A stretch of DNA of 61,235 nucleotides from Clostridia bacterium. GTDB lineage: Bacteria; Bacillota; Clostridia; Oscillospirales; CAG-272. Shown piece after piece: positions 1-61,235 of the stretch. The stretch is taken from positions 1 through 61,235 of the forward strand of contig JAFWYJ010000054.1 of assembly GCA_017517745.1 (NCBI GenBank), written 5' to 3'. The stretch's first letter is position 1. The number at the start of each line of letters is the position of its first letter. The notes under the pieces are model-generated. The model made no database searches. It was not told the DNA's origin and was given only the letters and a program-made list of their open reading frames with translations. Position numbers and translations under genes: made by a program.

Positions 1-501
1 TTTGTAGCAAGATTTTTGAAGGAACTTTCTATGCAAATACCTGATACAAACGGTATAAATAAAGAACTGTGCTATCTTTCCGATTTGGATATTGAAAGTT
101 GTTATACCGATTATCGTGCAATAAAAAGAAATGTTTATAACGAGCATGCAAACAAAAGTGGGATTCAAGGTCGTTACGAGCAGTTTGATTGTGAATATAC
201 AAGGTCATCTTTTGGGAAATTATCTGGAATTTATATTTTAAATGCTTATCTCGGAGATGGTGATAATGTATCATTTACGATTGACTCAAAAGTAAAAAAA
301 GGCAATCTACGCATAGTGATTACTGATGAATTTAATCGAATATTGTATGATATTCCGATTGATGAAACCGCGGAGGTTTCATTTAAGACTGTGAAAGATG
401 CTACGTATTATGTGAAATTGATAGGAGAGAGTGCCAATATATCAGTCGAACTGTGGAGGACAGAAGTGGACTCAAGTGACACTTCTGTGTCTCCCCAATA
501 A
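1..501 (+). CDS. Hypothetical protein, open to the left edge
   Basis: The frame has no stop between base 1 and the end at 501, so the gene may begin outside the window; an internal ATG at 31 with AAGGAA six bases upstream is the best start inside it. The product (about 157 aa from that ATG) is soluble, acidic and predicted beta-rich in its second half (residues about 70-150). I do not recognise a family. A hairpin repeat and an RHS fragment follow within 40 bp, the same arrangement as the small genes ending at 2430 and 3538. By position it could be a displaced immunity gene, but that is inference from context alone. Confidence 0.6.
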   Translation, partial: FVARFLKELSMQIPDTNGINKELCYLSDLDIESCYTDYRAIKRNVYNEHANKSGIQGRYEQFDCEYTRSSFGKLSGIYILNAYLGDGDNVSFTIDSKVKKGNLRIVITDEFNRILYDIPIDETAEVSFKTVKDATYYVKLIGESANISVELWRTEVDSSDTSVSPQ

Positions 502-512
502 GAACTAAAAAA

Positions 513-546
513 GAGGCACGGAATGTTGATGTTCGGTGCCTCGGAG
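513..546 (+). repeat. Hairpin repeat, copy 1
   Basis: Sequence gaggcacggaatgttgatgt continuing to cggtgcctc forms a 7-8 bp stem. The same hairpin occurs at 2483-2512 and 3597-3624, each time just after a small gene; the first two copies also precede an RHS fragment. This copy lacks the GACGGTTAGCGTG block that precedes the other two. It could act as a terminator, although no T-run follows this copy. Confidence 0.75.
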
Positions 547-1615
547 AGGAAATTCTGTCACATGCACCTACAACGCCGATGGGATTCGCACGAGCAAGAC
601 GGTCAATGACGTCAAGCACGAGTATTTGCTCAACGGCAGCCAGATTGTGGCGGAGATCATCGGCGGTAGCGGCGCAAGCGAGATCCGAGTCGTCTATTTG
701 TACGATGAAAAGGGTTCGCCCATCGGACTGAAATACCGTGCATCCACGTATGCGGCAGATACGTATCTGTACTATTTCTTTGAAAAGAATTTGCATGGCG
801 ATATCGTTGCGATCTACAATCAGTTCGGAGACAAAATCGCGACCTATTCCTACGACGCATGGGGAGCTTGCACCACAACCACCTTGGTCAACGGAAGCAC
901 CGACAAGGCAATTGCAACCACCTACAATCCGTTCCGGTACCGTGGATATTACTATGATGTCGAGACCGGTTGGTATTATTTGCAAAGCAGATACTATAAT
1001 CCGAGCTGGTGCAGATTTATCAATGCGGATTCTATCCTTGGTTCTGGTGGATTTGTTGGATATAATTTGTTTGCATATTGTAATAATAATCCAGTAAATG
1101 GTTGTGATCCTTGCGGAACTTGTTTCCATCGTTGGGATTTTTGGAATGATTGTGAGAGTTGTGGTGGAAAGACAATTGGGGAAAAAGCAGATGCAGTTGT
1201 AAAAACTGTTGTAAGATTTTGCTCTCCAACGGTGGTAAGAGAAATACATTATAACAGAAATATTATTAATCAAGTTCCAACAAGTGAAAAAGAAGTTCCG
1301 GAAGATTGGAAGTCTTCAAAAGATGGAGGTCCAGGTGCTGCTTGTCATCAGTTTTCGTCTCCGGATAATAGCAATGTCAAATATGTTTCGCCAGATGGCT
1401 ATTGTGAAGTTATTTTTGACAAAAATGGAAAATTGGTAACTGATCCAAGAGATATTGGCACTTTTAACTATTTTCCTTCGGATCATTATGGTTTAATTGG
1501 TATAATTGGTCATGGTTATTTTGATGTATTACCTTGGGTGATTTATGGCAATTCTGAGGATGATACAACCACTATTTTTGACCGCATCTTCGCGTTTTTT
1601 GGAGGAGGATCATGA
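536..1615 (+). CDS. RHS core fragment with C-terminal polymorphic toxin-like tip (N-terminally truncated)
   Basis: Residues about 8-190 are RHS/YD-repeat sequence ending in the RHS-associated core (PFRYRGYYYDVETGWYYLQS, then RFINAD). A full RHS protein is more than 1000 aa, so this 359-codon frame is only the 3' end. Its first codons run straight out of the hairpin repeat and I see no ribosome site. Residues about 195-359 are a non-RHS tip with KYVSPDGYCEV, VTDPRDIGTFNY, GHGYFDVLPW and YGNSEDDTTT. Many RHS tips look like this, but I cannot name the toxin fold. The stop overlaps the next gene by ATGA, the usual toxin-immunity arrangement. Probably a displaced, silent cassette unless recombined behind a full RHS gene. 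Confidence 0.8.
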   Translation: MPRRGNSVTCTYNADGIRTSKTVNDVKHEYLLNGSQIVAEIIGGSGASEIRVVYLYDEKGSPIGLKYRASTYAADTYLYYFFEKNLHGDIVAIYNQFGDKIATYSYDAWGACTTTTLVNGSTDKAIATTYNPFRYRGYYYDVETGWYYLQSRYYNPSWCRFINADSILGSGGFVGYNLFAYCNNNPVNGCDPCGTCFHRWDFWNDCESCGGKTIGEKADAVVKTVVRFCSPTVVREIHYNRNIINQVPTSEKEVPEDWKSSKDGGPGAACHQFSSPDNSNVKYVSPDGYCEVIFDKNGKLVTDPRDIGTFNYFPSDHYGLIGIIGHGYFDVLPWVIYGNSEDDTTTIFDRIFAFFGGGS

Positions 1616-2430
1616 AAATATCAAAAAACGTACTACGGTTTGCTTGTTTGGTTATGCTTGCTTTCCTTTTAATGGGGATGTTTCCGATTACAAGCCATTA
1701 TATGCAAAGAAAATTGCTGAAGGCAATTGAAACAGGAGATTATGAAAAAGTTGAAAGTTTGTTGCCGTATGTTTTTGATTTTGAAGGATTACCATATTTT
1801 TCGATTTTATGTGCTTTATCACAAAATTATTTTAGAACGCCATTACAGTTGGCTTGCGAAATCGGTGATTTTGAAATGGTAAAGGCTTTGATTGAAGAGG
1901 GGGCTGATGTAAATGGTGTCAATAAGCATGCTCCGTTTACACCGCTGATGCTTGCCGTTACCAGTTTGTCAGAAGAGAATCTCGAAATAGCTGATTATTT
2001 AATCCAAAAAGGAGCTATCGTATCTTATCGAAAGAAATCTTATGATGCCGATGCGCTGTATCAATTAATGAATAGCAGAGAGAAAGTTCCTAATGTAAGT
2101 GCATTAATTGATTTATTAGTTGAGAATGGGGGAGATATTTCTTATTATCATGAAAGCGAAGGAACCTTGTTGAATATGGCTTCTTATCGGGGGAATGAAG
2201 AAATCATTGAACATCTTCTGATGAATTATTCCATTGATCCCTCTGTCGGTGTGGATGGCAAAACTGCACTGATAGATTATTGCAGAAATCCCCAAAATAA
2301 CAGCATAAATATTGTCAAACTTTTTTTAGAAAAAGGTGTGAAAAATGCAAAAGATGATTTTGGAAAAACAGCTTATGATTATGCGGTAGATAATGGAAAC
2401 ATGGAAATTGCTGAACTGCTGAATGAATGA
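1612..2430 (+). CDS. Ankyrin-repeat protein, candidate immunity protein
   Basis: A 272-aa protein with one hydrophobic N-terminal segment (residues about 8-25), so it is exported or membrane-anchored. Ankyrin repeats fill residues about 65-270 (TPLQLACEIGDFEMVKALIE, TPLMLAVTSL, TLLNMASYRGNEEIIEHLL, TAYDYAVDNGNMEIAELL). It starts inside the stop of the RHS tip gene (ATGA) with GGAGGAGG just upstream, so the two are translationally coupled. Ankyrin proteins are an established class of immunity partner in polymorphic toxin loci, so protection against the tip encoded just upstream is the natural inference. Base composition is clearly more AT-rich than the RHS part. A hairpin repeat follows the stop. 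Confidence 0.85.
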   Translation: MKISKNVLRFACLVMLAFLLMGMFPITSHYMQRKLLKAIETGDYEKVESLLPYVFDFEGLPYFSILCALSQNYFRTPLQLACEIGDFEMVKALIEEGADVNGVNKHAPFTPLMLAVTSLSEENLEIADYLIQKGAIVSYRKKSYDADALYQLMNSREKVPNVSALIDLLVENGGDISYYHESEGTLLNMASYRGNEEIIEHLLMNYSIDPSVGVDGKTALIDYCRNPQNNSINIVKLFLEKGVKNAKDDFGKTAYDYAVDNGNMEIAELLNE

Positions 2431-2516
2431 GACAGGTGACGGTTAGCGTGAAAACCGCCGTCGTCAACCTGTAACCCCTCAAGAGGCACCGAATGTTGAT
2501 TTTCGGTGCCTCTTTT
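2431..2516 (+). repeat. Composite cassette-boundary repeat, copy 2
   Basis: Two stem-loops in series: ACAGGT...ACCTGT enclosing GACGG...CCGTC (about 2432-2473), then gaggcaccgaa...ttcggtgcctc followed by tttt (2483-2516). Nearly the same 85 bp recur at 3541-3630. The second hairpin has a T-run and could terminate transcription after the ankyrin gene. The next RHS fragment begins immediately at its 3' side. Confidence 0.75.
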
Positions 2517-2892
2517 GGCATATGAAACCAACCGTTTGGATACAATTATTACCGATTCGACGGTCTACGCCTTCACCTACGATGGGTTTGGAAATACCAC
2601 GGGAATTTCGGCGGGCAACAATCAATTGGCGTCGTATGAGTATAACGCTTACAATGGAAAATTGAGCGTTTTGAACTACGGAAATGGCTTAAAAGTAAAA
2701 TATTTGTACGATGAGGTTGACAGAATTAGTGAAATATGCTATAATACAGGCACAGGCGGTGCGTTTGAGACTGTTTACTCCTACCGCTACAACAGTGGCG
2801 GTGAGTTGCACTCTATCACCGATCATACAAGCGGTGAAACTACATATTTACTATGCTGTCGGTTATTAGGAGGGAATTATGCGTTACGTTAG
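2506..2892 (+). pseudogene. RHS/YD-repeat fragment
   Basis: 128 codons of RHS repeat sequence (YETNRLDTI, YAFTYDGFGNTTGI, VKYLYDEVDRISEI, YSYRYNSGGELHSITDH). It starts within the boundary hairpin with no ribosome site, lacks the RHS core, and loses RHS character after SGETTY, at about 2845, where it runs into the upstream region of the next gene. Together with the fragment at 536 it looks like a remnant left by recombination between RHS cassettes. It is unlikely to make a functional protein. Confidence 0.75.
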
Positions 2893-3538
2893 AATTTTTT
2901 TGATAATTGTGATCTTACTTTGTTTGTTTTGTTCATGCTTTAATGCGGGAGAGGAGCCGAAAGTGGAAACACCTTCAACTGATAAAAATTTAACGGATTC
3001 AACCGAAGAAACACAGTCGACCGATAAAACACTTTCAACTGATAAAAATTTAATGGATTCAACCGAAGAAACACAGTCGACCGATAAAACACCTGCTACT
3101 GATGAAATGTTGATGGATTTGGTGTCGAAAATTTATAATGAATCCGAGTTGTTAGAAATAGTAAATTTCGATGGTTCGATAAAAGGCTTGAATACGAAAT
3201 ATCCGATTGAATGTATGAGAACGATCGCGGATATCTATAGAGTATCGTATCTTGGGTCAGACCGCGTTGCTGTGATCGTGTTTGATGACTCCGGTAGTAA
3301 AATGTGGGGGAGAATATATCCGCTTACATTGTCAAAAGATGCATTTGATAATGTGGTTGAAGGCCAAAGTTTAGAAACAGTCATGAAAATTGATCCTAAT
3401 GGGGAATATTTGTTTCTTTATACGGGTAGAAATGATTTTCCTAGAACATCTGCTCATTATACCAAAGACGGTTATTTGATTACCATAGAATATGATGATT
3501 CGAACACAATTATAGGTATAAGAGAAGAGTTGATTTGA
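2879..3538 (+). CDS. Lipoprotein with tandem-repeat linker
   Basis: 219 aa. The N-terminus is a lipoprotein signal with lipobox LFCSC, placing the lipidated Cys near residue 20. A Thr/Ser/Asp-rich linker (residues about 29-80) is built from a 20-residue repeat. The C-terminal 130 residues form a compact domain with VECMR-like and VMKIDPNGEYLFLY segments. That domain resembles the one in the lipoprotein at 28846-29646 (IDPNG versus LDPNT in the same place). Start ATG 2879 has AGGAGGG about 6 bases upstream. Function unknown; its place directly after an RHS fragment and before a boundary repeat would fit a periplasm-side immunity lipoprotein. Confidence 0.75.
   Translation: MRYVRIFLIIVILLCLFCSCFNAGEEPKVETPSTDKNLTDSTEETQSTDKTLSTDKNLMDSTEETQSTDKTPATDEMLMDLVSKIYNESELLEIVNFDGSIKGLNTKYPIECMRTIADIYRVSYLGSDRVAVIVFDDSGSKMWGRIYPLTLSKDAFDNVVEGQSLETVMKIDPNGEYLFLYTGRNDFPRTSAHYTKDGYLITIEYDDSNTIIGIREELI
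2971..3090 (+). repeat. 60-bp tandem repeat, two copies
   Basis: Copies at 2971-3030 and 3031-3090 differ at only a few bases, with a decayed third start after 3091. They are in frame and each encodes about 20 residues of the lipoprotein linker (TDKNL-DSTEETQSTDKT). Copy number could vary by slippage without shifting the frame. Confidence 0.9.
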
Positions 3539-3540
3539 GT

Positions 3541-3630
3541 GAACACAGTTGACGGTTAGCGTGAAAACCGCCGTTGTCAATCTGTGAATCTCCCAAGAGG
3601 CACCGAATGTTGATGTTCGGTGCCTTTTTT
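3541..3630 (+). repeat. Composite cassette-boundary repeat, copy 3
   Basis: Same two-hairpin unit as 2431-2516: gacggttagcgtgaaaaccg block, then gaggcaccgaatgttgatgt...cggtgcc with a T6 run at 3625. It begins three bases after the lipoprotein stop and ends the RHS-related region; the dispersed repeat follows. Confidence 0.75.
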
Positions 3631-3680
3631 GCACATGAGCCTGTGGCAACGTCAACGCCGCAGGCTCGTGCTGCTTGCTT

Positions 3681-4071
3681 CCAATTTTGATTTGTCGGGG
3701 AGATTGCCCTCTCCGTCAGGCTTACGCCTGCCACCTCTCCCAGATGGAGAGGCTGTCATTGGGCTCCCACTTTGGGGGAGCTGTCACCGTAAGGTGACTG
3801 AGAGGGGGAGACACCGACAAATCCCCATTTTGCGCACCCTTTCCGTGGGCAAAACAAATATAAAAGCTGTTTTGGGTGGTGGTACCAAAACAGCCGCGGG
3901 AGCTATTGAAGGGGTGACGCGCACAGATAAACAATTACATTGATACCCATGCAATAAAAGTTTTTGAAGAGTCCGGAGAAACTTTTTTCAAAAAGTTTCT
4001 CTGGTCGCCGAAGGCAAAAAAGGGGTGTGGGGGAGCTTTTCTCAAAAAGCACCCCCACAAAACGCGTCCTT
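3681..4071 (+). repeat. Dispersed structured intergenic repeat, copy A
   Basis: Shares long stretches with 17008-17332 and 29869-30141 in the same orientation: ccgtgggcaaaacaa, a hairpin gctgttttgg/ccaaaacagc (3865-3874 with 3885-3894), cgcacagataaacaatta, acccatgcaataaaagtttt, and the arm ending in cccccacaaaacgcgtcc. About 130 bp of a different palindromic sequence (3697-3825, with ctctccgtcaggcttacgcc and ggtgactgagagggg) is nested inside this copy. The whole stretch from 3631 to 4076 carries no gene I can support. Confidence 0.8.
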
Positions 4072-4076
4072 ACTTG

Positions 4077-5402
4077 TTATCTTTTCTTGAGAATTTTGTA
4101 AAGCTCCTCGGCGGCGAGTCGCGCCTTGGCAACCGAGACGCTCTTGTCTTTGGGGAAGCAGTAGTAGAGTGCTTTCGGATTGCCGATGCCGATGACGTCT
4201 CCGATTTCGTACCAATTGAAATCCGAATTGAGCGTGTAGGAGGAGATCGGCTTTTGGGTGTATTCCCACGTGCCGTCACTGCTTGTCAGGCGAAATCCCT
4301 CGTGCGTGTGCAGAAGTCTGCCGTCGCCCACGTCGTAGAGGCATTTGGTGTCCACCAGCATCCGAACGCGCACGTCGCAGTCCAATTGATAGACGCCGTC
4401 TTCCAGCTCGCGGCGAACACAGTCGCGCTCCCAGGCATACCAATCGGGAATATGCGGATACTCGGTCTCTCCGACCTCCGCGCGCATGAAGCCGTGCTCG
4501 TCAAGCAGATATTTCTTCCCGCAGGCGTGGCAGACAAGGCTGTCACCGCGCCCCTCGGTTTGTCCTTCCGCCAGGCAGGCGGGGCATTTGTAAAGCACGC
4601 GCTCCAAGCCTTCTGCGCGGTCCGGCTCGGTGATGGAGATCTTTTCTTCTTGCTGGCGTCGAAAGGCATCGAAGGAAAACTGAGATTCGATCAGCGATTG
4701 CAGTTCTTTTGCATCCTTTTGGGCGCAATCCTCCTCGGAAAGCAGATATCGCATCTCCGCCGAGACCTTGACGCGGCGCTTGCGCAGGTTGTTGTAGAGC
4801 GGCTGACGCTCAAACGCGCCGTAAGTCTCAATCATGACCACGGGGATGCCGAGCATTTTCACAAACGCGCCGAGATTTTCGGGCAGCGTCGTGGTGGTTC
4901 CGTCAAAGGTATAGCCCGCTTCGGGGTAGAGAAGGATCGAGCTTTTGTGCTCTTTGACGGCATAGCTCATGTCGCGGATCAAGCCGAGATCGAAGATGAA
5001 TTTTTTGGTCGGGATACACCCAAGCAATCGCATGAGCAGATTCTTTCCGACAAAGCCGTCCGTGGTGGAAACGATGCTGAAACGGCGGGGGAAGAGAATC
5101 ACCGATGCGATTTCAAGGTCAATGAAGCTGGAATGGTTCATCAGATAGAGACACGGCTGTTTTTTGCCGAGCTTCTCCATGCCGACCCGTCGAAGCGAGA
5201 ATTTGCATGCCCAAAGCTCAAACGTCGAAACGACGCGCAAAAGCAGCCGGAAGAAAAAGCTTTGCTTCATTGGCTTGACATGCTTCTGCTTTGGAAGTGC
5301 CGTCACTTCTTGATAGGAACTCTTTTTGATCTTGATCTTCAACGTGATGTCCTGCCTTTTCAGATTTTGGTAGAGCGTCGCGGATTGTGAACAAAAGTTC
5401 AT
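4077..5402 (-). CDS. PlsC-type 1-acyl-glycerol-phosphate acyltransferase with zinc ribbon
   Basis: 441 aa in the frame as drawn. The acyltransferase domain (residues about 60-250) has the HX4D motif in LMNHSSFIDLE and the block III-like PEAGYTFDG. A zinc ribbon follows (CPACLAEG...CHACGKK, residues about 290-320), then a C-terminal domain of unknown role. Likely transfers acyl chains to lysophosphatidate or a related lipid at the inner membrane face. A strong promoter at 5410-5438 puts the transcript start only a base or so before ATG 5402. Either the mRNA is leaderless or translation starts later, for example at TTG 5342 after AAGGCAGG, which leaves the KIKIKKSSYQEV start. Stands alone; the dispersed repeat follows. 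Confidence 0.85.
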   Translation of the reverse strand: MNFCSQSATLYQNLKRQDITLKIKIKKSSYQEVTALPKQKHVKPMKQSFFFRLLLRVVSTFELWACKFSLRRVGMEKLGKKQPCLYLMNHSSFIDLEIASVILFPRRFSIVSTTDGFVGKNLLMRLLGCIPTKKFIFDLGLIRDMSYAVKEHKSSILLYPEAGYTFDGTTTTLPENLGAFVKMLGIPVVMIETYGAFERQPLYNNLRKRRVKVSAEMRYLLSEEDCAQKDAKELQSLIESQFSFDAFRRQQEEKISITEPDRAEGLERVLYKCPACLAEGQTEGRGDSLVCHACGKKYLLDEHGFMRAEVGETEYPHIPDWYAWERDCVRRELEDGVYQLDCDVRVRMLVDTKCLYDVGDGRLLHTHEGFRLTSSDGTWEYTQKPISSYTLNSDFNWYEIGDVIGIGNPKALYYCFPKDKSVSVAKARLAAEELYKILKKR

Positions 5403-5409
5403 CTTTTAT

Positions 5410-5438
5410 ATTATATCACAAAAAAAGGCGTTCTGCAA
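5410..5438 (-). promoter_or_regulatory. Sigma-A promoter for the acyltransferase gene
   Basis: On the minus strand TTGCAG (5438-5433), 17 bp, TATAAT (5415-5410). The expected start falls at about 5403, immediately before the annotated ATG. Confidence 0.8.
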
Positions 5439-5635
5439 TAGAATTCGACCAATCGCCTAAAAAGAATTTTTGCGAGAATGTTTTACCCATGCCAACCTCG
5501 AAAAAACGTGCTGATCAAGCTCCCCACGGCTTTGCTTGGTTGAGGCGTGGGCTTTAAAACCGAACACCGCCATCGTGGTATGAAGCTTGGCATAGCACCG
5601 CATTCCCCCGATTATTGGGGGCGGCAACTTGCCGC

Positions 5636-5665
5636 TGGTGGACCATCAAGGACTCAGAACCAAGG
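5636..5665 (-). other. tRNA 3'-end fragment (duplicated attachment-site-like sequence)
   Basis: The 20 bases tggtggaccatcaaggactc at 5636-5655 are identical to the 3' end (CCA side, minus strand) of the tRNA at 5809-5885, and weaker similarity runs to about 5665 (gaaccaagg versus gaaccttgg). The copies are 173 bp apart. This is what an old att-site scar or a partial tRNA duplication leaves. The rest of 5439-5635 and 5666-5766 holds only palindromes (cccccgattattggggg, gcggcaacttgccgc, and gtgggtgc...gcacccac at 5689-5737) and no supported gene. Confidence 0.6.
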
Positions 5666-5766
5666 CTTGCCGAAGGCAATCCGACTTGTGGGTGCGTTTT
5701 ATAAGGTGCGATTTGGTTGTCTTTTTTGCACCCACGCAAGGTTCGAGTGAACCAAGACGATCAACG

Positions 5767-5809
5767 AAGAACAGCCAAACTCGAATGTTGTTCGAATTTG
5801 GCTGTTCTT
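5767..5809 (-). terminator. Terminator-like hairpin after the CAT tRNA
   Basis: A perfect 13-bp stem (aagaacagccaaa 5767-5779 with 5797-5809) with an inner tcgaa/ttcga pairing. It directly abuts the CCA end of the tRNA on the minus strand. Confidence 0.65.
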
Positions 5810-5885
5810 GGTGGACCATCAAGGACTCGAACCTTGGACCGACCGGTTATGAGCCGGGAGCTCTGACCAACTGAGCTAATGGTCC
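5809..5885 (-). tRNA. tRNA with CAT anticodon (Met or Ile2)
   Basis: On the minus strand: acceptor GGACCAT/ATGGTCC, D-arm TTAGCTCAGTTGGTCAGAGC, anticodon arm CCGGCTCATAACCGG (anticodon CAT), T-arm AAGGTTCGAGTCCTT, encoded CCA. 77 nt. CAT is read as elongator Met, or as Ile (AUA) after lysidine modification; the GGACC...TTAGCTCAGTTGG type is common to both in Clostridia and I cannot decide between them. It is not the initiator, since the acceptor is fully paired. Confidence 0.93.
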
Positions 5886-5970
5886 GACTGATATCTCTCT
5901 TATTATAGCGAATAAATCTTGAAAAGTCAAGAGCTTTTCTGCTTTTTCTTGATTTTTCTTGATTGAAATC

Positions 5971-5995
5971 GCCCCCGACCATCAAGGTCGGGGGC
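5971..5995 (-). terminator. Hairpin terminator after the 36-aa peptide gene
   Basis: gcccccgacc / ggtcgggggc (5971-5980 with 5986-5995), 10 bp perfect with a 5-nt loop. On the minus strand a T-rich stretch follows. It would end the LRR plus peptide transcript. Confidence 0.75.
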
Positions 5996-6014
5996 GGTGG
6001 GGTTTATGCTTTGA

Positions 6015-6125
6015 TCAGATGATCGGCATCTCGTTGTCGTCGAGCACGGGAGTGCTTGCGGTAACGATATCCTCACGGGAAAGCTCGATCATGCGCAATT
6101 CTGCGCGCTCATACTGTTTTTTCAT
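6015..6125 (-). CDS. 36-residue peptide downstream of the giant LRR gene
   Basis: Begins MKKQYERAELRMIEL and ends VLDDNEMPII. ATG at 6125 has AGGAG 10 bases upstream (6140-6136); an in-frame ATG at 6134 is too close to it. The gene lies 20 bp after the LRR stop, on the same strand, and is closed by a strong terminator, so it is very likely expressed with the LRR gene. From memory, short peptides of the pattern MKK-YE-PE---I-(D/E)D-(I/V)-T-S are frequent in gut Clostridia and lack an assigned function. There is no signal peptide, Cys or Gly-Gly leader to suggest a bacteriocin. Below the usual length cut-off of gene callers. Confidence 0.65.
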   Translation of the reverse strand: MKKQYERAELRMIELSREDIVTASTPVLDDNEMPII

Positions 6126-6145
6126 GTTTTGCATTCTCCTTTGTT

Positions 6146-9100
6146 TCAGTTTTCAAAGTATGCGTTTGCTGCAAGGTTGTAAAGATAGAGTGCTCTGACT
6201 GTGTTGCACGTCGCGCCCTTGGATTCGTCCTCTCCGTACTTCACCAGCGCCGCGTAAGCGTAGCTGAGTGCGCTGTACTCGATCGTCATGCCGTCTGCCT
6301 CGAGAACGTAGACTCTGTCGAGGTCCTTCGAGACGATATTCGGAATATCGACGTACCAATAGTTCGTGCCGGGTTCGTTCGCCGGAGTCACCTCTTGTCC
6401 ATCAATGAGGAAGGTGTGGTCGGAAACGTCGCCGCCGGTCAGATAGAAGTAGTGACGGATGGTGGTCTCGGACTCCAGGAGGACGCTTGAGCCGTAGTAG
6501 CGCAAGCCTTCGTTGGTCGATCCGCTCTGTTTCATTGCATATTCAGCCAGCGTTTCAGGCGTGATCTCGGTGAGCTGATGCTCGATATTTTCACCGCCGA
6601 AGTGGATGCTTGCCGCCTCGCCGTAGGCGATGAGGGCTTCCATCAAAGCGACCTGCTCGGGGGAGTAGTCATCGGCGTTTTCGATCAGCGCTTCGGCGTA
6701 GCCGCGGATGGTTTTCTCGTAGAGAATACCTTCAGTACCGTCGCCGCGCACGATGCGGGCGGAGACGATCGCATTGATCTCCTTTGCGGGAAGTGCGGGG
6801 TTGACAACGTAGTAGGTCACGCCGCCTGCAGTCTTGGTGCGAGCCTCACTCAGAAGGATCTTTTCGGTTGTGCCGTTCGGGTAGGTGATGAGGATGTAGG
6901 CAGCCGCGTCATTTTTCGTCTCTTCGCTTACGTCAAAGTAGAAGTTGATCGAAATGTCACCGTTGAGGCTGATGCTGTAGCCGTACAGTGCTGCGATGCC
7001 GTCGCGGAAGTGTCCGCAAAGCTCACATTTGTCCTTGCCTGCAGGGTAGCGATGGCAGGAAACTGCGTAGTTGCCTGCACCCGAATCCCAAGCTGCTCCC
7101 TTGGACAGTGCCTCCCATTCCTCGGGAGTACCGCAATAGGTGATGAAGGTGAGGGATGCGCAGCCGTTGAAGGCATACGCTCCGAGTTTGGTCACGCCCT
7201 TGGGAATGATGACGCTCGTCAAATCTTTGCAACCATAGAATGCTCCCGCGCCGATGCTTGTGATGCTGCCGTTTGTGGGAACCTCACTGTTTTTGCATCC
7301 AAGGATCAGCGTCTTGGTTGCCGTTTCGATCAGACAGTTTCCGGCGCTGTGATAGGTTGCGTTTCCGTTTTCAACAACAATACTTTCCAGACTGCTGCAA
7401 GACCAGAACGCCATCACCTTGATGGAGGAAACACTGCTCGGGATGGTAATGCTCTTCAAAGAAGTGCAATTTCGGAACGCCTCGGAGCCGATGGTTTGGA
7501 GGCTGTTCGGGAACGTCACTTCCGCCAAGGAAGTGCAATCGTAGAATGCGGAGTCGCCAATGCTTGTGATGCTCGCGCCAAGGGTAACCTCGGTCAAGGC
7601 GATGCACTGGTAGAATGCAGAGTTGCCGATGCTCGTGACGCCGCTTCCAAATGCAATGTTTTCCAGATTTGTGCATCTGTAGAACGCCGAATTGCCGATG
7701 GAGGTCACGGCATTGGGAATTTCGATGCTTGTCAAAGCACTGCACCCCTGGAAGGCGGATTCACCGATGGACGTAACACCGTTACCGATGATGAGCGTGT
7801 TCAATGCCTGACAACCGGCAAACGCGGATTTTCCGATGGAGGTAACAGTATCCGGAATCATGATGCTTGTCAAGGCCGTACAATAATGGAATGCCGATTC
7901 GCTGATGGTTTTGATACCGTTGCCGATGGTAACGTAGGTCAAGTTGGTGCAGTTGTAGAATGCACGTGATCCAAGCGTGCTCACTTGATCGGGGATCGTG
8001 ATTTCGAATAACGACGAACAATACTCGAATGCAGAGTTTCCGATCGTTTTGAGACCGTTGCCCAGGATCACTTCATTCAATGCCGTGCAATTGTAGAATG
8101 CGGAATTGCCAATGCCCGTGACGTTATCGGGGAGCGAGATGCTTGTAAGGCTCGTGCAATACTTGAATGCAGAGTCGCCAATGCTTGTGATGCTGTTGCC
8201 GAACGTGATGTCGGTAAGGCTTGTGCAATAAATGAATGCATTATTGCCAATGCTCGTAACGCTGTCGGGGAGTGTGACGCTTACAAGGTTTTGGCAATTC
8301 TCAAACGCCATCAAGCCAATGTGTGTGATGCCGTTTTCAATCGTCACGGATTTGATAAATGTTTTGTATTCTTTCCAAGCCATGGAGGATGAAAGGTTGA
8401 GACCGGGCATTGCCCCCTCGCCTGAGATGGTCAATTCACCCGTGGTTAGATTCAGTGACCAGGTCAGATTGGAGAATATACCAAATTGGATTCGGTCAGT
8501 GATTTTGGTCTCACCGCAAGCCGTACAGGTGTAGAGGGTGGAAGGCGTGCCGCCATCCGAGGTAAAGTCCTCGCCGTCGTTCCATGTGTGAGGCTCGGTG
8601 ACGGTGTCACCGCACTCGCAGAACTTCGCGTGCGTTTCGGAATCCATTACCGTCCAATCGCCGTAATCGTGATCGGGAAGTCTGTCGATGGTCTTGACGT
8701 CGGTTGCACCGCACTCCAAGCAGACGTAAAACGTCTCGCCATCGCTTGTATGGGTCGGAGGGACGGTAACGCTGCCGTCATCCCAGTCGTGGGGAGCGGT
8801 TATCGTGTCACCGCATTCGCAGGACTTCGCATGTGTTTCGGAATCCATTTGCATCCAATCACCGTGCTTGTGATCGGGAAGTCTTTCGATGCTTTGGGAT
8901 TTGTTTGCACCGCAGCCGAGGCAGGTGTAAAGGATCTCTCCCTCACTTGTGTGGGTTGCGGGGACGGTCACGTTGCCTTCATCCCATTCGTGGGGAGCGG
9001 AGACGTATTTTTCGCAGATCGAACAGTATTTTTCATGATTTTCGTCATCTGTTTGATTCCAACCGTCTCCCTCGTGATAGGAAATCTCATTCGGGAGATT

Positions 9101-12100
9101 GAGGGTATGGCCGGAAGCGAACTGCCACTCGGCGGGGGTACCGCAATAGGTGATGGAGACGAGATTCAAGCAATTTTCGAACGCATGGACTGCGATTGCC
9201 GTCACGCTGTTCGGAATCTTGATGCTTGTCAGGCTTGTGCAGTCGGAGAAGGCATACTCTCCGATGCTCGTGACGCCATCCTTGATCACAATCGATTGGA
9301 TGGAATCCTTGAAGCCTCTCCACGCGTCGGTGGAATTGGCAAGGAAGTCATTCATGGCGCCCGTGCCGAAGATGGTCAATTCACCCGTGATCTCGTCAAA
9401 CTCCCAGGTGAGGTCTCCCCAGGTGTTGCCGGGATCGTTGAGGCAGGTCAGCGTATAGGAGCCTATGTTGAGATCCCATGTGCTATCCTTCTGGATCGCG
9501 TTCCATTCTGAGGGCGAGCCTTCATAGATGATTTCGGAAAGCTCGTAGCAGCCGTTGAAGGGGCTGATTTCAAAGATCCAAATACTCGTGGGAATGGTTA
9601 CGGTTTTCAGACTTGTGCAATTCTTGAAGAGATTCCATGCAAGTGACGAAACTCCGCCGGGAATCGTGATGCTTTCCAGAGAAGTACAGGAGGAGAACGT
9701 CTCGGTTCCAAAGTACGCCAGATTGCTGCCGTCCTCGAAATACACGCTTGCCAGATTTTCACAACCGCGGAACGCACCTTCTCCGATGCCCGTCACGCTT
9801 GCGGGAATCGTGATGGAGGCCAGTGATTTACAATACATGAAAGCGTTGGTTTCGATTTTGGTAAGCCGGCTTCCGGAGTCGAAGATCACGGTTTCAAGCG
9901 CCCAACAATCGTAGAATGCACCGGCACCAATCGTTTGAACCGATGCGGGGATCGTGATTTCGGTGAGATCAATACAAGTGTTGAACGCGAAATTTCCAAT
10001 GGTGGTCAGCTTGCTGTTCTCGGCGAACGTGATGGAGAGCAGACCGCCGTTGAAAACGTTCTCGCCGATGCTCACAACGCTTGCGGGGATCGAGACGTTT
10101 GCGAGCTTGATGCAATTCCAGAAAGCGTAATTGCCGATGGTTTCAAGGCTGCCGTTCTCGGCAAACAGGATGCTTTCCAGTGCCAAGCAATCCTGGAATG
10201 CATACGCGGGAATGGCGGTGACACTGTCGGGGATGCTGATCTGAAGAAGGGCTTCACATCCCGCGAAAGCATACGCTCCGATGCTCTCCAGGGAGTTCGG
10301 AAGAGAAATCCGGACAAGAGAGGAACAGTTTTGGAATGCGCTCTCTCCGATGCTCGTGATGCCCTCGGGAATCGTGATCTCGGTCAGCTCCGTGCATCCG
10401 TAGAACGCCTCGTTGCCGATTGCCGTCACACTGCCGTCCTCGGGAATGATGCTGGATTGGATGCCGAGCACCAGAACGCCTGTGTTGGCGTCGATCAGGC
10501 AGTTGTCGATGCTGAGATAGTTCGCGTTTCCGTCTTCAACGCTCAGAGAGGTCAGTGCGGAACAAGCGCGGAATGCGGATGCCGCAATCGTTTGGAGACT
10601 TGCGGGGAAGGTTACGCTCTCAAGGGAGTTGCATCCCAGGAAAGCAAGTTCGTCGATGCTCTCCAGCGTGTTCGGGAAGGAGACGGAGACGATGCCCGTA
10701 AATTTGCGGAAGGTTTGCGCGCCGATTTTGGTCACGCCCGCGGGAATCACCAGCTCGGTGATCTCGTTGCCGTCCGATCCCAGAACGTGTACCGTGCCGG
10801 AGCGATCGCCGTTCGGGCGGGCGTTTTCATCGGCGAAGACGATGTTCAGCCATGCCGCAACGTCGGTGATGTAGGTTTTTGCTCCCGATGTTTGGAAGAA
10901 GGCATTGGAGCCGACATTGTTGAGTGTGGAGGGAAGCTTCACGCTCTGCAAGCCGTTGCAACGGAAGAACGCATACGCTCCGATGCTCGTCACGCCTTCA
11001 CCGATGGTGACCGAGTGGATGGCGTTCGTGTGTGCTCTCCATGCAGCGGTGGAGGTTTCGGAAAAGTCGTTCATTGCACCTGTTCCGGAGATCGTCAAAG
11101 CTCCCGTGATCTCATCGAAGGACCAGGAGAGATCGCCCCAGGTTCCCGTGATGGTGTAGCAGGAAACCGAGAAGTTTCCGGTGTTCGCGCTCCAATCGGT
11201 ACCCTTGGAAACCGCCTCCCATTGTGCGATGGTTTCCTGATAGACGATGCTTTCCAGACTCGTGCAGTTCTCAAATGCACGGACACCGACGTTGGCAAGT
11301 GCGCTGCCCTTATCAAACGTTACGGTGGTGAGACCGGTACAGTTGCAGAAGGCAAAATCACCGATATTGGTAACGCTTGCGGGAATTTGAATGCGAACAA
11401 GCGATTTGAAGCCGTAAAATGCTCTTTCCGGAATTGCCGTAATACCGTCGGGGATCACCAGATCGGTCATTTCTTCGCCTTCATCGTTCAAAACGTGGAT
11501 GTTGGCTCCGTAAAAGGTAGGATTGGAAATTGAATTTCCAAACCAGACGTTCAGCCATGCCTCCACATCCAAAACGTATACGTCCGTCATACCCATGACG
11601 TTTGCAAAAGCATTGGGTGCAATGGTTGTCACACTGCCCGGAATGGTGATGGATTTGAGCTCGCAGCAATCGGAAAATGCATAAGACTCGATTGTCGCAA
11701 GCTTACTGTTTTTCGAAAGTTCGATTTGAGGAAGGGTGGAGCAGTAATAGAAGGCATACTCCCCGATGCTTTCGACGCTGTCGGGAATCGAGATGCTTTG
11801 CAGATTGCTGCAATTGTGGAACGCGTAGGAGCCGATGCTCGTGACACCCTCCTCAATCGTCACCGATTGAATGGAGGAGGCGTAGGAGTCCCAAGGGGAG
11901 CCGGCGTAGGAGAAATTGTCCATCGCGCCCTCACCAACGATCAACAGATCTCCCGTTTCCTCATTCAAGAGCCAAGAAAGATTGCCGATCTTGCCGCTTT
12001 GGTAGCCATTGTAGACAACGCTGTAATTGGTTGCTCCATCATCCCAATAGCTGCCTTTTTCGATGGCATCCCATTCAGAGGGAGATCCGGCGTAATAGAT

Positions 12101-13093
12101 TTGCTGCAGCGCACCACAGTAGCGGAACGCCTGTCCTCCAATGGAGGTCAGAGTGACGGGAAGATTCACCGTGTTCAGCATGCTGCAGGAAGCGAATGCC
12201 CGATAGCCGATGGTTGTGAGCGTTTCGGGAATGGCGATGTCGGAAAGGGATGAACAGTAATCAAATGCCGAATCTTGAATTTCGGTCACATCGCCGAGGA
12301 TCTCGATACCGGAAAGACTTGTGCATTGATAAAACAGAGAGTTGGCGATTGTGGTGACGCCTGCGGGAAGCGAGATGTTGCACAGGGCAGAGCAATTCCG
12401 GAAGGCACCTTGCTCAATGCTCGTCACGGTTTCGGGAATGTTGACGTTTTGCAAATTTGCGCATCCGTCAAAGGCGGAGGAGCCGATGCTCTCAACGCCA
12501 TCGGGAATCCAGATTTCTCCCAATCCCGCACCATGGAAGAGACCGTCCTCCACGCGGGTAATGCCGGAAGGGAGTGAGATGTTCCAAAGGGAAGTGCAGT
12601 TTTCAAAGGCGAAATCTCCAATGCTTGTCACACTGTCGGGGATAAAAACGTAGCCCAAATTTTCACAGCCGGAAAATGCAGAACCGCCGATGCTTTCAAC
12701 CCCCTCGGGAAGTTGGACGTCGCAAAGGCTCGTGCAGTTGTAGAACGCGCTATTTCCGATGCTTGTCACAGTCGACGGAATCGAAACGTATGACAAGTTC
12801 GCAAAATTGCGGAACGCATAGTTGCCGATGCCGGTGACACCTTCTTCAATGGTAATCGTTTGAACGGCATCCTTGTATTGCAGCCAGACCACGTTATCGT
12901 TCCAGGCTTCAAAGTTTGCCATTTTTCCGTTTCCGGAAAGGGTGAGTTCTCCCGTGGATTCGTCGAATGACCACGAGATCAGACCGTGTGTGCCGCTGTG
13001 GATGCCGTCCTCTGCCGCAGCTGAGAGCGTCAATCCGACTGCCAAGAGGACAGTCAGCAACAGGGTGGAGAGCGCGATCAGTGTCTTTTTCAT
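6146..13093 (-). CDS. Giant BspA-type leucine-rich-repeat surface protein (2315 aa)
   Basis: A Sec signal peptide (MKKTLIALSTLLLTVLLAVG, cleavage near SAAA-ED) precedes dozens of LRR_5 (BspA/TpLRR) repeats of about 23 residues, pattern (S/T)I(G/E)--AF--C--L--(I/V)-(I/L)P--V. Five 'head' modules with the pattern WGDL-W-(F/L)DE-TGELTISG-GAM--F introduce blocks near residues 40, 380, 665, 1235 and 1550. Three Cys/His repeats (H-K-C-CGDT---PH-W) lie at about 1350-1530. Residues about 2030-2315 form a distinct C-terminal domain shared with the next gene. There is no LPXTG or SLH anchor. Family members are extracellular adhesins or ligand binders; the ligand here is unknown. Probably co-transcribed with 13156-15081. 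Confidence 0.92.
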   Translation of the reverse strand: MKKTLIALSTLLLTVLLAVGLTLSAAAEDGIHSGTHGLISWSFDESTGELTLSGNGKMANFEAWNDNVVWLQYKDAVQTITIEEGVTGIGNYAFRNFANLSYVSIPSTVTSIGNSAFYNCTSLCDVQLPEGVESIGGSAFSGCENLGYVFIPDSVTSIGDFAFENCTSLWNISLPSGITRVEDGLFHGAGLGEIWIPDGVESIGSSAFDGCANLQNVNIPETVTSIEQGAFRNCSALCNISLPAGVTTIANSLFYQCTSLSGIEILGDVTEIQDSAFDYCSSLSDIAIPETLTTIGYRAFASCSMLNTVNLPVTLTSIGGQAFRYCGALQQIYYAGSPSEWDAIEKGSYWDDGATNYSVVYNGYQSGKIGNLSWLLNEETGDLLIVGEGAMDNFSYAGSPWDSYASSIQSVTIEEGVTSIGSYAFHNCSNLQSISIPDSVESIGEYAFYYCSTLPQIELSKNSKLATIESYAFSDCCELKSITIPGSVTTIAPNAFANVMGMTDVYVLDVEAWLNVWFGNSISNPTFYGANIHVLNDEGEEMTDLVIPDGITAIPERAFYGFKSLVRIQIPASVTNIGDFAFCNCTGLTTVTFDKGSALANVGVRAFENCTSLESIVYQETIAQWEAVSKGTDWSANTGNFSVSCYTITGTWGDLSWSFDEITGALTISGTGAMNDFSETSTAAWRAHTNAIHSVTIGEGVTSIGAYAFFRCNGLQSVKLPSTLNNVGSNAFFQTSGAKTYITDVAAWLNIVFADENARPNGDRSGTVHVLGSDGNEITELVIPAGVTKIGAQTFRKFTGIVSVSFPNTLESIDELAFLGCNSLESVTFPASLQTIAASAFRACSALTSLSVEDGNANYLSIDNCLIDANTGVLVLGIQSSIIPEDGSVTAIGNEAFYGCTELTEITIPEGITSIGESAFQNCSSLVRISLPNSLESIGAYAFAGCEALLQISIPDSVTAIPAYAFQDCLALESILFAENGSLETIGNYAFWNCIKLANVSIPASVVSIGENVFNGGLLSITFAENSKLTTIGNFAFNTCIDLTEITIPASVQTIGAGAFYDCWALETVIFDSGSRLTKIETNAFMYCKSLASITIPASVTGIGEGAFRGCENLASVYFEDGSNLAYFGTETFSSCTSLESITIPGGVSSLAWNLFKNCTSLKTVTIPTSIWIFEISPFNGCYELSEIIYEGSPSEWNAIQKDSTWDLNIGSYTLTCLNDPGNTWGDLTWEFDEITGELTIFGTGAMNDFLANSTDAWRGFKDSIQSIVIKDGVTSIGEYAFSDCTSLTSIKIPNSVTAIAVHAFENCLNLVSITYCGTPAEWQFASGHTLNLPNEISYHEGDGWNQTDDENHEKYCSICEKYVSAPHEWDEGNVTVPATHTSEGEILYTCLGCGANKSQSIERLPDHKHGDWMQMDSETHAKSCECGDTITAPHDWDDGSVTVPPTHTSDGETFYVCLECGATDVKTIDRLPDHDYGDWTVMDSETHAKFCECGDTVTEPHTWNDGEDFTSDGGTPSTLYTCTACGETKITDRIQFGIFSNLTWSLNLTTGELTISGEGAMPGLNLSSSMAWKEYKTFIKSVTIENGITHIGLMAFENCQNLVSVTLPDSVTSIGNNAFIYCTSLTDITFGNSITSIGDSAFKYCTSLTSISLPDNVTGIGNSAFYNCTALNEVILGNGLKTIGNSAFEYCSSLFEITIPDQVSTLGSRAFYNCTNLTYVTIGNGIKTISESAFHYCTALTSIMIPDTVTSIGKSAFAGCQALNTLIIGNGVTSIGESAFQGCSALTSIEIPNAVTSIGNSAFYRCTNLENIAFGSGVTSIGNSAFYQCIALTEVTLGASITSIGDSAFYDCTSLAEVTFPNSLQTIGSEAFRNCTSLKSITIPSSVSSIKVMAFWSCSSLESIVVENGNATYHSAGNCLIETATKTLILGCKNSEVPTNGSITSIGAGAFYGCKDLTSVIIPKGVTKLGAYAFNGCASLTFITYCGTPEEWEALSKGAAWDSGAGNYAVSCHRYPAGKDKCELCGHFRDGIAALYGYSISLNGDISINFYFDVSEETKNDAAAYILITYPNGTTEKILLSEARTKTAGGVTYYVVNPALPAKEINAIVSARIVRGDGTEGILYEKTIRGYAEALIENADDYSPEQVALMEALIAYGEAASIHFGGENIEHQLTEITPETLAEYAMKQSGSTNEGLRYYGSSVLLESETTIRHYFYLTGGDVSDHTFLIDGQEVTPANEPGTNYWYVDIPNIVSKDLDRVYVLEADGMTIEYSALSYAYAALVKYGEDESKGATCNTVRALYLYNLAANAYFEN
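7190..8350 (-). repeat. Near-regular LRR-coding tandem array, 69-bp period
   Basis: The most homogeneous part of the LRR gene, with units of about 69 bp recurring (for example tgtagaatgc-gag-(t/c)(c/g)gccaatgct on the plus strand). Low divergence between neighbours suggests recent expansion and a risk of assembly collapse. The rest of the gene has the same period with more drift. Confidence 0.75.
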
Positions 13094-13155
13094 GATGAAA
13101 AAGCCTCCTTTATGTTTTTGTTTTTATATATCAAGAGTGATACGGTTCTTTCAAA

Positions 13156-15081
13156 TCACTCAAAATACGCGTTTGCCGCGAGGTTGTATTCATACAACGC
13201 CTTGACGGTATTACATACGGGAACCGAGAACGGATCGTCACTGTACTTCAAAAGTGCGGTATAGGCATAGCTCAGCACACTGTATTCCAGCGTCATGCCG
13301 TCCGCCTCTACGGTGTAAACTCTGTCGAGGTCCTTCGAGACGATGTTTGGAATATCGACGTACCAATAATTCGTTCCAGCCTCGTTCACGGGCATAACCG
13401 CTTTGCCGTCAATGAGGAAGGTATGGTCGGAGATGGATCCCGATGTCAGCCGGAAATAGTGACGGATCGTGGTCTCGGACTCGAGGAGCACGCTCGAGCC
13501 GAAGTAGGTCAGCCCGGTGTTGGGGGTGCCGCTCTGCGCCATCGCGTAATCCGCCAGCGTCTCTGCCGTGATCTCGGTCAGCTGCGGATCTGCCATGCCG
13601 CCGCCGAAGTGAACGCTTGCCGCCTCACCGTAGGCAATCAGCGCTTCCATCAAAGCGACCTGCTCCGGGGAGTAGGAATCGGCGTTCTCAATCAGCGTCT
13701 CGGCATAACCTCGTATGCTCTTCTCATAGAGGATTCCCTCGGTGCCGTCTCCGCGCACGATGCGCGCCGAGACGATCGAGTTGATCTCCTTCGCGGGGAG
13801 CGTGGGATTGATGACGTAGTAGGTCACGCCGCCTGCGGTCTTGGTACGCGCTTCGCTCAAGAGGATCTTTTCGGTTGAGCCATTGGGATAGGCGATGAGG
13901 ATATATGCGTTTGCATCCTGTTTCGTTTCCTCGCTCACCTCAAAATAGAAGTTGATCGAGATGTCGCCATTGAGGCTGATGCTGTAACCGTACAAAGCCG
14001 CGATGCCGTCGCGGAAGCCTCCGCAGATCGAGCACTTATCCTTGCCGTCGGGGAAGCTGTGCGAAACGGTGTAGGTGATCTTGTAATTGCCCGTGTCGGT
14101 ATCCCAACGGTCTCCCTTGGTGATTGCCTCCCACTCTGCGGGAGATCCGCCGTAGACGATCGAGGTCAGATTGCTGCTTAACAAAAACGTTGATACGCCA
14201 AAGCTCTTGACGCTCTTCGGGATGGTGACGGTTTTCAGACTTGTGCAATAGTAGAACGCGCTGTCCCCAATGCTTGTCACGCCCTCCGGAATGACGACGT
14301 TGTCAATCATATCACAGCTGGCAAACGCTCCGTTTCCAATCGTTTTCACCCCGCTTGGAATCGTGATTTGAGAAAGATTGTTGCAGTTGTAGAGCATGTG
14401 ATCGGGAATGGCTGTCAAGCCGGTGGGGATATTGATGCTTGTCAGAGAGGTGCAGTATTCGAACGCATTTATTCCAATGCTTACGACGCTGTTGGGGAGC
14501 GAAACTCTGACAAGCGTCTCACAATTGGAAAAAGCATGCGAGTTGATATACTTCAGCCCGTCCAATGCCGTGAGGCTGACAAGGTTCGTCCCGCCATCGA
14601 ACGCGCCTTTGGCGATGCCGACGGTACCCGGACGCAGGGTCACCGAGGTTGCCGACGCATCACAGGCGATCACCCAACCGTTGACGTAGGAAACGCCGTT
14701 TTCGATCTGAATCAGCTTGGTACAACCTAAAAACGGATAGTAATCAACGCTCGTCACGCTGTCGGGAATGGTGATGCGCTCGAGGTTGGCACACTCTCTG
14801 AACGCATAGTAGCCGACGTTTGTGACACCTTCCTCAATGACAACCGATTTGATTTGGCTCTTATAGGCTCTCCAAGCATCGGTGGAGGAGGGTCTTTCAA
14901 ACATCCTCATCTCACCCTCGCCGGAGATGACCAATTCTCCCGTGGTCTCGTTCAGCGTCCAGGTCAGATCGCCCCACGTGCCGCTGTGGACGGTGTCATC
15001 CGCCGATGCGGAGAAGATGAGCCCGACTGCCAACAAAGCAATCAGAAGTAGAGTTGAGAGTGCTAACAGTGTTTTTTTCAT
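13156..15081 (-). CDS. BspA-type LRR surface protein, paralogue of the giant one (641 aa)
   Basis: Starts at ATG 15081 (MKKTLLALSTLLL) with AGAAAGGA upstream; an 18-codon upstream extension of the frame has no ribosome site. It has a signal peptide, one head module (WGDLTWTLNETTGELVISGE), about a dozen LRR_5 repeats (to residue about 350), and the same C-terminal domain as its neighbour (ISLNGDISINFYF, LLSEARTKTAGGVTYYV, NIVSKDLDRVY, SYAYTALLKY). The two C-terminal domains are nearly identical along about 290 residues, so the genes arose by duplication. Sits 62 bp upstream of the giant gene on the same strand, with its promoter at 15160-15188. No membrane anchor is visible. Confidence 0.9.
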   Translation of the reverse strand: MKKTLLALSTLLLIALLAVGLIFSASADDTVHSGTWGDLTWTLNETTGELVISGEGEMRMFERPSSTDAWRAYKSQIKSVVIEEGVTNVGYYAFRECANLERITIPDSVTSVDYYPFLGCTKLIQIENGVSYVNGWVIACDASATSVTLRPGTVGIAKGAFDGGTNLVSLTALDGLKYINSHAFSNCETLVRVSLPNSVVSIGINAFEYCTSLTSINIPTGLTAIPDHMLYNCNNLSQITIPSGVKTIGNGAFASCDMIDNVVIPEGVTSIGDSAFYYCTSLKTVTIPKSVKSFGVSTFLLSSNLTSIVYGGSPAEWEAITKGDRWDTDTGNYKITYTVSHSFPDGKDKCSICGGFRDGIAALYGYSISLNGDISINFYFEVSEETKQDANAYILIAYPNGSTEKILLSEARTKTAGGVTYYVINPTLPAKEINSIVSARIVRGDGTEGILYEKSIRGYAETLIENADSYSPEQVALMEALIAYGEAASVHFGGGMADPQLTEITAETLADYAMAQSGTPNTGLTYFGSSVLLESETTIRHYFRLTSGSISDHTFLIDGKAVMPVNEAGTNYWYVDIPNIVSKDLDRVYTVEADGMTLEYSVLSYAYTALLKYSDDPFSVPVCNTVKALYEYNLAANAYFE

Positions 15082-15159
15082 GATTGTTTCATCCTTTCTT
15101 CCTTGCAAAAGCAAAATACGCGCGGTTGAAGTCATTTGAAAACAGATTCATACATCTTC

Positions 15160-15188
15160 ATTATATCACAGAAAGTAGCTTCGGTCAA
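15160..15188 (-). promoter_or_regulatory. Sigma-A promoter for the LRR gene pair
   Basis: Minus strand TTGACC (15188-15183), 17 bp, TATAAT (15165-15160). It drives 15081 and probably 13093 and the 36-aa peptide, since no separate promoter is evident in the 62-bp gap. Confidence 0.8.
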
Positions 15189-15245
15189 GGCTTTTACTGC
15201 TTTTTCTTACCATTTTTATTATCTTGTGATTTCTTTGGTTTTCTA

Positions 15246-15274
15246 TTGATTTTTTGCGTTTGATGTGCTATAAT
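15246..15274 (+). promoter_or_regulatory. Sigma-A promoter for the HAD phosphatase gene
   Basis: TTGATT (15246-15251), 17 bp, TATAAT (15269-15274), about 50 bp before the ATG at 15324. Confidence 0.75.
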
Positions 15275-15323
15275 GATACGGTGTTCGCGAAATATCGCGG
15301 AGATTTTTGCAAGGAGATGGAAC

Positions 15324-16145
15324 ATGAAAAAATTTGACGGAATCCTGATTTGCAGCGATTTGGACGGAACGCTGTTGCAAAAGAACGAATACGTCTCACC
15401 CGAGAACCGTGAGGCGATTGCATATTTCAAGAGCGAGGGGGGAACCTTTACCTTCATCACCGGGCGCATGCCGCGGTTCGTTGGCAATTGCATTGATGCC
15501 GTGCGCCCCAATGCGCCGATCGGTTGCATCAACGGTGGCGGAATTTATGATTATCCAAACAAAAAATATCTTTGGACACACGAAGCTTCCCGTGACATTC
15601 TGGATCTGGTCGAGCTGGCAGAGCGGGAAATGCCGTCTCTCGGAATTCAGCTCAATACCTTTGAAAATACCTATTTCTGTCGAGACAATTCGGTCATGGT
15701 TTGGTTTCGGGAGCTGACCGGTGCGGAATATCTGACCTGCAACTGCCGCGAGACGGAGGAACCGATCGCAAAGATCCTGTTCGGTGTCGAGACGGAGGAG
15801 GAGATGGAGCGGCTGGATCGCCTTTTGAAGGCACATCCCACGGCGAAAAACTTCGACTTTGTCAGTGCGGAAAAGACACTTTATGAGATCCTTCCCAAGG
15901 GGGTCAACAAGGGGAATCTTCTGGCTCCGATGGTGAATCTTTTGGGGATGGAGCTCGAAAAGACGATTGCCGTGGGAGACTATGACAACGACGTCCAGAT
16001 GCTCCGTGCCGCAAAGCTCGGAATCGCCGTGGCGAACGCCTCTCCCGCCGCCAAGGCTGCTGCAGATCACGTCACCGTCAGCAACGAGGAGCATGCCATT
16101 GCGAGAATCATTTCGGATCTCGACAGCGGCGCTCTGCAAATTTAA
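15324..16145 (+). CDS. Cof-type HAD-family sugar-phosphate phosphatase
   Basis: 273 aa from ATG 15324, which has AAGGAGATGG just upstream; the longer reading frame has no ribosome site. HAD motifs are in order: motif I DLDGT (residues about 10-14), motif II near ITGR (about 47-50), a conserved Lys in KGVNKGN (about 193-199), and motif IV GDYDND (about 216-221). The C2-type cap lies between motifs II and III. Cof/YidA-like enzymes dephosphorylate sugar phosphates or flavin and pyridoxal phosphates in the cytoplasm; the substrate cannot be told from the sequence. Single-gene unit with its own promoter and terminator. Confidence 0.9.
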   Translation: MKKFDGILICSDLDGTLLQKNEYVSPENREAIAYFKSEGGTFTFITGRMPRFVGNCIDAVRPNAPIGCINGGGIYDYPNKKYLWTHEASRDILDLVELAEREMPSLGIQLNTFENTYFCRDNSVMVWFRELTGAEYLTCNCRETEEPIAKILFGVETEEEMERLDRLLKAHPTAKNFDFVSAEKTLYEILPKGVNKGNLLAPMVNLLGMELEKTIAVGDYDNDVQMLRAAKLGIAVANASPAAKAAADHVTVSNEEHAIARIISDLDSGALQI

Positions 16146-16157
16146 ATGCAATCAAAA

Positions 16158-16200
16158 AGTCCTGTATCTGTCAACGCGGCAGACACAGGACTCTTCTTTT
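16158..16200 (+). terminator. Rho-independent terminator after the HAD gene
   Basis: Stem agtcctgt (16158-16165) with acaggact (16185-16192), inner tctg/caga pairing, then cttctttt. Confidence 0.85.
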
Positions 16201-16307
16201 GGGCAAGATTATTTTTCAAAATCGCGACTTTCACGCCGCTTCGACAAGAGGAATGTGGTATGATAGAGACGGTCAAGAAAAATCTTGCGATCGAAAGGAG
16301 AAAGAAA

Positions 16308-16988
16308 ATGAAAAAAACCTTGTTATGCGCGCTCGCGCTTTGCACGTTGCTCACGGGATGCCGGATCGACACACAAACGCCGCCGCGTGAAGAGCAGACG
16401 CCCGAAACCCAGCCCCCAAAAGAGACCGAGATAACCACGGATGCAGACGATACGCGGCTCGCATATTACGAGCAGCTGGTCTCCCAGTTGCAACAGGAGT
16501 TGCTGGATTTGAAAACCGAGATTTACATCGACCGTGTGGAATATGAATCGCGCATTGCCGAGTTGGAGAAGGGAAGCGAAACCACGCCCGCCCCGGAAGA
16601 ACCGCCTTCCGCACCATCGACGGAGTTGCCGTTTGCCTATCAGATCGAAAACGGCGGCGTGATCATTACCGCCTACACGGGTAAGCAAAAGCAGGTGAAG
16701 ATTCCCGCAACGATTGAGGGATATCCCGTGGTCGCCGTGGGAGATCGCGCCTTTATGGACAACGTGGTGCTGACCTCGGTGGTGCTTCCCGAAGGCGTTG
16801 TGAGCATCGGATGGTTTGCCTTTTCGGGGTGTGTTTCCTTGGAAAACATTCTGATTCCCGCAGGTGTCTCGACGATCTCCTACGGCGCGTTTCAAAATTG
16901 CCGTGCCACGCTCAGCATCACGTGCGCCGCAGGCTCCTACGCCGAGGCGTACGCGAGAAGCTATGGGATGGGCGTGAAACGAGGATAG
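16308..16988 (+). CDS. Small LRR_5 lipoprotein
   Basis: 226 aa from ATG 16308 (GAAAGGAG upstream). The lipoprotein signal has lipobox LLTGC, putting the lipidated Cys near residue 18. A Pro/Glu/Thr-rich linker follows, then a coiled-coil-like segment (YYEQLVSQLQQELLDLKTEI, about 50-70) and two to three BspA-type LRR repeats (FMDNVVLTSVVLPEGVVSIG, FSGCVSLENILIPAGVSTIS). This is a membrane-tethered miniature of the LRR proteins on the other strand. It is the only gene in the window that I saw ending in TAG. The dispersed repeat copy B starts 20 bp later. Confidence 0.85.
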   Translation: MKKTLLCALALCTLLTGCRIDTQTPPREEQTPETQPPKETEITTDADDTRLAYYEQLVSQLQQELLDLKTEIYIDRVEYESRIAELEKGSETTPAPEEPPSAPSTELPFAYQIENGGVIITAYTGKQKQVKIPATIEGYPVVAVGDRAFMDNVVLTSVVLPEGVVSIGWFAFSGCVSLENILIPAGVSTISYGAFQNCRATLSITCAAGSYAEAYARSYGMGVKRG

Positions 16989-17007
16989 TGTGAGATGTTT
17001 GACTTTT

Positions 17008-17332
17008 GTGGGGGTACTTTTGAAAAAGCCACCCCCACACTCTTTTTGCCTTCGGCGACCAAAGAAACTTTTTGAAAAAAGTTTCTCCGGACTCTTCAAA
17101 AACTTTTATCGCATGGGTATAAAGGTATGTTTTTATCCCTGCGCTCGATCAATTCCCATTTTGCATACCCATCCGTGGCAAAACAAAAAGAAAGCCATTT
17201 TGGGTGGTGGTCCCAAAATGGCCGCGGGAGCTAATGAAAGGGTAACGCGCACAGATAAACAATTACGTTGATACCCATGCGATAAAAGTTTTTGCGGGGG
17301 CGTGGGGGAGCTTTTCTCAAAAAGCTTCCCCA
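17008..17332 (+). repeat. Dispersed structured intergenic repeat, copy B
   Basis: This copy has both ends. The left arm (gtgggggtac...aaagaaactttttgaa, ctccggactcttcaaaaact) is the inverse of copy A's right arm, and the right arm ends cgtgggggagcttttctc...cttccccac. So the unit has long inverted termini around a core (17150-17290). The core hairpin here is gccattttgg/ccaaaatggc (17194-17203 with 17213-17222), against gctgttttgg/ccaaaacagc in copies A and C; the stem changes compensate. It fills the gap between the LRR lipoprotein and lacZ, where I see no gene. Confidence 0.8.
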
Positions 17333-17341
17333 CAAAAAATT

Positions 17342-20494
<3,153 letters not shown>

Positions 20495-20581
20495 TTATAG
20501 TCTATCATAAATGATCTCACAATGCAATCGTTTTTTGAAAAAAAGAGTATTTTTTGCCAAGTTTTCGAAATGTTTTGCCGG

Positions 20582-20630
20582 GATGAAAAAATCTTTGCGG
20601 GGGAGATCGTTCTTGGAAGATCTCCCTCGC
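20582..20630 (-). terminator. Rho-independent terminator of the deacetylase gene
   Basis: Stem gcgggggagatc (20597-20608) with gatctccctcgc (20619-20630). On the minus strand it is followed by AAAGATTTTTT. Confidence 0.8.
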
Positions 20631-20635
20631 AAAAC

Positions 20636-21436
20636 TTACGTAGTTTCGGAATAATAAATCCGTCCTTTTTTGAGATTGTCACCGAGCAGCTCGGAGACGG
20701 TGACCACGTCATATCCCTCTTCGTGCAATCGCTTCAGCAAGAGCTTGGTGGCGTCATAGGTGCTTTCGTAGATGTCATGCATCAGAATGATGTCGCCGTT
20801 CTTGAGTGAATTCATGATGTTGTCAACAATGCGGTTGACGCGGATCTCACATTCCTCGTCGGTGATGCCCGCATAGTATCGGTTGGAGGAATTCCAATCG
20901 TCCGAATCCACGCTCCACATGATGACCGAATAGGGACAGGTCTGCACACGGTCTGCGGAGATCTTTCCGCCGATCGGGCGCATCAGATTGATCTTGTAGC
21001 CCGGAACCTGCTTGCGGATCTCCTGCTCGGTCATGTTCAGCTCATAGCGAAAGTCGTCCTCGGAGCAGCTGTCATAATAAACCTCGTGAGTGTATCCGTG
21101 AATCCCGATCTCGTTGCCTTTTTCGATGGCGTAGGCAACGCTGTCACCGCCTGCAACGCGGTCGCCCACCACGAAAAAGGTGGCGTGATAGCCGTATTTC
21201 TCAAGCTCGTCCACAATGCCCTTGGTTTGGTCTTTGTAATGCTGAGGACCGTCGTCAAAGGTCAGTGCCACGCGCTTGGTGGGTTTGGGTTCCTCGGTGG
21301 CGAGCGGTTCCACGTCGGGGATCGGCAGATAGGCCGGACGATCCATTTCGGTGTAACAACCCACCAAGGTGAGCGCGAAAGAGATCAGGAGCAAACATGT
21401 GGTTGCGCACTTGGCGATGCGCTTTTTGGCAATCAT
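20636..21436 (-). CDS. Polysaccharide deacetylase lipoprotein (NodB, CE4)
   Basis: 266 aa. The lipoprotein signal has lipobox TLVGC near residue 27, so the enzyme faces outward on the membrane. The NodB domain (about 55-265) keeps the CE4 motifs: TFDDGP with the catalytic-base and metal Asp, HGYTHE with the zinc His pair, RPIGG, SVDSDDW, and ILMHD with the C-terminal His. It would remove N-acetyl or O-acetyl groups from peptidoglycan or a surface polysaccharide. Single gene; its ribosome-site region lies in one arm of an inverted repeat (21444-21498). Confidence 0.92.
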   Translation of the reverse strand: MIAKKRIAKCATTCLLLISFALTLVGCYTEMDRPAYLPIPDVEPLATEEPKPTKRVALTFDDGPQHYKDQTKGIVDELEKYGYHATFFVVGDRVAGGDSVAYAIEKGNEIGIHGYTHEVYYDSCSEDDFRYELNMTEQEIRKQVPGYKINLMRPIGGKISADRVQTCPYSVIMWSVDSDDWNSSNRYYAGITDEECEIRVNRIVDNIMNSLKNGDIILMHDIYESTYDATKLLLKRLHEEGYDVVTVSELLGDNLKKGRIYYSETT

Positions 21437-21443
21437 GAAAAAT

Positions 21444-21498
21444 ACACCTCGGCGGATAGTTAATAATATAATTTTATTATACTATACCACCGAGGTGT
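21444..21498 (-). promoter_or_regulatory. Inverted repeat straddling the deacetylase start region
   Basis: acacctcggcgg (21444-21455) and ccaccgaggtgt (21487-21498) are inverted copies with 11 of 12 matches. One arm lies between the -35 and -10 hexamers; the other covers the GAGGTG ribosome-site region. The transcript start falls between the arms, so this is a DNA-level dyad (a possible operator) rather than an mRNA hairpin. Confidence 0.55.
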
Positions 21499-21504
21499 TG
21501 TCAA
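21476..21504 (-). promoter_or_regulatory. Sigma-A promoter for the deacetylase gene
   Basis: Minus strand consensus TTGACA (21504-21499), 17 bp, TATAAT (21481-21476). Confidence 0.88.
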
Positions 21505-21554
21505 GTGATTATTTTCCTTTTTTCGCACTTTTTTGCAGTGCTTTTCTCAAATGC

Positions 21555-22844
21555 TTATTCTGCGTATTTTGCTTCAAAATCCGCCATGCTGACGACCTTG
21601 CCCGAGAGGCGCGATTCCTCCGCCGCAAAGGCGATCATGTGATTGCGGCAGGACTCGGCGATGTCACAGACCGAGGTGTTGGGAACGCCGTTCAGCATGT
21701 CGCGCAGTGCCAGCATGATGCCGGTATCTCCGCCGCCGTGTCCGCCCACGATCGAGTCGACGGTGTTCAATCCCTTGAGGTCGATGTATTCGCGGTCATG
21801 CTTTTCAAAGTCGAAGATCTCGATGGTGGGGGAGCTCATGTTGGCGGTCAGCTCGCCCTTGGTTCCCATGATGCGGATGAAGCGTCCGCCGCGGCTGAAG
21901 GCGCTCATGGTGAAGTTAACCAGCACGCCGCCCTCAAATTCGACATTGACAACCTGATGGTCGACCACGTCGTTGTCACACTTGTAAACGCATTTGCCGT
22001 ATTGCGTCGTGCGCAGTGCCTCTTCCACCTCGGCGTCTGTGGGAGCGACCTTTTGTGTGGCGGCCTCGCGGAACCAGTCGGTCTTTTTCTTCAGATAAAG
22101 CTTGACGGCGTCATAGGGGCATTTTTCGGCGTGCGGACAGCCGTCGATGCAACGCTCGGGAGAACCCTCGGGGGCATTTGCGCGGGTGAAGTGTTGCAAC
22201 GAGCCGAAGCTTTGCACACGTGTACATTTCTTGCCGATCAGCCACGCGAGGATGTCCATGTCGTGGCAGGATTTTTGCAAGAGCATGAAGGAGGAACGCT
22301 CGCTGTTGCCCCAGTTTCCGCGTACGAAGCTGTGGCTCTGGTGGGTGTTGCCGACCTCCTCGAGGTGTTGGATGTTCATGATCTCGCCCAATCGTCCGCT
22401 GTCGATGATTTGTTTGAGCGCCATGAAGAACTGCGTATAGCGCAGAACGTGGCAGATCAGGACGAAGACGCCCTTTTTCTCAGCTGCCTTCTGCAGGGCA
22501 ATGCATTCCTCGGGAGTGGGCGTGGCGGGCTTTTCGAGAAGCAGGTTGTATCCCTTTTCGATCGCCTTCATCGCGGGTGCAAAATGGTCGCGGTCCATCG
22601 TGGCGATGATCGCAACTTCTGCCATCTTTGGCATTTCCAGGAGCGGTTCCCAGGTGTCAAAGCAGAGGTCTGCGGGGATACCGTGCTTTTCCTTTATATA
22701 ATTGCGTCTGCTTTCGATCGGCTCGGCAACCGCCACCACCTCAAAGTCCTCGGACAGATGATCTCGGGCGACATCGGTATAGGTTTTTCCTCTTCCTCCG
22801 GCTCCGATGAGGATCAGTTTGTGTTTCTTTTGGTTTTGTTGCAT
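21555..22844 (-). CDS. Gfo/Idh/MocA-family oxidoreductase with Cys-rich insert
   Basis: 429 aa. The N-terminal Rossmann fold has a dinucleotide loop GAGGRGK (about 14-20), and the family Lys motif is LLEKPATP (about 103-110). The C-terminal alpha/beta substrate domain runs from about 135 to 390. It oxidises or epimerises sugars or cyclitols with NAD(P). An insert at about 235-270 carries CIDGCPHAEKCPYDA, with two more Cys in GKCVYKCDND (about 300), a possible metal site seen in only some members of the family. Divergently transcribed from the AraC regulator at 22980, which probably controls it. Confidence 0.9.
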   Translation of the reverse strand: MQQNQKKHKLILIGAGGRGKTYTDVARDHLSEDFEVVAVAEPIESRRNYIKEKHGIPADLCFDTWEPLLEMPKMAEVAIIATMDRDHFAPAMKAIEKGYNLLLEKPATPTPEECIALQKAAEKKGVFVLICHVLRYTQFFMALKQIIDSGRLGEIMNIQHLEEVGNTHQSHSFVRGNWGNSERSSFMLLQKSCHDMDILAWLIGKKCTRVQSFGSLQHFTRANAPEGSPERCIDGCPHAEKCPYDAVKLYLKKKTDWFREAATQKVAPTDAEVEEALRTTQYGKCVYKCDNDVVDHQVVNVEFEGGVLVNFTMSAFSRGGRFIRIMGTKGELTANMSSPTIEIFDFEKHDREYIDLKGLNTVDSIVGGHGGGDTGIMLALRDMLNGVPNTSVCDIAESCRNHMIAFAAEESRLSGKVVSMADFEAKYAE

Positions 22845-22874
22845 GATTTCTTCTCCTTTTTGATTGGAAGACTA

Positions 22875-22903
22875 TTGACTTGCTGTCGAGAATATGATAC
22901 AAT
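22875..22903 (+). promoter_or_regulatory. Sigma-A promoter for the AraC-family gene
   Basis: TTGACT (22875-22880), 17 bp, TACAAT (22898-22903), in the divergent gap between the oxidoreductase and regulator genes. Confidence 0.75.
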
Positions 22904-22979
22904 AAAAAACGGAATCCGTCAATTCACAAATTCATCGAAAAGGTGGATTTTTCAACTGTTTTAAAAGGAGCGCGAGAAA

Positions 22980-23855
22980 ATGAGATCGATTGGGTATTAT
23001 CGTTTTGACGATTTGGAAAACCGTCGGAACAGCCTGAAGCTGTGCAGTCAGGCTTCCGACAAGCTTCCTTTGCTGGTGAATTGCATGGGAAGTTTTTTCG
23101 GTCTGTCTCGCTTTTTGACCGATAACGCGGAAGGCAGATTGGATTACTATCTGCTTTACGTGGTGCAAGGAAAGCTGCACATGTGCTTTCCCGACGGAGA
23201 GCGCGAGCTGACACCCGGAAACTTTGTGATCATCCCGCCGCAGACACGCTACCGTTATGCCTATCCCGGCGGCGGTGAAATATCCTATTTTTGGGTGCAT
23301 TTTACGGGCGCGCAGGTCGATTCGATCTTGAAGGAATACGCGCTCTCGCTCTATCCCGCTTTGCACAAGATCGAGGAGGACGGCAGTGTCGGACGAAAAT
23401 TCCGGAATCTGTTCGATTCTTTTTCACAGCAGGATGCCTTTCGCGACAGAGAGATGGGGATTTTGTTTGAGCGGTTGCTCATTTTTTTGGCGCGGCGCGT
23501 GGCAAACGGCGGTCGCAATACCCAACTCTTGGCGGCATCGCTTCAGCTGCTTCACTCGTCCTATCACGAGGATCTCCGTGTCCCCACGCTGGCAAATGCG
23601 GAAAATCTGAGCGTTTCGCGATACAACGCCGTGTTCCGTCAACAGCTTGGGATCTCTCCCGTGGAATATTTGACCAGAATCAGAATGTCCTCCGCCTGTG
23701 AGCTGCTCGAGACCACCGATCTTTCGGTGAAAGAGATCGGCGCGATGGTGGGATATGCCGATTCTCACTTTTTCAGCCGCGTCTTCCGCGCGCGGTTGGG
23801 CGTTTCTCCCAAGGCATACCGCAACGGAGATCGGGAAGGGGGGACGTCGGGATGA
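22980..23855 (+). CDS. AraC-family transcriptional regulator
   Basis: 291 aa. The N-terminal cupin-like sensor domain has residues LTPGNFVIIPP (about 78-88). The C-terminal double helix-turn-helix (about 195-285) carries LSVSRYNAVFRQQLGISP and the signature LSVKEIGAMVGYADSHFFSR. ATG 22980 has AAAGGAGCG upstream. Such regulators sense a sugar or metabolite and activate nearby catabolic genes; the divergent oxidoreductase is the likely target. The stop overlaps the start of the helicase gene by four bases (ATGA), although the two functions look unrelated. Confidence 0.93.
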   Translation: MRSIGYYRFDDLENRRNSLKLCSQASDKLPLLVNCMGSFFGLSRFLTDNAEGRLDYYLLYVVQGKLHMCFPDGERELTPGNFVIIPPQTRYRYAYPGGGEISYFWVHFTGAQVDSILKEYALSLYPALHKIEEDGSVGRKFRNLFDSFSQQDAFRDREMGILFERLLIFLARRVANGGRNTQLLAASLQLLHSSYHEDLRVPTLANAENLSVSRYNAVFRQQLGISPVEYLTRIRMSSACELLETTDLSVKEIGAMVGYADSHFFSRVFRARLGVSPKAYRNGDREGGTSG

Positions 23856-26290
23856 AATATGACGTTGAGCGGGCGGTTGTGAGGCTTTCGGTACGAGAGC
23901 TTTGTGAGACGGCGCTTCTTGCCGGAGATCTCGATCTGCGCCCCGGAACCTCGCGACGTTTTTCTGCGGAACGCGCGGCGATCGGTGCCAAGGTACACAG
24001 AAAGCTGCAGGCGGAGGCGGGGGTGTTGTACGACGCCGAGGTGACAATGACCAACACCACGCTGCACCGAGGAATCGCATACGAGGTCAGCGGCCGCGCG
24101 GACGGCATCCTGCACACCGATCCTTTGACGGTTGACGAGATCAAGACCGTCAGCGGAAAGGCGTTTGATCTTCCTCCCGCGCCGCTTCATGACGCGCAGG
24201 CAAGATGCTATGCCTATTTTCTTTGCCGTGAGCGAAATCTCTCGTGCGTGCAGCTGCGATTGACCTACTACCGTCTTGAGGATGGGAAAACAAAATATCT
24301 GATCACCCATCATTCCGCTGAGGATCTGCGGGGTTTCTATTTCGATTTGCTTTCGCGTGTCGAGAGACGCGTAAGGCTTCTGATCGAGCGCATGACGGAG
24401 TCCTTGCCGTCGGTCGAGCAGGCGCGGTTTCCCTATTCCTCTGTGCGCCACGGTCAGGACATCATGATTCGCGAGTGTTACCGCGACATCCGTGCCGGAA
24501 AAAGACTCTTTGTGGAAGCGCCGACCGGAACGGGAAAAACCATCTCGGCACTCTATCCGGCAGTGCGCGCGATGGGGGTGGGAAGCTGTGACAAGATTTT
24601 TTATCTGACCGCAAAGGCGGCGGCAAGAAGAGAAGCCTACCGCGCCGCGGCGAAGCTCTTTGAGGCGGGCGCGCGGTTGCGGACAGTGGTCTTGACCTCG
24701 CGGGAGCAGATCTGCCGCAATGAGTCGGCAAAATGCGATCCCATGGGGATCTCGGGGCATTGCAATCCCACCGATTGTCCTTATGCCAAGGGCTTTTTCG
24801 ACCGTTTGGGAGATGCTCTTTGCGACGGACTTGCGGCACAGCACGGCTTTTCCCGCGTGGCGGTGCTTGATCTTGCCGCGCGTTATCGCATCTGCCCTTA
24901 TGAGCTCCAATTGGAGCTTTCGGAGCTTTGCGACGTCGTGATTTGTGACTATAACTATGTTTTTGACCCTCACGTCTATCTGCGACGCTATTTCGATCCC
25001 GATGCGGGAAGAGGGGAGCGGTACGTCTTTCTGATCGACGAGGCGCACAACCTCGGAGACCGCGCCGCGGCGATGTATTCCGCAAGCCTTGACAGCGAAA
25101 CGGTTGCGGGGCTTTGGCGCGCACTTCCCGAGACAGAGGAAAGCCTTCGTGAGAGTCTGGAGGGGCTGAGCGTGACCATGCACGGTTTCCGCCGCCTTTG
25201 CGAGGAAACGCTTTTTCGGGATGAAGCCGGCGTGGAGAGGGGATACTATCTCAACCGCAGACCGCTGGAGGAGTTTCACGCGCAAGTTTGCGCGGTGCGC
25301 GCGGTGCTGGACACGTGGCTCAGACGCCATCGGGGAGATGCTTTGGAGGGCGAGGTTCATGCTTGTGCCGTGGCACTGAAGCATTTCGAGGTGGTGAGCG
25401 AGCATTATGACGAACGCTTTCTGACCTTTCTCGAAGCAGAGGGGGAGAGCATGACGGTTCGGCTGGTTTGTCTGGATCCCTCCGCGATTCTTTCATCGCG
25501 GCTTTCCCTGGCACATGCCTCGGTACTCTTTTCGGCAACGCTGACGCCTCCCGACTATTTTGCCGATATCCTCGGAGGCGGAAAGGATGCGGTGCGCATT
25601 TCTCTGCCGTCTCCCTTTGATCCCGCCCATTGCTGTCTGGTTGCCGTTCCAACCGTCAGCACGCGCTTTGAGGATCGCGACAAATCCTGTCGCCGCGTGG
25701 CGGCACTCATCGCCGCGTCTGTGTCGGGGAAAACGGGAAACTACATCGTCTATTTTCCGTCTTACGACTATATGGAGAAGGTGCTGGAGAGTTTTTCCAA
25801 GCATTATCCCAAGGTGCAGACCATCGTGCAAACGCGCGGGATGGAGCCTTCCGAGAGAGAAGGTTTTTTGAATGCTTTTCGCGATGACGGACGTTTGCGA
25901 GTCGGCTTTTGTGTGCTCGGCGGCTCGTTTTCCGAAGGAATTGATCTTCCGGGCGGCGAACTCATCGGCGTGGTGATCGTCGGCACGGGGTTGCCCGGCA
26001 TCTCCAACGAGCGCAATATTCTGCGGGAATACTATGACAACACCCGCGAGCGTGGGTACGATTATGCCTACGTCTATCCCGGCATGAACCGCGTGCTGCA
26101 GGCGGCAGGGCGCGTCATTCGCAGGGAGGATGACCGCGGCGTGATCGTTCTCATTGATGATCGCTATGCCGAAGAACGCATGAAAATGCTCTTTCCCGAC
26201 CATTGGTCTGAAATCAAATATGCAAGAAAACCTTCAGAACTTGCAGAAATGGTGTCTGCTTTCTGGGGAAGCGAGAAAAATGAAGGATAA
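23852..26290 (+). CDS. DinG/XPD-like iron-sulfur helicase with N-terminal PD-(D/E)XK nuclease domain
   Basis: 812 aa. Residues about 1-170 look like a Cas4/RecB-type nuclease: SGRADGI (about 79), DEIKT (about 94) and QARCYAYFLC (about 113). The helicase core follows: Walker A APTGTGKT (about 223), four Cys of a probable 4Fe-4S cluster between about 284 and 311 (ICRNESAKC, GHCNPTDC), DEAH box LIDEAHNL (about 395), VLFSATLTP (about 560) and motif VI QAAGRVIRREDD (about 750). XPD/DinG proteins unwind DNA 5' to 3', often on R-loops or damaged DNA. The added nuclease suggests a repair role. Translationally coupled to the AraC gene. Confidence 0.9.
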   Translation: MKYDVERAVVRLSVRELCETALLAGDLDLRPGTSRRFSAERAAIGAKVHRKLQAEAGVLYDAEVTMTNTTLHRGIAYEVSGRADGILHTDPLTVDEIKTVSGKAFDLPPAPLHDAQARCYAYFLCRERNLSCVQLRLTYYRLEDGKTKYLITHHSAEDLRGFYFDLLSRVERRVRLLIERMTESLPSVEQARFPYSSVRHGQDIMIRECYRDIRAGKRLFVEAPTGTGKTISALYPAVRAMGVGSCDKIFYLTAKAAARREAYRAAAKLFEAGARLRTVVLTSREQICRNESAKCDPMGISGHCNPTDCPYAKGFFDRLGDALCDGLAAQHGFSRVAVLDLAARYRICPYELQLELSELCDVVICDYNYVFDPHVYLRRYFDPDAGRGERYVFLIDEAHNLGDRAAAMYSASLDSETVAGLWRALPETEESLRESLEGLSVTMHGFRRLCEETLFRDEAGVERGYYLNRRPLEEFHAQVCAVRAVLDTWLRRHRGDALEGEVHACAVALKHFEVVSEHYDERFLTFLEAEGESMTVRLVCLDPSAILSSRLSLAHASVLFSATLTPPDYFADILGGGKDAVRISLPSPFDPAHCCLVAVPTVSTRFEDRDKSCRRVAALIAASVSGKTGNYIVYFPSYDYMEKVLESFSKHYPKVQTIVQTRGMEPSEREGFLNAFRDDGRLRVGFCVLGGSFSEGIDLPGGELIGVVIVGTGLPGISNERNILREYYDNTRERGYDYAYVYPGMNRVLQAAGRVIRREDDRGVIVLIDDRYAEERMKMLFPDHWSEIKYARKPSELAEMVSAFWGSEKNEG

Positions 26291-26326
26291 AATGCAAAAA
26301 ATATTTTATAAAATTGCAAAAAGCTA

Positions 26327-26355
26327 TTGCAATCCTTTCAGTATTATGCTATAAT
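26327..26355 (+). promoter_or_regulatory. Sigma-A promoter for the aminotransferase gene
   Basis: TTGCAA (26327-26332), 17 bp, TATAAT (26350-26355). Confidence 0.78.
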
Positions 26356-26408
26356 ATGCAAGTATTGATATTCGTCGGCATGACCGATCGTGCAAGGAGC
26401 GTATGATT

Positions 26409-27689
26409 ATGGAGTTTTCAAGGATGAGCGGCGAGGAGCGTTCGGCTCTTCTCAAAAAGCTGAGAAAGGAATATGCAGAGGCGCAGGGAAGAGGGCTTTC
26501 TCTCGATCTGTCCCGCGGAAAGCCGGGAGCGGAGCAGCTGGACCTTGTGCAGCGTATGCTCGGCTGCATTTCTTATTCCGAGGACTGTCGTACCGAGGAC
26601 GGCTTTGATTGCCGTAACTACGGTATTCTCGACGGCATCAAGGAGGCAAAGCGGTTGTTTGCCGAGGTGCTGGGACTTCGTGAGCAGGAGCTTTTCATCG
26701 GAGGCAACTCTTCTTTGAATTTGATGTATGACACGGTGGCTCGTGCCATGCTTTACGGTGTTTGTGAGAGCGAGCGTCCGTGGTGCCGCGAGGAAAAGAT
26801 CAAGTTCATCTGCCCCGCGCCCGGCTATGACAGACACTTTGGCATCTGTGAGTCGCTTGGCATCGAAATGATTACCGTGGATATGACTCCCACCGGCCCC
26901 GATATGGACGCGGTGGAGGCGTTGGCTGCGGCCGATCCTCTGATCAAGGGTATCTGGTGCTGCCCCAAATATTCCAACCCCGACGGAATCACCTATTCCG
27001 ACGAAACGGTTCGCCGCTTCGGTGCAATGAAGACAGCGGCAAAGGACTTCCGCATTTTCTGGGATAACGCTTACGTCATTCATGATCTGTATCCCGACCG
27101 CGCCGATACGCTTGCCGACATTTTCGAGGCTTGCTCGGCATACGGCAACCGCAACCGCGTGTTCTATTTCGCCTCCACGTCGAAGATTTCTTTCCCCGGT
27201 TCCGGTGTTGCCATCATGGCGGCGTCGGAGGAGAACCTCGCGCAGATCATGCCCATCATCAGTGCGCAGACCATCGGATTTGACAAGATCAATCAGCTTC
27301 GTCACGTGCGCTATTTCCAATCTGCGGAAAATATGCACCGTCACATGATGCGTCTGGCGGATCTGATTCGTCCCAAGTTCGAGATCGTGCTCAACACGCT
27401 GGAGAAGGACCTCGGCGGAACGGGCGCGGCACGTTGGACCAAGCCTTTGGGCGGCTATTTTGTCAGCCTGTTTGTCAAGGACGGTTGCGCGAAGCGCACC
27501 TATCAGCTTTGCAAGGAGGCAGGAGTCAAGCTGACCGACGTCGGCGCGACCTATCCTTACAAGAAGGATCCCCATGACAGCAATATCCGTATCGCGCCCA
27601 CGTTCCCGAACTCCAAGGATCTGCAGGAGGCGATGAATATTCTTACACTTTGTGCAAAGATCGCCGTTCTGGAGCAGTTGGAGGCTTGA
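26409..27689 (+). CDS. Aspartate-type aminotransferase (AspT/MocR-like class I fold)
   Basis: 426 aa from ATG 26409, which lies 9 bases after AAGGAG; ATG 26403 is only 3 bases from it. A PLP-dependent fold-type I enzyme of the C. glutamicum AspT-like subfamily: [15 protein letters not shown] at the N-terminus, [11 protein letters not shown] (about 98-108), [11 protein letters not shown] (about 193-203), [12 protein letters not shown] with the PLP Asp (about 218-229), and the Schiff-base Lys in [13 protein letters not shown] (about 258). It would transfer amino groups between aspartate or another amino acid and 2-oxoglutarate. Monocistronic, with its own promoter and terminator. Confidence 0.88.
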
Positions 27690-27701
27690 GCGATGCTTTG
27701 A

Positions 27702-27733
27702 GGGAGGGGCTTGGATGCCCCTCCCAAAGTTTT
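27702..27733 (+). terminator. Terminator after the aminotransferase gene
   Basis: gggaggggc (27702-27710) with gcccctccc (27717-27725), followed by aaagttttt. Confidence 0.8.
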
Positions 27734-27764
27734 TGAGAGAATAGAACGGGAAAGGAGAATTACC

Positions 27765-28730
27765 GTGACACAGGCAGAGCGCAATCCGTTTTTGCACAGC
27801 GACAGCAACAAACGCTATTATACCTATGATTATTATCTGCGCCAAACCTTTGGCGGGAAATGCGCAAAGTTGCCGCTTGACGCGGGCTTTACCTGCCCAA
27901 ACGTCGACGGAAGGTGTGGCAGAGGCGGGTGTATTTATTGCTCCAATCGCGGAAGCGGCGATTTCGCACCCGATGCAGCGCTTTCGATCGCCGAGCAGAT
28001 CGCGCGCCAAAAGCAGTTGTTTTCCCGCAAGTGGGACGTTTCCCGCTGTATCGCCTATTTTCAGGCGCGCACCAACACGTATGCGCCGTTGGAGGTCTTG
28101 CGGGCGCGCTACGAGGAAGCACTCGCGCAGGAGGGAATCGTAGGCTTGAACATCGCCACGCGTGCCGATTGCCTGCCGCCCGACGTGGTTGCATATCTGG
28201 CGGAGCTTTCCGAGCGCACGGTGCTGACGGTCGAGCTGGGATTGCAGACCTCATGCGACGAGACCGCCGCGCGCATCAACCGCGGACATACGTTTGCCGA
28301 TTTTCGTCGGGGCTTTGAGGCGTTGCGAGATGCGAGTCCCAAAATCGGGATCTGCGTGCATCTCATCTTCGGATTGCCGGGAGAGGATGACGCGACGATG
28401 ATGCAAACCGTTCGTGACGTCGCGGCGTTGAAGCCCGATCAGGTCAAGCTGCATCTGTTGCACGTTCTGCGCGGTACGGCGTTGGCAAAGCAATTCGAGG
28501 CGGGGGAATATCACCCGCTTGAACGGGAACGTTATATCACCCTGGTTGCCGATGCGCTTGAGCTTTTGCCGCCCGACACCGTCATCGGAAGATTGACGGG
28601 AGACGGAGCAGCCGAGGATCTCTTGGCACCCCTGTGGAGCCGCAGAAAGACTACGGTCATCAATGACGTCGACAAGCTCTTGTACGCGCGAAATTCCTTC
28701 CAGGGCGCGCACTATGATCCAAACGAATAA
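27765..28730 (+). CDS. TIGR01212-family radical SAM protein (YtqA-like)
   Basis: 321 aa from GTG 27765, which has AAAGGAG upstream; the longer frame starts inside the preceding terminator. The cluster region is GFTCPNVDGRCGRGGCIYC (about 43-61), the family's spaced three-Cys motif followed by SNRGSGDF. A TIM-barrel core follows with VELGLQTSCDETAARINRGH and IFGLPGED. Members have been linked to tRNA modification, but the reaction is not settled. The original frame continues to 28730 without interruption, and the end RKTTVINDVDKLL is typical of the family. Confidence 0.88.
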   Translation: MTQAERNPFLHSDSNKRYYTYDYYLRQTFGGKCAKLPLDAGFTCPNVDGRCGRGGCIYCSNRGSGDFAPDAALSIAEQIARQKQLFSRKWDVSRCIAYFQARTNTYAPLEVLRARYEEALAQEGIVGLNIATRADCLPPDVVAYLAELSERTVLTVELGLQTSCDETAARINRGHTFADFRRGFEALRDASPKIGICVHLIFGLPGEDDATMMQTVRDVAALKPDQVKLHLLHVLRGTALAKQFEAGEYHPLERERYITLVADALELLPPDTVIGRLTGDGAAEDLLAPLWSRRKTTVINDVDKLLYARNSFQGAHYDPNE

Positions 28731-28760
28731 ACAGAACGGCTTTTTTGAGAAAAGGGCAAA

Positions 28761-28808
28761 GAGAAAAGCATGACTCGGTTCGATGCCGTGTCATGCTTTC
28801 TCGTATTT
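28761..28808. terminator. Terminator hairpin after the radical SAM gene
   Basis: gagaaaagcatgac (28761-28774) with gtcatgctttctc (28790-28802), one bulged A. It could serve both strands, since the lipoprotein gene at 28846 converges on it. Confidence 0.7.
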
Positions 28809-28845
28809 AATAAGGGAAATCGATCTTTTACCAATTCAAAATCAT

Positions 28846-29646
28846 TCACTTTCTGTCAATCTCTAAAATATACGGAATCCAACTAACAATATTAGTGGGT
28901 TTGGCTCTTTGCCAGGCAATGTTTGTATAAAAATCCACAGAGGTGACATGACGCTCTTCCAACGGACCATATTCAGTCCACGAATATAAATAATTAACTA
29001 TATAGCATCCTTCTTGCACAATGTGAGCAGTGGTTATCAATTGCCCCCCTGGAGATAAAACAATTGTATTTGGATCCAGTTGCTGTACTTCGCCGTATGT
29101 CATCCCTTTCACTTCTTCAAAATCATTTTTGCTTTTAAACTCATTTACAATCAAGACGTCGAACAATTTTGCTTCTTCGTCGATAAAAACAAACGCATTT
29201 TCTCCGCCTTCCAACAACAACACAACGTAATACCCTTGGTGCGTTTCACGGATACATTCTACGCGGTAATCTTCCATAAACTCCTCAAAAGTCACACTCT
29301 CCTCGGAGTCCACCAATTCTTTTAACTGAACGACCTTCTCTTTCGGATACGTTTCGGTAATCAGATCATCTTTGTGGGACACATTATCGACAAGTGCAAT
29401 CGCACTGTCAATCGGATCATCTTTTACCGTCTCGCTTTCGGTTGAATCATCTTTCAGTGTCTCGCTTTCGGTCGGATCATCCTCGACACTCTCAGTCGGA
29501 TCCTCTCCCGTCGTTTCACGATCAAGCGTATCCTCGCTCTTTGTTTCACTCCCAAGCGGATCCTCCGGTTTCGTGCTGTTACATCCGGCAAGAAGCGTCA
29601 TGCAAAGCGTGACAAGAACAAGCATAACAAATAATTTTTTCATCAT
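28846..29646 (-). CDS. Lipoprotein with tandem-repeat linker, relative of the 2879 lipoprotein
   Basis: 266 aa. ATG 29646 has AGGAGG 8 bases upstream. The lipobox is LLAGC near residue 22. An acidic Ser/Thr/Glu/Asp linker (about 24-85) is built of 10-residue repeats. The C-terminal domain (about 100-266) has VECIRETHQGYYVVLLLEGG and VKGMTYGEVQQLDPNTIVL, matching the general layout of the lipoprotein at 2879-3538. Function unknown. Own promoter at 29755-29783. Confidence 0.8.
   Translation of the reverse strand: MMKKLFVMLVLVTLCMTLLAGCNSTKPEDPLGSETKSEDTLDRETTGEDPTESVEDDPTESETLKDDSTESETVKDDPIDSAIALVDNVSHKDDLITETYPKEKVVQLKELVDSEESVTFEEFMEDYRVECIRETHQGYYVVLLLEGGENAFVFIDEEAKLFDVLIVNEFKSKNDFEEVKGMTYGEVQQLDPNTIVLSPGGQLITTAHIVQEGCYIVNYLYSWTEYGPLEERHVTSVDFYTNIAWQRAKPTNIVSWIPYILEIDRK
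29401..29500 (-). repeat. 30-bp in-frame tandem repeat
   Basis: ctcgctttcggt recurs at 29431 and 29461, with decayed units on both sides. Each unit encodes about DDSTESET-K in the lipoprotein linker. The parallel with the 60-bp array in the other lipoprotein is notable. Confidence 0.75.
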
Positions 29647-29754
29647 ACCAATTGCCTCCTCCTATTAAAAAATATTCGTTTTTTAAGAATAAGCGGAATG
29701 GTTGTTTATCTCTCTTGGGTTAACCTCGTTTCCGTACAAAGACCTTACATTATC

Positions 29755-29783
29755 ATTATATCTTATATTTTCCAAAAAGTCAA
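29755..29783 (-). promoter_or_regulatory. Sigma-A promoter for the 28846 lipoprotein
   Basis: Minus strand TTGACT (29783-29778), 17 bp, TATAAT (29760-29755). It leaves a leader of about 100 nt in which I see no clear structure. Confidence 0.78.
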
Positions 29784-29868
29784 CAGTTCTTTTGTGAAAT
29801 TCTCACAACCGTAGGTTGACAAGATTCCACGATTTGGAGATTTGGGCAAAAAACACTGAATTCAACTT

Positions 29869-30141
29869 CCAATTTTGATTTGTCGCACACTTTGTTCGCC
29901 CCTACAGTGTTTCGTTCATTTGTTCGTTGAAATGAGACACCGATAAATCCCAATTTTGCGCACCCTTTCCGTGGGCAAAACAAAAATAAAAGCTGTTTTG
30001 GGTGGTGGTACCAAAACAGCCGCGAGAGCGATTGAATGAGCGAGCGCACGGATAAAAAATTACCTTCCCACCCATGCGATAAAAGTTTTTGAAGGGGTGT
30101 GGGGAAACTTTTTTTAAAAAGTTTCCCCACAAAACGCGTCC
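29869..30141 (+). repeat. Dispersed structured intergenic repeat, copy C
   Basis: Matches copy A at its left end (ccaattttgatttgtcg, 29869) and right end (cccacaaaacgcgtcc, to 30141), with core hairpin gctgttttgg/ccaaaacagc (29992-30001 with 30011-30020). It lacks the 130-bp nested segment and the ccggagaaact...ggtcgccgaaggc portion of copy A. No gene is evident between 29784 and 30174. Confidence 0.8.
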
Positions 30142-30174
30142 TTTTCACAAAACGCGCCCCCATAAAAAATCGTA

Positions 30175-30777
30175 TTATTTCTCAGGATCGAGATATTTCC
30201 AATAGGATGCGATATAGTTGATTCCCGACCAAAGGGTGAAGACCAGCATGAGCGCCGAGGTTGCGAGCGAGACGGGGAGGAAAGAGGTTTCCTTGCCCAA
30301 AAGCTCGAAGACGACCGGCTCGGCGATGCAGCAGATGACGCAGGCGATCTGGGTGCAGGTTTTGATCTTTCCGAGCATATTCGCGGCGATCACGATGCCG
30401 CTCGAGCCGGAGACGACCAGACGGATCGAGGTGACGGCAAGCTCGCGGAAGATCACGATCAGAAACGCCCAGAAAAAGACCTGTGCGAAGAGCTTGTCGG
30501 AGTATGCCGACTGCGCGCGCCAAAGGATGACGAACATCGCGCCGATGACCATGAACTTATCCGCCAGGGGATCCATAAACTTGCCAAAGTCGGTGACAAG
30601 GTTGTACTTGCGCGCGATCTTGCCGTCGAGCATGTCGGTCAGAGATGCGGCGATGAAGAGCACAAGACCCACAGCACTTGCCCAAACGGCGTTGGATACC
30701 ATCATCACGATCACAAAGATCGGTACCAGACAGAGTCGCAGAAGTGTCAGCTTGTTGGGAAGATTCATGTTTTTCAT
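30175..30777 (-). CDS. pgsA: CDP-diacylglycerol--glycerol-3-phosphate 3-phosphatidyltransferase
   Basis: 200 aa with about six membrane segments. The CDP-alcohol phosphotransferase signature D-G-x2-A-R-x8-G-x3-D-x3-D is complete in LTDMLDGKIARK and TDFGKFMDPLADK (residues about 46-75). It makes phosphatidylglycerol phosphate, the precursor of phosphatidylglycerol and cardiolipin. ATG 30777 has AAAGGA 8 bases upstream. Lies 27 bp downstream of rimO on the same strand, a pairing common in Firmicutes, so the two form an operon. Confidence 0.95.
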   Translation of the reverse strand: MKNMNLPNKLTLLRLCLVPIFVIVMMVSNAVWASAVGLVLFIAASLTDMLDGKIARKYNLVTDFGKFMDPLADKFMVIGAMFVILWRAQSAYSDKLFAQVFFWAFLIVIFRELAVTSIRLVVSGSSGIVIAANMLGKIKTCTQIACVICCIAEPVVFELLGKETSFLPVSLATSALMLVFTLWSGINYIASYWKYLDPEK

Positions 30778-30804
30778 GGAGAAGATCCTTTCTTGACAGT
30801 GATT

Positions 30805-32148
30805 TTATTTGGTGACAACAATGCCGTAAAGATCGTAGTCGATGACTTTGCGGACCTTGACACGGACGAAGGAGCCGGGGGCGATGCGCGTGTCGGCGCG
30901 GAAATAGACCTTTCCGTCGATCTCGGGCGCGTCGGCGGCGCTCCTTCCGAAGTGAACCTCGGCGACGGGGTCATAGTCCTCGCAGACCACCTCGACCGTC
31001 TTGCCGATCTTCTCGCGGTTCAGCTCCTCGTTGATCTCCATCTGCTGACGCATCAGGATATCCATGCGATCCTGCTTGATCTGGTCGTCGATCTGATCGG
31101 GAAAGTCGTAGGCGGGGGTGTCCTCCTCGCGGGAGTAGGGAAATACGCCCGCATGGTCAAAACGCTGCTCCTTGACGAACTCGCAAAGCTCCTCGAAGTC
31201 CTCCTCGGTCTCTCCGGGGAATCCAACGATGAAGGTCGTGCGGATGACGATCTCGGGGATCTCGCGGCGGAGCTTGGACAGCACCTCGCGGATCATCTTT
31301 TGGTCGCCGTGGCGGTTCATTGCCGTCAGCATCCGATCGCTGACGTGCTGGAGGGGAAGGTCGATGTATTTGAGGATCTTCGGGTTGTCGCGCATCTCTG
31401 CGATCAGCTCGTCTGTGATCTTGTCGGGGTAGCAGTAGAGCAGACGGATCCACGGGATCGCGGTCTCCTCACCGATCTTGTGCAAAAGCTCGGCAAGAGC
31501 ATATTTGCCGTACAGATCGAGTCCGTATCTCGTGATGTCCTGCGCCACGATGACAAGCTCCTTGACGCCGAGAGATTCAAGCTGTTTGGCTTCTTGGATC
31601 AGATCCTCCATGGGTCTGGAGCGGAATTTTCCGCGGATCGAGGGGATGGCACAATAGGCGCAGCGGTTGTCACAGCCCTCGGCGATCTTGAGATACGCCG
31701 AATATTCGGGCGTGGTCAGCACGCGGTCGCCGCCAAGGCGGACTGTGTCCTTGTCCTCGTGAGAGAAATATTTGACCTTCGAGCCTTTTTTCTTTTTTGC
31801 GGTGACAGCCTCGATCGCCTCGACGATGTTGTGGATGCTGCCGACACCCAGCACGGCGTCGACCTCGGGAAGCTCGCGGAAGATCTCCTCGCCGTAACGC
31901 TCGGCAAGGCATCCCGTGACGATGATCGCCTTGAGATGGCGGTTCTTTTTGAGCCAAGCCACGTCCAGAATGTTGTCGATGGCTTCTTTTTTCGCGCTTT
32001 CAATGAAGGCGCAGGTGTTGACGATGATCACGTCGGCGTCGATGTCCTCGGGCGTGATCTCATAGCCCGCGGCAAGCACCTCGTGGAGCATGACCTCGGT
32101 GTCGAGTTGATTTTTGGGACAACCGAGCGAAACAAATCCGATTTTCAT
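30805..32148 (-). CDS. rimO: Ribosomal protein S12 methylthiotransferase
   Basis: 447 aa. The N-terminal UPF0004 domain has cysteines in LGCPKNQLDTE, NTCAFIESAK and TGCLAERY. The radical SAM motif CDNRCAYCAIP (about 160-170) is followed by RGKFRSRP and the C-terminal TRAM domain (about 380-447). The KNQLDTE signature separates RimO from MiaB. It adds a methylthio group to the conserved Asp of ribosomal protein S12. First gene of the rimO-pgsA unit, with a promoter at 32208-32236. Confidence 0.96.
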   Translation of the reverse strand: MKIGFVSLGCPKNQLDTEVMLHEVLAAGYEITPEDIDADVIIVNTCAFIESAKKEAIDNILDVAWLKKNRHLKAIIVTGCLAERYGEEIFRELPEVDAVLGVGSIHNIVEAIEAVTAKKKKGSKVKYFSHEDKDTVRLGGDRVLTTPEYSAYLKIAEGCDNRCAYCAIPSIRGKFRSRPMEDLIQEAKQLESLGVKELVIVAQDITRYGLDLYGKYALAELLHKIGEETAIPWIRLLYCYPDKITDELIAEMRDNPKILKYIDLPLQHVSDRMLTAMNRHGDQKMIREVLSKLRREIPEIVIRTTFIVGFPGETEEDFEELCEFVKEQRFDHAGVFPYSREEDTPAYDFPDQIDDQIKQDRMDILMRQQMEINEELNREKIGKTVEVVCEDYDPVAEVHFGRSAADAPEIDGKVYFRADTRIAPGSFVRVKVRKVIDYDLYGIVVTK

Positions 32149-32207
32149 GATGGAATGGGAGCCTTTCTCTTTTTGTCTTGCAAAAAGTCGATATGTTTAT
32201 CTTATAT

Positions 32208-32236
32208 ATTATATCATATTTCGCCTTTTTTTACAA
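32208..32236 (-). promoter_or_regulatory. Sigma-A promoter for rimO-pgsA
   Basis: Minus strand TTGTAA (32236-32231), 17 bp, TATAAT (32213-32208). Confidence 0.72.
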
Positions 32237-32296
32237 GTCCTCTGCATAAAAGAAGAGAGAATCGCAATATTTGTCCACACTTTGCCCATTTCTGAC

Positions 32297-32325
32297 TTGA
32301 AAAGTCGCATAATATGTCTTATAAT
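32297..32325 (+). promoter_or_regulatory. Sigma-A promoter for the sugar-phosphate isomerase gene
   Basis: TTGAAA (32297-32302), 17 bp, TATAAT (32320-32325). Confidence 0.75.
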
Positions 32326-32362
32326 AAAACTAACCAAATAAATATAAAGAGAGGTACTTGAT

Positions 32363-33331
32363 ATGAAACTGAGCGTTTTGGCAAATCTTTACGGCACAAA
32401 ATCGCTGGAGGAGACTCTGCAGATCCTCACCGAGCTGGGTGTTCACACGGTGGAGCTGGGCGCGGGCGGATACCCCGGCAAGGCGCACTGCAACCCCGCG
32501 GAGCTTCTGGCGGACGCGAAGAAATACGACGCTTTCATGGCAACCTTGAAGAAATACGACGTCACGGTTTGCGCCCTGGCAGCGCATGGCAACGCATTGC
32601 ATCCCGATCCTGCGATCGCGAAACAGTTCGACGAGGACTTCCGCAACGCGGTGCTTCTGGCGGAGAAAATGGGCGTGGACACTGTCATCACCTTCTCGGG
32701 CTGTCCCGGTGACAGCGAGGGCTCGAAGTATCCCAACTGGGTGACCTGCCCTTGGCCCGAGGATTTCCTTGCCATCCTGGATTGGCAGTGGAACGAGAAG
32801 CTGATTCCTTATTGGAAGGAAGCGGGCGCGTTTGCCGAGGCACACCACGTTCCTCACATCGCGTTTGAGATGCATCCCGGCTTCTGCGTTTACAATCCCG
32901 AGACGCTACTCAAGCTGCGTGCCGCCGTCGGTCCCGTGATCGGCGCGAACTTTGACCCCTCGCATCTCATTTGGCAGGGGATGGATCCCGTTGCCGCCAT
33001 CCGCGAGCTTGCGGGCGCGATCTATCACGTCCACGCGAAGGATACCAAGATCGATCACTACAACACCGCGAAGAACGGCGTGCTGGATACCAAGCACTAC
33101 GGCGATGAAATTCACCGCTCCTGGATCTTCCGCACCGTCGGCTATGGCAACGGCGAGACCTATTGGAGAGATCTCGTTTCCAATCTGCGTCTGTGCGGCT
33201 ATGACCGCGTGCTTTCGATCGAGCACGAGGACAGCCTCATGACGATCGACGAGGGACTTCGCAAGGCGGTTTCTTTTTTGAACGGCATCATCATCACCGA
33301 GGAAAAGCCCACCACGATGGCTTGGGCATAA
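32363..33331 (+). CDS. Sugar phosphate isomerase/epimerase (xylose isomerase-like TIM barrel)
   Basis: 322 aa covering a complete AP endonuclease 2/xylose isomerase-like barrel. The metal-site residues sit where the family has them: Glu in IAFEMHPGF (about 172), Asp/His in GANFDPSHL (about 196-201), His in YHVHAKDTK (about 223) and Glu in SIEHEDS (about 295). Such enzymes interconvert keto sugars or cyclitols (inosose, psicose, tagatose types); the substrate is not determined. Its own promoter and terminator make it a single-gene unit. It could work with the Gfo/Idh/MocA dehydrogenase at 21555, a pairing often seen, but the genes are not adjacent. Confidence 0.88.
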   Translation: MKLSVLANLYGTKSLEETLQILTELGVHTVELGAGGYPGKAHCNPAELLADAKKYDAFMATLKKYDVTVCALAAHGNALHPDPAIAKQFDEDFRNAVLLAEKMGVDTVITFSGCPGDSEGSKYPNWVTCPWPEDFLAILDWQWNEKLIPYWKEAGAFAEAHHVPHIAFEMHPGFCVYNPETLLKLRAAVGPVIGANFDPSHLIWQGMDPVAAIRELAGAIYHVHAKDTKIDHYNTAKNGVLDTKHYGDEIHRSWIFRTVGYGNGETYWRDLVSNLRLCGYDRVLSIEHEDSLMTIDEGLRKAVSFLNGIIITEEKPTTMAWA

Positions 33332-33343
33332 TTCCGTCTTTTG

Positions 33344-33388
33344 GGAGCGCTTCGAGCCGTACGGCTCGAAGCGCTCCAACTCTGTTTT
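33344..33388 (+). terminator. Terminator after the isomerase gene
   Basis: Perfect 15-bp stem ggagcgcttcgagcc (33344-33358) with ggctcgaagcgctcc (33363-33377), then aactctgtttt. Confidence 0.85.
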
Positions 33389-33400
33389 CAAAAATAAAAA

Positions 33401-33648
33401 GGCTATGTCACATGAAATCACTGATTTTTTGCCAGATTCCAAATGCGTAAATACGCATTTGATCCTCACGGTGTTCGGATTTCGACTTCGAGCCGCTTGA
33501 CACCGAAGGTGGCATTCTGAGTGAAGCGAAGCGAAATCGCACTGCATAGCAGCGCCGAAGGCAGAATCTGGGCGGCTCTACGCTCAGAATGACACGCGGG
33601 GCGTGTCGCAAAAAATTCTTAAAATCAACCGTTTGCTGTGACAGAGCC
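33401..33648. mobile_element. MITE-like insertion with 8-bp target duplication
   Basis: A 248-bp non-coding segment with imperfect terminal inverted repeats: ggctatgtcaca (33401-33412) against ggctctgtcaca read inward from 33648. It is flanked on both sides by the exact 8-mer aataaaaa (33393-33400 and 33649-33656), as left by an 8-bp staggered cut. The interior holds a palindrome-rich stretch (gaagcgaagcg, cagaatctgggcg, ctcagaatgaca). No transposase is present. The 8-bp duplication and GGCTnTGTCA ends fit mobilisation by an ISL3- or IS1595-type transposase elsewhere, an inference from end type only. Confidence 0.72.
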
Positions 33649-33692
33649 AATAAAAATATTGGAGAAATCGATCGCAAAATTTGTTTTTGCTC

Positions 33693-33721
33693 TTGACAAA
33701 GACGGGGGAGTGTGGTATAAT
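33693..33721 (+). promoter_or_regulatory. Consensus sigma-A promoter of the pyr operon
   Basis: TTGACA (33693-33698), 17 bp, TATAAT (33716-33721), both hexamers perfect. It lies only 45 bp past the MITE-like element. Confidence 0.9.
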
Positions 33722-33727
33722 AGCCAC

Positions 33728-33858
33728 AGATCAAAGAAAGTCTTTAAGCCGATACAGAGAGATCGGGAAGATTTGACATAGCGTTGGCCTGTACCCAAGA
33801 GGGTGGAGGTGCATACTTTTGTGTGGAATCTTGCCCGAGACGGCAAGATTTTTTTATT
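33728..33858 (+). promoter_or_regulatory. PyrR-dependent transcription attenuator leader
   Basis: The anti-antiterminator hairpin CCGAT/ATCGG (33749-33753 with 33762-33766) presents the loop ACAGAGAG, matching the CNGNGAG core of the PyrR site. Its 3' strand overlaps the antiterminator arm TCGGGAAGATT (33763-33773), which can pair with AATCTTGCCCGA (33827-33838). The competing terminator is AATCTTGCC/GGCAAGATT (33827-33835 with 33842-33850) followed by a T-run. Established logic: UMP-bound PyrR stabilises the first hairpin, the terminator forms, and pyr expression falls. Confidence 0.88.
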
Positions 33859-33879
33859 ACCCACAAGGGGGAATTTGCG

Positions 33880-34419
33880 ATGAAGCAAAAGGCGCAGATC
33901 ATGGACGCCACGGCGCTCTCACGCGCGATGGCACGCATCACGCACGAGATCATCGAGCGCAATCAGGGCGTTGGACGCATTTGTCTTTTGGGCGTCAGAA
34001 GCCGTGGCGTTCCGCTGGCGGCGATGCTGGCGGAGAATATCAAAAAATTCGAGGGGATCGAGGTCCCGCTTGGATTTTTGGACGTCACCAAGCACCGTGA
34101 CGACCTGACCGAGGAGGAGAAAAGCGACACGGCGGCGGAATGTCACATTCCCTGCGACATTCGCGAGCGAACCGTGATCATTGTCGATGACGTGCTCTAC
34201 ACGGGGCGCACGGCACGCGCGGCGCTTGAGGCGGTGTTTGCTTTTGCAAGACCGCAGGCGGTGCAGCTTGCCGTTTTGGTGGACAGAGGGCATCGGGAGC
34301 TGCCCATCCGACCCGATTACGTCGGAAAAAACGTTCCCACATCCCGCAGTGAGACGGTTTCGGTACGCCTCGAGGAGATCGACGGCGAAAACGCGGTCTA
34401 TATCTGCGATGCCAAATAA
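33880..34419 (+). CDS. pyrR: Bifunctional pyr operon regulator / uracil phosphoribosyltransferase
   Basis: 179 aa from ATG 33880 with AAGGGGGA upstream; the longer frame would overlap the attenuator terminator. The PRPP-binding motif is VIIVDDVLYTGRTARAA (about 95-111), and the RGHRELPIRPDYVGKNVPTS segment is diagnostic for PyrR. It binds the leader at 33749-33766 when UMP is high and attenuates its own operon; it also has weak uracil phosphoribosyltransferase activity. First gene of the operon. Confidence 0.97.
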   Translation: MKQKAQIMDATALSRAMARITHEIIERNQGVGRICLLGVRSRGVPLAAMLAENIKKFEGIEVPLGFLDVTKHRDDLTEEEKSDTAAECHIPCDIRERTVIIVDDVLYTGRTARAALEAVFAFARPQAVQLAVLVDRGHRELPIRPDYVGKNVPTSRSETVSVRLEEIDGENAVYICDAK

Positions 34420-34441
34420 ATCAAAGGAAAGGAAACACGTC

Positions 34442-35689
34442 ATGAAAAGAACGAACGAGATCAAACTGTATCAGTCGCAGGTGGAGTCTTTTGCAAAGGC
34501 TTTTTTGGCGACCCATCCCATCCTTTCCGAGTCTTTGGATCCATACGTGATTCTTCCCGGCTTTTGCGACGTGCACGTGCATTTTCGTGAGCCGGGCTTT
34601 TCTTATAAGGAGACGATCGCGAGCGGCTCACGCGCGGCGGCAAGGGGAGGCTATACGGCGGTTTGCACCATGCCCAACCTCAAGCCCGTGCCGGACAGCG
34701 TTCCGCACCTCGCGGAGCAGCTGGAGATCATTCGGCGCGACGCGGTCATCGGCGTCTATCCCTACGCCTCGATCACGGTCGGGCAGATCGGCGCGGAGCT
34801 GTCCGACATGGGGGGCTTGTCGGGGGATTGCATCGCCTTCTCGGACGATGGACGCGGCGTGCAGAGTGACGATATGATGCGCGCGGCGATGGAAAAGGCA
34901 AAAAAGCTGGGCAAGATGATCGTGGCACACTGTGAGGTCAACGATCTGTTGCACGGAGGATATATTCACGACGGTGCTTACGCAAGAGTACACGGTCACA
35001 AGGGCATCTGCTCCGAGAGCGAGTATCTGCAGATTGAGCGCGACCTGAGGCTGGCACGGGAGATCGGATGCGCCTATCACGTCTGCCACATCTCGGCAAA
35101 GGAGAGCGTGGAGGCGATCCGACGCGCCAAGGCAGAGGGGGTGAACGTCACCTGCGAGACCGCGCCGCACTATCTGGTGATGGATGACGGTGATCTGCGC
35201 GAGGAGGGACGATTCAAGATGAATCCCCCCTTGCGAAGCGCCGAGGACAGACACGCATTGGTGGAAGGTGTGAAGGACGGCACAATCGACATGATTGCGA
35301 CCGACCACGCGCCGCATTCCGCCGAGGAAAAGGCGCGCGGGCTTGCTGGCAGCGCGTTCGGAATCGTGGGATTGGAAACCGCGTTTCCGCTGATCTACAC
35401 CAAGCTGGTCAAGACCGGCGTGATCACGATGGATCGGCTGATGGAGCTGTTGGTTTGGGCGCCGCGTGAGCGGTTCGGCTTGCCACTCGGCAACGACTTC
35501 TCGGTTTGGGATCTGGATCGGCAGTTTTTCGTCGATCCCGACGAGTTCCTGACCAAGGGACGCGCCACCCCTCTGACGGGCATGCAGCTCTTTGGCAGAA
35601 ATTTTCTGACCGTACATGACGGCAGGATCGTTTATCAATCGGAAACAATATCACCTGAAATAGATTTGGGAGGAAAAGAAAATGGCTAA
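34442..35689 (+). CDS. pyrC: Dihydroorotase
   Basis: 415 aa from ATG 34442 with AAAGGAAAGG upstream. A class I (bacillary) dihydroorotase, third step of UMP synthesis. The zinc ligands and catalytic residues are visible: [10 protein letters not shown] (about 43-52), the position of the usual carboxylated Lys is shifted to a [12 protein letters not shown] region, HCE (about 162), HVCHIS (about 221) and ATDHAPHS (about 283-290). It overlaps carB by 8 bases (ATGGCTAA), implying coupled translation. carA, often found between these genes, is missing. Confidence 0.95.
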
Positions 35690-38600
35690 AAGAACAGATC
35701 TGAAAAAAATTCTGATCATCGGATCGGGACCGATCGTCATCGGTCAGGCGGCAGAGTTTGACTATGCAGGCACGCAGGCGTGCTTGGCGCTCAAGGAGGA
35801 GGGCTACTAGGTGGTTCTCGTCAACTCCAATCACGCGACCATCATGACCGACACCACGATCGCCGACAAGGTTTATATGGAGCCGCTGACGCTGGAATAT
35901 ATCGCGAAGATTTTGCGCTATGAGCGTCCCGACGCGATCCTGCCCGGTATCGGCGGACAGACCGGACTCAATCTGGCAATGCAGCTCGAGAAGAAGGGCA
36001 TTCTCAAGGAGTGCCGCGTCGAGCTGTTGGGCACGAGCAGCGAGTCGATCGAGAGAGCAGAGGACCGCGAGATGTTCAAGGAGCTTTGTCAGTCGATCGG
36101 AGAGCCGACCATTCCCTCCGAAATCACCTACAATCTGGACGAAGCAAAGGCTGCTGCCGCACGCATCGGCTATCCCGTCGTTCTGCGCCCCGCGTTCACG
36201 CTCGGCGGTACGGGTGGCGGCTTTGCTTACAACGAGGAGGAACTCTTGGAGGTCGGACGAAACGCATTCAAGCTCTCTCCCGTGCATCAGGTTTTGATCG
36301 AGAAGAGCGTCAAGGGCTACAAGGAGATCGAGTTTGAGGTCATGCGCGACTCGAACGATCACGCCATCACGATCTGCGGCATGGAGAACGTCGATCCCGT
36401 CGGTGTCCACACCGGTGACTCGATCGTCGTTGCGCCGATCCTTTCCCTGAACGATCACGATCTGAAGATGCTCAACGACAGCGCGATCAAGATCATCAAG
36501 GAACTCAAGATCGAGGGCGGATGCAACGTGCAGTTCGCGCTCAATCCCAATTCGAGCGAATATTTCCTCATCGAGGTCAATCCCCGCGTTTCGCGTTCCT
36601 CGGCATTGGCATCCAAGGCGAGCGGATACCCGATCGCTCGCGTGACCGCAAAGATCGCGGTCGGTATGGCACTCGAGGAGATCCCCGTTGCCGGCGGAAC
36701 CGCCGCGATGGAACCGAAGCTCGATTATATCGTCGCGAAATTCCCGCGCTTCCCGTTCGACAAGTTCACCTCCGCTCCCAATACGCTCGGTACGCAGATG
36801 AAGGCGACGGGCGAGGTCATGGGCATCGGTTCGACGCTGGAGGAGTGCTTCCTTAAGTCTGTGCGCTCTCTTGAGACCGGCGTTTGCCACTTCTACCATC
36901 CCAAGTTCGATGCCATGAACGATGAGCAACTCTTTGCTTATCTCTCCGAGTCGAAGGATGACAACATTTACGCCGTCACCGAGCTGCTTCGTCGCGGACA
37001 CAGCGTGGAGGAGCTTCATCGGGCAACCATGATCACCGAGCTGTTCCTGGAGTGCATCGTGCGCATCGTCGAGATGGAGAAGCTGCTCAAGGCGAACAAG
37101 GGTGACGGAAAGACCCTGAAGGCGGCAAAGATTCTCGGCTTCTCGGATAAGTTTATCGCAAAGCTCTGGGAAACCGAAGAGATCAAGGTCTTCGAGATGC
37201 GCAAAAAGCTTGGAATCAAGCCGATCTTCAAGATGGTGGATACGCTCCACACCGGCAAATATATCGCTTATCTCTATTCCTCCTACACCGGAGAGAACGC
37301 CTCCCGCCTGACCGACAAGAAAAAGATCATCGTGCTCGGCGCGGGTCCGATCCGCATCGGACAGGGCGTGGAATTCGACTATTCCACAGTTCACGCCGTG
37401 CAGACCATCAAGAAGGCGGACTACGAGGCGATCATCATCAACAACAACCCCGAGACGGTTTCGACCGACTATACCACTGCGGACAAGCTCTATTTCGAGC
37501 CGCTGACGCCCGAGGACGTCATGAACATCGTGGCGTTTGAGCAGCCCGAGGGTGTGGTCGCGTCTCTTGGCGGCCAGACCGCGATCAATCTTGCCGAGCC
37601 GCTGATGAAGCGCGGCGTCAAGATCATCGGCACCGATTGCGACGCGATCGACAGAGCCGAGAATCGCGATCTGTTTGAGAAGATTTTGCAGCAGCTGAAC
37701 ATTCCGCAGCCCGAGGGACAGGCTGTGACCAAGATCGAGGACGGTGTTGCCGCCGCGGCGCGCATCGGCTATCCCGTTCTGGTCAGACCCAGCTTCGTGC
37801 TGGGCGGCAGAGCCATGCAGATCGTTGCAAACGAGCAGCAGCTCCGCCACTATCTCAAGACAGCTGTTGAGATCGACGAGGACAAGCCGGTCCTGGTCGA
37901 CAAGTATATCATCGGCAAGGAGGTCGAGGTCGACGCGATCTGCGACGGACGCGACGTCTTCGTTCCCGGCATCATGGAGCTGGTTGAGAGGACGGGTATC
38001 CACTCGGGCGACTCGATCAGCGTCTATCCCACGTTCAGCATTTCCGACAAGGTCAAGGGCACGATCCTGCAATATGCGAAGAAGCTCGGACTCGGCATCG
38101 GCATCGTCGGACTTTACAACATTCAGTTCATCGTCGACAAGGACGAAAACGTCTTTATCATCGAGGTCAATCCTCGTTCCTCGCGCACCGTTCCGTTCCT
38201 CTCGAAGGCAACGGGCTACAGTCTGGCGGACATCGCCACCGAGGTCATCATGGGCAAGAGCCTGAAGGAGCAGGGCATCTTCGACATCTATCCCGAGGAG
38301 AAGAAGCGTTGGTACGTCAAGGTTCCCGTGTTCTCCTTCAATAAGATCAGAGGTCTTGACGCTTACCTTTCTCCCGAAATGAAGTCCACGGGTGAGGCGA
38401 TCGGCTATGACGACAAGCTCAATCGCGCACTCTACAAGGCGCTCCAGGCATCGGGTATGCACCTGCAGAATTACGGCACCGTGTTCGCGACGATCGCGGA
38501 CAAGGACAAGGAGGAGGCTCTGCCGCTCATCCGCCGCTTCTACAATCTCGGATTTAACATCGAGGCGACTGCGGGAACCGCGAAGTTCCTCAAGGAAAAC

Positions 38601-38855
38601 GGTATCCGCACACACGTCCTCAAGAAGATCGAAGAGGACAGAGAGGAGATCTGGGATGCGATCCGTCAGGGACACATCGCGTACGTCATCAACACCAGCG
38701 ATCCCGGTGACGTGGGAACCGCGCACGACGGCTTCAAGATCCGCAAGTTCGCGATCGAGAGCAACGTGACCATGTTCACCTCGCTCGACACCGTTCGCGT
38801 GCTGCTCGACGTGCTTGAGGAGACCACGCTCTGCATCTCCACCATCGACGCGTAA
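35682..38855 (+). CDS. carB: Carbamoyl-phosphate synthase large subunit, interrupted by an in-frame TAG at codon 43
   Basis: From ATG 35682 (AGGAAAAGAAA upstream) the frame reads [20 protein letters not shown] and on to LALKEEGY, then TAG at 35808-35810, then [14 protein letters not shown] and an intact CarB to 38855: 1057 codons in all, the normal length. Both ATP-grasp halves are present (second half from [16 protein letters not shown]) plus the C-terminal regulatory MGS domain. Family members have Glu, Lys, Arg or Gln at the TAG position, so one substitution explains it. AAGGAGG (35793-35799) lies 11 bases before GTG 35811, so re-initiation could yield a CarB lacking its first 43 residues. 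The alternatives are an inactive gene, amber readthrough or a sequencing error. Confidence 0.9.
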
Positions 38856-38866
38856 GGGGGATCTCC

Positions 38867-39604
38867 ATGAAGCAAGGAATCTTTACCATTCGAAAAAATA
38901 TTGCGCTGACGTCAAATGTCTATCAAATGGAGCTTGCGGGTGACACCTCTGCCATCACTTGCTCGGGACAGTTTGTCAATCTCTTGCTCGACGGCTTTTA
39001 TCTGCGCCGACCGATCTCGGTCTGCGACAGAGTCGAGGGACTTCTCACGCTGGTCTACAAGGTCGTGGGAAAGGGAACCGAGAAAATGAGCCGCATGACG
39101 GCGGGCGAGACGCTCGATATTCTGACGGGACTCGGAAACGGCTACGATCTGTCGGTTGCGGGTGAGAGACCGCTCTTGCTCGGCGGCGGCGTGGGCGTGC
39201 CTCCCATGTATCTTTTGGCAAAGGATCTGATCGCCCAAGGGAAAAAGGTGTCGGTGATCCTCGGCTTTAATACCAAGGACGAGATCTTCTACGAAGACGA
39301 GTTCCGCGCGCTGGGTGCCGACGTGACGGTGACCACCGTGGACGGTTCCTATGGTGTCAAGGGCTTTGTGACCGACGCCATGAAAACGATGGATTATACC
39401 TATTTTTACACCTGCGGTCCCGAGCCGATGCTCAAGGCGGTTTGGAATACCTCCCTGACGAGCGGTCAGCTCAGCTTTGAGGAGCGCATGGGCTGCGGCT
39501 TCGGTGCTTGCATGGGATGCTCCTGCAAGACACTGACGGGCAACAAGCGCATCTGCAAGGAAGGCCCCGTGATGAGAAAGGAGGAGATCTTATGGCAGAA
39601 ATGA
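38867..39604 (+). CDS. pyrK: Dihydroorotate dehydrogenase B, electron-transfer subunit
   Basis: 245 aa. A ferredoxin-reductase-like FAD domain (YLRRPISVCD, about 43-52), an NAD domain (LLLGGGVGVPPMYLLAK, about 102-118) and a C-terminal 2Fe-2S site CGFGACMGCSCK...C (about 213-236). It passes electrons from dihydroorotate, taken by PyrD, to NAD. Its 3' end overlaps the pyrD start by 13 bases. Confidence 0.96.
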   Translation: MKQGIFTIRKNIALTSNVYQMELAGDTSAITCSGQFVNLLLDGFYLRRPISVCDRVEGLLTLVYKVVGKGTEKMSRMTAGETLDILTGLGNGYDLSVAGERPLLLGGGVGVPPMYLLAKDLIAQGKKVSVILGFNTKDEIFYEDEFRALGADVTVTTVDGSYGVKGFVTDAMKTMDYTYFYTCGPEPMLKAVWNTSLTSGQLSFEERMGCGFGACMGCSCKTLTGNKRICKEGPVMRKEEILWQK

Positions 39605-40503
39605 AAGTGAATCTGTGCGGAATCGAGTTGGATAACCCGATCATCCCCGCCAGCGGAACCTTTGGCTACGGCTATGAATTTGCCGAGCTGTATGACATCA
39701 ACTGCCTGGGGACCTTCTCGTTCAAGGGGACAACGCTGGAGCCTCGCTTCGGCAATCCCACACCTCGCATCGCCGAGTGCCCGATGGGCATGATCAACGC
39801 CGTCGGACTTCAGAATCCCGGCGTGGAGAAGGTCATTTCCGAGGAGCTGCCCAAGCTTGCCAAGTGCTTCCACAAGCCCGTGATGGCAAACGTCAGCGGC
39901 TTTGCGATCGACGAATATGCCCAAACCTGCGAGATGCTCGACGCTTGCGATCAGGTCGGTTGGCTGGAGGTCAACGTCAGTTGCCCGAACGTACACGGCG
40001 GCGGCATGAGCTTCGGTACGTCTCCCGAGGCGGCGGCAGAGGTCACGGCGGCGGTCAAAAAGGTCACCAAAAAACCCGTGCTGATCAAGCTTTCTCCAAA
40101 CGTCACCGACATCGTCAGCATCGCCAAGGCGTGCGAGGATGCGGGCGCGGACGGCATCAGCCTGATCAACACCCTGCTCGGTATGCGCATCGATCTGCGC
40201 ACCAAGCGCCCCGTGATCGCCAACAAGATGGGCGGATTTTCGGGCGCGGCGATCTTCCCTGTGGCAGTTCGCATGGTCTATCAGGTCGCGCACGCGGTCA
40301 AGATCCCCGTTGTGGGAATGGGCGGCGTTTCGAGCGCCGAGGACGTCATTGAGCTGATGCTCGCAGGTGCTACGGCGGTCGAGGTCGGTGCGGCGAATCT
40401 GATCAATCCCTTCGCCTCTCGCGACATCGTGAACGATCTGCCCCGTGTGATGGAAAAATACGGAATTCAAAACTTAAAAGACATTATCGGAGGAGTACAG
40501 TAA
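39592..40503 (+). CDS. pyrD: Dihydroorotate dehydrogenase B, catalytic subunit
   Basis: 303 aa from ATG 39592, with AAAGGAGGAGAT upstream inside pyrK. A class 1B FMN enzyme: ASGTFGYG (about 17-24), catalytic Cys in [11 protein letters not shown] (about 128-138), KLSPNVTDI, and phosphate-binding [11 protein letters not shown] and [10 protein letters not shown] near the C-terminus. It oxidises dihydroorotate to orotate and needs PyrK. The stop and the pyrF start share one base (TAATG). Confidence 0.97.
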
Positions 40504-41201
40504 TGGGAAAAGACGTCATCATTGCGTGTGATTTTGACAGCGCGGAAAAAACATTTGCATTTTTGGACAAGTTTACCGGCAAAAAGCCGTTTGTGAAGAT
40601 CGGCATGGAGCTTTACTACGCCGAGGGACCCTCGATCGTCCGTGAGATCAAGCGTCGCGGACACAAGATCTTCCTCGACCTCAAGCTCCACGACATTCCC
40701 AACACCGTCAAGAAGTCGATGGCAGTGCTGTCGCGCCTGGACGTGGACATGACCAACCTGCACGCGGCGGGAACCGTCCGCATGATGGAGGGCGCGCTCG
40801 AGGGACTCACCCGTCCCGATGGCACTCGTCCGCTTCTGATCGCGGTCACGCAGCTGACCTCCACCGATCAGGAGAGCATGGAGCGAGATCTGCTCATCAA
40901 AGAGCCGATCGCCGACGTTGTGATGCACTACGCGCACAACGCCAAGCTCGCGGGTCTGGACGGCGTGGTCTGCTCGCCCCTGGAGGCAGGCAAGGTTCAC
41001 GAGAGATGCGGAGAGAAGTTCCTCACCGTCACCCCCGGCGTTCGCTTTGCCGACGGTGACATCGGAGACCAGAAGCGCGTCATGACTCCCGCCGAAGCAA
41101 AGAAGATCGGCTCGGATTATATCGTGGTCGGCAGACCGATCACCGCCGCCGAGGATCCCGTTGCCGCTTATGAGCGTTGTGTCAGAGAATTTGTGGACTG
41201 A
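40503..41201 (+). CDS. pyrF: Orotidine 5'-phosphate decarboxylase
   Basis: 232 aa TIM barrel. The catalytic Lys/Asp array is [12 protein letters not shown] (about 56-67), and the phosphate-binding end is [10 protein letters not shown] and [13 protein letters not shown]. It makes UMP from OMP. ATG 40503 overlaps the pyrD stop; GGAGGAGT lies upstream in pyrD. Confidence 0.97.
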
Positions 41202-41226
41202 TTTTGATTGCAAAGGAGATATGAAA

Positions 41227-41883
41227 ATGGAAGGCTATAAAAGAGAGTTTATACAGTTTTTGGAGGGTGCGGGTGTGCTGAAGTTCGGTGATTTCACCGC
41301 GAAGAGCGGCAGAAAGATCCCGTATTTCATCAATGCCGGCATGATCAAGACCGGTGAGGACATTGCCAGGCTCGGCGAGTTCTACGCGCGTGCTTATTTT
41401 GAAAAGCTGGGAGAGAAGAAGGCGGTTCTTTACGGCCCCGCCTACAAGGGCATTTCGCTTGCCGTATCCGCCGCAGTGGCACTTTCCAAGAAGGGTCTGA
41501 ACGTTCCGTTCTTCTTCAACCGCAAGGAGGTCAAGGACCACGGTGAGGGCGGCGTGTTCGTCGGCTACGTTCCCACGGCGGGCGAGGAGATCGTCATCAT
41601 CGAGGACGTCATCACTGCGGGCACGGCGATCCGCGAGAGCATGGAGATCCTGTCGCACCTTGAAGGTACTCGCGTTGCGGCAACTTTCATTATGGTAGAC
41701 CGCAAGGAAAAGGGACAGACCGAGAAGGGCGCAATGCAGGAGATCGAGGATCAGTTTGGATTCCCGGTATATTCGATCGTCGACGTTTACGACATCATCG
41801 AATATCTGGAAGAGGATGAGAAGAACGCCGAGAACGTCGCGCGCATCAAGAATTATCTGTCGGTCAACGGCGCAAAGGCGTGA
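41227..41883 (+). CDS. pyrE: Orotate phosphoribosyltransferase
   Basis: 218 aa from ATG 41227, 8 bases after AAAGGAG; ATG 41221 is only 2 bases from it. The PRPP motif is VIIEDVITAGTAIRES (about 121-136), YGPAYKGI (about 69-76) shapes the base pocket, and FNRKEVKDHGEGG is the flexible catalytic loop. It converts orotate and PRPP to OMP. It sits between pyrF and pyrB, the last biosynthetic genes of the operon. Confidence 0.96.
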   Translation: MEGYKREFIQFLEGAGVLKFGDFTAKSGRKIPYFINAGMIKTGEDIARLGEFYARAYFEKLGEKKAVLYGPAYKGISLAVSAAVALSKKGLNVPFFFNRKEVKDHGEGGVFVGYVPTAGEEIVIIEDVITAGTAIRESMEILSHLEGTRVAATFIMVDRKEKGQTEKGAMQEIEDQFGFPVYSIVDVYDIIEYLEEDEKNAENVARIKNYLSVNGAKA

Positions 41884-41923
41884 GCCTATACTTTGGAAGA
41901 GTTACTTTTGATAGGAGATTGTG

Positions 41924-43027
41924 ATGAGAAGCTTGATTGATATTGTGGATTTTTCGGTCGAAGAGGTTTACGGCTTGATGGAAACCGCGCAGGATATTAT
42001 TGCAAATCCCGCGCGCTATGCCGACTCCTGCCGCGGCAAGAAGATCGCGACGCTCTTTTTTGAGCCTTCCACCCGCACGCGCCTGAGCTTTGAGGCAGCC
42101 ATGCTGGAGCTTGGCGGCAGTGTGATCGGATTTTCGGAGGCAAGCTCCTCGTCGGCGGCAAAGGGCGAGAGCGTGGCTGACACGGCGAAGGTCATCAGCT
42201 GCTATGCCGACATCGTTGCCATGCGGCATCCGCGCGACGGTGCGCCTTTTGTGGCGGCACAGAACGCGAGCATTCCTGTGATCAACGCGGGAGACGGCGG
42301 ACACTGCCATCCCACGCAAACGCTTGCCGATCTCTTCACCATCTATCGCGAAAAGGGAAGACTGTCCGATCTGACCGTCGGCTTTTGCGGCGATCTGAAA
42401 TACGGTCGCACCGTACACTCCCTGATCGCGGCACTTTCGCGTTATACCGGCATCCGATTGGTTCTGATTTCTCCGAACGAGCTCAAGCTTCCCGAGCATA
42501 TCAAGACCGAGGTGATCAAAAAGAACGGCATGGAATACGTGGAAACGACAGATCTTGAGAGCGTCATGCCCGAGTTGGATATTCTGTATATGACACGTGT
42601 GCAGGGCGAGAGATTTGCCGACAAGAGCGAGTTTTTGCGCCTGCGTGACAGCTATATTCTGACAGCAGAAAAGCTGAACAACGCCAAGCGGGATCTTGCC
42701 ATTCTGCATCCGCTGCCCCGTGTCAACGAGATCAGCGTCAAGGTGGACGACGATCCCCGCGCGTGCTATTTCAAGCAGGTCAGCAACGGAAAATATATGC
42801 GCATGGCACTGATCCTGAAGCTTTTGAACGAGGCAAAGAAAGATCCCGTGAGAGCACCGCTGATCCATGCCGACGCGACCTCTTTGATCCGTTCCGGCAT
42901 CCGTTGCCAGAATGACCGATGCATCAGCGCGGTCGAGCAGGAGTTGGAGCCGCTCTTTATCCGTACCGAGCCCGGGAAGAAAATTTGCCGCTGTGTCTAC
43001 TGTGAGACCGCAGCAGAGATCAAATAA
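41924..43027 (+). CDS. pyrB: Aspartate carbamoyltransferase with a C-terminal PyrI-like zinc tail
   Basis: 367 aa from ATG 41924 (AGGAG 6 bases upstream; GTG 41921 is closer). The catalytic chain is complete: carbamoyl-phosphate loop [13 protein letters not shown] (about 46-58), HPTQTLADL (about 127-135), [26 protein letters not shown] and HPLPRV. It exceeds the usual length of about 310 by some 55 residues that end CQNDRCIS...[13 protein letters not shown]. This pattern matches the four-Cys zinc domain of the regulatory chain PyrI, without PyrI's nucleotide-binding domain. No separate pyrI is present. Last gene of the operon. Confidence 0.95.
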
Positions 43028-43040
43028 TCAAACAGAACAA

Positions 43041-43080
43041 AAGAACACCCCGTCAAAGTTATGACAGGGTGTTCTTTGTA
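43041..43080. terminator. Bidirectional terminator between pyrB and holA
   Basis: aagaacaccc (43041-43050) with gggtgttctt (43067-43076), an inner gtca/tgac stem, and T- and A-runs on the two sides. Serves the convergent pyr operon and holA. Confidence 0.85.
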
Positions 43081-43090
43081 TGTTTGCAGC

Positions 43091-44128
43091 TCAAAGTGCG
43101 CAGATCAGACGCTCCAGCGCGGTATAGCCTTGCACCGAGGAGCCTTTGAGTGTTTCGTCGGCTTCGGTGCATGCCCTCAGAGCGCGGCGAAGCCGTTGTT
43201 CAGAGGTGTTGCGCAGCGATTTTTGATAGAGGGAAACACGAAATTCGTGCAGCTTGAGTGCCGCGCCGATTTCGGAGGCGGGCGTTCCCTCGGAGGTCAT
43301 GGATTGGATCGAGACCATGTCGCAGATGACGCGCGAGACCTCGGAAAGCACGATCGTTGGCTCGATCCTTCTGCCGCGGTAATCGGCAAGAATTGCAAGC
43401 GCGGCTTCCCGATTGCCTTCCATGATGGCGTTGGTAAAAGCAAACGTATCGTATTCAAGCGCCGGTGTGCAGACCAGGCGCATGTTCTCTTCGGTGGCAA
43501 GCGTCTCGCCGTTCCAAAGGGTATAGAAGGAGAGCTTGTCGATTTCTCCCGCAAGCGTGAACATACTGTGACCGCAAAAGTCAGGCATGGCGGCACAAAG
43601 GGCGGGGGATGCCTGCACACCGTTGTGCTCAAAATGCTTTTGCACCCAGGCGGCAAGCTTTGCCGAGCTGCATTTTTCAAAATTGACGGGCGTCAGATGC
43701 TCGCTCAGCTTGGAAAATGCAGAGGAAGGACGCTTGGGAAGATAGCCCACGTCGAGTCCGTCTGCCGCGATGTTGATGATGAGGACGTTGTAATCGAATT
43801 CGGAGAGTTGTGCGAATGCCTCGCAAAGAGCCTCCAGAGCCGAGGCGTTTATGGTGTTGAAATTCAGACCGCTGATGGTAATGAGCTTTTTGTCTGCCAT
43901 CATGGGGATCGGCATCATGGCATCCAAAATCTTGTTCGGTGTCAGATCGATTCCGTCCAGCTTCATTTCATTGAAGATCGAGAAGGTTTCATCGGGGCAG
44001 AGAATTTCTCGCGCATGGCGCAATGCGAACGCCTTGAGATAGTCCTCCTCACCGAAAAAGAAATATCCCGCGCGAGGGGCAGATTTGATCTCTTTGCGAA
44101 AATCCGATTCCTTGATGACGTTCAACAC
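43091..44128 (-). CDS. holA: DNA polymerase III subunit delta
   Basis: About 345 aa. The best start is GTG 44128, 5 bases after GGGAGG (TTG 44125 is the alternative); the longer frame covers the promoter. The clamp-loader delta N-terminus is FFFGEEDYLKAFALRHAREI (about 23-42). The AAA+-like middle lacks a Walker A, as usual for delta, and the C-terminal helical collar domain includes LRRALRACTEADETLKG. It opens the beta clamp during clamp loading. Single gene convergent with pyr. Confidence 0.92.
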   Translation of the reverse strand: MLNVIKESDFRKEIKSAPRAGYFFFGEEDYLKAFALRHAREILCPDETFSIFNEMKLDGIDLTPNKILDAMMPIPMMADKKLITISGLNFNTINASALEALCEAFAQLSEFDYNVLIINIAADGLDVGYLPKRPSSAFSKLSEHLTPVNFEKCSSAKLAAWVQKHFEHNGVQASPALCAAMPDFCGHSMFTLAGEIDKLSFYTLWNGETLATEENMRLVCTPALEYDTFAFTNAIMEGNREAALAILADYRGRRIEPTIVLSEVSRVICDMVSIQSMTSEGTPASEIGAALKLHEFRVSLYQKSLRNTSEQRLRRALRACTEADETLKGSSVQGYTALERLICAL

Positions 44129-44152
44129 ATTCACCTCCCACTCTTTTCTAAT

Positions 44153-44158
44153 ATTATA
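44153..44158 (-). promoter_or_regulatory. Extended -10 promoter for holA
   Basis: Minus strand TGTTATAAT: a TGn extension plus TATAAT at 44158-44153. The -35 position (TGGCGA) is poor, so recognition would rely on the extended -10. Confidence 0.5.
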
Positions 44159-44272
44159 ACATACATTTTCCGGTTTCGCCACAGAAACCGCGATTTTTTT
44201 GAAAATTGTATATTATTGACAAATGTTTTTTGTAAAAATAAAAAAGTTTTTACATCAAATTTTAAAAAAGAC

Positions 44273-44301
44273 TTGAAAAATGAAGAAAAGTATGATATAA
44301 T
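44273..44301 (+). promoter_or_regulatory. Sigma-A promoter and leader of rplS
   Basis: TTGAAA (44273-44278), 17 bp, TATAAT (44296-44301). A leader of about 80 nt follows with a weak gggtg...caccc hairpin (about 44334-44366) just before the ribosome site. Ribosomal protein L19 leaders can be autoregulatory, but I cannot confirm the motif here. Confidence 0.75.
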
Positions 44302-44387
44302 ACCCATGTTACGCATGCGCGTATATAATTTTAGGGTGGTCCGCTGCTATGCTCGCATGAACACCCGGTAATCAGGAGGGCTCAAAA

Positions 44388-44729
44388 ATGAATTTACTTG
44401 AGGCTTTTACAAACGAGCAATTGAAGGCGGAGCTGCCCGTCGTCCGCATCGGTGACACCATTCGCGTGCACAACCGCATCAAAGAGGGCAACAGAGAAAG
44501 AATCCAGATGTTTGAGGGTACTGTCATTGCGAAGCATGGCGGCGGTATTTCCGAGACCTTCACCGTAAGACGTATTTCCTACGGTGTCGGTGTTGAGAAG
44601 ACCTTCCCCATTCACTCTCCCAACGTCGTAAAGGTTGACATCGTTCGCGTCGGTAAGGTCAGACGCGCAAAGCTGTACTACCTGCGTGACAGAGTCGGTA
44701 AGGCTTCCAAGGTTAAGGCACAGATCTGA
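44388..44729 (+). CDS. rplS: 50S ribosomal protein L19
   Basis: 113 aa with L19 hallmarks: [16 protein letters not shown] (about 20-35), [40 protein letters not shown] and [19 protein letters not shown]. It sits at the 30S-50S interface. ATG 44388 has AGGAGGG upstream. Not accompanied here by rpsP-rimM-trmD, its usual partners; it has its own promoter and terminator. Confidence 0.98.
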
Positions 44730-44734
44730 TTCGA

Positions 44735-44776
44735 ATAAAGGTTCCACCGAAAATCGGTGGAACCTTTATTTTTTCT
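44735..44776 (+). terminator. Strong terminator after rplS
   Basis: Perfect 16-bp stem ataaaggttccaccga (44735-44750) with tcggtggaacctttat (44754-44769), then tttttttc. Confidence 0.95.
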
Positions 44777-44875
44777 TCCGTCCGATTCGCAACCCTGCGA
44801 TATGCCGGGAATCATATTTTCCCAATCCCGCGCATACAATGAACCACGAAGAAAAGAGAGAAAGGCGGTTTGGGT

Positions 44876-46177
44876 ATGAAAAAAAGGGGATGGAGATGCG
44901 GTTTGGCGGCGTTGGCAGGTGCGGTCTGCCTGTCGGCGGGGAGTCTTTGCGCGGGGGCGGAAAGCAGGCTTCCGACGGCGGTCTCATATGGCTTGCACGT
45001 CATTTCGGCATCCACCGATATGGCGATTTCGGCACCCGTGGGGAATGACGTGGTCTTTTCGGCAGATGCCTTTGCGCGTGCAATGAATCTGTCGCGGATT
45101 GATTATATTACGGTACAGTCTTTGCCCGAGACCGCGGCAGGAGAACTGCTGCTCGGTTCGACGCGCGTGGCGGCGGGACAGACGATCTCGGGGGAAAATC
45201 TCGCCTACATGACCTTTTGTGCGGCGGCGGAGGATCTGACGCGCGCGTCTTTCACTTTCACGGCAAACGGTGGGGCGATTCCCATGCGATGCAATATCTA
45301 TTTGCTCGACGAAGTGAATTATACGCCCACCCTCAGTGTCGTTCCCGCGCTTTCTCTCAAGGTGTCCACACATAGAGATTTTTCGGCATACGGGACGCTT
45401 TCGGCGTATGATCCTGACGGCGACGCGTTGGTGTTTGAAATCGTTTCCTATCCCCAAAACGGTGCGATCAAATTGACTGACCGTGCCTCGGGGCGCTACG
45501 TTTATACGCCAAACGCAGGCTACACGGGCAGCGATTGCTTCACCTACGTGGCGCGCGATCCGTATGGGAATTACAGCGCCGCGGCGACCGTCGATCTGAA
45601 GGTGACGCTGTCGGGGACCTCGGTCACGTATGCGGACATGAAGGGGAGTGAAGCCTACAATGCCGCGCTGACCATGACGGAAAAGGGTGTGATGAGCGGA
45701 ACACAGGTGGGGAATCAATATTATTTCTATCCCGAAAACAGCGTCAGCCGCACCGAGTTTTTGGTGATGGCGATGAACGCGGCGGGAATCACCGAGGTTC
45801 CCGCGTGTGAAAAAACCGTGTTTGCGGACGATGCCGAGATTCCCGAGGCGATGAAGGGCTACGTTGCCGCTGCATATGAGATGAAATACATCAGCGGTTC
45901 GCTGAAGGACGGAAAGCTTTGTTTCTTGCCGAACGAGGCGATCACGCGCGCGCAGGCGGCGGTGATGCTTTCCAACATCGTCGGACTTTGTGACGTTCCG
46001 GTCACGCCCACCTTTGCCGACGGCTCCGAAATCCCCGTGTGGGCGAGCGAGGCGATCTACTCGCTCAATGCCGCTGGGATCATGAATCCTCAGGCGGGGT
46101 ATATCGCCCCCACCGCCAAGCTCACGCGCGCGCAAACCGCGCAGATGTTGGCGGCAGCGATGGAGTACGTGGAGTAA
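44876..46177 (+). CDS. Exported SLH-domain protein with a tandem Ig/cadherin-like domain
   Basis: 433 aa from ATG 44876. The signal peptide (about 1-27) runs through GLAALAGAVCLSAGSLCAGA. Residues about 30-150 are unassigned; about 155-240 is an Ig-like (VCBS/cadherin-type) domain with AYDPDGDAL and GYTGSDCFTYVARD. The last 190 residues are SLH-type repeats (YYFYPENSVSRTEFLVMAMN, FLPNEAITRAQAAVMLSNIV, IAPTAKLTRAQTAQMLAAAM). SLH repeats anchor proteins to pyruvylated secondary cell-wall polymer, which places this at the cell surface. The target of the N-terminal part is unknown. Confidence 0.9.
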   Translation: MKKRGWRCGLAALAGAVCLSAGSLCAGAESRLPTAVSYGLHVISASTDMAISAPVGNDVVFSADAFARAMNLSRIDYITVQSLPETAAGELLLGSTRVAAGQTISGENLAYMTFCAAAEDLTRASFTFTANGGAIPMRCNIYLLDEVNYTPTLSVVPALSLKVSTHRDFSAYGTLSAYDPDGDALVFEIVSYPQNGAIKLTDRASGRYVYTPNAGYTGSDCFTYVARDPYGNYSAAATVDLKVTLSGTSVTYADMKGSEAYNAALTMTEKGVMSGTQVGNQYYFYPENSVSRTEFLVMAMNAAGITEVPACEKTVFADDAEIPEAMKGYVAAAYEMKYISGSLKDGKLCFLPNEAITRAQAAVMLSNIVGLCDVPVTPTFADGSEIPVWASEAIYSLNAAGIMNPQAGYIAPTAKLTRAQTAQMLAAAMEYVE

Positions 46178-46225
46178 AGGACAGCTTTTGAAATTCAATC
46201 GAATACGGTGCTTGCCGAAAGAAAG

Positions 46226-46262
46226 AGGACGAAGAATTGTTAAAATTCCTCGTCCTTTTTAT
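46226..46262 (+). terminator. Terminator after the SLH gene
   Basis: aggacgaagaatt (46226-46238) with aattcctcgtcct (46244-46256), one G-U type mismatch, then ttttt. It overlaps the 3' end of the convergent small gene at 46240. Confidence 0.8.
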
Positions 46263-46470
46263 ATGACCGTCCAATACAAGCGTTATTCTCAACAATCGTT
46301 TCGTCTTTGTTTGCTTGATCAAATTCAGGAAAACAAAGCAAATAATGATCACATTCGTCGCAACAACACGCAAAGCCTTGCGCTCCGTTGCCAAGACAAA
46401 CGCCGGGCTTCCCGGGCGAAAATTCTGTGCCGGTGATATCCCTTATCCTTTTCGGAATGTTCTTACTCAT
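46240..46470 (-). CDS. Small Cys-rich protein (76 aa)
   Basis: Starts MSKNIPKRIRDITGTEFSPG at ATG 46470 with GGGGGAT 7 bases upstream; the longer frame upstream is not coding. The core is VCLGNGAQGFACCCDECDHY followed by LLCF: five cysteines with C-x11-CCC-x2-C and C spacing that could bind zinc or an iron-sulfur cluster. From memory, short proteins with CLGNG...CC-ECD-(Y/F)--CF occur widely in gut Clostridia without a known role. It lies directly downstream of the structured RNA at 46489-46675. Confidence 0.75.
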   Translation of the reverse strand: MSKNIPKRIRDITGTEFSPGKPGVCLGNGAQGFACCCDECDHYLLCFPEFDQANKDETIVENNACIGRSYKKDEEF

Positions 46471-46488
46471 ATATCCCCCTGTCAGCAT

Positions 46489-46675
46489 AAAAAAAGGTGC
46501 GCAACCGAAGCTACGCACCGAAAAACGTAGCTCCATGCCGCGACGCAAACTTTTTAACACTACCATATAACATGGAAAAGCATACAAAAAGGGAGCATAC
46601 ATTTTTGCCAAAAGGAAAAAAGTATACTTATCCCATGTTACCCCTGGTAGCGTTGTGTTATTCAGTTTACGTCGC
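46489..46675 (-). ncRNA. Candidate structured RNA (free sRNA or cis leader), unidentified
   Basis: From the expected start at 46675 the minus-strand RNA begins at the base of a 12-bp closing stem GCGACGUAAACU/AGUUUGCGUCGC (46675-46664 with 46551-46540, one U-G pair). Nested inside are AACA/UGUU, CUACCA/UGGUAG (46650-46645 with 46565-46560) and UAACAUGG/CCAUGUUA (46640-46633 with 46575-46568), then AAGUAUAC/GUAUGCUU and an apical region. A terminator follows: CGGUGCG...CGCACC (46519-46514 with 46501-46496) and seven U. A CGTAGCT/AGCTACG pairing (46526-46532 with 46509-46515) could compete with it. I recognise no riboswitch consensus. Confidence 0.6.
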
Positions 46676-46681
46676 AAGGAT

Positions 46682-46710
46682 ATTATACCACACTCTTGAT
46701 AACTTGTAAA
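46682..46710 (-). promoter_or_regulatory. Sigma-A promoter of the structured RNA
   Basis: Minus strand TTTACA (46710-46705), 17 bp, TATAAT (46687-46682). The start 6-7 bases on coincides with the base of the closing stem. Confidence 0.8.
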
Positions 46711-46854
46711 TACTTTTTGGAGAAATTTATAAGATGGTCTCCCGAAAAAGAGTGAATTGATCCTATCATTTTTCTTGACAAGCACTGCATTTGCGGAGAT
46801 CAAAAATACGGCATACCTCTTTCGAGATATACCGTATTCTTGCAAAACAGTTCT

Positions 46855-48093
46855 TCAGAGATTTTCGATCGTTCCCTCGTTGAGAATGACCTCGTCGCCG
46901 TCGGCATCGACGTCCTTCACGGAAAGGTATTTGATCGTTCCCTTGTTGTAGAGCAGAGGCATGGGCTTGCCCGTTTCATTCTTGGTGGTGATATCATCCA
47001 GGATCAAACGCTCAACCACGGCGGTTTTACCAACGTAGACCGTTTCCTTGGGGACGTTCTTTTCTCTGCGGTGGAGAGAGCGAACGGTGAGGGTGCGAAG
47101 ATCGGTGTCGGATTGAATGTAGACGTAGGGAAGTGCCGATTCGGGTGTTCTCGGATAGGGCTTTTCCTTGTGGTAAACGCCTTTGGACTTGGCGGCGTAG
47201 ACGTTTTCCACGGTGATGCTGTCGAAATATCCCGTCGTCTCGCCCTCATAAAACTTCGTGATGCCGACCATATACTGATAATACGTGCCGAAGACGTTGG
47301 AGATATGGATATTCTCGATCCGCTCGCTGACCAGCAACAGCCGCACCGCGCTGTGACAGTTTTCGGCATACAGACCGTCGATCTCAATGTTCGTGATCGG
47401 ACCGTGCGTGCCCTCGTGCGCGTTGATGGCGACGAGATCGTCATAGCACGCGCCCTTGAGGTTGCGAACCATGCCGTAGTGACAGTTGCCGTCAATATGC
47501 ACACCGTCCATGTTGAGCGGAATGGGATTTCCCATGTTGAAATCAAAGGTGATATCCTCAACCGTGAAGTAGGTCACGGTGTCGAGCGTGATGGCGTACA
47601 TCGAGGGATCCTTCACGGTCAGCGACGAGACCTTGAGATTCTTGACGTTGTAGAAGAAAATGCCGTAGCCGTAGAATTCGCGAACCGAGAAATCCCTTGA
47701 CTGCTCGGGGTTGGGGATCTGATTCATGTTGTTGCAATCCCAAATGCCGCCGCAAAGCTCGATGTTCTGACAAGGAGCATCAGGCGAATAATCGTCCACG
47801 TAGCCCCAGATGTGGGGGTGATGCGGCGCGGCGTGGTAGACGAATTCGGGAAGACGCTTGGCATGGTCCTTCACCATCTTGTTGCGCACCATGACACAGT
47901 TGGACTGATCTGCCAGCTTGATGACGGCGTAGCGCGGAAGCACCAGGCGGAAGTTGGAGGGAAGCTCCAAGGGTTTGGAGATCAGATAGTGCTTTTTGGG
48001 GGCGGGGAGCGAAACCTCGCACACACCGCTGTCGATCATTTCCTGAATCGCGGCGGTATCGTCATGAATACCGTCACCGTATAATTGATACAT
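46855..48093 (-). CDS. Right-handed beta-helix protein of the pectate lyase/GH28 type
   Basis: 412 aa from ATG 48093; AAAGGAGA lies 10 bases upstream, while ATG 48102 is too close. It begins MYQLYGDGIHDDTAAIQEMI, the pectate-lyase superfamily GDG-DDT-AIQ entry motif. Parallel beta-helix repeats follow. NMDGVHIDGNCHYGMVRNL and YDDLVAINAHEG (about 205-235) sit where GH28 enzymes carry NTDG and DD. There is no signal peptide, so it would act on imported oligosaccharides. Substrate and activity (lyase, galacturonase or epimerase) are not assigned. Forms an operon with the MBL-fold gene 26 bp upstream. Confidence 0.82.
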   Translation of the reverse strand: MYQLYGDGIHDDTAAIQEMIDSGVCEVSLPAPKKHYLISKPLELPSNFRLVLPRYAVIKLADQSNCVMVRNKMVKDHAKRLPEFVYHAAPHHPHIWGYVDDYSPDAPCQNIELCGGIWDCNNMNQIPNPEQSRDFSVREFYGYGIFFYNVKNLKVSSLTVKDPSMYAITLDTVTYFTVEDITFDFNMGNPIPLNMDGVHIDGNCHYGMVRNLKGACYDDLVAINAHEGTHGPITNIEIDGLYAENCHSAVRLLLVSERIENIHISNVFGTYYQYMVGITKFYEGETTGYFDSITVENVYAAKSKGVYHKEKPYPRTPESALPYVYIQSDTDLRTLTVRSLHRREKNVPKETVYVGKTAVVERLILDDITTKNETGKPMPLLYNKGTIKYLSVKDVDADGDEVILNEGTIENL

Positions 48094-48119
48094 GAGATCC
48101 ATTCTCCTTTTGTCGTATT

Positions 48120-49541
48120 TTAGTCCTGATCTGCGCAGAAGGGTTCGAATTTCTCAAGCAGACCGAGGTAGTAGTCGTTGAAGCAGCGAATGGGAGTGGA
48201 GCTGTGCGTGACCGTGCCGTCCTGATTGAAGGTCAGCGCGTGGGTTCTGCGGCCCTCAAAATAGATCCTTTGATCGGGAATGCCGATGGCGCGCAGCTGA
48301 TCGACCACACGCCGATAGCACCCGTGTGCCATTTGGTCATATCTGACGTCTGCCTGCGCGATGAAGGCGTAATCGGCATCAATCGTTTGGTAAACCTTTT
48401 CCATCCAATCGTTGATGGCATGGTGTGCCACCTGCACAACGTCGGCTTTGAGGAAGGGATATTCACCCTTTTCGTCGCGGTACATACCAAGGAGCTTTGC
48501 CTCCTCACCGCGGTATGCCGCCATCTCATTTTCATGGATCGCACAGGTCCAGTTTCCGCCCCAATCGGCAAGAGCCATAAAGGTGCGCTTGCCAAAGGTG
48601 AGTTTGAGAACCGTAGAGGTTGCATTGTAGTCGATCAGGTCGCTCTTTCCGGTTTCGGGATTGACGCGGTCCTCGTGTGTGGTGACGACCTCGATCTGCA
48701 TGTCCGCCAGCATAAACTTTTCACCGGTGTGCGGCTTGAGGAACTTGACGTTCGGGAATTTCTCAATGAAATTCTTTCCAAACTCGGCAAAGGGCTTGCC
48801 GCCACCGCCGGGAAACTCGACGGAGGGGAAGTTATACATCGCACGCTCGATGATCAGCTCGTCCGCGTGATGATAGACCAGATTCATGATGTTGCCCTTG
48901 TGATCGTTGTGTCCGTGGCTGATGAAGATCGATGCCACGCGTACCTTTTCGGGAGCTTGGATGCCCGTGATCTCGCGCAAGAATTGCATCACGCCTGCGC
49001 TGATCTCGGGGGTTGCCTGAACGGAATAGCCTCCGTCGATCAGAATCACGCTGTTGTCAGCCAGATGAATGATGCAGAAGGTTCCCGAGTTGGTATGCTT
49101 TCCATCACTGAATTTGCCACCGCCGTTTCCCGCGGGGTCATAAACCAGCGCGTATTGATAAAAGGTCGATGCCTCGCCGTCCTTCGGGACATAGGTATAG
49201 CCGAAATCCTTCACGGGCATGCTGGCGGTGTCCACGATGACACGCGCTTCCATGACGCAGGGATTGAAATAAGCATAGATCAAGGAATCGCCTTTTTTGT
49301 ATTCGACAAACAGATTGCCGTTGATCTCATTTGAGAATGTGTTTTGATAGCCGTTTTTCTCCAAAAGCATTTTATAAGCCGCAAATTCTTCGGCGTTTGT
49401 GTTGGAGATGACCTGCAGTCTGCTCGTTTCGCTTTCGGGAGCAAACGACACGTCGGCGCCGTCATTGTATGCGGCGCAAGAGAAGACGCCGCCCACGTAT
49501 TCGGGCGCGTCGAGTTGCCAAATTCTTTCTTGATTTTCCAT
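48120..49541 (-). CDS. MBL-fold metallohydrolase
   Basis: 473 aa from ATG 49541, which has AGGAGGA upstream; the 45-codon extension in the frame is not preceded by a ribosome site. The metallo-beta-lactamase metal motif HxHxDH is in FISHGHNDHKGN (about 250), with later ligands plausible in TTHEDR and MALADWGGN. An N-terminal domain of about 190 residues precedes the MBL fold. Members hydrolyse esters, phosphodiesters or lactones. First gene of a pair with the beta-helix protein, so a role in carbohydrate processing is possible. No signal peptide. Confidence 0.82.
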   Translation of the reverse strand: MENQERIWQLDAPEYVGGVFSCAAYNDGADVSFAPESETSRLQVISNTNAEEFAAYKMLLEKNGYQNTFSNEINGNLFVEYKKGDSLIYAYFNPCVMEARVIVDTASMPVKDFGYTYVPKDGEASTFYQYALVYDPAGNGGGKFSDGKHTNSGTFCIIHLADNSVILIDGGYSVQATPEISAGVMQFLREITGIQAPEKVRVASIFISHGHNDHKGNIMNLVYHHADELIIERAMYNFPSVEFPGGGGKPFAEFGKNFIEKFPNVKFLKPHTGEKFMLADMQIEVVTTHEDRVNPETGKSDLIDYNATSTVLKLTFGKRTFMALADWGGNWTCAIHENEMAAYRGEEAKLLGMYRDEKGEYPFLKADVVQVAHHAINDWMEKVYQTIDADYAFIAQADVRYDQMAHGCYRRVVDQLRAIGIPDQRIYFEGRRTHALTFNQDGTVTHSSTPIRCFNDYYLGLLEKFEPFCADQD

Positions 49542-49681
49542 GATGACATCCTCCTGTTTGGATGATTTTGAGAGGTTTGAGCTTAACCTTATCAATATTA
49601 TATAATATTTATAACCGAAAAACCTTTCTGTTTTTGACATGTTTGTTGCTTGGTATTGACTAAAAGAACGAGCCATTGCAA

Positions 49682-49722
49682 AGGAAAAGACCGACCTGCC
49701 GAGCGTGGCAAGCCGATCTTTT
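49682..49722. terminator. Terminator hairpin after the symporter gene
   Basis: Stem aaaagaccgacctgcc with ggcaagccgatctttt (49685-49722, two mismatches), flanked by T-runs on the plus strand and A/T-rich sequence on the minus strand. Confidence 0.65.
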
Positions 49723-49730
49723 CTTTTTGG

Positions 49731-51140
49731 TTATTTCAGTTTGTTTTTGTTTGCAAAGTGTGCCTTGGTTGTGGCAAGCACAACGCCCGAGAGTCCGATG
49801 AGGGCGATGAGGTTGGGAACTGCCATGAGCGCGTTGAAGCAATCGGCAACCAGCCAAACCACGTCGATGCTGGCAATCGCGCCGACAAAGACGAAGGCAA
49901 CGTAGATGATTCTGTAAACCGTGACGGCTACTTTTGCGTGATTTTTGAAGAGATAGCTTGCGCAGACCTCGCCGTAGTAAGCCCAGCCGAGAATGGTGGA
50001 GAGCGAGAAGAAGACGGTTGCGATGGCAACGCCGTAGCCGCCGATATGAGGCAGCGCCTCGTTAAATGCCGCACTACTCAAGGCCGCGCCGTTTGCGGCA
50101 AACGCAGTGCCGCTGTAAAAGGGGATCAAATACATATCCGAGGTCAGAATCACAACGGCGGACATGGTGCAGATGATGATGGTGGTGATGAAAACCTCAA
50201 ACACACCCCAAAGTCCCTGCTTGACAGGATCCTCGGTGCTCGATGCCGAGTGTGCGATGGGCGCGCTTCCAAGACCTGCTTCATTGGTGAAGACGCCTCT
50301 TCCCACACCGTAACGCATTGCCGACAAAATGCCGTATCCGGCAACGCCGCCGGCGGCAGACTGGAAGGAGAACGCTTCCTTGAAGATCAAGCCGAATGCC
50401 TCGGGAATCCTGTTGTATTGGAAGATGAGCGCCGCGATCGAGGCAATCAGGAAAAAGATTGCCATGACGGGAACCAGTTTCTCGTTGACGGTTGCAATTC
50501 TCTTGACACCGCCGATGATGACCGCACCGACGATGACGGTCAGCACGATGCCTGTCCAAAGGGGATCGATCTTGAGGTTGCTTTCCAGAACGCCGGAGAT
50601 CGCGTTGGACTGCGTGGCGTTACCCGTACCGATACAAGCGATCATGGCAAAGATCGCAAAGATCGCCGCGAGCCACGCCCACTTTTTGCCCAATCCGTTT
50701 TTGATGTAGTACATCGGGCCGCCGAGCCAAGCGCCGTTTTCGTTCTTTTCACGGTACTTGAGCGCGAGCACGATTTCGGAATATTTGGTGATCATGCCGA
50801 GAAGGGCGCTGATCCACATCCAGAACACGGCACCGGGACCGCCAAGCACCAGAGCGGTTGAGACGCCCGCGATGCTTCCGGTTCCGATCGTGCCTGCCAG
50901 CGCAGTGGTCACTGCTTGGAAGGGACTGACGCTTCCGTCGTTTTTGGCGTGCATGTTCTTGTTGAACAGGCTTCCGATGGTGTTCTTCATCACGTAGCCA
51001 AAGCGTCCGAATTGGAAGAATTTCAGTCTGATGGACAGGAAGATGCCGCACGCAATCAAAAGAACCATCATTGCAATGCTCAAAACGTTGTCATAAACGA
51101 ATGACAGGGAGGTGTTGATCCCTTCAAGGATAGCAGCCAT
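49731..51140 (-). CDS. Alanine/glycine:cation symporter (AGCS family)
   Basis: 469 aa with about ten membrane helices. Family signatures: GSLFNKNMHAKNDGSVSPFQ (about 57-76), the AGCS motif ALAGTIGTGSIAGVSTALVL, GGPGAVFWMWISALLGM and TNEAGLGSAPIAHSAS (about 283-298). It imports alanine or glycine with sodium or protons. Single gene with a consensus promoter at 51204-51232. Confidence 0.94.
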   Translation of the reverse strand: MAAILEGINTSLSFVYDNVLSIAMMVLLIACGIFLSIRLKFFQFGRFGYVMKNTIGSLFNKNMHAKNDGSVSPFQAVTTALAGTIGTGSIAGVSTALVLGGPGAVFWMWISALLGMITKYSEIVLALKYREKNENGAWLGGPMYYIKNGLGKKWAWLAAIFAIFAMIACIGTGNATQSNAISGVLESNLKIDPLWTGIVLTVIVGAVIIGGVKRIATVNEKLVPVMAIFFLIASIAALIFQYNRIPEAFGLIFKEAFSFQSAAGGVAGYGILSAMRYGVGRGVFTNEAGLGSAPIAHSASSTEDPVKQGLWGVFEVFITTIIICTMSAVVILTSDMYLIPFYSGTAFAANGAALSSAAFNEALPHIGGYGVAIATVFFSLSTILGWAYYGEVCASYLFKNHAKVAVTVYRIIYVAFVFVGAIASIDVVWLVADCFNALMAVPNLIALIGLSGVVLATTKAHFANKNKLK

Positions 51141-51203
51141 AGGGTTACTCCTAACATTGTTTTTTAATTTTGTCGGAAGATTTTTCCGAAAACAACAGAC
51201 TAT

Positions 51204-51232
51204 ATTATATATAATAATTTTGATTTTGTCAA
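51204..51232 (-). promoter_or_regulatory. Consensus sigma-A promoter for the symporter
   Basis: Minus strand TTGACA (51232-51227), 17 bp, TATAAT (51209-51204). Confidence 0.88.
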
Positions 51233-51274
51233 CAGAAAATCAAAAAAAACATATAATTTACATGTTTTTTACAT

Positions 51275-52345
51275 TTATTTGTCTGATATTGAAATCAAAT
51301 AGCGCTCGAATCCGTCCGAGGTGACGCGAGTCCCGTCGGAGAGATTCCAATGCACCTCCACGCCATCGAGCGAACGGACCAGATCTTTGCCCTCGTCAAG
51401 AGACATGCAGAAAAGGGCAGTGGAAAGAGCATCGCCGTCAGCCGAGCTTTTACAGACCACCGAGATCGATTGATAACCCTCGGCGGGCATCAACGTTTCG
51501 GGATCGATGATGTGATGATAGCTTTGATTCCCCACCATATAGTAGCGTTGATAGGTCCCGCTGGTGATCAGCGATTCTCCCGCAAGACCAAGATAGGCAA
51601 GATAGGGCTCGTCCTCGGTTCCCGCGGGATTTTCAATGCCGACGGTCCATTTTTTGCCGTCACCTCGCATACCCACCGTTCGTACGTTCCCGCCGACGTT
51701 GAGGACGTATCCCGTGATCCCGCGTTTTTCCAATCCTTGCGCGATCATTTCTACGGCATAACCCTTTGCGATCGCACCCACGTCGAGCTTCATCTCGGGG
51801 TCGGCGAGATGGACGGTGTTGTTGGTCTCATCGATGATCAGATCCTCAATGCGCGTGTGCTTGGCGGCCTCCTCGAGCATCTCGCGCGGGGGAAGTTCCG
51901 CCGTCCAAGGCTCGTTCCTTCCCGCTTCGCGGTAGTCATGCCAAATTGAGAGCACCGAGCCCATGGCAACGTTGACCATGCCGTTGGTTTTTTGATACAT
52001 TTCCTTGCTGTAAAGCAACAGATCGATGATGCGACGGTCGACCGTCACCGTGCGGTGTGCGCCGTTTTCCAACTCGTTGACCGTGTAGAGGTTTTCCAGT
52101 CCTTCGTAACGATGATAGACGGTGTAGAGACGGTGATATTCTGCCAGCTCGTCGAGGATTTGCCGACTGACTTCGTCAAATTCTTCTTGAGAATCGGCGT
52201 ATCCCGTGATTGCGGTGGCGGTGTCGAAATAGTCGAGGGAATATTCCGAGTATTTGTTTTTTTGTTTTCCGCAGGAGAAGAGCAGGAAACAGGAGGAGAG
52301 CATTGCAGTCGCCAAAAGGAGTGCGAGAAGTTGTCTTTTTTTCAT
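51275..52345 (-). CDS. apbE: FAD:protein FMN transferase lipoprotein
   Basis: 356 aa from ATG 52345 (GGAGAA upstream). The lipoprotein signal has lipobox LLFSC near residue 21, so it acts outside the membrane. ApbE motifs: SLDYFDTATAITGYAD near the N-terminus, DVGAIAKGYAVE (about 180-191), LNVGGNVRTVG (about 206-216), YHHIIDPETLMPAEGYQS (about 265-282) and the metal-site ADGDALSTALF. It attaches FMN to Thr in target proteins through a phosphoester. The Rnf genes 1 kb upstream on the same strand encode the expected targets, RnfG and RnfD. Forms a two-gene unit with the lipoprotein gene before it. Confidence 0.95.
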   Translation of the reverse strand: MKKRQLLALLLATAMLSSCFLLFSCGKQKNKYSEYSLDYFDTATAITGYADSQEEFDEVSRQILDELAEYHRLYTVYHRYEGLENLYTVNELENGAHRTVTVDRRIIDLLLYSKEMYQKTNGMVNVAMGSVLSIWHDYREAGRNEPWTAELPPREMLEEAAKHTRIEDLIIDETNNTVHLADPEMKLDVGAIAKGYAVEMIAQGLEKRGITGYVLNVGGNVRTVGMRGDGKKWTVGIENPAGTEDEPYLAYLGLAGESLITSGTYQRYYMVGNQSYHHIIDPETLMPAEGYQSISVVCKSSADGDALSTALFCMSLDEGKDLVRSLDGVEVHWNLSDGTRVTSDGFERYLISISDK

Positions 52346-52401
52346 GAGTTTCTCCGTGAGCAACAAAAGGGAGGTGAACCTCCCTTTTGGTTTGATTTTG
52401 T

Positions 52402-53376
52402 TTATCCGAGTTTGGATGCGGCTTTGACAAATTCGTCCACGAGAATCGTGCAACCGGCTGCCTGAAGATCGGCGTTGCCGTAGTTGTCAACCATCAATCC
52501 CTTGATCTCTGCCACGGTCTTGCCGATGCAAGCGGCGTCAAATGCGGCTGCCTGCTCGAACCATTCCTTGGCGGCACCGCCGTGAGCGACCATGTTGTAG
52601 TCCTTGCCTGCCTCACGCTTGGCGGTGATTGCCTTTGTTGCATCAAACTTGGATGCGCCGGTTGCGTCGAAGGCGAACTTTACCTGCACACATTCGCTCG
52701 ATGCGGCAACAACCTTGCCGTCGGCGTTGAGTGCTGCGGCAAACAGAGTGGTTTCAATCTGATTGAAGCCGTCTTTTTCTACGTTTGCATCAGAGGTCGA
52801 CTGTGCGGTGGAAACGCCGAGCTTGAGGGTATCCTTTTCGGTAGCCTCGGTTTCGGTCGCGTTATTGATTGCTTTTTCGATGGCGTTGGCAAATTCGGCA
52901 ACGTCGATCGTGCAGCCGGCATTGATAACCTCATCGGTACCCTTGTTGTTGGAGGCAACCAGAGCCTTGACCTCTGCGGCGGTCTTGCCGACGATCAGCG
53001 CGCAGAACGCGTCTGCCTGCTCAAACCATTCCTTGGCGGCACCGCCATGAGCGACCATGTTATAGTCCTTGCCTTGCTCGTACTTGGTTTTGAACTCGGA
53101 TGCGGCAACAGCCTTGCCTTCAAAAGTGTAGGAAACCGTGCTGTCTGCGCAATCGATCACAGCCTTCACGATCTTGCCCGCGTCGTCGACGAGAACCGCT
53201 GCAGCGGTGACGGTTGCCTGTCCCTGCCCGTTTTTGTCGGCAGTGGCATTGGTGGCTTTTGCAGTGGTGTAGATACCCAGGCCGAGCTTGAGCGGCTTGT
53301 CCTTGCTACAGCCGGTGAAGACGAGCGCAGAAGCAATCAGAGTGAGAACGAGGAGAAAACTGAAGATCTTTTTCAT
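52402..53376 (-). CDS. Rnf-linked lipoprotein with two copies of one domain
   Basis: 324 aa. The lipobox is VFTGC near residue 23. Two domains of about 140 residues (about 28-170 and 185-324) repeat the same layout: an LKLG start, a beta-rich part, then GKDYNMVAHGGAAKEWFEQA, identical in both, GKT-AE-K and AGCTI-V-EF. The DNA of the two copies is also nearly identical around 52560-52620 and 53025-53085, showing recent duplication or conversion. I cannot assign a fold name. From memory, single- and multi-domain versions accompany Rnf and ApbE genes in Clostridia. A role in extracellular electron transfer or flavin handling is an inference from the neighbours. Confidence 0.82.
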   Translation of the reverse strand: MKKIFSFLLVLTLIASALVFTGCSKDKPLKLGLGIYTTAKATNATADKNGQGQATVTAAAVLVDDAGKIVKAVIDCADSTVSYTFEGKAVAASEFKTKYEQGKDYNMVAHGGAAKEWFEQADAFCALIVGKTAAEVKALVASNNKGTDEVINAGCTIDVAEFANAIEKAINNATETEATEKDTLKLGVSTAQSTSDANVEKDGFNQIETTLFAAALNADGKVVAASSECVQVKFAFDATGASKFDATKAITAKREAGKDYNMVAHGGAAKEWFEQAAAFDAACIGKTVAEIKGLMVDNYGNADLQAAGCTILVDEFVKAASKLG

Positions 53377-53408
53377 GATGAAAACTCCTTTATCAAAATT
53401 GTGTCTTA

Positions 53409-53437
53409 ATTATATCATACGAAAAAAGGCAAGTCAA
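53409..53437 (-). promoter_or_regulatory. Sigma-A promoter for the lipoprotein-apbE pair
   Basis: Minus strand TTGACT (53437-53432), 17 bp, TATAAT (53414-53409). It separates these genes from the rnf transcript. Confidence 0.8.
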
Positions 53438-53478
53438 TATGTTTGGTAAAATTTTGTCAAATTTGTTTATCGGATAAA

Positions 53479-53991
53479 TCAATTGAAGCGGTCGATCGAA
53501 ACACGCTTGACCAAAAGCGCGCCACACAAGCCGATGAAGCATCCCGATATCGTTCCCGTGACCGCCAGAACGATCATATAGTAGACGATCTGTGGGGTGT
53601 TCAGAAGCAGCATGGCGACCAGGATCTGTCCGAGATTGTGAGACACACCGCCTGCGATGCTGACGACGGTCATGGAGAACAGGTCGGTTTTTTTGAGCAA
53701 TCCCATCACCAAAAGACTCAGCACCGCACCTGCCAGGCTGTAGGCAAAGGTCATGGCACTTCCGAAGAGAATGGAGGAGATGAGAAGCCGAATCATGGAG
53801 ACCGTGACGGCTGCGCGCCACCCGAGGCGGTACAACAGAAAAATGATGATGAGATTGGGAAGCCCGAGCTTGATGCCGGGAACGGCAACGAAAAGCGGGG
53901 GAAGCAGAAACTCCACGTAGGACAGAAGGAGCGCGACGGTGGCGCAGAGTCCCAAGAAGGTGAGCCTTTTGACATTTGATTTTTTGTTCAT
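53479..53991 (-). CDS. Gx transporter family membrane protein (Hpre_diP_synt_I)
   Basis: 170 aa from ATG 53991 with GAGGGCGAC upstream; the longer frame reads through the preceding gene. Five or so membrane helices, with VPGIKLGLPNLIIIFLL (about 38-54) and GGVSHNLGQILVAMLL (about 109-124), which are typical of the family once called heptaprenyl diphosphate synthase component I. The arrangement resembles an ECF-type S component. It regularly follows a NusG-II protein near rnf and apbE, so a link to quinone, flavin or polyprenyl supply is suspected but unproven. Last gene of the rnf operon. Confidence 0.85.
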   Translation of the reverse strand: MNKKSNVKRLTFLGLCATVALLLSYVEFLLPPLFVAVPGIKLGLPNLIIIFLLYRLGWRAAVTVSMIRLLISSILFGSAMTFAYSLAGAVLSLLVMGLLKKTDLFSMTVVSIAGGVSHNLGQILVAMLLLNTPQIVYYMIVLAVTGTISGCFIGLCGALLVKRVSIDRFN

Positions 53992-54001
53992 GTCGCCCTC
54001 C

Positions 54002-54409
54002 TCAGGATATGACGTCGGGCGCGTCTCCCCGCGTTGCGCGAACGGTGACCACAACCTTGTTCGGCAGGCAGATGATACTCTCACCGTCGCGGTTGATCGG
54101 TCTGTGATCCGAGCAGATGCCGTCTGGGCAGCTGGCACGCACGATTTCGGCTTTGCCGTCTTTGATGACCAGCAGATTGACACCGCGCTCGGTTTTGATC
54201 TCAATTTCGCGGTCTTCGTTCAGTGGGTATTCCGCCCACAATTTTCCGTCGACGGTGACGGTCACGCTGTCTCCCGCACCGCGAAAGAGGAGAACCCCAA
54301 GTCCCGCGACGAGAATCACCGACAGCAGCACCGCCAAAAAGATCAGATCGTTTTTGAATTTTTTGCCGTGCTGATGCGGAAGGGTGACGTTTTTGTTCTC
54401 GGTGGACAT
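54002..54409 (-). CDS. NusG domain II-containing membrane-anchored protein
   Basis: 135 aa. One N-terminal membrane helix (about 20-43) and an extracellular NusG_II domain (about 48-130) with the signature ASCPDGICSDHRPINRDGES and ICLPNKVVV. The paired Cys may bind metal or form a disulfide. Despite its name it has no transcription domain. It lies 10 bp before the Gx gene and 43 bp after rnfB, a recurrent trio. Role unknown, probably accessory to the flavin/Rnf system. Confidence 0.88.
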   Translation of the reverse strand: MSTENKNVTLPHQHGKKFKNDLIFLAVLLSVILVAGLGVLLFRGAGDSVTVTVDGKLWAEYPLNEDREIEIKTERGVNLLVIKDGKAEIVRASCPDGICSDHRPINRDGESIICLPNKVVVTVRATRGDAPDVIS

Positions 54410-54452
54410 GGAGGTTCTCCTCTTTCAAATCGTTTGGGGTCGCTACTGTTTA

Positions 54453-55265
54453 TTATTGGATCAAATCGGGGAAAAATACTTCCCTGAGACACTTTGTGGG
54501 GCATTCCTTGACACACGCGCCGCAGCCCGTGCAAAGCGCGTAATCAATGACGGCACAGTTGTTCTTGACGGTAATCGCGCCGTGCGGACAGCTCTTCTCA
54601 CATTTTTTGCAACCGATGCAAGCGTTTTTGCAAGCCTTGCGCGCGTCGGCACCGCGATCCTTGTTGCTGCAATAGACCACAGCCGCAGTCTCCTGAGGAA
54701 CCATCGAAATGATGTGCTTGGGGCAGGCCTCCGCGCAGACACCGCAACCGAGGCAACGGCGGGTGTCGACGTGTGCGATGCCGTTTTCAATGCAGATCGC
54801 GTCTGCGGCGCAGACCGCGGCACAGTCACCGCAACCGAGACAGCCGTAGGTGCAGGCATCGGGACCGCCGTAGAGCATCGATGCCGCACGGCAGGTGGAG
54901 ATGCCGTCATAGGCAGCTTTTTGCACGGTGACACCGCAGATACCGTTGCAGTGAACAAAGGCAACCACGTCCTTGGGCGGCTCGACCTCAATGCCGAGAA
55001 TCGCGCCCAGCTCCGCTGCAGTGGCTTCCGCGCCGGGGATGCAGAGGTTTGGCTTGGTTTTGCCATCGGCAAGTGCCGCGGCATAATCGTCACAGCCTTT
55101 GAAGCCGCAGGCACCGCAGTTGATGCCGGGGAGACAATCGCGGATTTCTTTGACTTTTTCGTTTTCTTCCTTGCCGAAGAAGCGGATGAAGAGGGCGAGC
55201 AGGATGCCGAGAATCAAGCTGACGGCGGCAACCACCGCCAGGGCAGTTAAAATTTCCGGTAACAT
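54453..55265 (-). CDS. rnfB: Rnf electron transport complex subunit B
   Basis: 270 aa. One N-terminal membrane helix (about 5-30), then the 4Fe-4S motif CLPGINCGACGFKGC (about 43-57), then ferredoxin-type clusters: CLGCGDCAAVC, CLGCGVCAEAC, CIGCKKCEKSC and CTGCGACVKEC. It takes electrons from reduced ferredoxin and feeds the membrane complex. Order rnfCDGEAB is the standard Clostridial arrangement. Confidence 0.97.
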   Translation of the reverse strand: MLPEILTALAVVAAVSLILGILLALFIRFFGKEENEKVKEIRDCLPGINCGACGFKGCDDYAAALADGKTKPNLCIPGAEATAAELGAILGIEVEPPKDVVAFVHCNGICGVTVQKAAYDGISTCRAASMLYGGPDACTYGCLGCGDCAAVCAADAICIENGIAHVDTRRCLGCGVCAEACPKHIISMVPQETAAVVYCSNKDRGADARKACKNACIGCKKCEKSCPHGAITVKNNCAVIDYALCTGCGACVKECPTKCLREVFFPDLIQ

Positions 55266-55276
55266 GGTATTCCTCC

Positions 55277-55876
55277 TTATGCAAAGAGCTTATCGACGAT
55301 TCCCGCAAATCCCATGAATGCCAGAGAGATGAAAGAGGCGGCGATCAGCGTGATGGCAACTCCGCGGAAGGGTCTCGGCACCTCGGATTCGTCGATGCGC
55401 GAGCGGATTCCCGAGAAGAGAACCATGGCGAGAAGGAATCCCAGACCACAACCCAGAGAGCTGACGATCGATTCCACAAAATTGAAGCCGTCGGTGATGT
55501 TGTTGATTGCGACACCGAGGACGGCGCAGTTGGTGGTGATCAGGGGCAGATAGACACCGAGTCCTTTGTGAAGTGAGGGGGAGAATTTCTTGAGCAGGAT
55601 CTCCACCATTTGCACAAGTGCCGCGATGATCAGAATGAAGACGATGGTCTGCATATATCCGAGTCCGAAGCGATCCAACACGAAATATTGGATCGGCCAG
55701 GTCACCGCCGTTGCAAGCAGCATGACTGCCGTGACCGAGACGCCCATGCCGACCGCCTGGTTCAGCTTTTTGGAAACGCCGAGAAAGGGGCAGATGCCGA
55801 GGAATCGGCTGAGAACGTAGTTGTTGACCAGAACGGAGGAGAGCAGAATGACGATCAGAGTCTTAAACACTTCCAT
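55277..55876 (-). CDS. rnfA: Rnf electron transport complex subunit A
   Basis: 199 aa integral membrane protein with six helices: NNYVLSRFLGICPFLGVSK (about 18-36) with a conserved Cys, and the mirrored TTNCAVLGVAI (about 113-123). In known structures RnfA and RnfE together hold a 2Fe-2S cluster across the membrane through these Cys. It begins at the base next to the rnfE stop. Confidence 0.96.
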   Translation of the reverse strand: MEVFKTLIVILLSSVLVNNYVLSRFLGICPFLGVSKKLNQAVGMGVSVTAVMLLATAVTWPIQYFVLDRFGLGYMQTIVFILIIAALVQMVEILLKKFSPSLHKGLGVYLPLITTNCAVLGVAINNITDGFNFVESIVSSLGCGLGFLLAMVLFSGIRSRIDESEVPRPFRGVAITLIAASFISLAFMGFAGIVDKLFA

Positions 55877-56566
55877 TTACGCTTCCTCCTTTTCCATGGT
55901 GCAGGCTTCGGGTTTGCAAAATTCCGCGCCGGGACAGCCCGTGCAGGCAAACTTCTTCTTTTGCGGGGCTTTTCCCGAGGTGAGAACGTAGACGAGCGCG
56001 ATCAAAAGACCGTACACGACCATGCCGCCGGGGGCTTTGACGAGAAATTCGATCTTATAATCCGCCAAGAAGGGGATCGCGATGCCGGCAAAGCTTGCGG
56101 CACCGAAGACCTCGCGGATGGTTGCCATCGCGCAGAGCGCCAGCGTAAATCCGATTCCCATGCCGAGTCCGTCGAGCACCGATTTGCCGACCGTGTTCTT
56201 GCTTGCGAACATCTCGGCTCTTCCGAGAATGATGCAGTTCACCACGATGAGCGCCAGATAAACGCCGAGAAGCTCATAAAGTGCGGGAAGAAACGCCTTG
56301 ACCAGCATTTCCACCACCGTGACGAATCCCGCGATGATGACGATGTAGCAGGGGATTCGGACGTTGTTGGGAATGACTTTTCGCAAAAGTGAGATCAAAA
56401 AGTTGGAGCAAACGAGAACCAGGAGCGCCGCGATGCCCATGCCGAACGCGCCGAAGACGTTGGTGGTCGTGGCGAGTGTGGGGCAGGTGCCGAGAATGAG
56501 AACCAGAACGGGGTTTTCCTTCAGGATTCCGTTTGCAAAAATGGAAAGATTTCCGTTATTTTTCAT
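55877..56566 (-). CDS. rnfE: Rnf electron transport complex subunit E
   Basis: 229 aa, homologous to RnfA in inverted topology: NPVLVLILGTCPTLATTT (about 18-35) and VVNCIILGRAEMFAS (about 108-122) carry the cluster Cys. A short Cys-bearing tail (FACTGCPGAEFCKPEACTM, about 205-223) extends beyond the usual end and could bind a metal. Overlaps rnfG by four bases. Confidence 0.95.
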   Translation of the reverse strand: MKNNGNLSIFANGILKENPVLVLILGTCPTLATTTNVFGAFGMGIAALLVLVCSNFLISLLRKVIPNNVRIPCYIVIIAGFVTVVEMLVKAFLPALYELLGVYLALIVVNCIILGRAEMFASKNTVGKSVLDGLGMGIGFTLALCAMATIREVFGAASFAGIAIPFLADYKIEFLVKAPGGMVVYGLLIALVYVLTSGKAPQKKKFACTGCPGAEFCKPEACTMEKEEA

Positions 56567-57747
56567 TCCTGTGCTTCTCCTTCCAAAAATTTTACCGCTT
56601 CAAAGGCGCGCCCAATTGCCTCTTTGTAGCCGTTGGTCGTTATCGTTATGGCATCGACGTTTTCGTAATTATCCTGCGTCTTGCCGTCGAACTGACCGTA
56701 GAACTTTTCGTCGGCACACACCGAACCGACACCGTCGGTTTCTGCCTGTGAAAGTGTCAGACAGTCGATGATGCGGCCTTCCTTGGTCAAGGAGACGCGG
56801 ATCAGGATATACTCACCCGATGCGGGGTGGTAGCTGTCGCCGCCCAAAATACCGTAGCCGACTGCCCTCATTTCCAGGATATAGTTTCCCGTTGCGGTCC
56901 TCTTGGCGGACTCGACGTAGTAGAGCGGTGTTTTGGGGGCGGGATTATAAGCCGTGACGTCGATGTCGGTGGTTTCGGTTGCCGAAATGGTTTCGACTGC
57001 CGCGGTCACGCTTGCGGCAAGCGCGGCATCACATTCGGTGATCACGTTGCCTTCCGCGTCCACGGCGATGAATTGCTCACCCACGACGCAGACTGCGCCG
57101 CTTTGATTCTTGGCGAGATAGATCGCGTCAACGCCCTCGACAACTTCGACGAAGAAATATTTTTCAAATTCGCCGTTCGCTGCGGGAAGAGCCTGTGCGA
57201 GATTGTCCGCGAGGATCTCCTCCTCCGTGCGGATGTCGATCGAGCCGCCTCCGAGAATGATCGTCGCGTTGAGCGCGTCACGGACGGCGTCGCGCATCGC
57301 ACCCGTTGTTTTGGTCGCACCCGAGACGATGTCGACCGACATGATCGTATCGGCAGTTTTGTCGACGAGATTCTGACCGTAGGTCTTTTCATGACCGAGC
57401 GTTTCGGTGGATGCCAGGCAGGCAACACCGCTGATCGTTCCGTCGGCGCGGATGCCGCACATGAGAATCAGTCCGTTGGAATATCCCGTGGTGGTCAGCT
57501 TGACGACGTAACCGCCGTTCTCTGCGCGGTATGCCGCAGTGACGGTTTTGGGAAGGGTATAGGTGCTGAGGTCGATCTCTTCGAACGAGCCGCCGTCGGG
57601 AAGCACCTCCAAGAGTGCAGCGTTTGCCTTTTGCGCTTCATTTTTGGCAATGATCGGCGCGGTGAAAGCGTTGGTCAGAGCCATCAGCACCGCGACAACC
57701 GAGCAGATGCAGACGAGAGATACAATGCTTTTGATCAGATTTTTCAT
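56563..57747 (-). CDS. rnfG: Rnf electron transport complex subunit G, double-length
   Basis: 394 aa, about twice the usual 190-210. One N-terminal helix (about 8-30) and a first FMN-binding domain with the flavinylation motif SGATKTTGAM (about 140-149), the Thr that receives FMN from ApbE. A second domain (about 260-390) keeps FMN-bind landmarks (YGILGGDSYH, KEGRIIDCL, KFYGQFDG) but reads DAITITTNGYKEAIG where a flavinylated domain has a GAT triplet, so it cannot be modified in the same way. The 3' end overlaps rnfE and the 5' end overlaps rnfD, both by four bases. Confidence 0.94.
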   Translation of the reverse strand: MKNLIKSIVSLVCICSVVAVLMALTNAFTAPIIAKNEAQKANAALLEVLPDGGSFEEIDLSTYTLPKTVTAAYRAENGGYVVKLTTTGYSNGLILMCGIRADGTISGVACLASTETLGHEKTYGQNLVDKTADTIMSVDIVSGATKTTGAMRDAVRDALNATIILGGGSIDIRTEEEILADNLAQALPAANGEFEKYFFVEVVEGVDAIYLAKNQSGAVCVVGEQFIAVDAEGNVITECDAALAASVTAAVETISATETTDIDVTAYNPAPKTPLYYVESAKRTATGNYILEMRAVGYGILGGDSYHPASGEYILIRVSLTKEGRIIDCLTLSQAETDGVGSVCADEKFYGQFDGKTQDNYENVDAITITTNGYKEAIGRAFEAVKFLEGEAQE

Positions 57748-58679
57748 GCCTTCGTACCTCCGAAAACCTTATGCGCCGTCCATTTTTCGATGTAGGGAGT
57801 GAGAATGTTCATGATCAGGATACCGAACGAAACGCCTTCCGGATAGACTCCGTAATAGCGGATCAGGACGGTAAAGATGCCTGCACCCACGCCGAAGATC
57901 ACTTTGCCCCAAGCGGTGGCGGGGGAGGTGACGTAGTCGGTCGCCATGAAGATCGCGGCGATCAAAAGACCTCCGGAGAGGATGGCAGCAAGGGCGCGTA
58001 CAGCGTCAAATCCCTCAAAGAAAAAGGAGAGAATGAAAACGCTGGCGACAAACGTGACGGGGATGTGCCACGTGATCACGCGGCGCACGAGAAGATAAAC
58101 AAATCCAATCAGAAGAGCCAATGCGCAGGTCTCACCGATCGCGCCGCCGGTCGTACCGAGAAAGAGATCCGAGAGGGCGGGCATTGCAGCCTCCGTGTCA
58201 GCCATTTGGGCAAGCGGGGTTGCAGTGGAAGCGGTGTCCACAATGACGGGGAATGCTTGCTTGGTCAGACTGCTGAAGGCGATGAGCATAAAGACTCTCG
58301 CGGTGATCGCGGGGTTGACGAGATTGCAACCGATTCCGCCGAAAATGCACTTGACCAAAAGAATGGCAAATGCGCATCCAAAGACACATTGCCAAAGAGG
58401 CAGGTTGGCGGGGAGGTTGAGTCCGAGCAAAAGTCCGGTCAGTGCCGCGCTCAGATCCGAGACGGTCTGATCCTTTTTTGCGATGAGATTGAAAAGAGCC
58501 TCAAAGAGCACACAGCTCAAGACACAGGTTGCAAGAACCAAAAGCGAACGCCATCCGAAGATGATGGTTCCCGCGATGGTTGCGGGAAGCAGAGCAATGA
58601 TGACGTCTCGCATGATTGCAGAGGTCGAGCGACCGCTGTGAATATGCGGAGAGACCGAAAGACGCAACAGCTTACTCAT
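57744..58679 (-). CDS. rnfD: Rnf electron transport complex subunit D
   Basis: 311 aa membrane protein. SPHIHSGRST at the N-terminus is the family entry motif. DTASTATPLAQ (about 152-162) holds the Thr expected to carry covalent FMN, and FMATDYVTSPATAWGK (about 245-260) is the conserved late loop. It couples electron flow to sodium or proton translocation. ATG 58679 has AAAGGAGG upstream inside rnfC. Confidence 0.96.
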   Translation of the reverse strand: MSKLLRLSVSPHIHSGRSTSAIMRDVIIALLPATIAGTIIFGWRSLLVLATCVLSCVLFEALFNLIAKKDQTVSDLSAALTGLLLGLNLPANLPLWQCVFGCAFAILLVKCIFGGIGCNLVNPAITARVFMLIAFSSLTKQAFPVIVDTASTATPLAQMADTEAAMPALSDLFLGTTGGAIGETCALALLIGFVYLLVRRVITWHIPVTFVASVFILSFFFEGFDAVRALAAILSGGLLIAAIFMATDYVTSPATAWGKVIFGVGAGIFTVLIRYYGVYPEGVSFGILIMNILTPYIEKWTAHKVFGGTKA

Positions 58680-59985
58680 GCTTTTTTGCCTCCTTTGCTT
58701 TTTCTTCTTTGATCAAAATCTTGGAGAGCTTGTTGGTTTGCACCAAGGGACGGTTTGCGGGACAGACGAAGCTGCAGCAGCCGCACTCCATGCACGAAGT
58801 GACGGCAAGCTCTTCCAAAAGCTCCACGTCCTTTTTCTTATATGCCAACAAAATCGATGCGGGCGCGAGACCGAAGGGGCAGACGTTGGTGCAAGAGCCG
58901 CAACGGATGCACGCCGTGGTCTTGGGGAGACGCGCTTCTTTGGCGGTGAGTGCCAGAATCGCGTTGGTCTGCTTCATGACGGGAACGTCGAGCGCAGGAA
59001 CCGCGACACCCATCATGGGACCGCCGTAAAGCACCTTTTCGGGCTCGGAGGAAAATCCGCCGCAGAAGGAAAAGACCTGCTCAAGCGACGTGCCGATGGG
59101 AACGATCACGTTCTGCGGCTTGCTGACCGCGCCGCCGTCGACGGTGATGCATTTTTCGACCAGCGGCATGCCCGTTTTCAGATACGCTCCGATCGCGGCG
59201 ATCGTGGTGCAGTTGGAGACGATGCAACCGACGTCGATGGGCAGCTTGCCGTTGGGGATCACTTTTTTGGTGGTGTGATAGACCAACACTTTTTCACCGC
59301 CCTGCGGATAGATCGAGGGAAGCACCTTGATCTCCATGCCGTCAATACGCGCGGCGAGTTCCTTCATGGAGGCGATCGCGGCTTTTTTGTTTGCTTCGAT
59401 GCCGACGATGATTTTCTTGATGCCCAAATGCGTTTGCAATGCGCGCAAAGCGGTCTCGATGTCATCGACTCGGCTTGTCATGGCAAGCGAGTCGCAGGTG
59501 ATATAGGGCTCGCACTCCGCGCCGTTGATGATCAGCTCCTCAATGCGAGCCGGGTCCACGTTGAATTTGACGTGTGTGGGGAAGCCCGCACCGCCGAGTC
59601 CCACGATGCCGCTTTGTTTGATCGCCTCGATCAGTTCCTCACGGCTGTTGACAACGGGGGGCGCGAGGTTTTCATCCGGCGTCATCTCTCCGTCGGATTC
59701 GATCGTCACGGCGGGAACCGTGCTCCCTCCGGAGGTCATCATGTCGGCAATTTTAACGACCTTCCCCGAGACGCTGGCGTGAATGGGGGCGGAAACGAAA
59801 CCGCCTGCCTCCGCGATCGGAGTACCCACTTTCACGAGATCTCCGACTTTTACAATCGGCTTGGCGGGGGCACCAATGTGCATTTGCATCGGGATGGAGA
59901 CCGACGGAACTTCCGTGATGCGCGTCGCCGTCTGTCCCTCTGTATTTTTTCTGTGTGGAACACGAATACCGGATAAAAAAGACAT
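58672..59985 (-). CDS. rnfC: Rnf electron transport complex subunit C
   Basis: 437 aa. N-terminal barrel-sandwich region (MQMHIGAPAKPIVKVGDLVK, about 32-51), NAD/FMN-binding domain with GLGGAGFPTHVKF (about 130-142) and INGAECEPYITCD, SLBB domain, and two 4Fe-4S clusters CIRCGSCTNVCPFG and CMECGCCSFVCP (about 360-415). It is the NAD(H)-oxidising end of the complex. First gene of the operon, with a consensus promoter upstream. Confidence 0.97.
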   Translation of the reverse strand: MSFLSGIRVPHRKNTEGQTATRITEVPSVSIPMQMHIGAPAKPIVKVGDLVKVGTPIAEAGGFVSAPIHASVSGKVVKIADMMTSGGSTVPAVTIESDGEMTPDENLAPPVVNSREELIEAIKQSGIVGLGGAGFPTHVKFNVDPARIEELIINGAECEPYITCDSLAMTSRVDDIETALRALQTHLGIKKIIVGIEANKKAAIASMKELAARIDGMEIKVLPSIYPQGGEKVLVYHTTKKVIPNGKLPIDVGCIVSNCTTIAAIGAYLKTGMPLVEKCITVDGGAVSKPQNVIVPIGTSLEQVFSFCGGFSSEPEKVLYGGPMMGVAVPALDVPVMKQTNAILALTAKEARLPKTTACIRCGSCTNVCPFGLAPASILLAYKKKDVELLEELAVTSCMECGCCSFVCPANRPLVQTNKLSKILIKEEKAKEAKKHE

Positions 59986-60038
59986 TTGATATCCTTCCTT
60001 TCGATTTTGATTCCGAGATTTCCTTCATCCAATAAATT

Positions 60039-60067
60039 ATTTTAACATATATAAAACACTTTGTCAA
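60039..60067 (-). promoter_or_regulatory. Sigma-A promoter of the rnf operon
   Basis: Minus strand TTGACA (60067-60062), 17 bp, TAAAAT (60044-60039), about 54 bp before rnfC. Confidence 0.82.
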
Positions 60068-60207
60068 GAAAGACGGCGTAAGTTATATATTTAACAAAGT
60101 TGACAGAGAACGCCAATTGCTCTGTGCTTTTTTGGTTGTATGTTGATAAAAAAACAAAAATCGAATACATAATATAATGGACAAAAGATTGAAAAAAGGA
60201 GCATAAA

Positions 60208-60558
60208 ATGAACGGCATACACAGGGGAATAGAAATTGTTTTGCCTCTCGTGATCTCTGTTTTGGAGGTCATGGGGATTCTGATCGTCACGTGGTCGGGT
60301 TTTCACGGATTTTGGCAATATATTCAAAACACGTTTATGAAAAAACACCTGGATCTTCAGGTCAATCTTGCCAAAGGGCTTGCAACGGGACTTGAATTCA
60401 AGATGGCGGCGGAGATTCTCAAAACGGTATTGATTCAAAAAATGGAGGAGCTGTACGTTCTCGGTGCGGTCATCTTGCTCCGCGCACTGTTGAGTGTGCT
60501 GATCCATTTTGAATTGAAGAATCCGGGCGCAACGGGATCCGAGCGTAAAGAAGAGTGA
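60208..60558 (+). CDS. DUF1622 family membrane protein
   Basis: 116 aa with two membrane helices (about 9-30 and 82-100). The middle carries LAKGLATGLEFKMAAEILKT (about 54-73), the DUF1622 signature. ATG 60208 has AAAAGGAGC upstream. Function of the family is unknown. Single gene divergent from the rnf operon; TATAAT at 60173-60178 may be its -10, but no good -35 is spaced from it. Confidence 0.88.
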   Translation: MNGIHRGIEIVLPLVISVLEVMGILIVTWSGFHGFWQYIQNTFMKKHLDLQVNLAKGLATGLEFKMAAEILKTVLIQKMEELYVLGAVILLRALLSVLIHFELKNPGATGSERKEE

Positions 60559-60562
60559 CAAG

Positions 60563-60593
60563 AAAAAACGAGATATCAAGGCATCTCGTTTTT
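60563..60593 (+). terminator. Terminator after the DUF1622 gene
   Basis: aacgagat (60567-60574) with atctcgtt (60583-60590), flanked by A-run and T-run. The following 60598-60714 holds only short palindromes (cgcacttg/caagtgcg) and no gene. Confidence 0.8.
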
Positions 60594-60714
60594 ATCGATG
60601 GGGAAACGGGACAGTTGAACATCGTTCGCTGCGCTCACTACTCGCACTTGCCAAGCAAGTGCGACCGTACAGGCCGCTTTGCGGCGGTGCGGCTTCGCGA
60701 GCCGATTCCGCAGC

Positions 60715-60751
60715 AAAAAGAGCAGATAGGCTTTTGCCTATCTGCTCTTTT
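60715..60751 (-). terminator. Terminator after tRNA-Leu(GAG)
   Basis: Perfect stem agcagataggc (60721-60731) with gcctatctgct (60736-60746), with an A-run on one side and a T-run on the other. It abuts the CCA end of the tRNA. Confidence 0.85.
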
Positions 60752-60836
60752 TGGTGCGGGAAACGGGACTTGAACCCGTACGGTGTGAACCACACGCCCC
60801 TCAAACGTGCGCGTCTGCCAGTTCCGCCACTCCCGC
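60752..60836 (-). tRNA. tRNA-Leu (GAG)
   Basis: Minus strand: acceptor GCGGGAG/TTCCCGC (one G-U), class II tRNA with a variable arm, D-loop TGGCGGAACTGGCAGACGC, anticodon arm CACGT-TT-GAG-GG-GCGTG, T-arm ACGGGTTCAAGTCCCGT, encoded CCA. 85 nt. Reads CUC/CUU. Confidence 0.95.
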
Positions 60837-60867
60837 GTATCGCGCGCTCTTGCACGCAACGGACATT

Positions 60868-60896
60868 ATTATACACCACTTTGAAGAAAATGTCAA
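60868..60896 (-). promoter_or_regulatory. Consensus promoter of tRNA-Leu(GAG)
   Basis: Minus strand TTGACA (60896-60891), 17 bp, TATAAT (60873-60868). Confidence 0.88.
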
Positions 60897-60964
60897 TACC
60901 TTTTTTGAAAAAATAAAAGAAAATTTCTCAAAAAAGATTTTTTGAAAGATTTTTCAAAAAACTC

Positions 60965-60993
60965 TTGACAAATCAATCTTCTTAGTGTATAAT
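60965..60993 (+). promoter_or_regulatory. Consensus promoter of tRNA-Leu(CAG)
   Basis: TTGACA (60965-60970), 17 bp, TATAAT (60988-60993). The stretch gtgtataataatgtccgttg from this promoter is repeated exactly in the divergent tRNA-Leu promoter. Confidence 0.88.
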
Positions 60994-61030
60994 AATGTCC
61001 GTTGCGCACGGGAACGTGTGTAAAGAATAT

Positions 61031-61117
61031 GCGGGTATGGCGGAATTGGCAGACGCGCTAGATTCAGGTTCTAGTGGGGGCAACTTCGTGGAGGTTCAAG
61101 TCCTCTTACCCGCACCA
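61031..61117 (+). tRNA. tRNA-Leu (CAG)
   Basis: Acceptor GCGGGTA/TACCCGC, D-loop TGGCGGAATTGGCAGACGC, anticodon arm CTAGA-TT-CAG-GT-TCTAG, long variable arm, T-arm GAGGTTCAAGTCCTC, encoded CCA. 87 nt. Reads CUG. Confidence 0.96.
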
Positions 61118-61156
61118 AAAACAAGGCAGGCACCAATAGGTGCCTGTTTTGTTTTT
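61118..61156 (+). terminator. Terminator after tRNA-Leu(CAG)
   Basis: caggcacc (61127-61134) with ggtgcctg (61139-61146), extended by A/T pairs, then ttttgttttt. The remaining bases to 61235 hold nested inverted repeats (cacgcg...cgcgtg around ttttcttttgc/gcaaaagaaaa), possibly a repeat cut by the window edge, and no gene. Confidence 0.85.
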
Positions 61157-61235
61157 GGTGTTGGTATGACGAGAAAGAAGCGCCACGCGTTTTCTTTTGC
61201 TGGCAAAAGAAAATTCGAACGCCGCGTGAAGAAAA

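Follow-up and report, generated by a model that had tools for sequence, protein, structure and literature searches.

The window analysed here, a stretch of 61,235 nucleotides from a Clostridia bacterium, carries on its minus strand a promoter, a long structured RNA and a terminator, all of them placed shortly before a gene for a small cysteine-rich protein. This arrangement raises the question whether the RNA acts on its own, whether it is a leader controlling the gene behind it or whether it is a repeat without any regulatory role, and to which class, if any, it belongs. As judged by sequence comparison, the element appears to be a cis-acting transcription-attenuating leader, a reading to which we assign a probability of roughly 80%, and this leader is best read as an undescribed, orphan riboswitch-like class. 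The features of the window element, together with the basis of each assignment, are the following:

46710-46705, minus strand: -35 box TTTACA (sequence)
46682..46710, minus strand: promoter with -35 TTTACA, a 17-nt spacer and an extended -10 (TGn TATAAT, 46687-46682) (sequence; register kept in relatives)
46664..46676, minus strand: 5′ strand of P1, beginning at the expected transcription start (fold; covariation)
46539..46551, minus strand: 3′ strand of P1 (covariation)
46622..46654, minus strand: 5′ arm of the rod (P2), differing in sequence among copies with pairing retained (folds)
46556..46585, minus strand: 3′ arm of the rod (P2) (fold)
46616..46629, minus strand: strand a, partner of b (apical hairpin) or of c (rod extension) (covariation)
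46592..46609, minus strand: strand b (GGCAAAAATGTATGCTCC), partner of a or d (b x d covariation)
46578..46590, minus strand: strand c, bearing a conserved U-tract, the 3′ part of the strand pairing with a (a x c covariation)
46518..46535, minus strand: strand d, partner of b or of the terminator 5′ strand (antiterminator) (strand swaps and covariation)
46507..46534, minus strand: antiterminator hairpin GGAGCTACG x CGTAGCTTC (covariation and sequence)
46489..46519, minus strand: intrinsic terminator, hairpin 46519-46496 and T-run 46495-46489 (covariation, 100% of cells paired)
46475..46480, minus strand: ribosome-binding site AGGGGG (sequence)
46240..46470, minus strand: ORF of a 76-aa Cys-rich protein (sequence)

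The stability of the RNA was assessed by folding. A segment of 199 nt reached -74.4 kcal/mol, compared with -46.5 kcal/mol (sd 3.7) for shuffled sequences, which corresponds to a z of -7.5 with none of 200 shuffles being as stable, and the fold without the terminator still gave a z of -6.1. These values confirm the long nested-stem RNA ending in a terminator, with a predicted terminated product of about 187 nt, that the original prediction had described, except that the closing stem P1 comprises 13 pairs, some of them G-U (46676-46664 with 46551-46539), and not 12; the rod adds further helices inward. Likewise, the promoter, the stems, the terminator and the 19-nt gap between the T-run and the downstream ATG at 46470 had all been recognized from the single sequence, whereas the antiterminator, the pairing of b with d and the existence of a repeat family had been missed. 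In the window copy the antiterminator (-15.7 kcal/mol) and the terminator (-16.8 kcal/mol) are nearly balanced.

A search of Rfam 15 over the window element yielded no match at the gathering score, neither to 6S RNA nor to any riboswitch model, and the weak matches obtained were at chance level (best E = 1). In scans of two sets of 20 loci from the own genome and relatives, all matches listed lay outside the elements. The earlier statement that the RNA fits no known riboswitch consensus is in line with this, as no Rfam match was found over any element tested, and known riboswitch classes were ruled out on the basis of the window element and the 40 loci scanned. The suggestion of a 6S RNA (RF00013) was not supported: length and rod shape are shared, but no 6S match occurs in the window and no Rfam match covers the window element, and the element, unlike 6S RNA, has many copies per genome and is a leader that includes an antiterminator. 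A separate sub-threshold 6S match was seen at the locus of one relative (L020), where it does not overlap the element. The only Rfam matches in the window at the gathering score are two tRNA genes, at 5812-5885 and 61031-61114. An original study has reportedly listed 224 candidate RNAs. Among the literature covered, which left most subscription journals outside its scope, no description was recognized as this RNA, and the main text of two articles (PMC11109978; PMC8632094) contains neither the word Ruminococc nor the word Clostridia. This probable RNA switch, with about a dozen copies in one genome, has apparently gone undescribed.

That the element is a member of a family became evident from a nucleotide search, which returned further copies in the own genome and matches in 33 of 60 genomes, the own genome included. 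A covariance model (R1), built from 18 elements, gave 14 rows in the own genome at E up to 0.1, namely 12 good copies (at least 50 bits), a degenerate one and an echo of the window copy on the antisense strand. The degenerate copy (L039:1501-1599, corresponding to G000:C33:8056-8154) has retained promoter-like sequence, the d strand and the terminator and has lost the rod. Antisense matches of the model in general were overlapping, lower-scoring echoes of the same copies and were dropped, by which 143 rows were reduced to 96 distinct elements. With the own genome included in each case, R1 matched 31 of 35 genomes of the genus (163 rows at E up to 0.001), 102 of 295 genomes of the order and 85 of 341 genomes of the class; in a draw of 348 genomes from the phylum the own genome alone matched, although a few genomes of the same order and class are among the non-matching ones listed. 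Since the order, phylum and class surveys used stricter filters and scored at most 9, 7 and 8 candidates per genome, respectively, copies and weak distant members are undercounted in these numbers. A closer search of eight chosen genomes gave 7, 10, 4, 16, 14, 27, 11 and 1 rows at E up to 1e-5. One exact pattern was additionally found in 58 stretches of named records (Clostridia, Oscillospiraceae, Ruminococcaceae, Monoglobus and others), many of them from gut or rumen samples. The elements come in two shapes, a shorter one represented by the window copy and a longer one of about 205-235 nt with an extra rod hairpin; judged by length, the latter is present in 10 of the 11 other good copies of the own genome.

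The promoter could be compared in the 142 of 144 distinct elements that had enough upstream DNA. In 132 of these, exactly 5 nt separate the end of the best-scoring promoter from P1, as in the window, where 46676, the first base of P1 on the minus strand, lies 5 nt after the -10 box; this register agrees with the predicted coincidence of a consensus-spaced promoter's start with the base of the closing stem. The spacer measures 17 nt in 136 of 142 elements, with a score that favoured 17 by half a point per nucleotide, and TGn precedes the -10 box in 134 of 142. At least 9 of 12 consensus bases were present in 132 of 142 elements versus 15 of 142 shuffled upstream stretches. By these sequence comparisons the promoter is part of the unit, and because of the fixed register between the -10 box and P1, the first bases of P1 should also be the first to be transcribed, so that the RNA would have hardly any free 5′ tail or none. 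Such a start may serve the RNA or may just come with the unit being passed on as a whole.

Whether the helices are retained in relatives was examined in an alignment of 90 elements, in which all counts ignore relatedness. For P1, a x b and the terminator taken together, 95.9% of 3039 cells are paired, compared with 85.5% after shuffling and 30.6-54.7% in slid controls, and 26 of 35 pairs have changed on both sides, numbers that lean towards these helices because the alignment was fitted to them. The helices that the original prediction proposed to check in relatives are preserved through compensatory changes. P1 alone is paired in 98.4% of cells across the 90 elements, with 9 of 12 pairs changed on both sides. 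The alternative helices lay outside the model that made the alignment, their columns being picked by eye on the same alignment. For b x d (15 pairs), 94.0% of 1270 cells are paired (shuffled 90.6%, slid at most 56.6%) and 8 of 15 pairs have changed on both sides; for the antiterminator core (5 pairs), the values are 95.9% of 437 cells (shuffled 92.6%, slid at most 71.1%) and 3 of 5 pairs; and for a x c (8 pairs), 84.9% of 644 cells are paired (shuffled 75.6%, slid at most 59.6%). In each of the four helix sets none of 500 shuffles reached the observed percentage or the covariation score. The count of changes on both sides was reached by 1 of 500 shuffles for b x d, by 9 of 500 for the antiterminator core and by 32 of 500 for a x c.

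An alignment-free test, in which the pairing of an element's own strands was compared with that of strands swapped between elements, pointed in the same direction. Own b-d and own d-terminator pairs were stronger on average than swapped ones, with none of 5000 permutations being as strong (93 of 96 elements, three dropped), and the same was found in the 37 of these 93 with the most diverged d strand and again among the 12 copies of the own genome, the own pair not being the strongest in every copy. These pairings are mutually exclusive, each strand having two competing partners: b and c for a, a and d for b, b and the terminator strand for d, and d and its partner in the terminator hairpin for the terminator strand. 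The conserved bases lie mostly within these switching helices and P1, and no invariant unpaired pocket of the kind found in many aptamers was seen in the aligned elements. As regards an aptamer joined to an expression platform, the coupling of b to d is conserved, with the conserved bases distributed as just stated. The U-tract of strand c (window 46586-46590, columns 254-257 of alignment A3) is conserved and has no Watson-Crick partner in the model; its participation in a triple helix is possible.

The energies of the competing states were compared in 80 of the 90 elements, 10 being dropped for gaps. The single choices differ little in energy: for the part up to P1, the median is -41.3 kcal/mol when b is left free versus -43.0 kcal/mol when c is left free, and the medians of antiterminator and terminator are -15.0 and -16.3 kcal/mol. 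The whole OFF set lies below the whole ON set in all 80 elements, before any pseudoknot penalty, and does so by more than 10 kcal/mol in 65 of them. In a cruder cut, the antiterminator was weaker than the terminator by 5.2 kcal/mol (median of 144). Since the whole OFF set is lower in energy than the ON set, the leader is probably OFF by default according to these models.

The position of the element relative to genes was counted for the 144 distinct elements. By a loose rule an ORF follows 140 of them and none follows the other four, and the median gap between element and start codon is 22 nt (134 elements with an ORF and no second copy). A strict gene-start rule, demanding a ribosome site, an ATG 5-45 nt past the end of the element and at least 30 codons, was passed by 75 and failed by 57 of 132 elements, after exclusion of 12 of the 144 for short flanks; the opposite-strand control on the 5′ side gave 3 of 132, and the mean over six such windows was 3.5. 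The comparison thus favours the suggestion, already made for the window copy, of a leader for the next gene: a terminator stands before a gene on the same strand in the 75 elements of the strict rule, and a conserved, covarying antiterminator is exclusive with this terminator. A different explanation would be a trans-acting terminated small RNA, either 6S-like or base-pairing, whose place before genes is incidental. The own promoter and terminator and the terminated product of the length given above would suit such an RNA, and b and d could pair between molecules as well; yet it appears improbable, given that the conserved antiterminator has no evident role in a stand-alone RNA, that a ribosome site and an ATG occur near the terminator so much more often than in the control, that within the own genome the b-d pairs of a copy exceed swapped ones in mean strength and that the window holds no 6S match.

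In the window, the Cys-rich protein matched nothing in Pfam or NCBIfam at E up to 1. Three paralogs of its gene were found elsewhere in the genome, each likewise located behind a copy of the element (4 of 4 such genes). The Cys-rich gene was ruled out as an obligatory partner, as the genes behind the copies vary. Of 98 distinct ORFs within 45 nt behind an element, 51 were predicted to encode secreted proteins, membrane proteins or lipoproteins by a simple hydrophobicity rule that looks for a signal peptide, a membrane segment or a lipobox; among 272 other ORFs from these loci the number was 55 (Fisher p 9e-9). The selection of the two sets differed slightly, requiring 25 aa and accepting a weaker ribosome site for ORFs behind elements, and requiring 60 aa and a stronger site for the controls. 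Pfam scans at E up to 0.001 of these 98 ORFs, several of which are cut by the locus end, with those of the other 46 elements outside the scan, revealed BspA-type LRR (25), MazE/AbrB-type (4), zinc ribbon (4) and dockerin (3) domains. NCBIfam scans of the same set placed LRR adhesin-like models in 24 of 98 ORFs, with cut-offs unapplied. Matches to PHROGs of ORFs behind elements were mostly to LRR-like or tail-fibre-like repeats. As far as such predictions go, the genes behind the element are unrelated to one another and enriched for LRR surface proteins and lipoproteins.

Some observations concern the surroundings of the copies. A second copy follows the first in 7 of 144 elements (L013, L074, L093, L119, L137, L146, L165), as in tandem riboswitches, and 6 of 60 loci scanned (L010, L065, L130, L133, L135, L146) have tRNA genes 5′ of the element, four of them with tRNA-Thr. 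Compared with phage records, the window copy gave a single match, an unverified fecal phage scaffold (MT837627.1), which carries a full copy at L182:4111-4268 (115 bits). Behind this copy lie a ribosome site of the GGGGG type and a gene whose product, read from the sequence, resembles a zinc-ribbon protein; the scaffold may represent a phage, a prophage or bacterial contamination. Two narrow searches yielded no hit, one with a single exact pattern in viral_contigs (0 stretches) and one with a single relative's copy (L042) as query against plasmids. An element of phages or plasmids was rejected on these grounds. A mobile or repeat element that merely bears a promoter and a terminator, without regulatory role, would account for 4 to 27 copies in seven of the eight closely searched genomes (1 in the eighth), for the second copies, for the copy on the fecal scaffold and for the neighbouring tRNA genes. 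This explanation is nevertheless very unlikely, because the compensatory changes in the alternative helices, the fixed promoter register and the distance to the start codon argue for functional selection; the narrow viral_contigs and plasmid searches also speak against it.

For the attenuating leader, the helices, their mutual exclusion and their position before genes are well supported by the comparison of sequences; the order of switching events, the polarity and the action of a specific signal are inferred. RNA polymerase would begin at the base of P1, and strand a would pair first with b as an apical hairpin. Zipping of the rod would then enable c to displace b from a, and the freed b would capture d as soon as it emerges. 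With d held by b, the terminator would form and transcription would stop (OFF). Should a and b be kept together by a signal, a protein or a pause, the partner of d would be the 5′ half of the terminator; the antiterminator would then prevail and the gene about 20 nt downstream would be transcribed (ON).

Concerning the trigger, a direct ligand is possible. As no invariant unpaired pocket was seen and most of the conserved bases belong to P1 and the switching helices, a metabolite has no better claim to this role than a protein or a trigger of purely kinetic nature. A leader that depends on a protein or on the ribosome, with a trans factor on P1 or on the apical loop holding one of the two states, is a version of the leader reading, with odds that overlap with it, and seems quite conceivable, if short of an even chance. 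P1 is conserved both in sequence and in pairing, and no aptamer pocket is obvious. A P1 conserved in sequence is unusual for a plain riboswitch. Against this, the conservation of P1 could also stem from the start region close to the promoter. A more far-reaching version of the attenuating leader is a new riboswitch class that would respond to a general signal, perhaps a second messenger, and coordinate surface and adhesion genes of gut Clostridia, with the A-run of b being captured in turn by the U-runs of a and d and the U-tract of c taking part in a U-A-U triple helix in the OFF state; we regard this combination as tentative and rather doubtful.

Several known systems resemble the element in part. 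By analogy, the closest in use are the c-di-GMP riboswitches (classes I and II) of Clostridioides difficile, which are likewise multi-copy leaders before varied genes (adhesins, a metalloprotease, small proteins); the element is not a member by any test, as no such match occurs at the window element or over the elements in the 40 loci scanned. The own genome contains one match only to c-di-GMP-I (RF01051), located on another contig (G000:C30:10540-10627, L183) and apart from the element. T-box and amino-acid attenuators share the choice between terminator and antiterminator, but no T-box match was found at the window element. Closest in logic, again by analogy, are transcriptional riboswitches with internal strand displacement. 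As described in PMC10085676, alternative structures of ZTP (pfl)-type riboswitches compete by strand displacement and thereby decide on termination, a switching logic which these and other riboswitches of this kind have in common with the element. Here, too, membership is not indicated by any test, since Rfam gives no match and, in contrast to the ZTP type, the apical strand of the element captures the antiterminator strand itself.

If this reading is correct, the element would define a regulatory RNA class that is widespread in a large set of gut Clostridia known largely from uncultured assemblies and that reaches 27 copies in one closely searched genome. It may thereby offer a handle on the control of surface proteins, lipoproteins and many genes of unknown function in these organisms.
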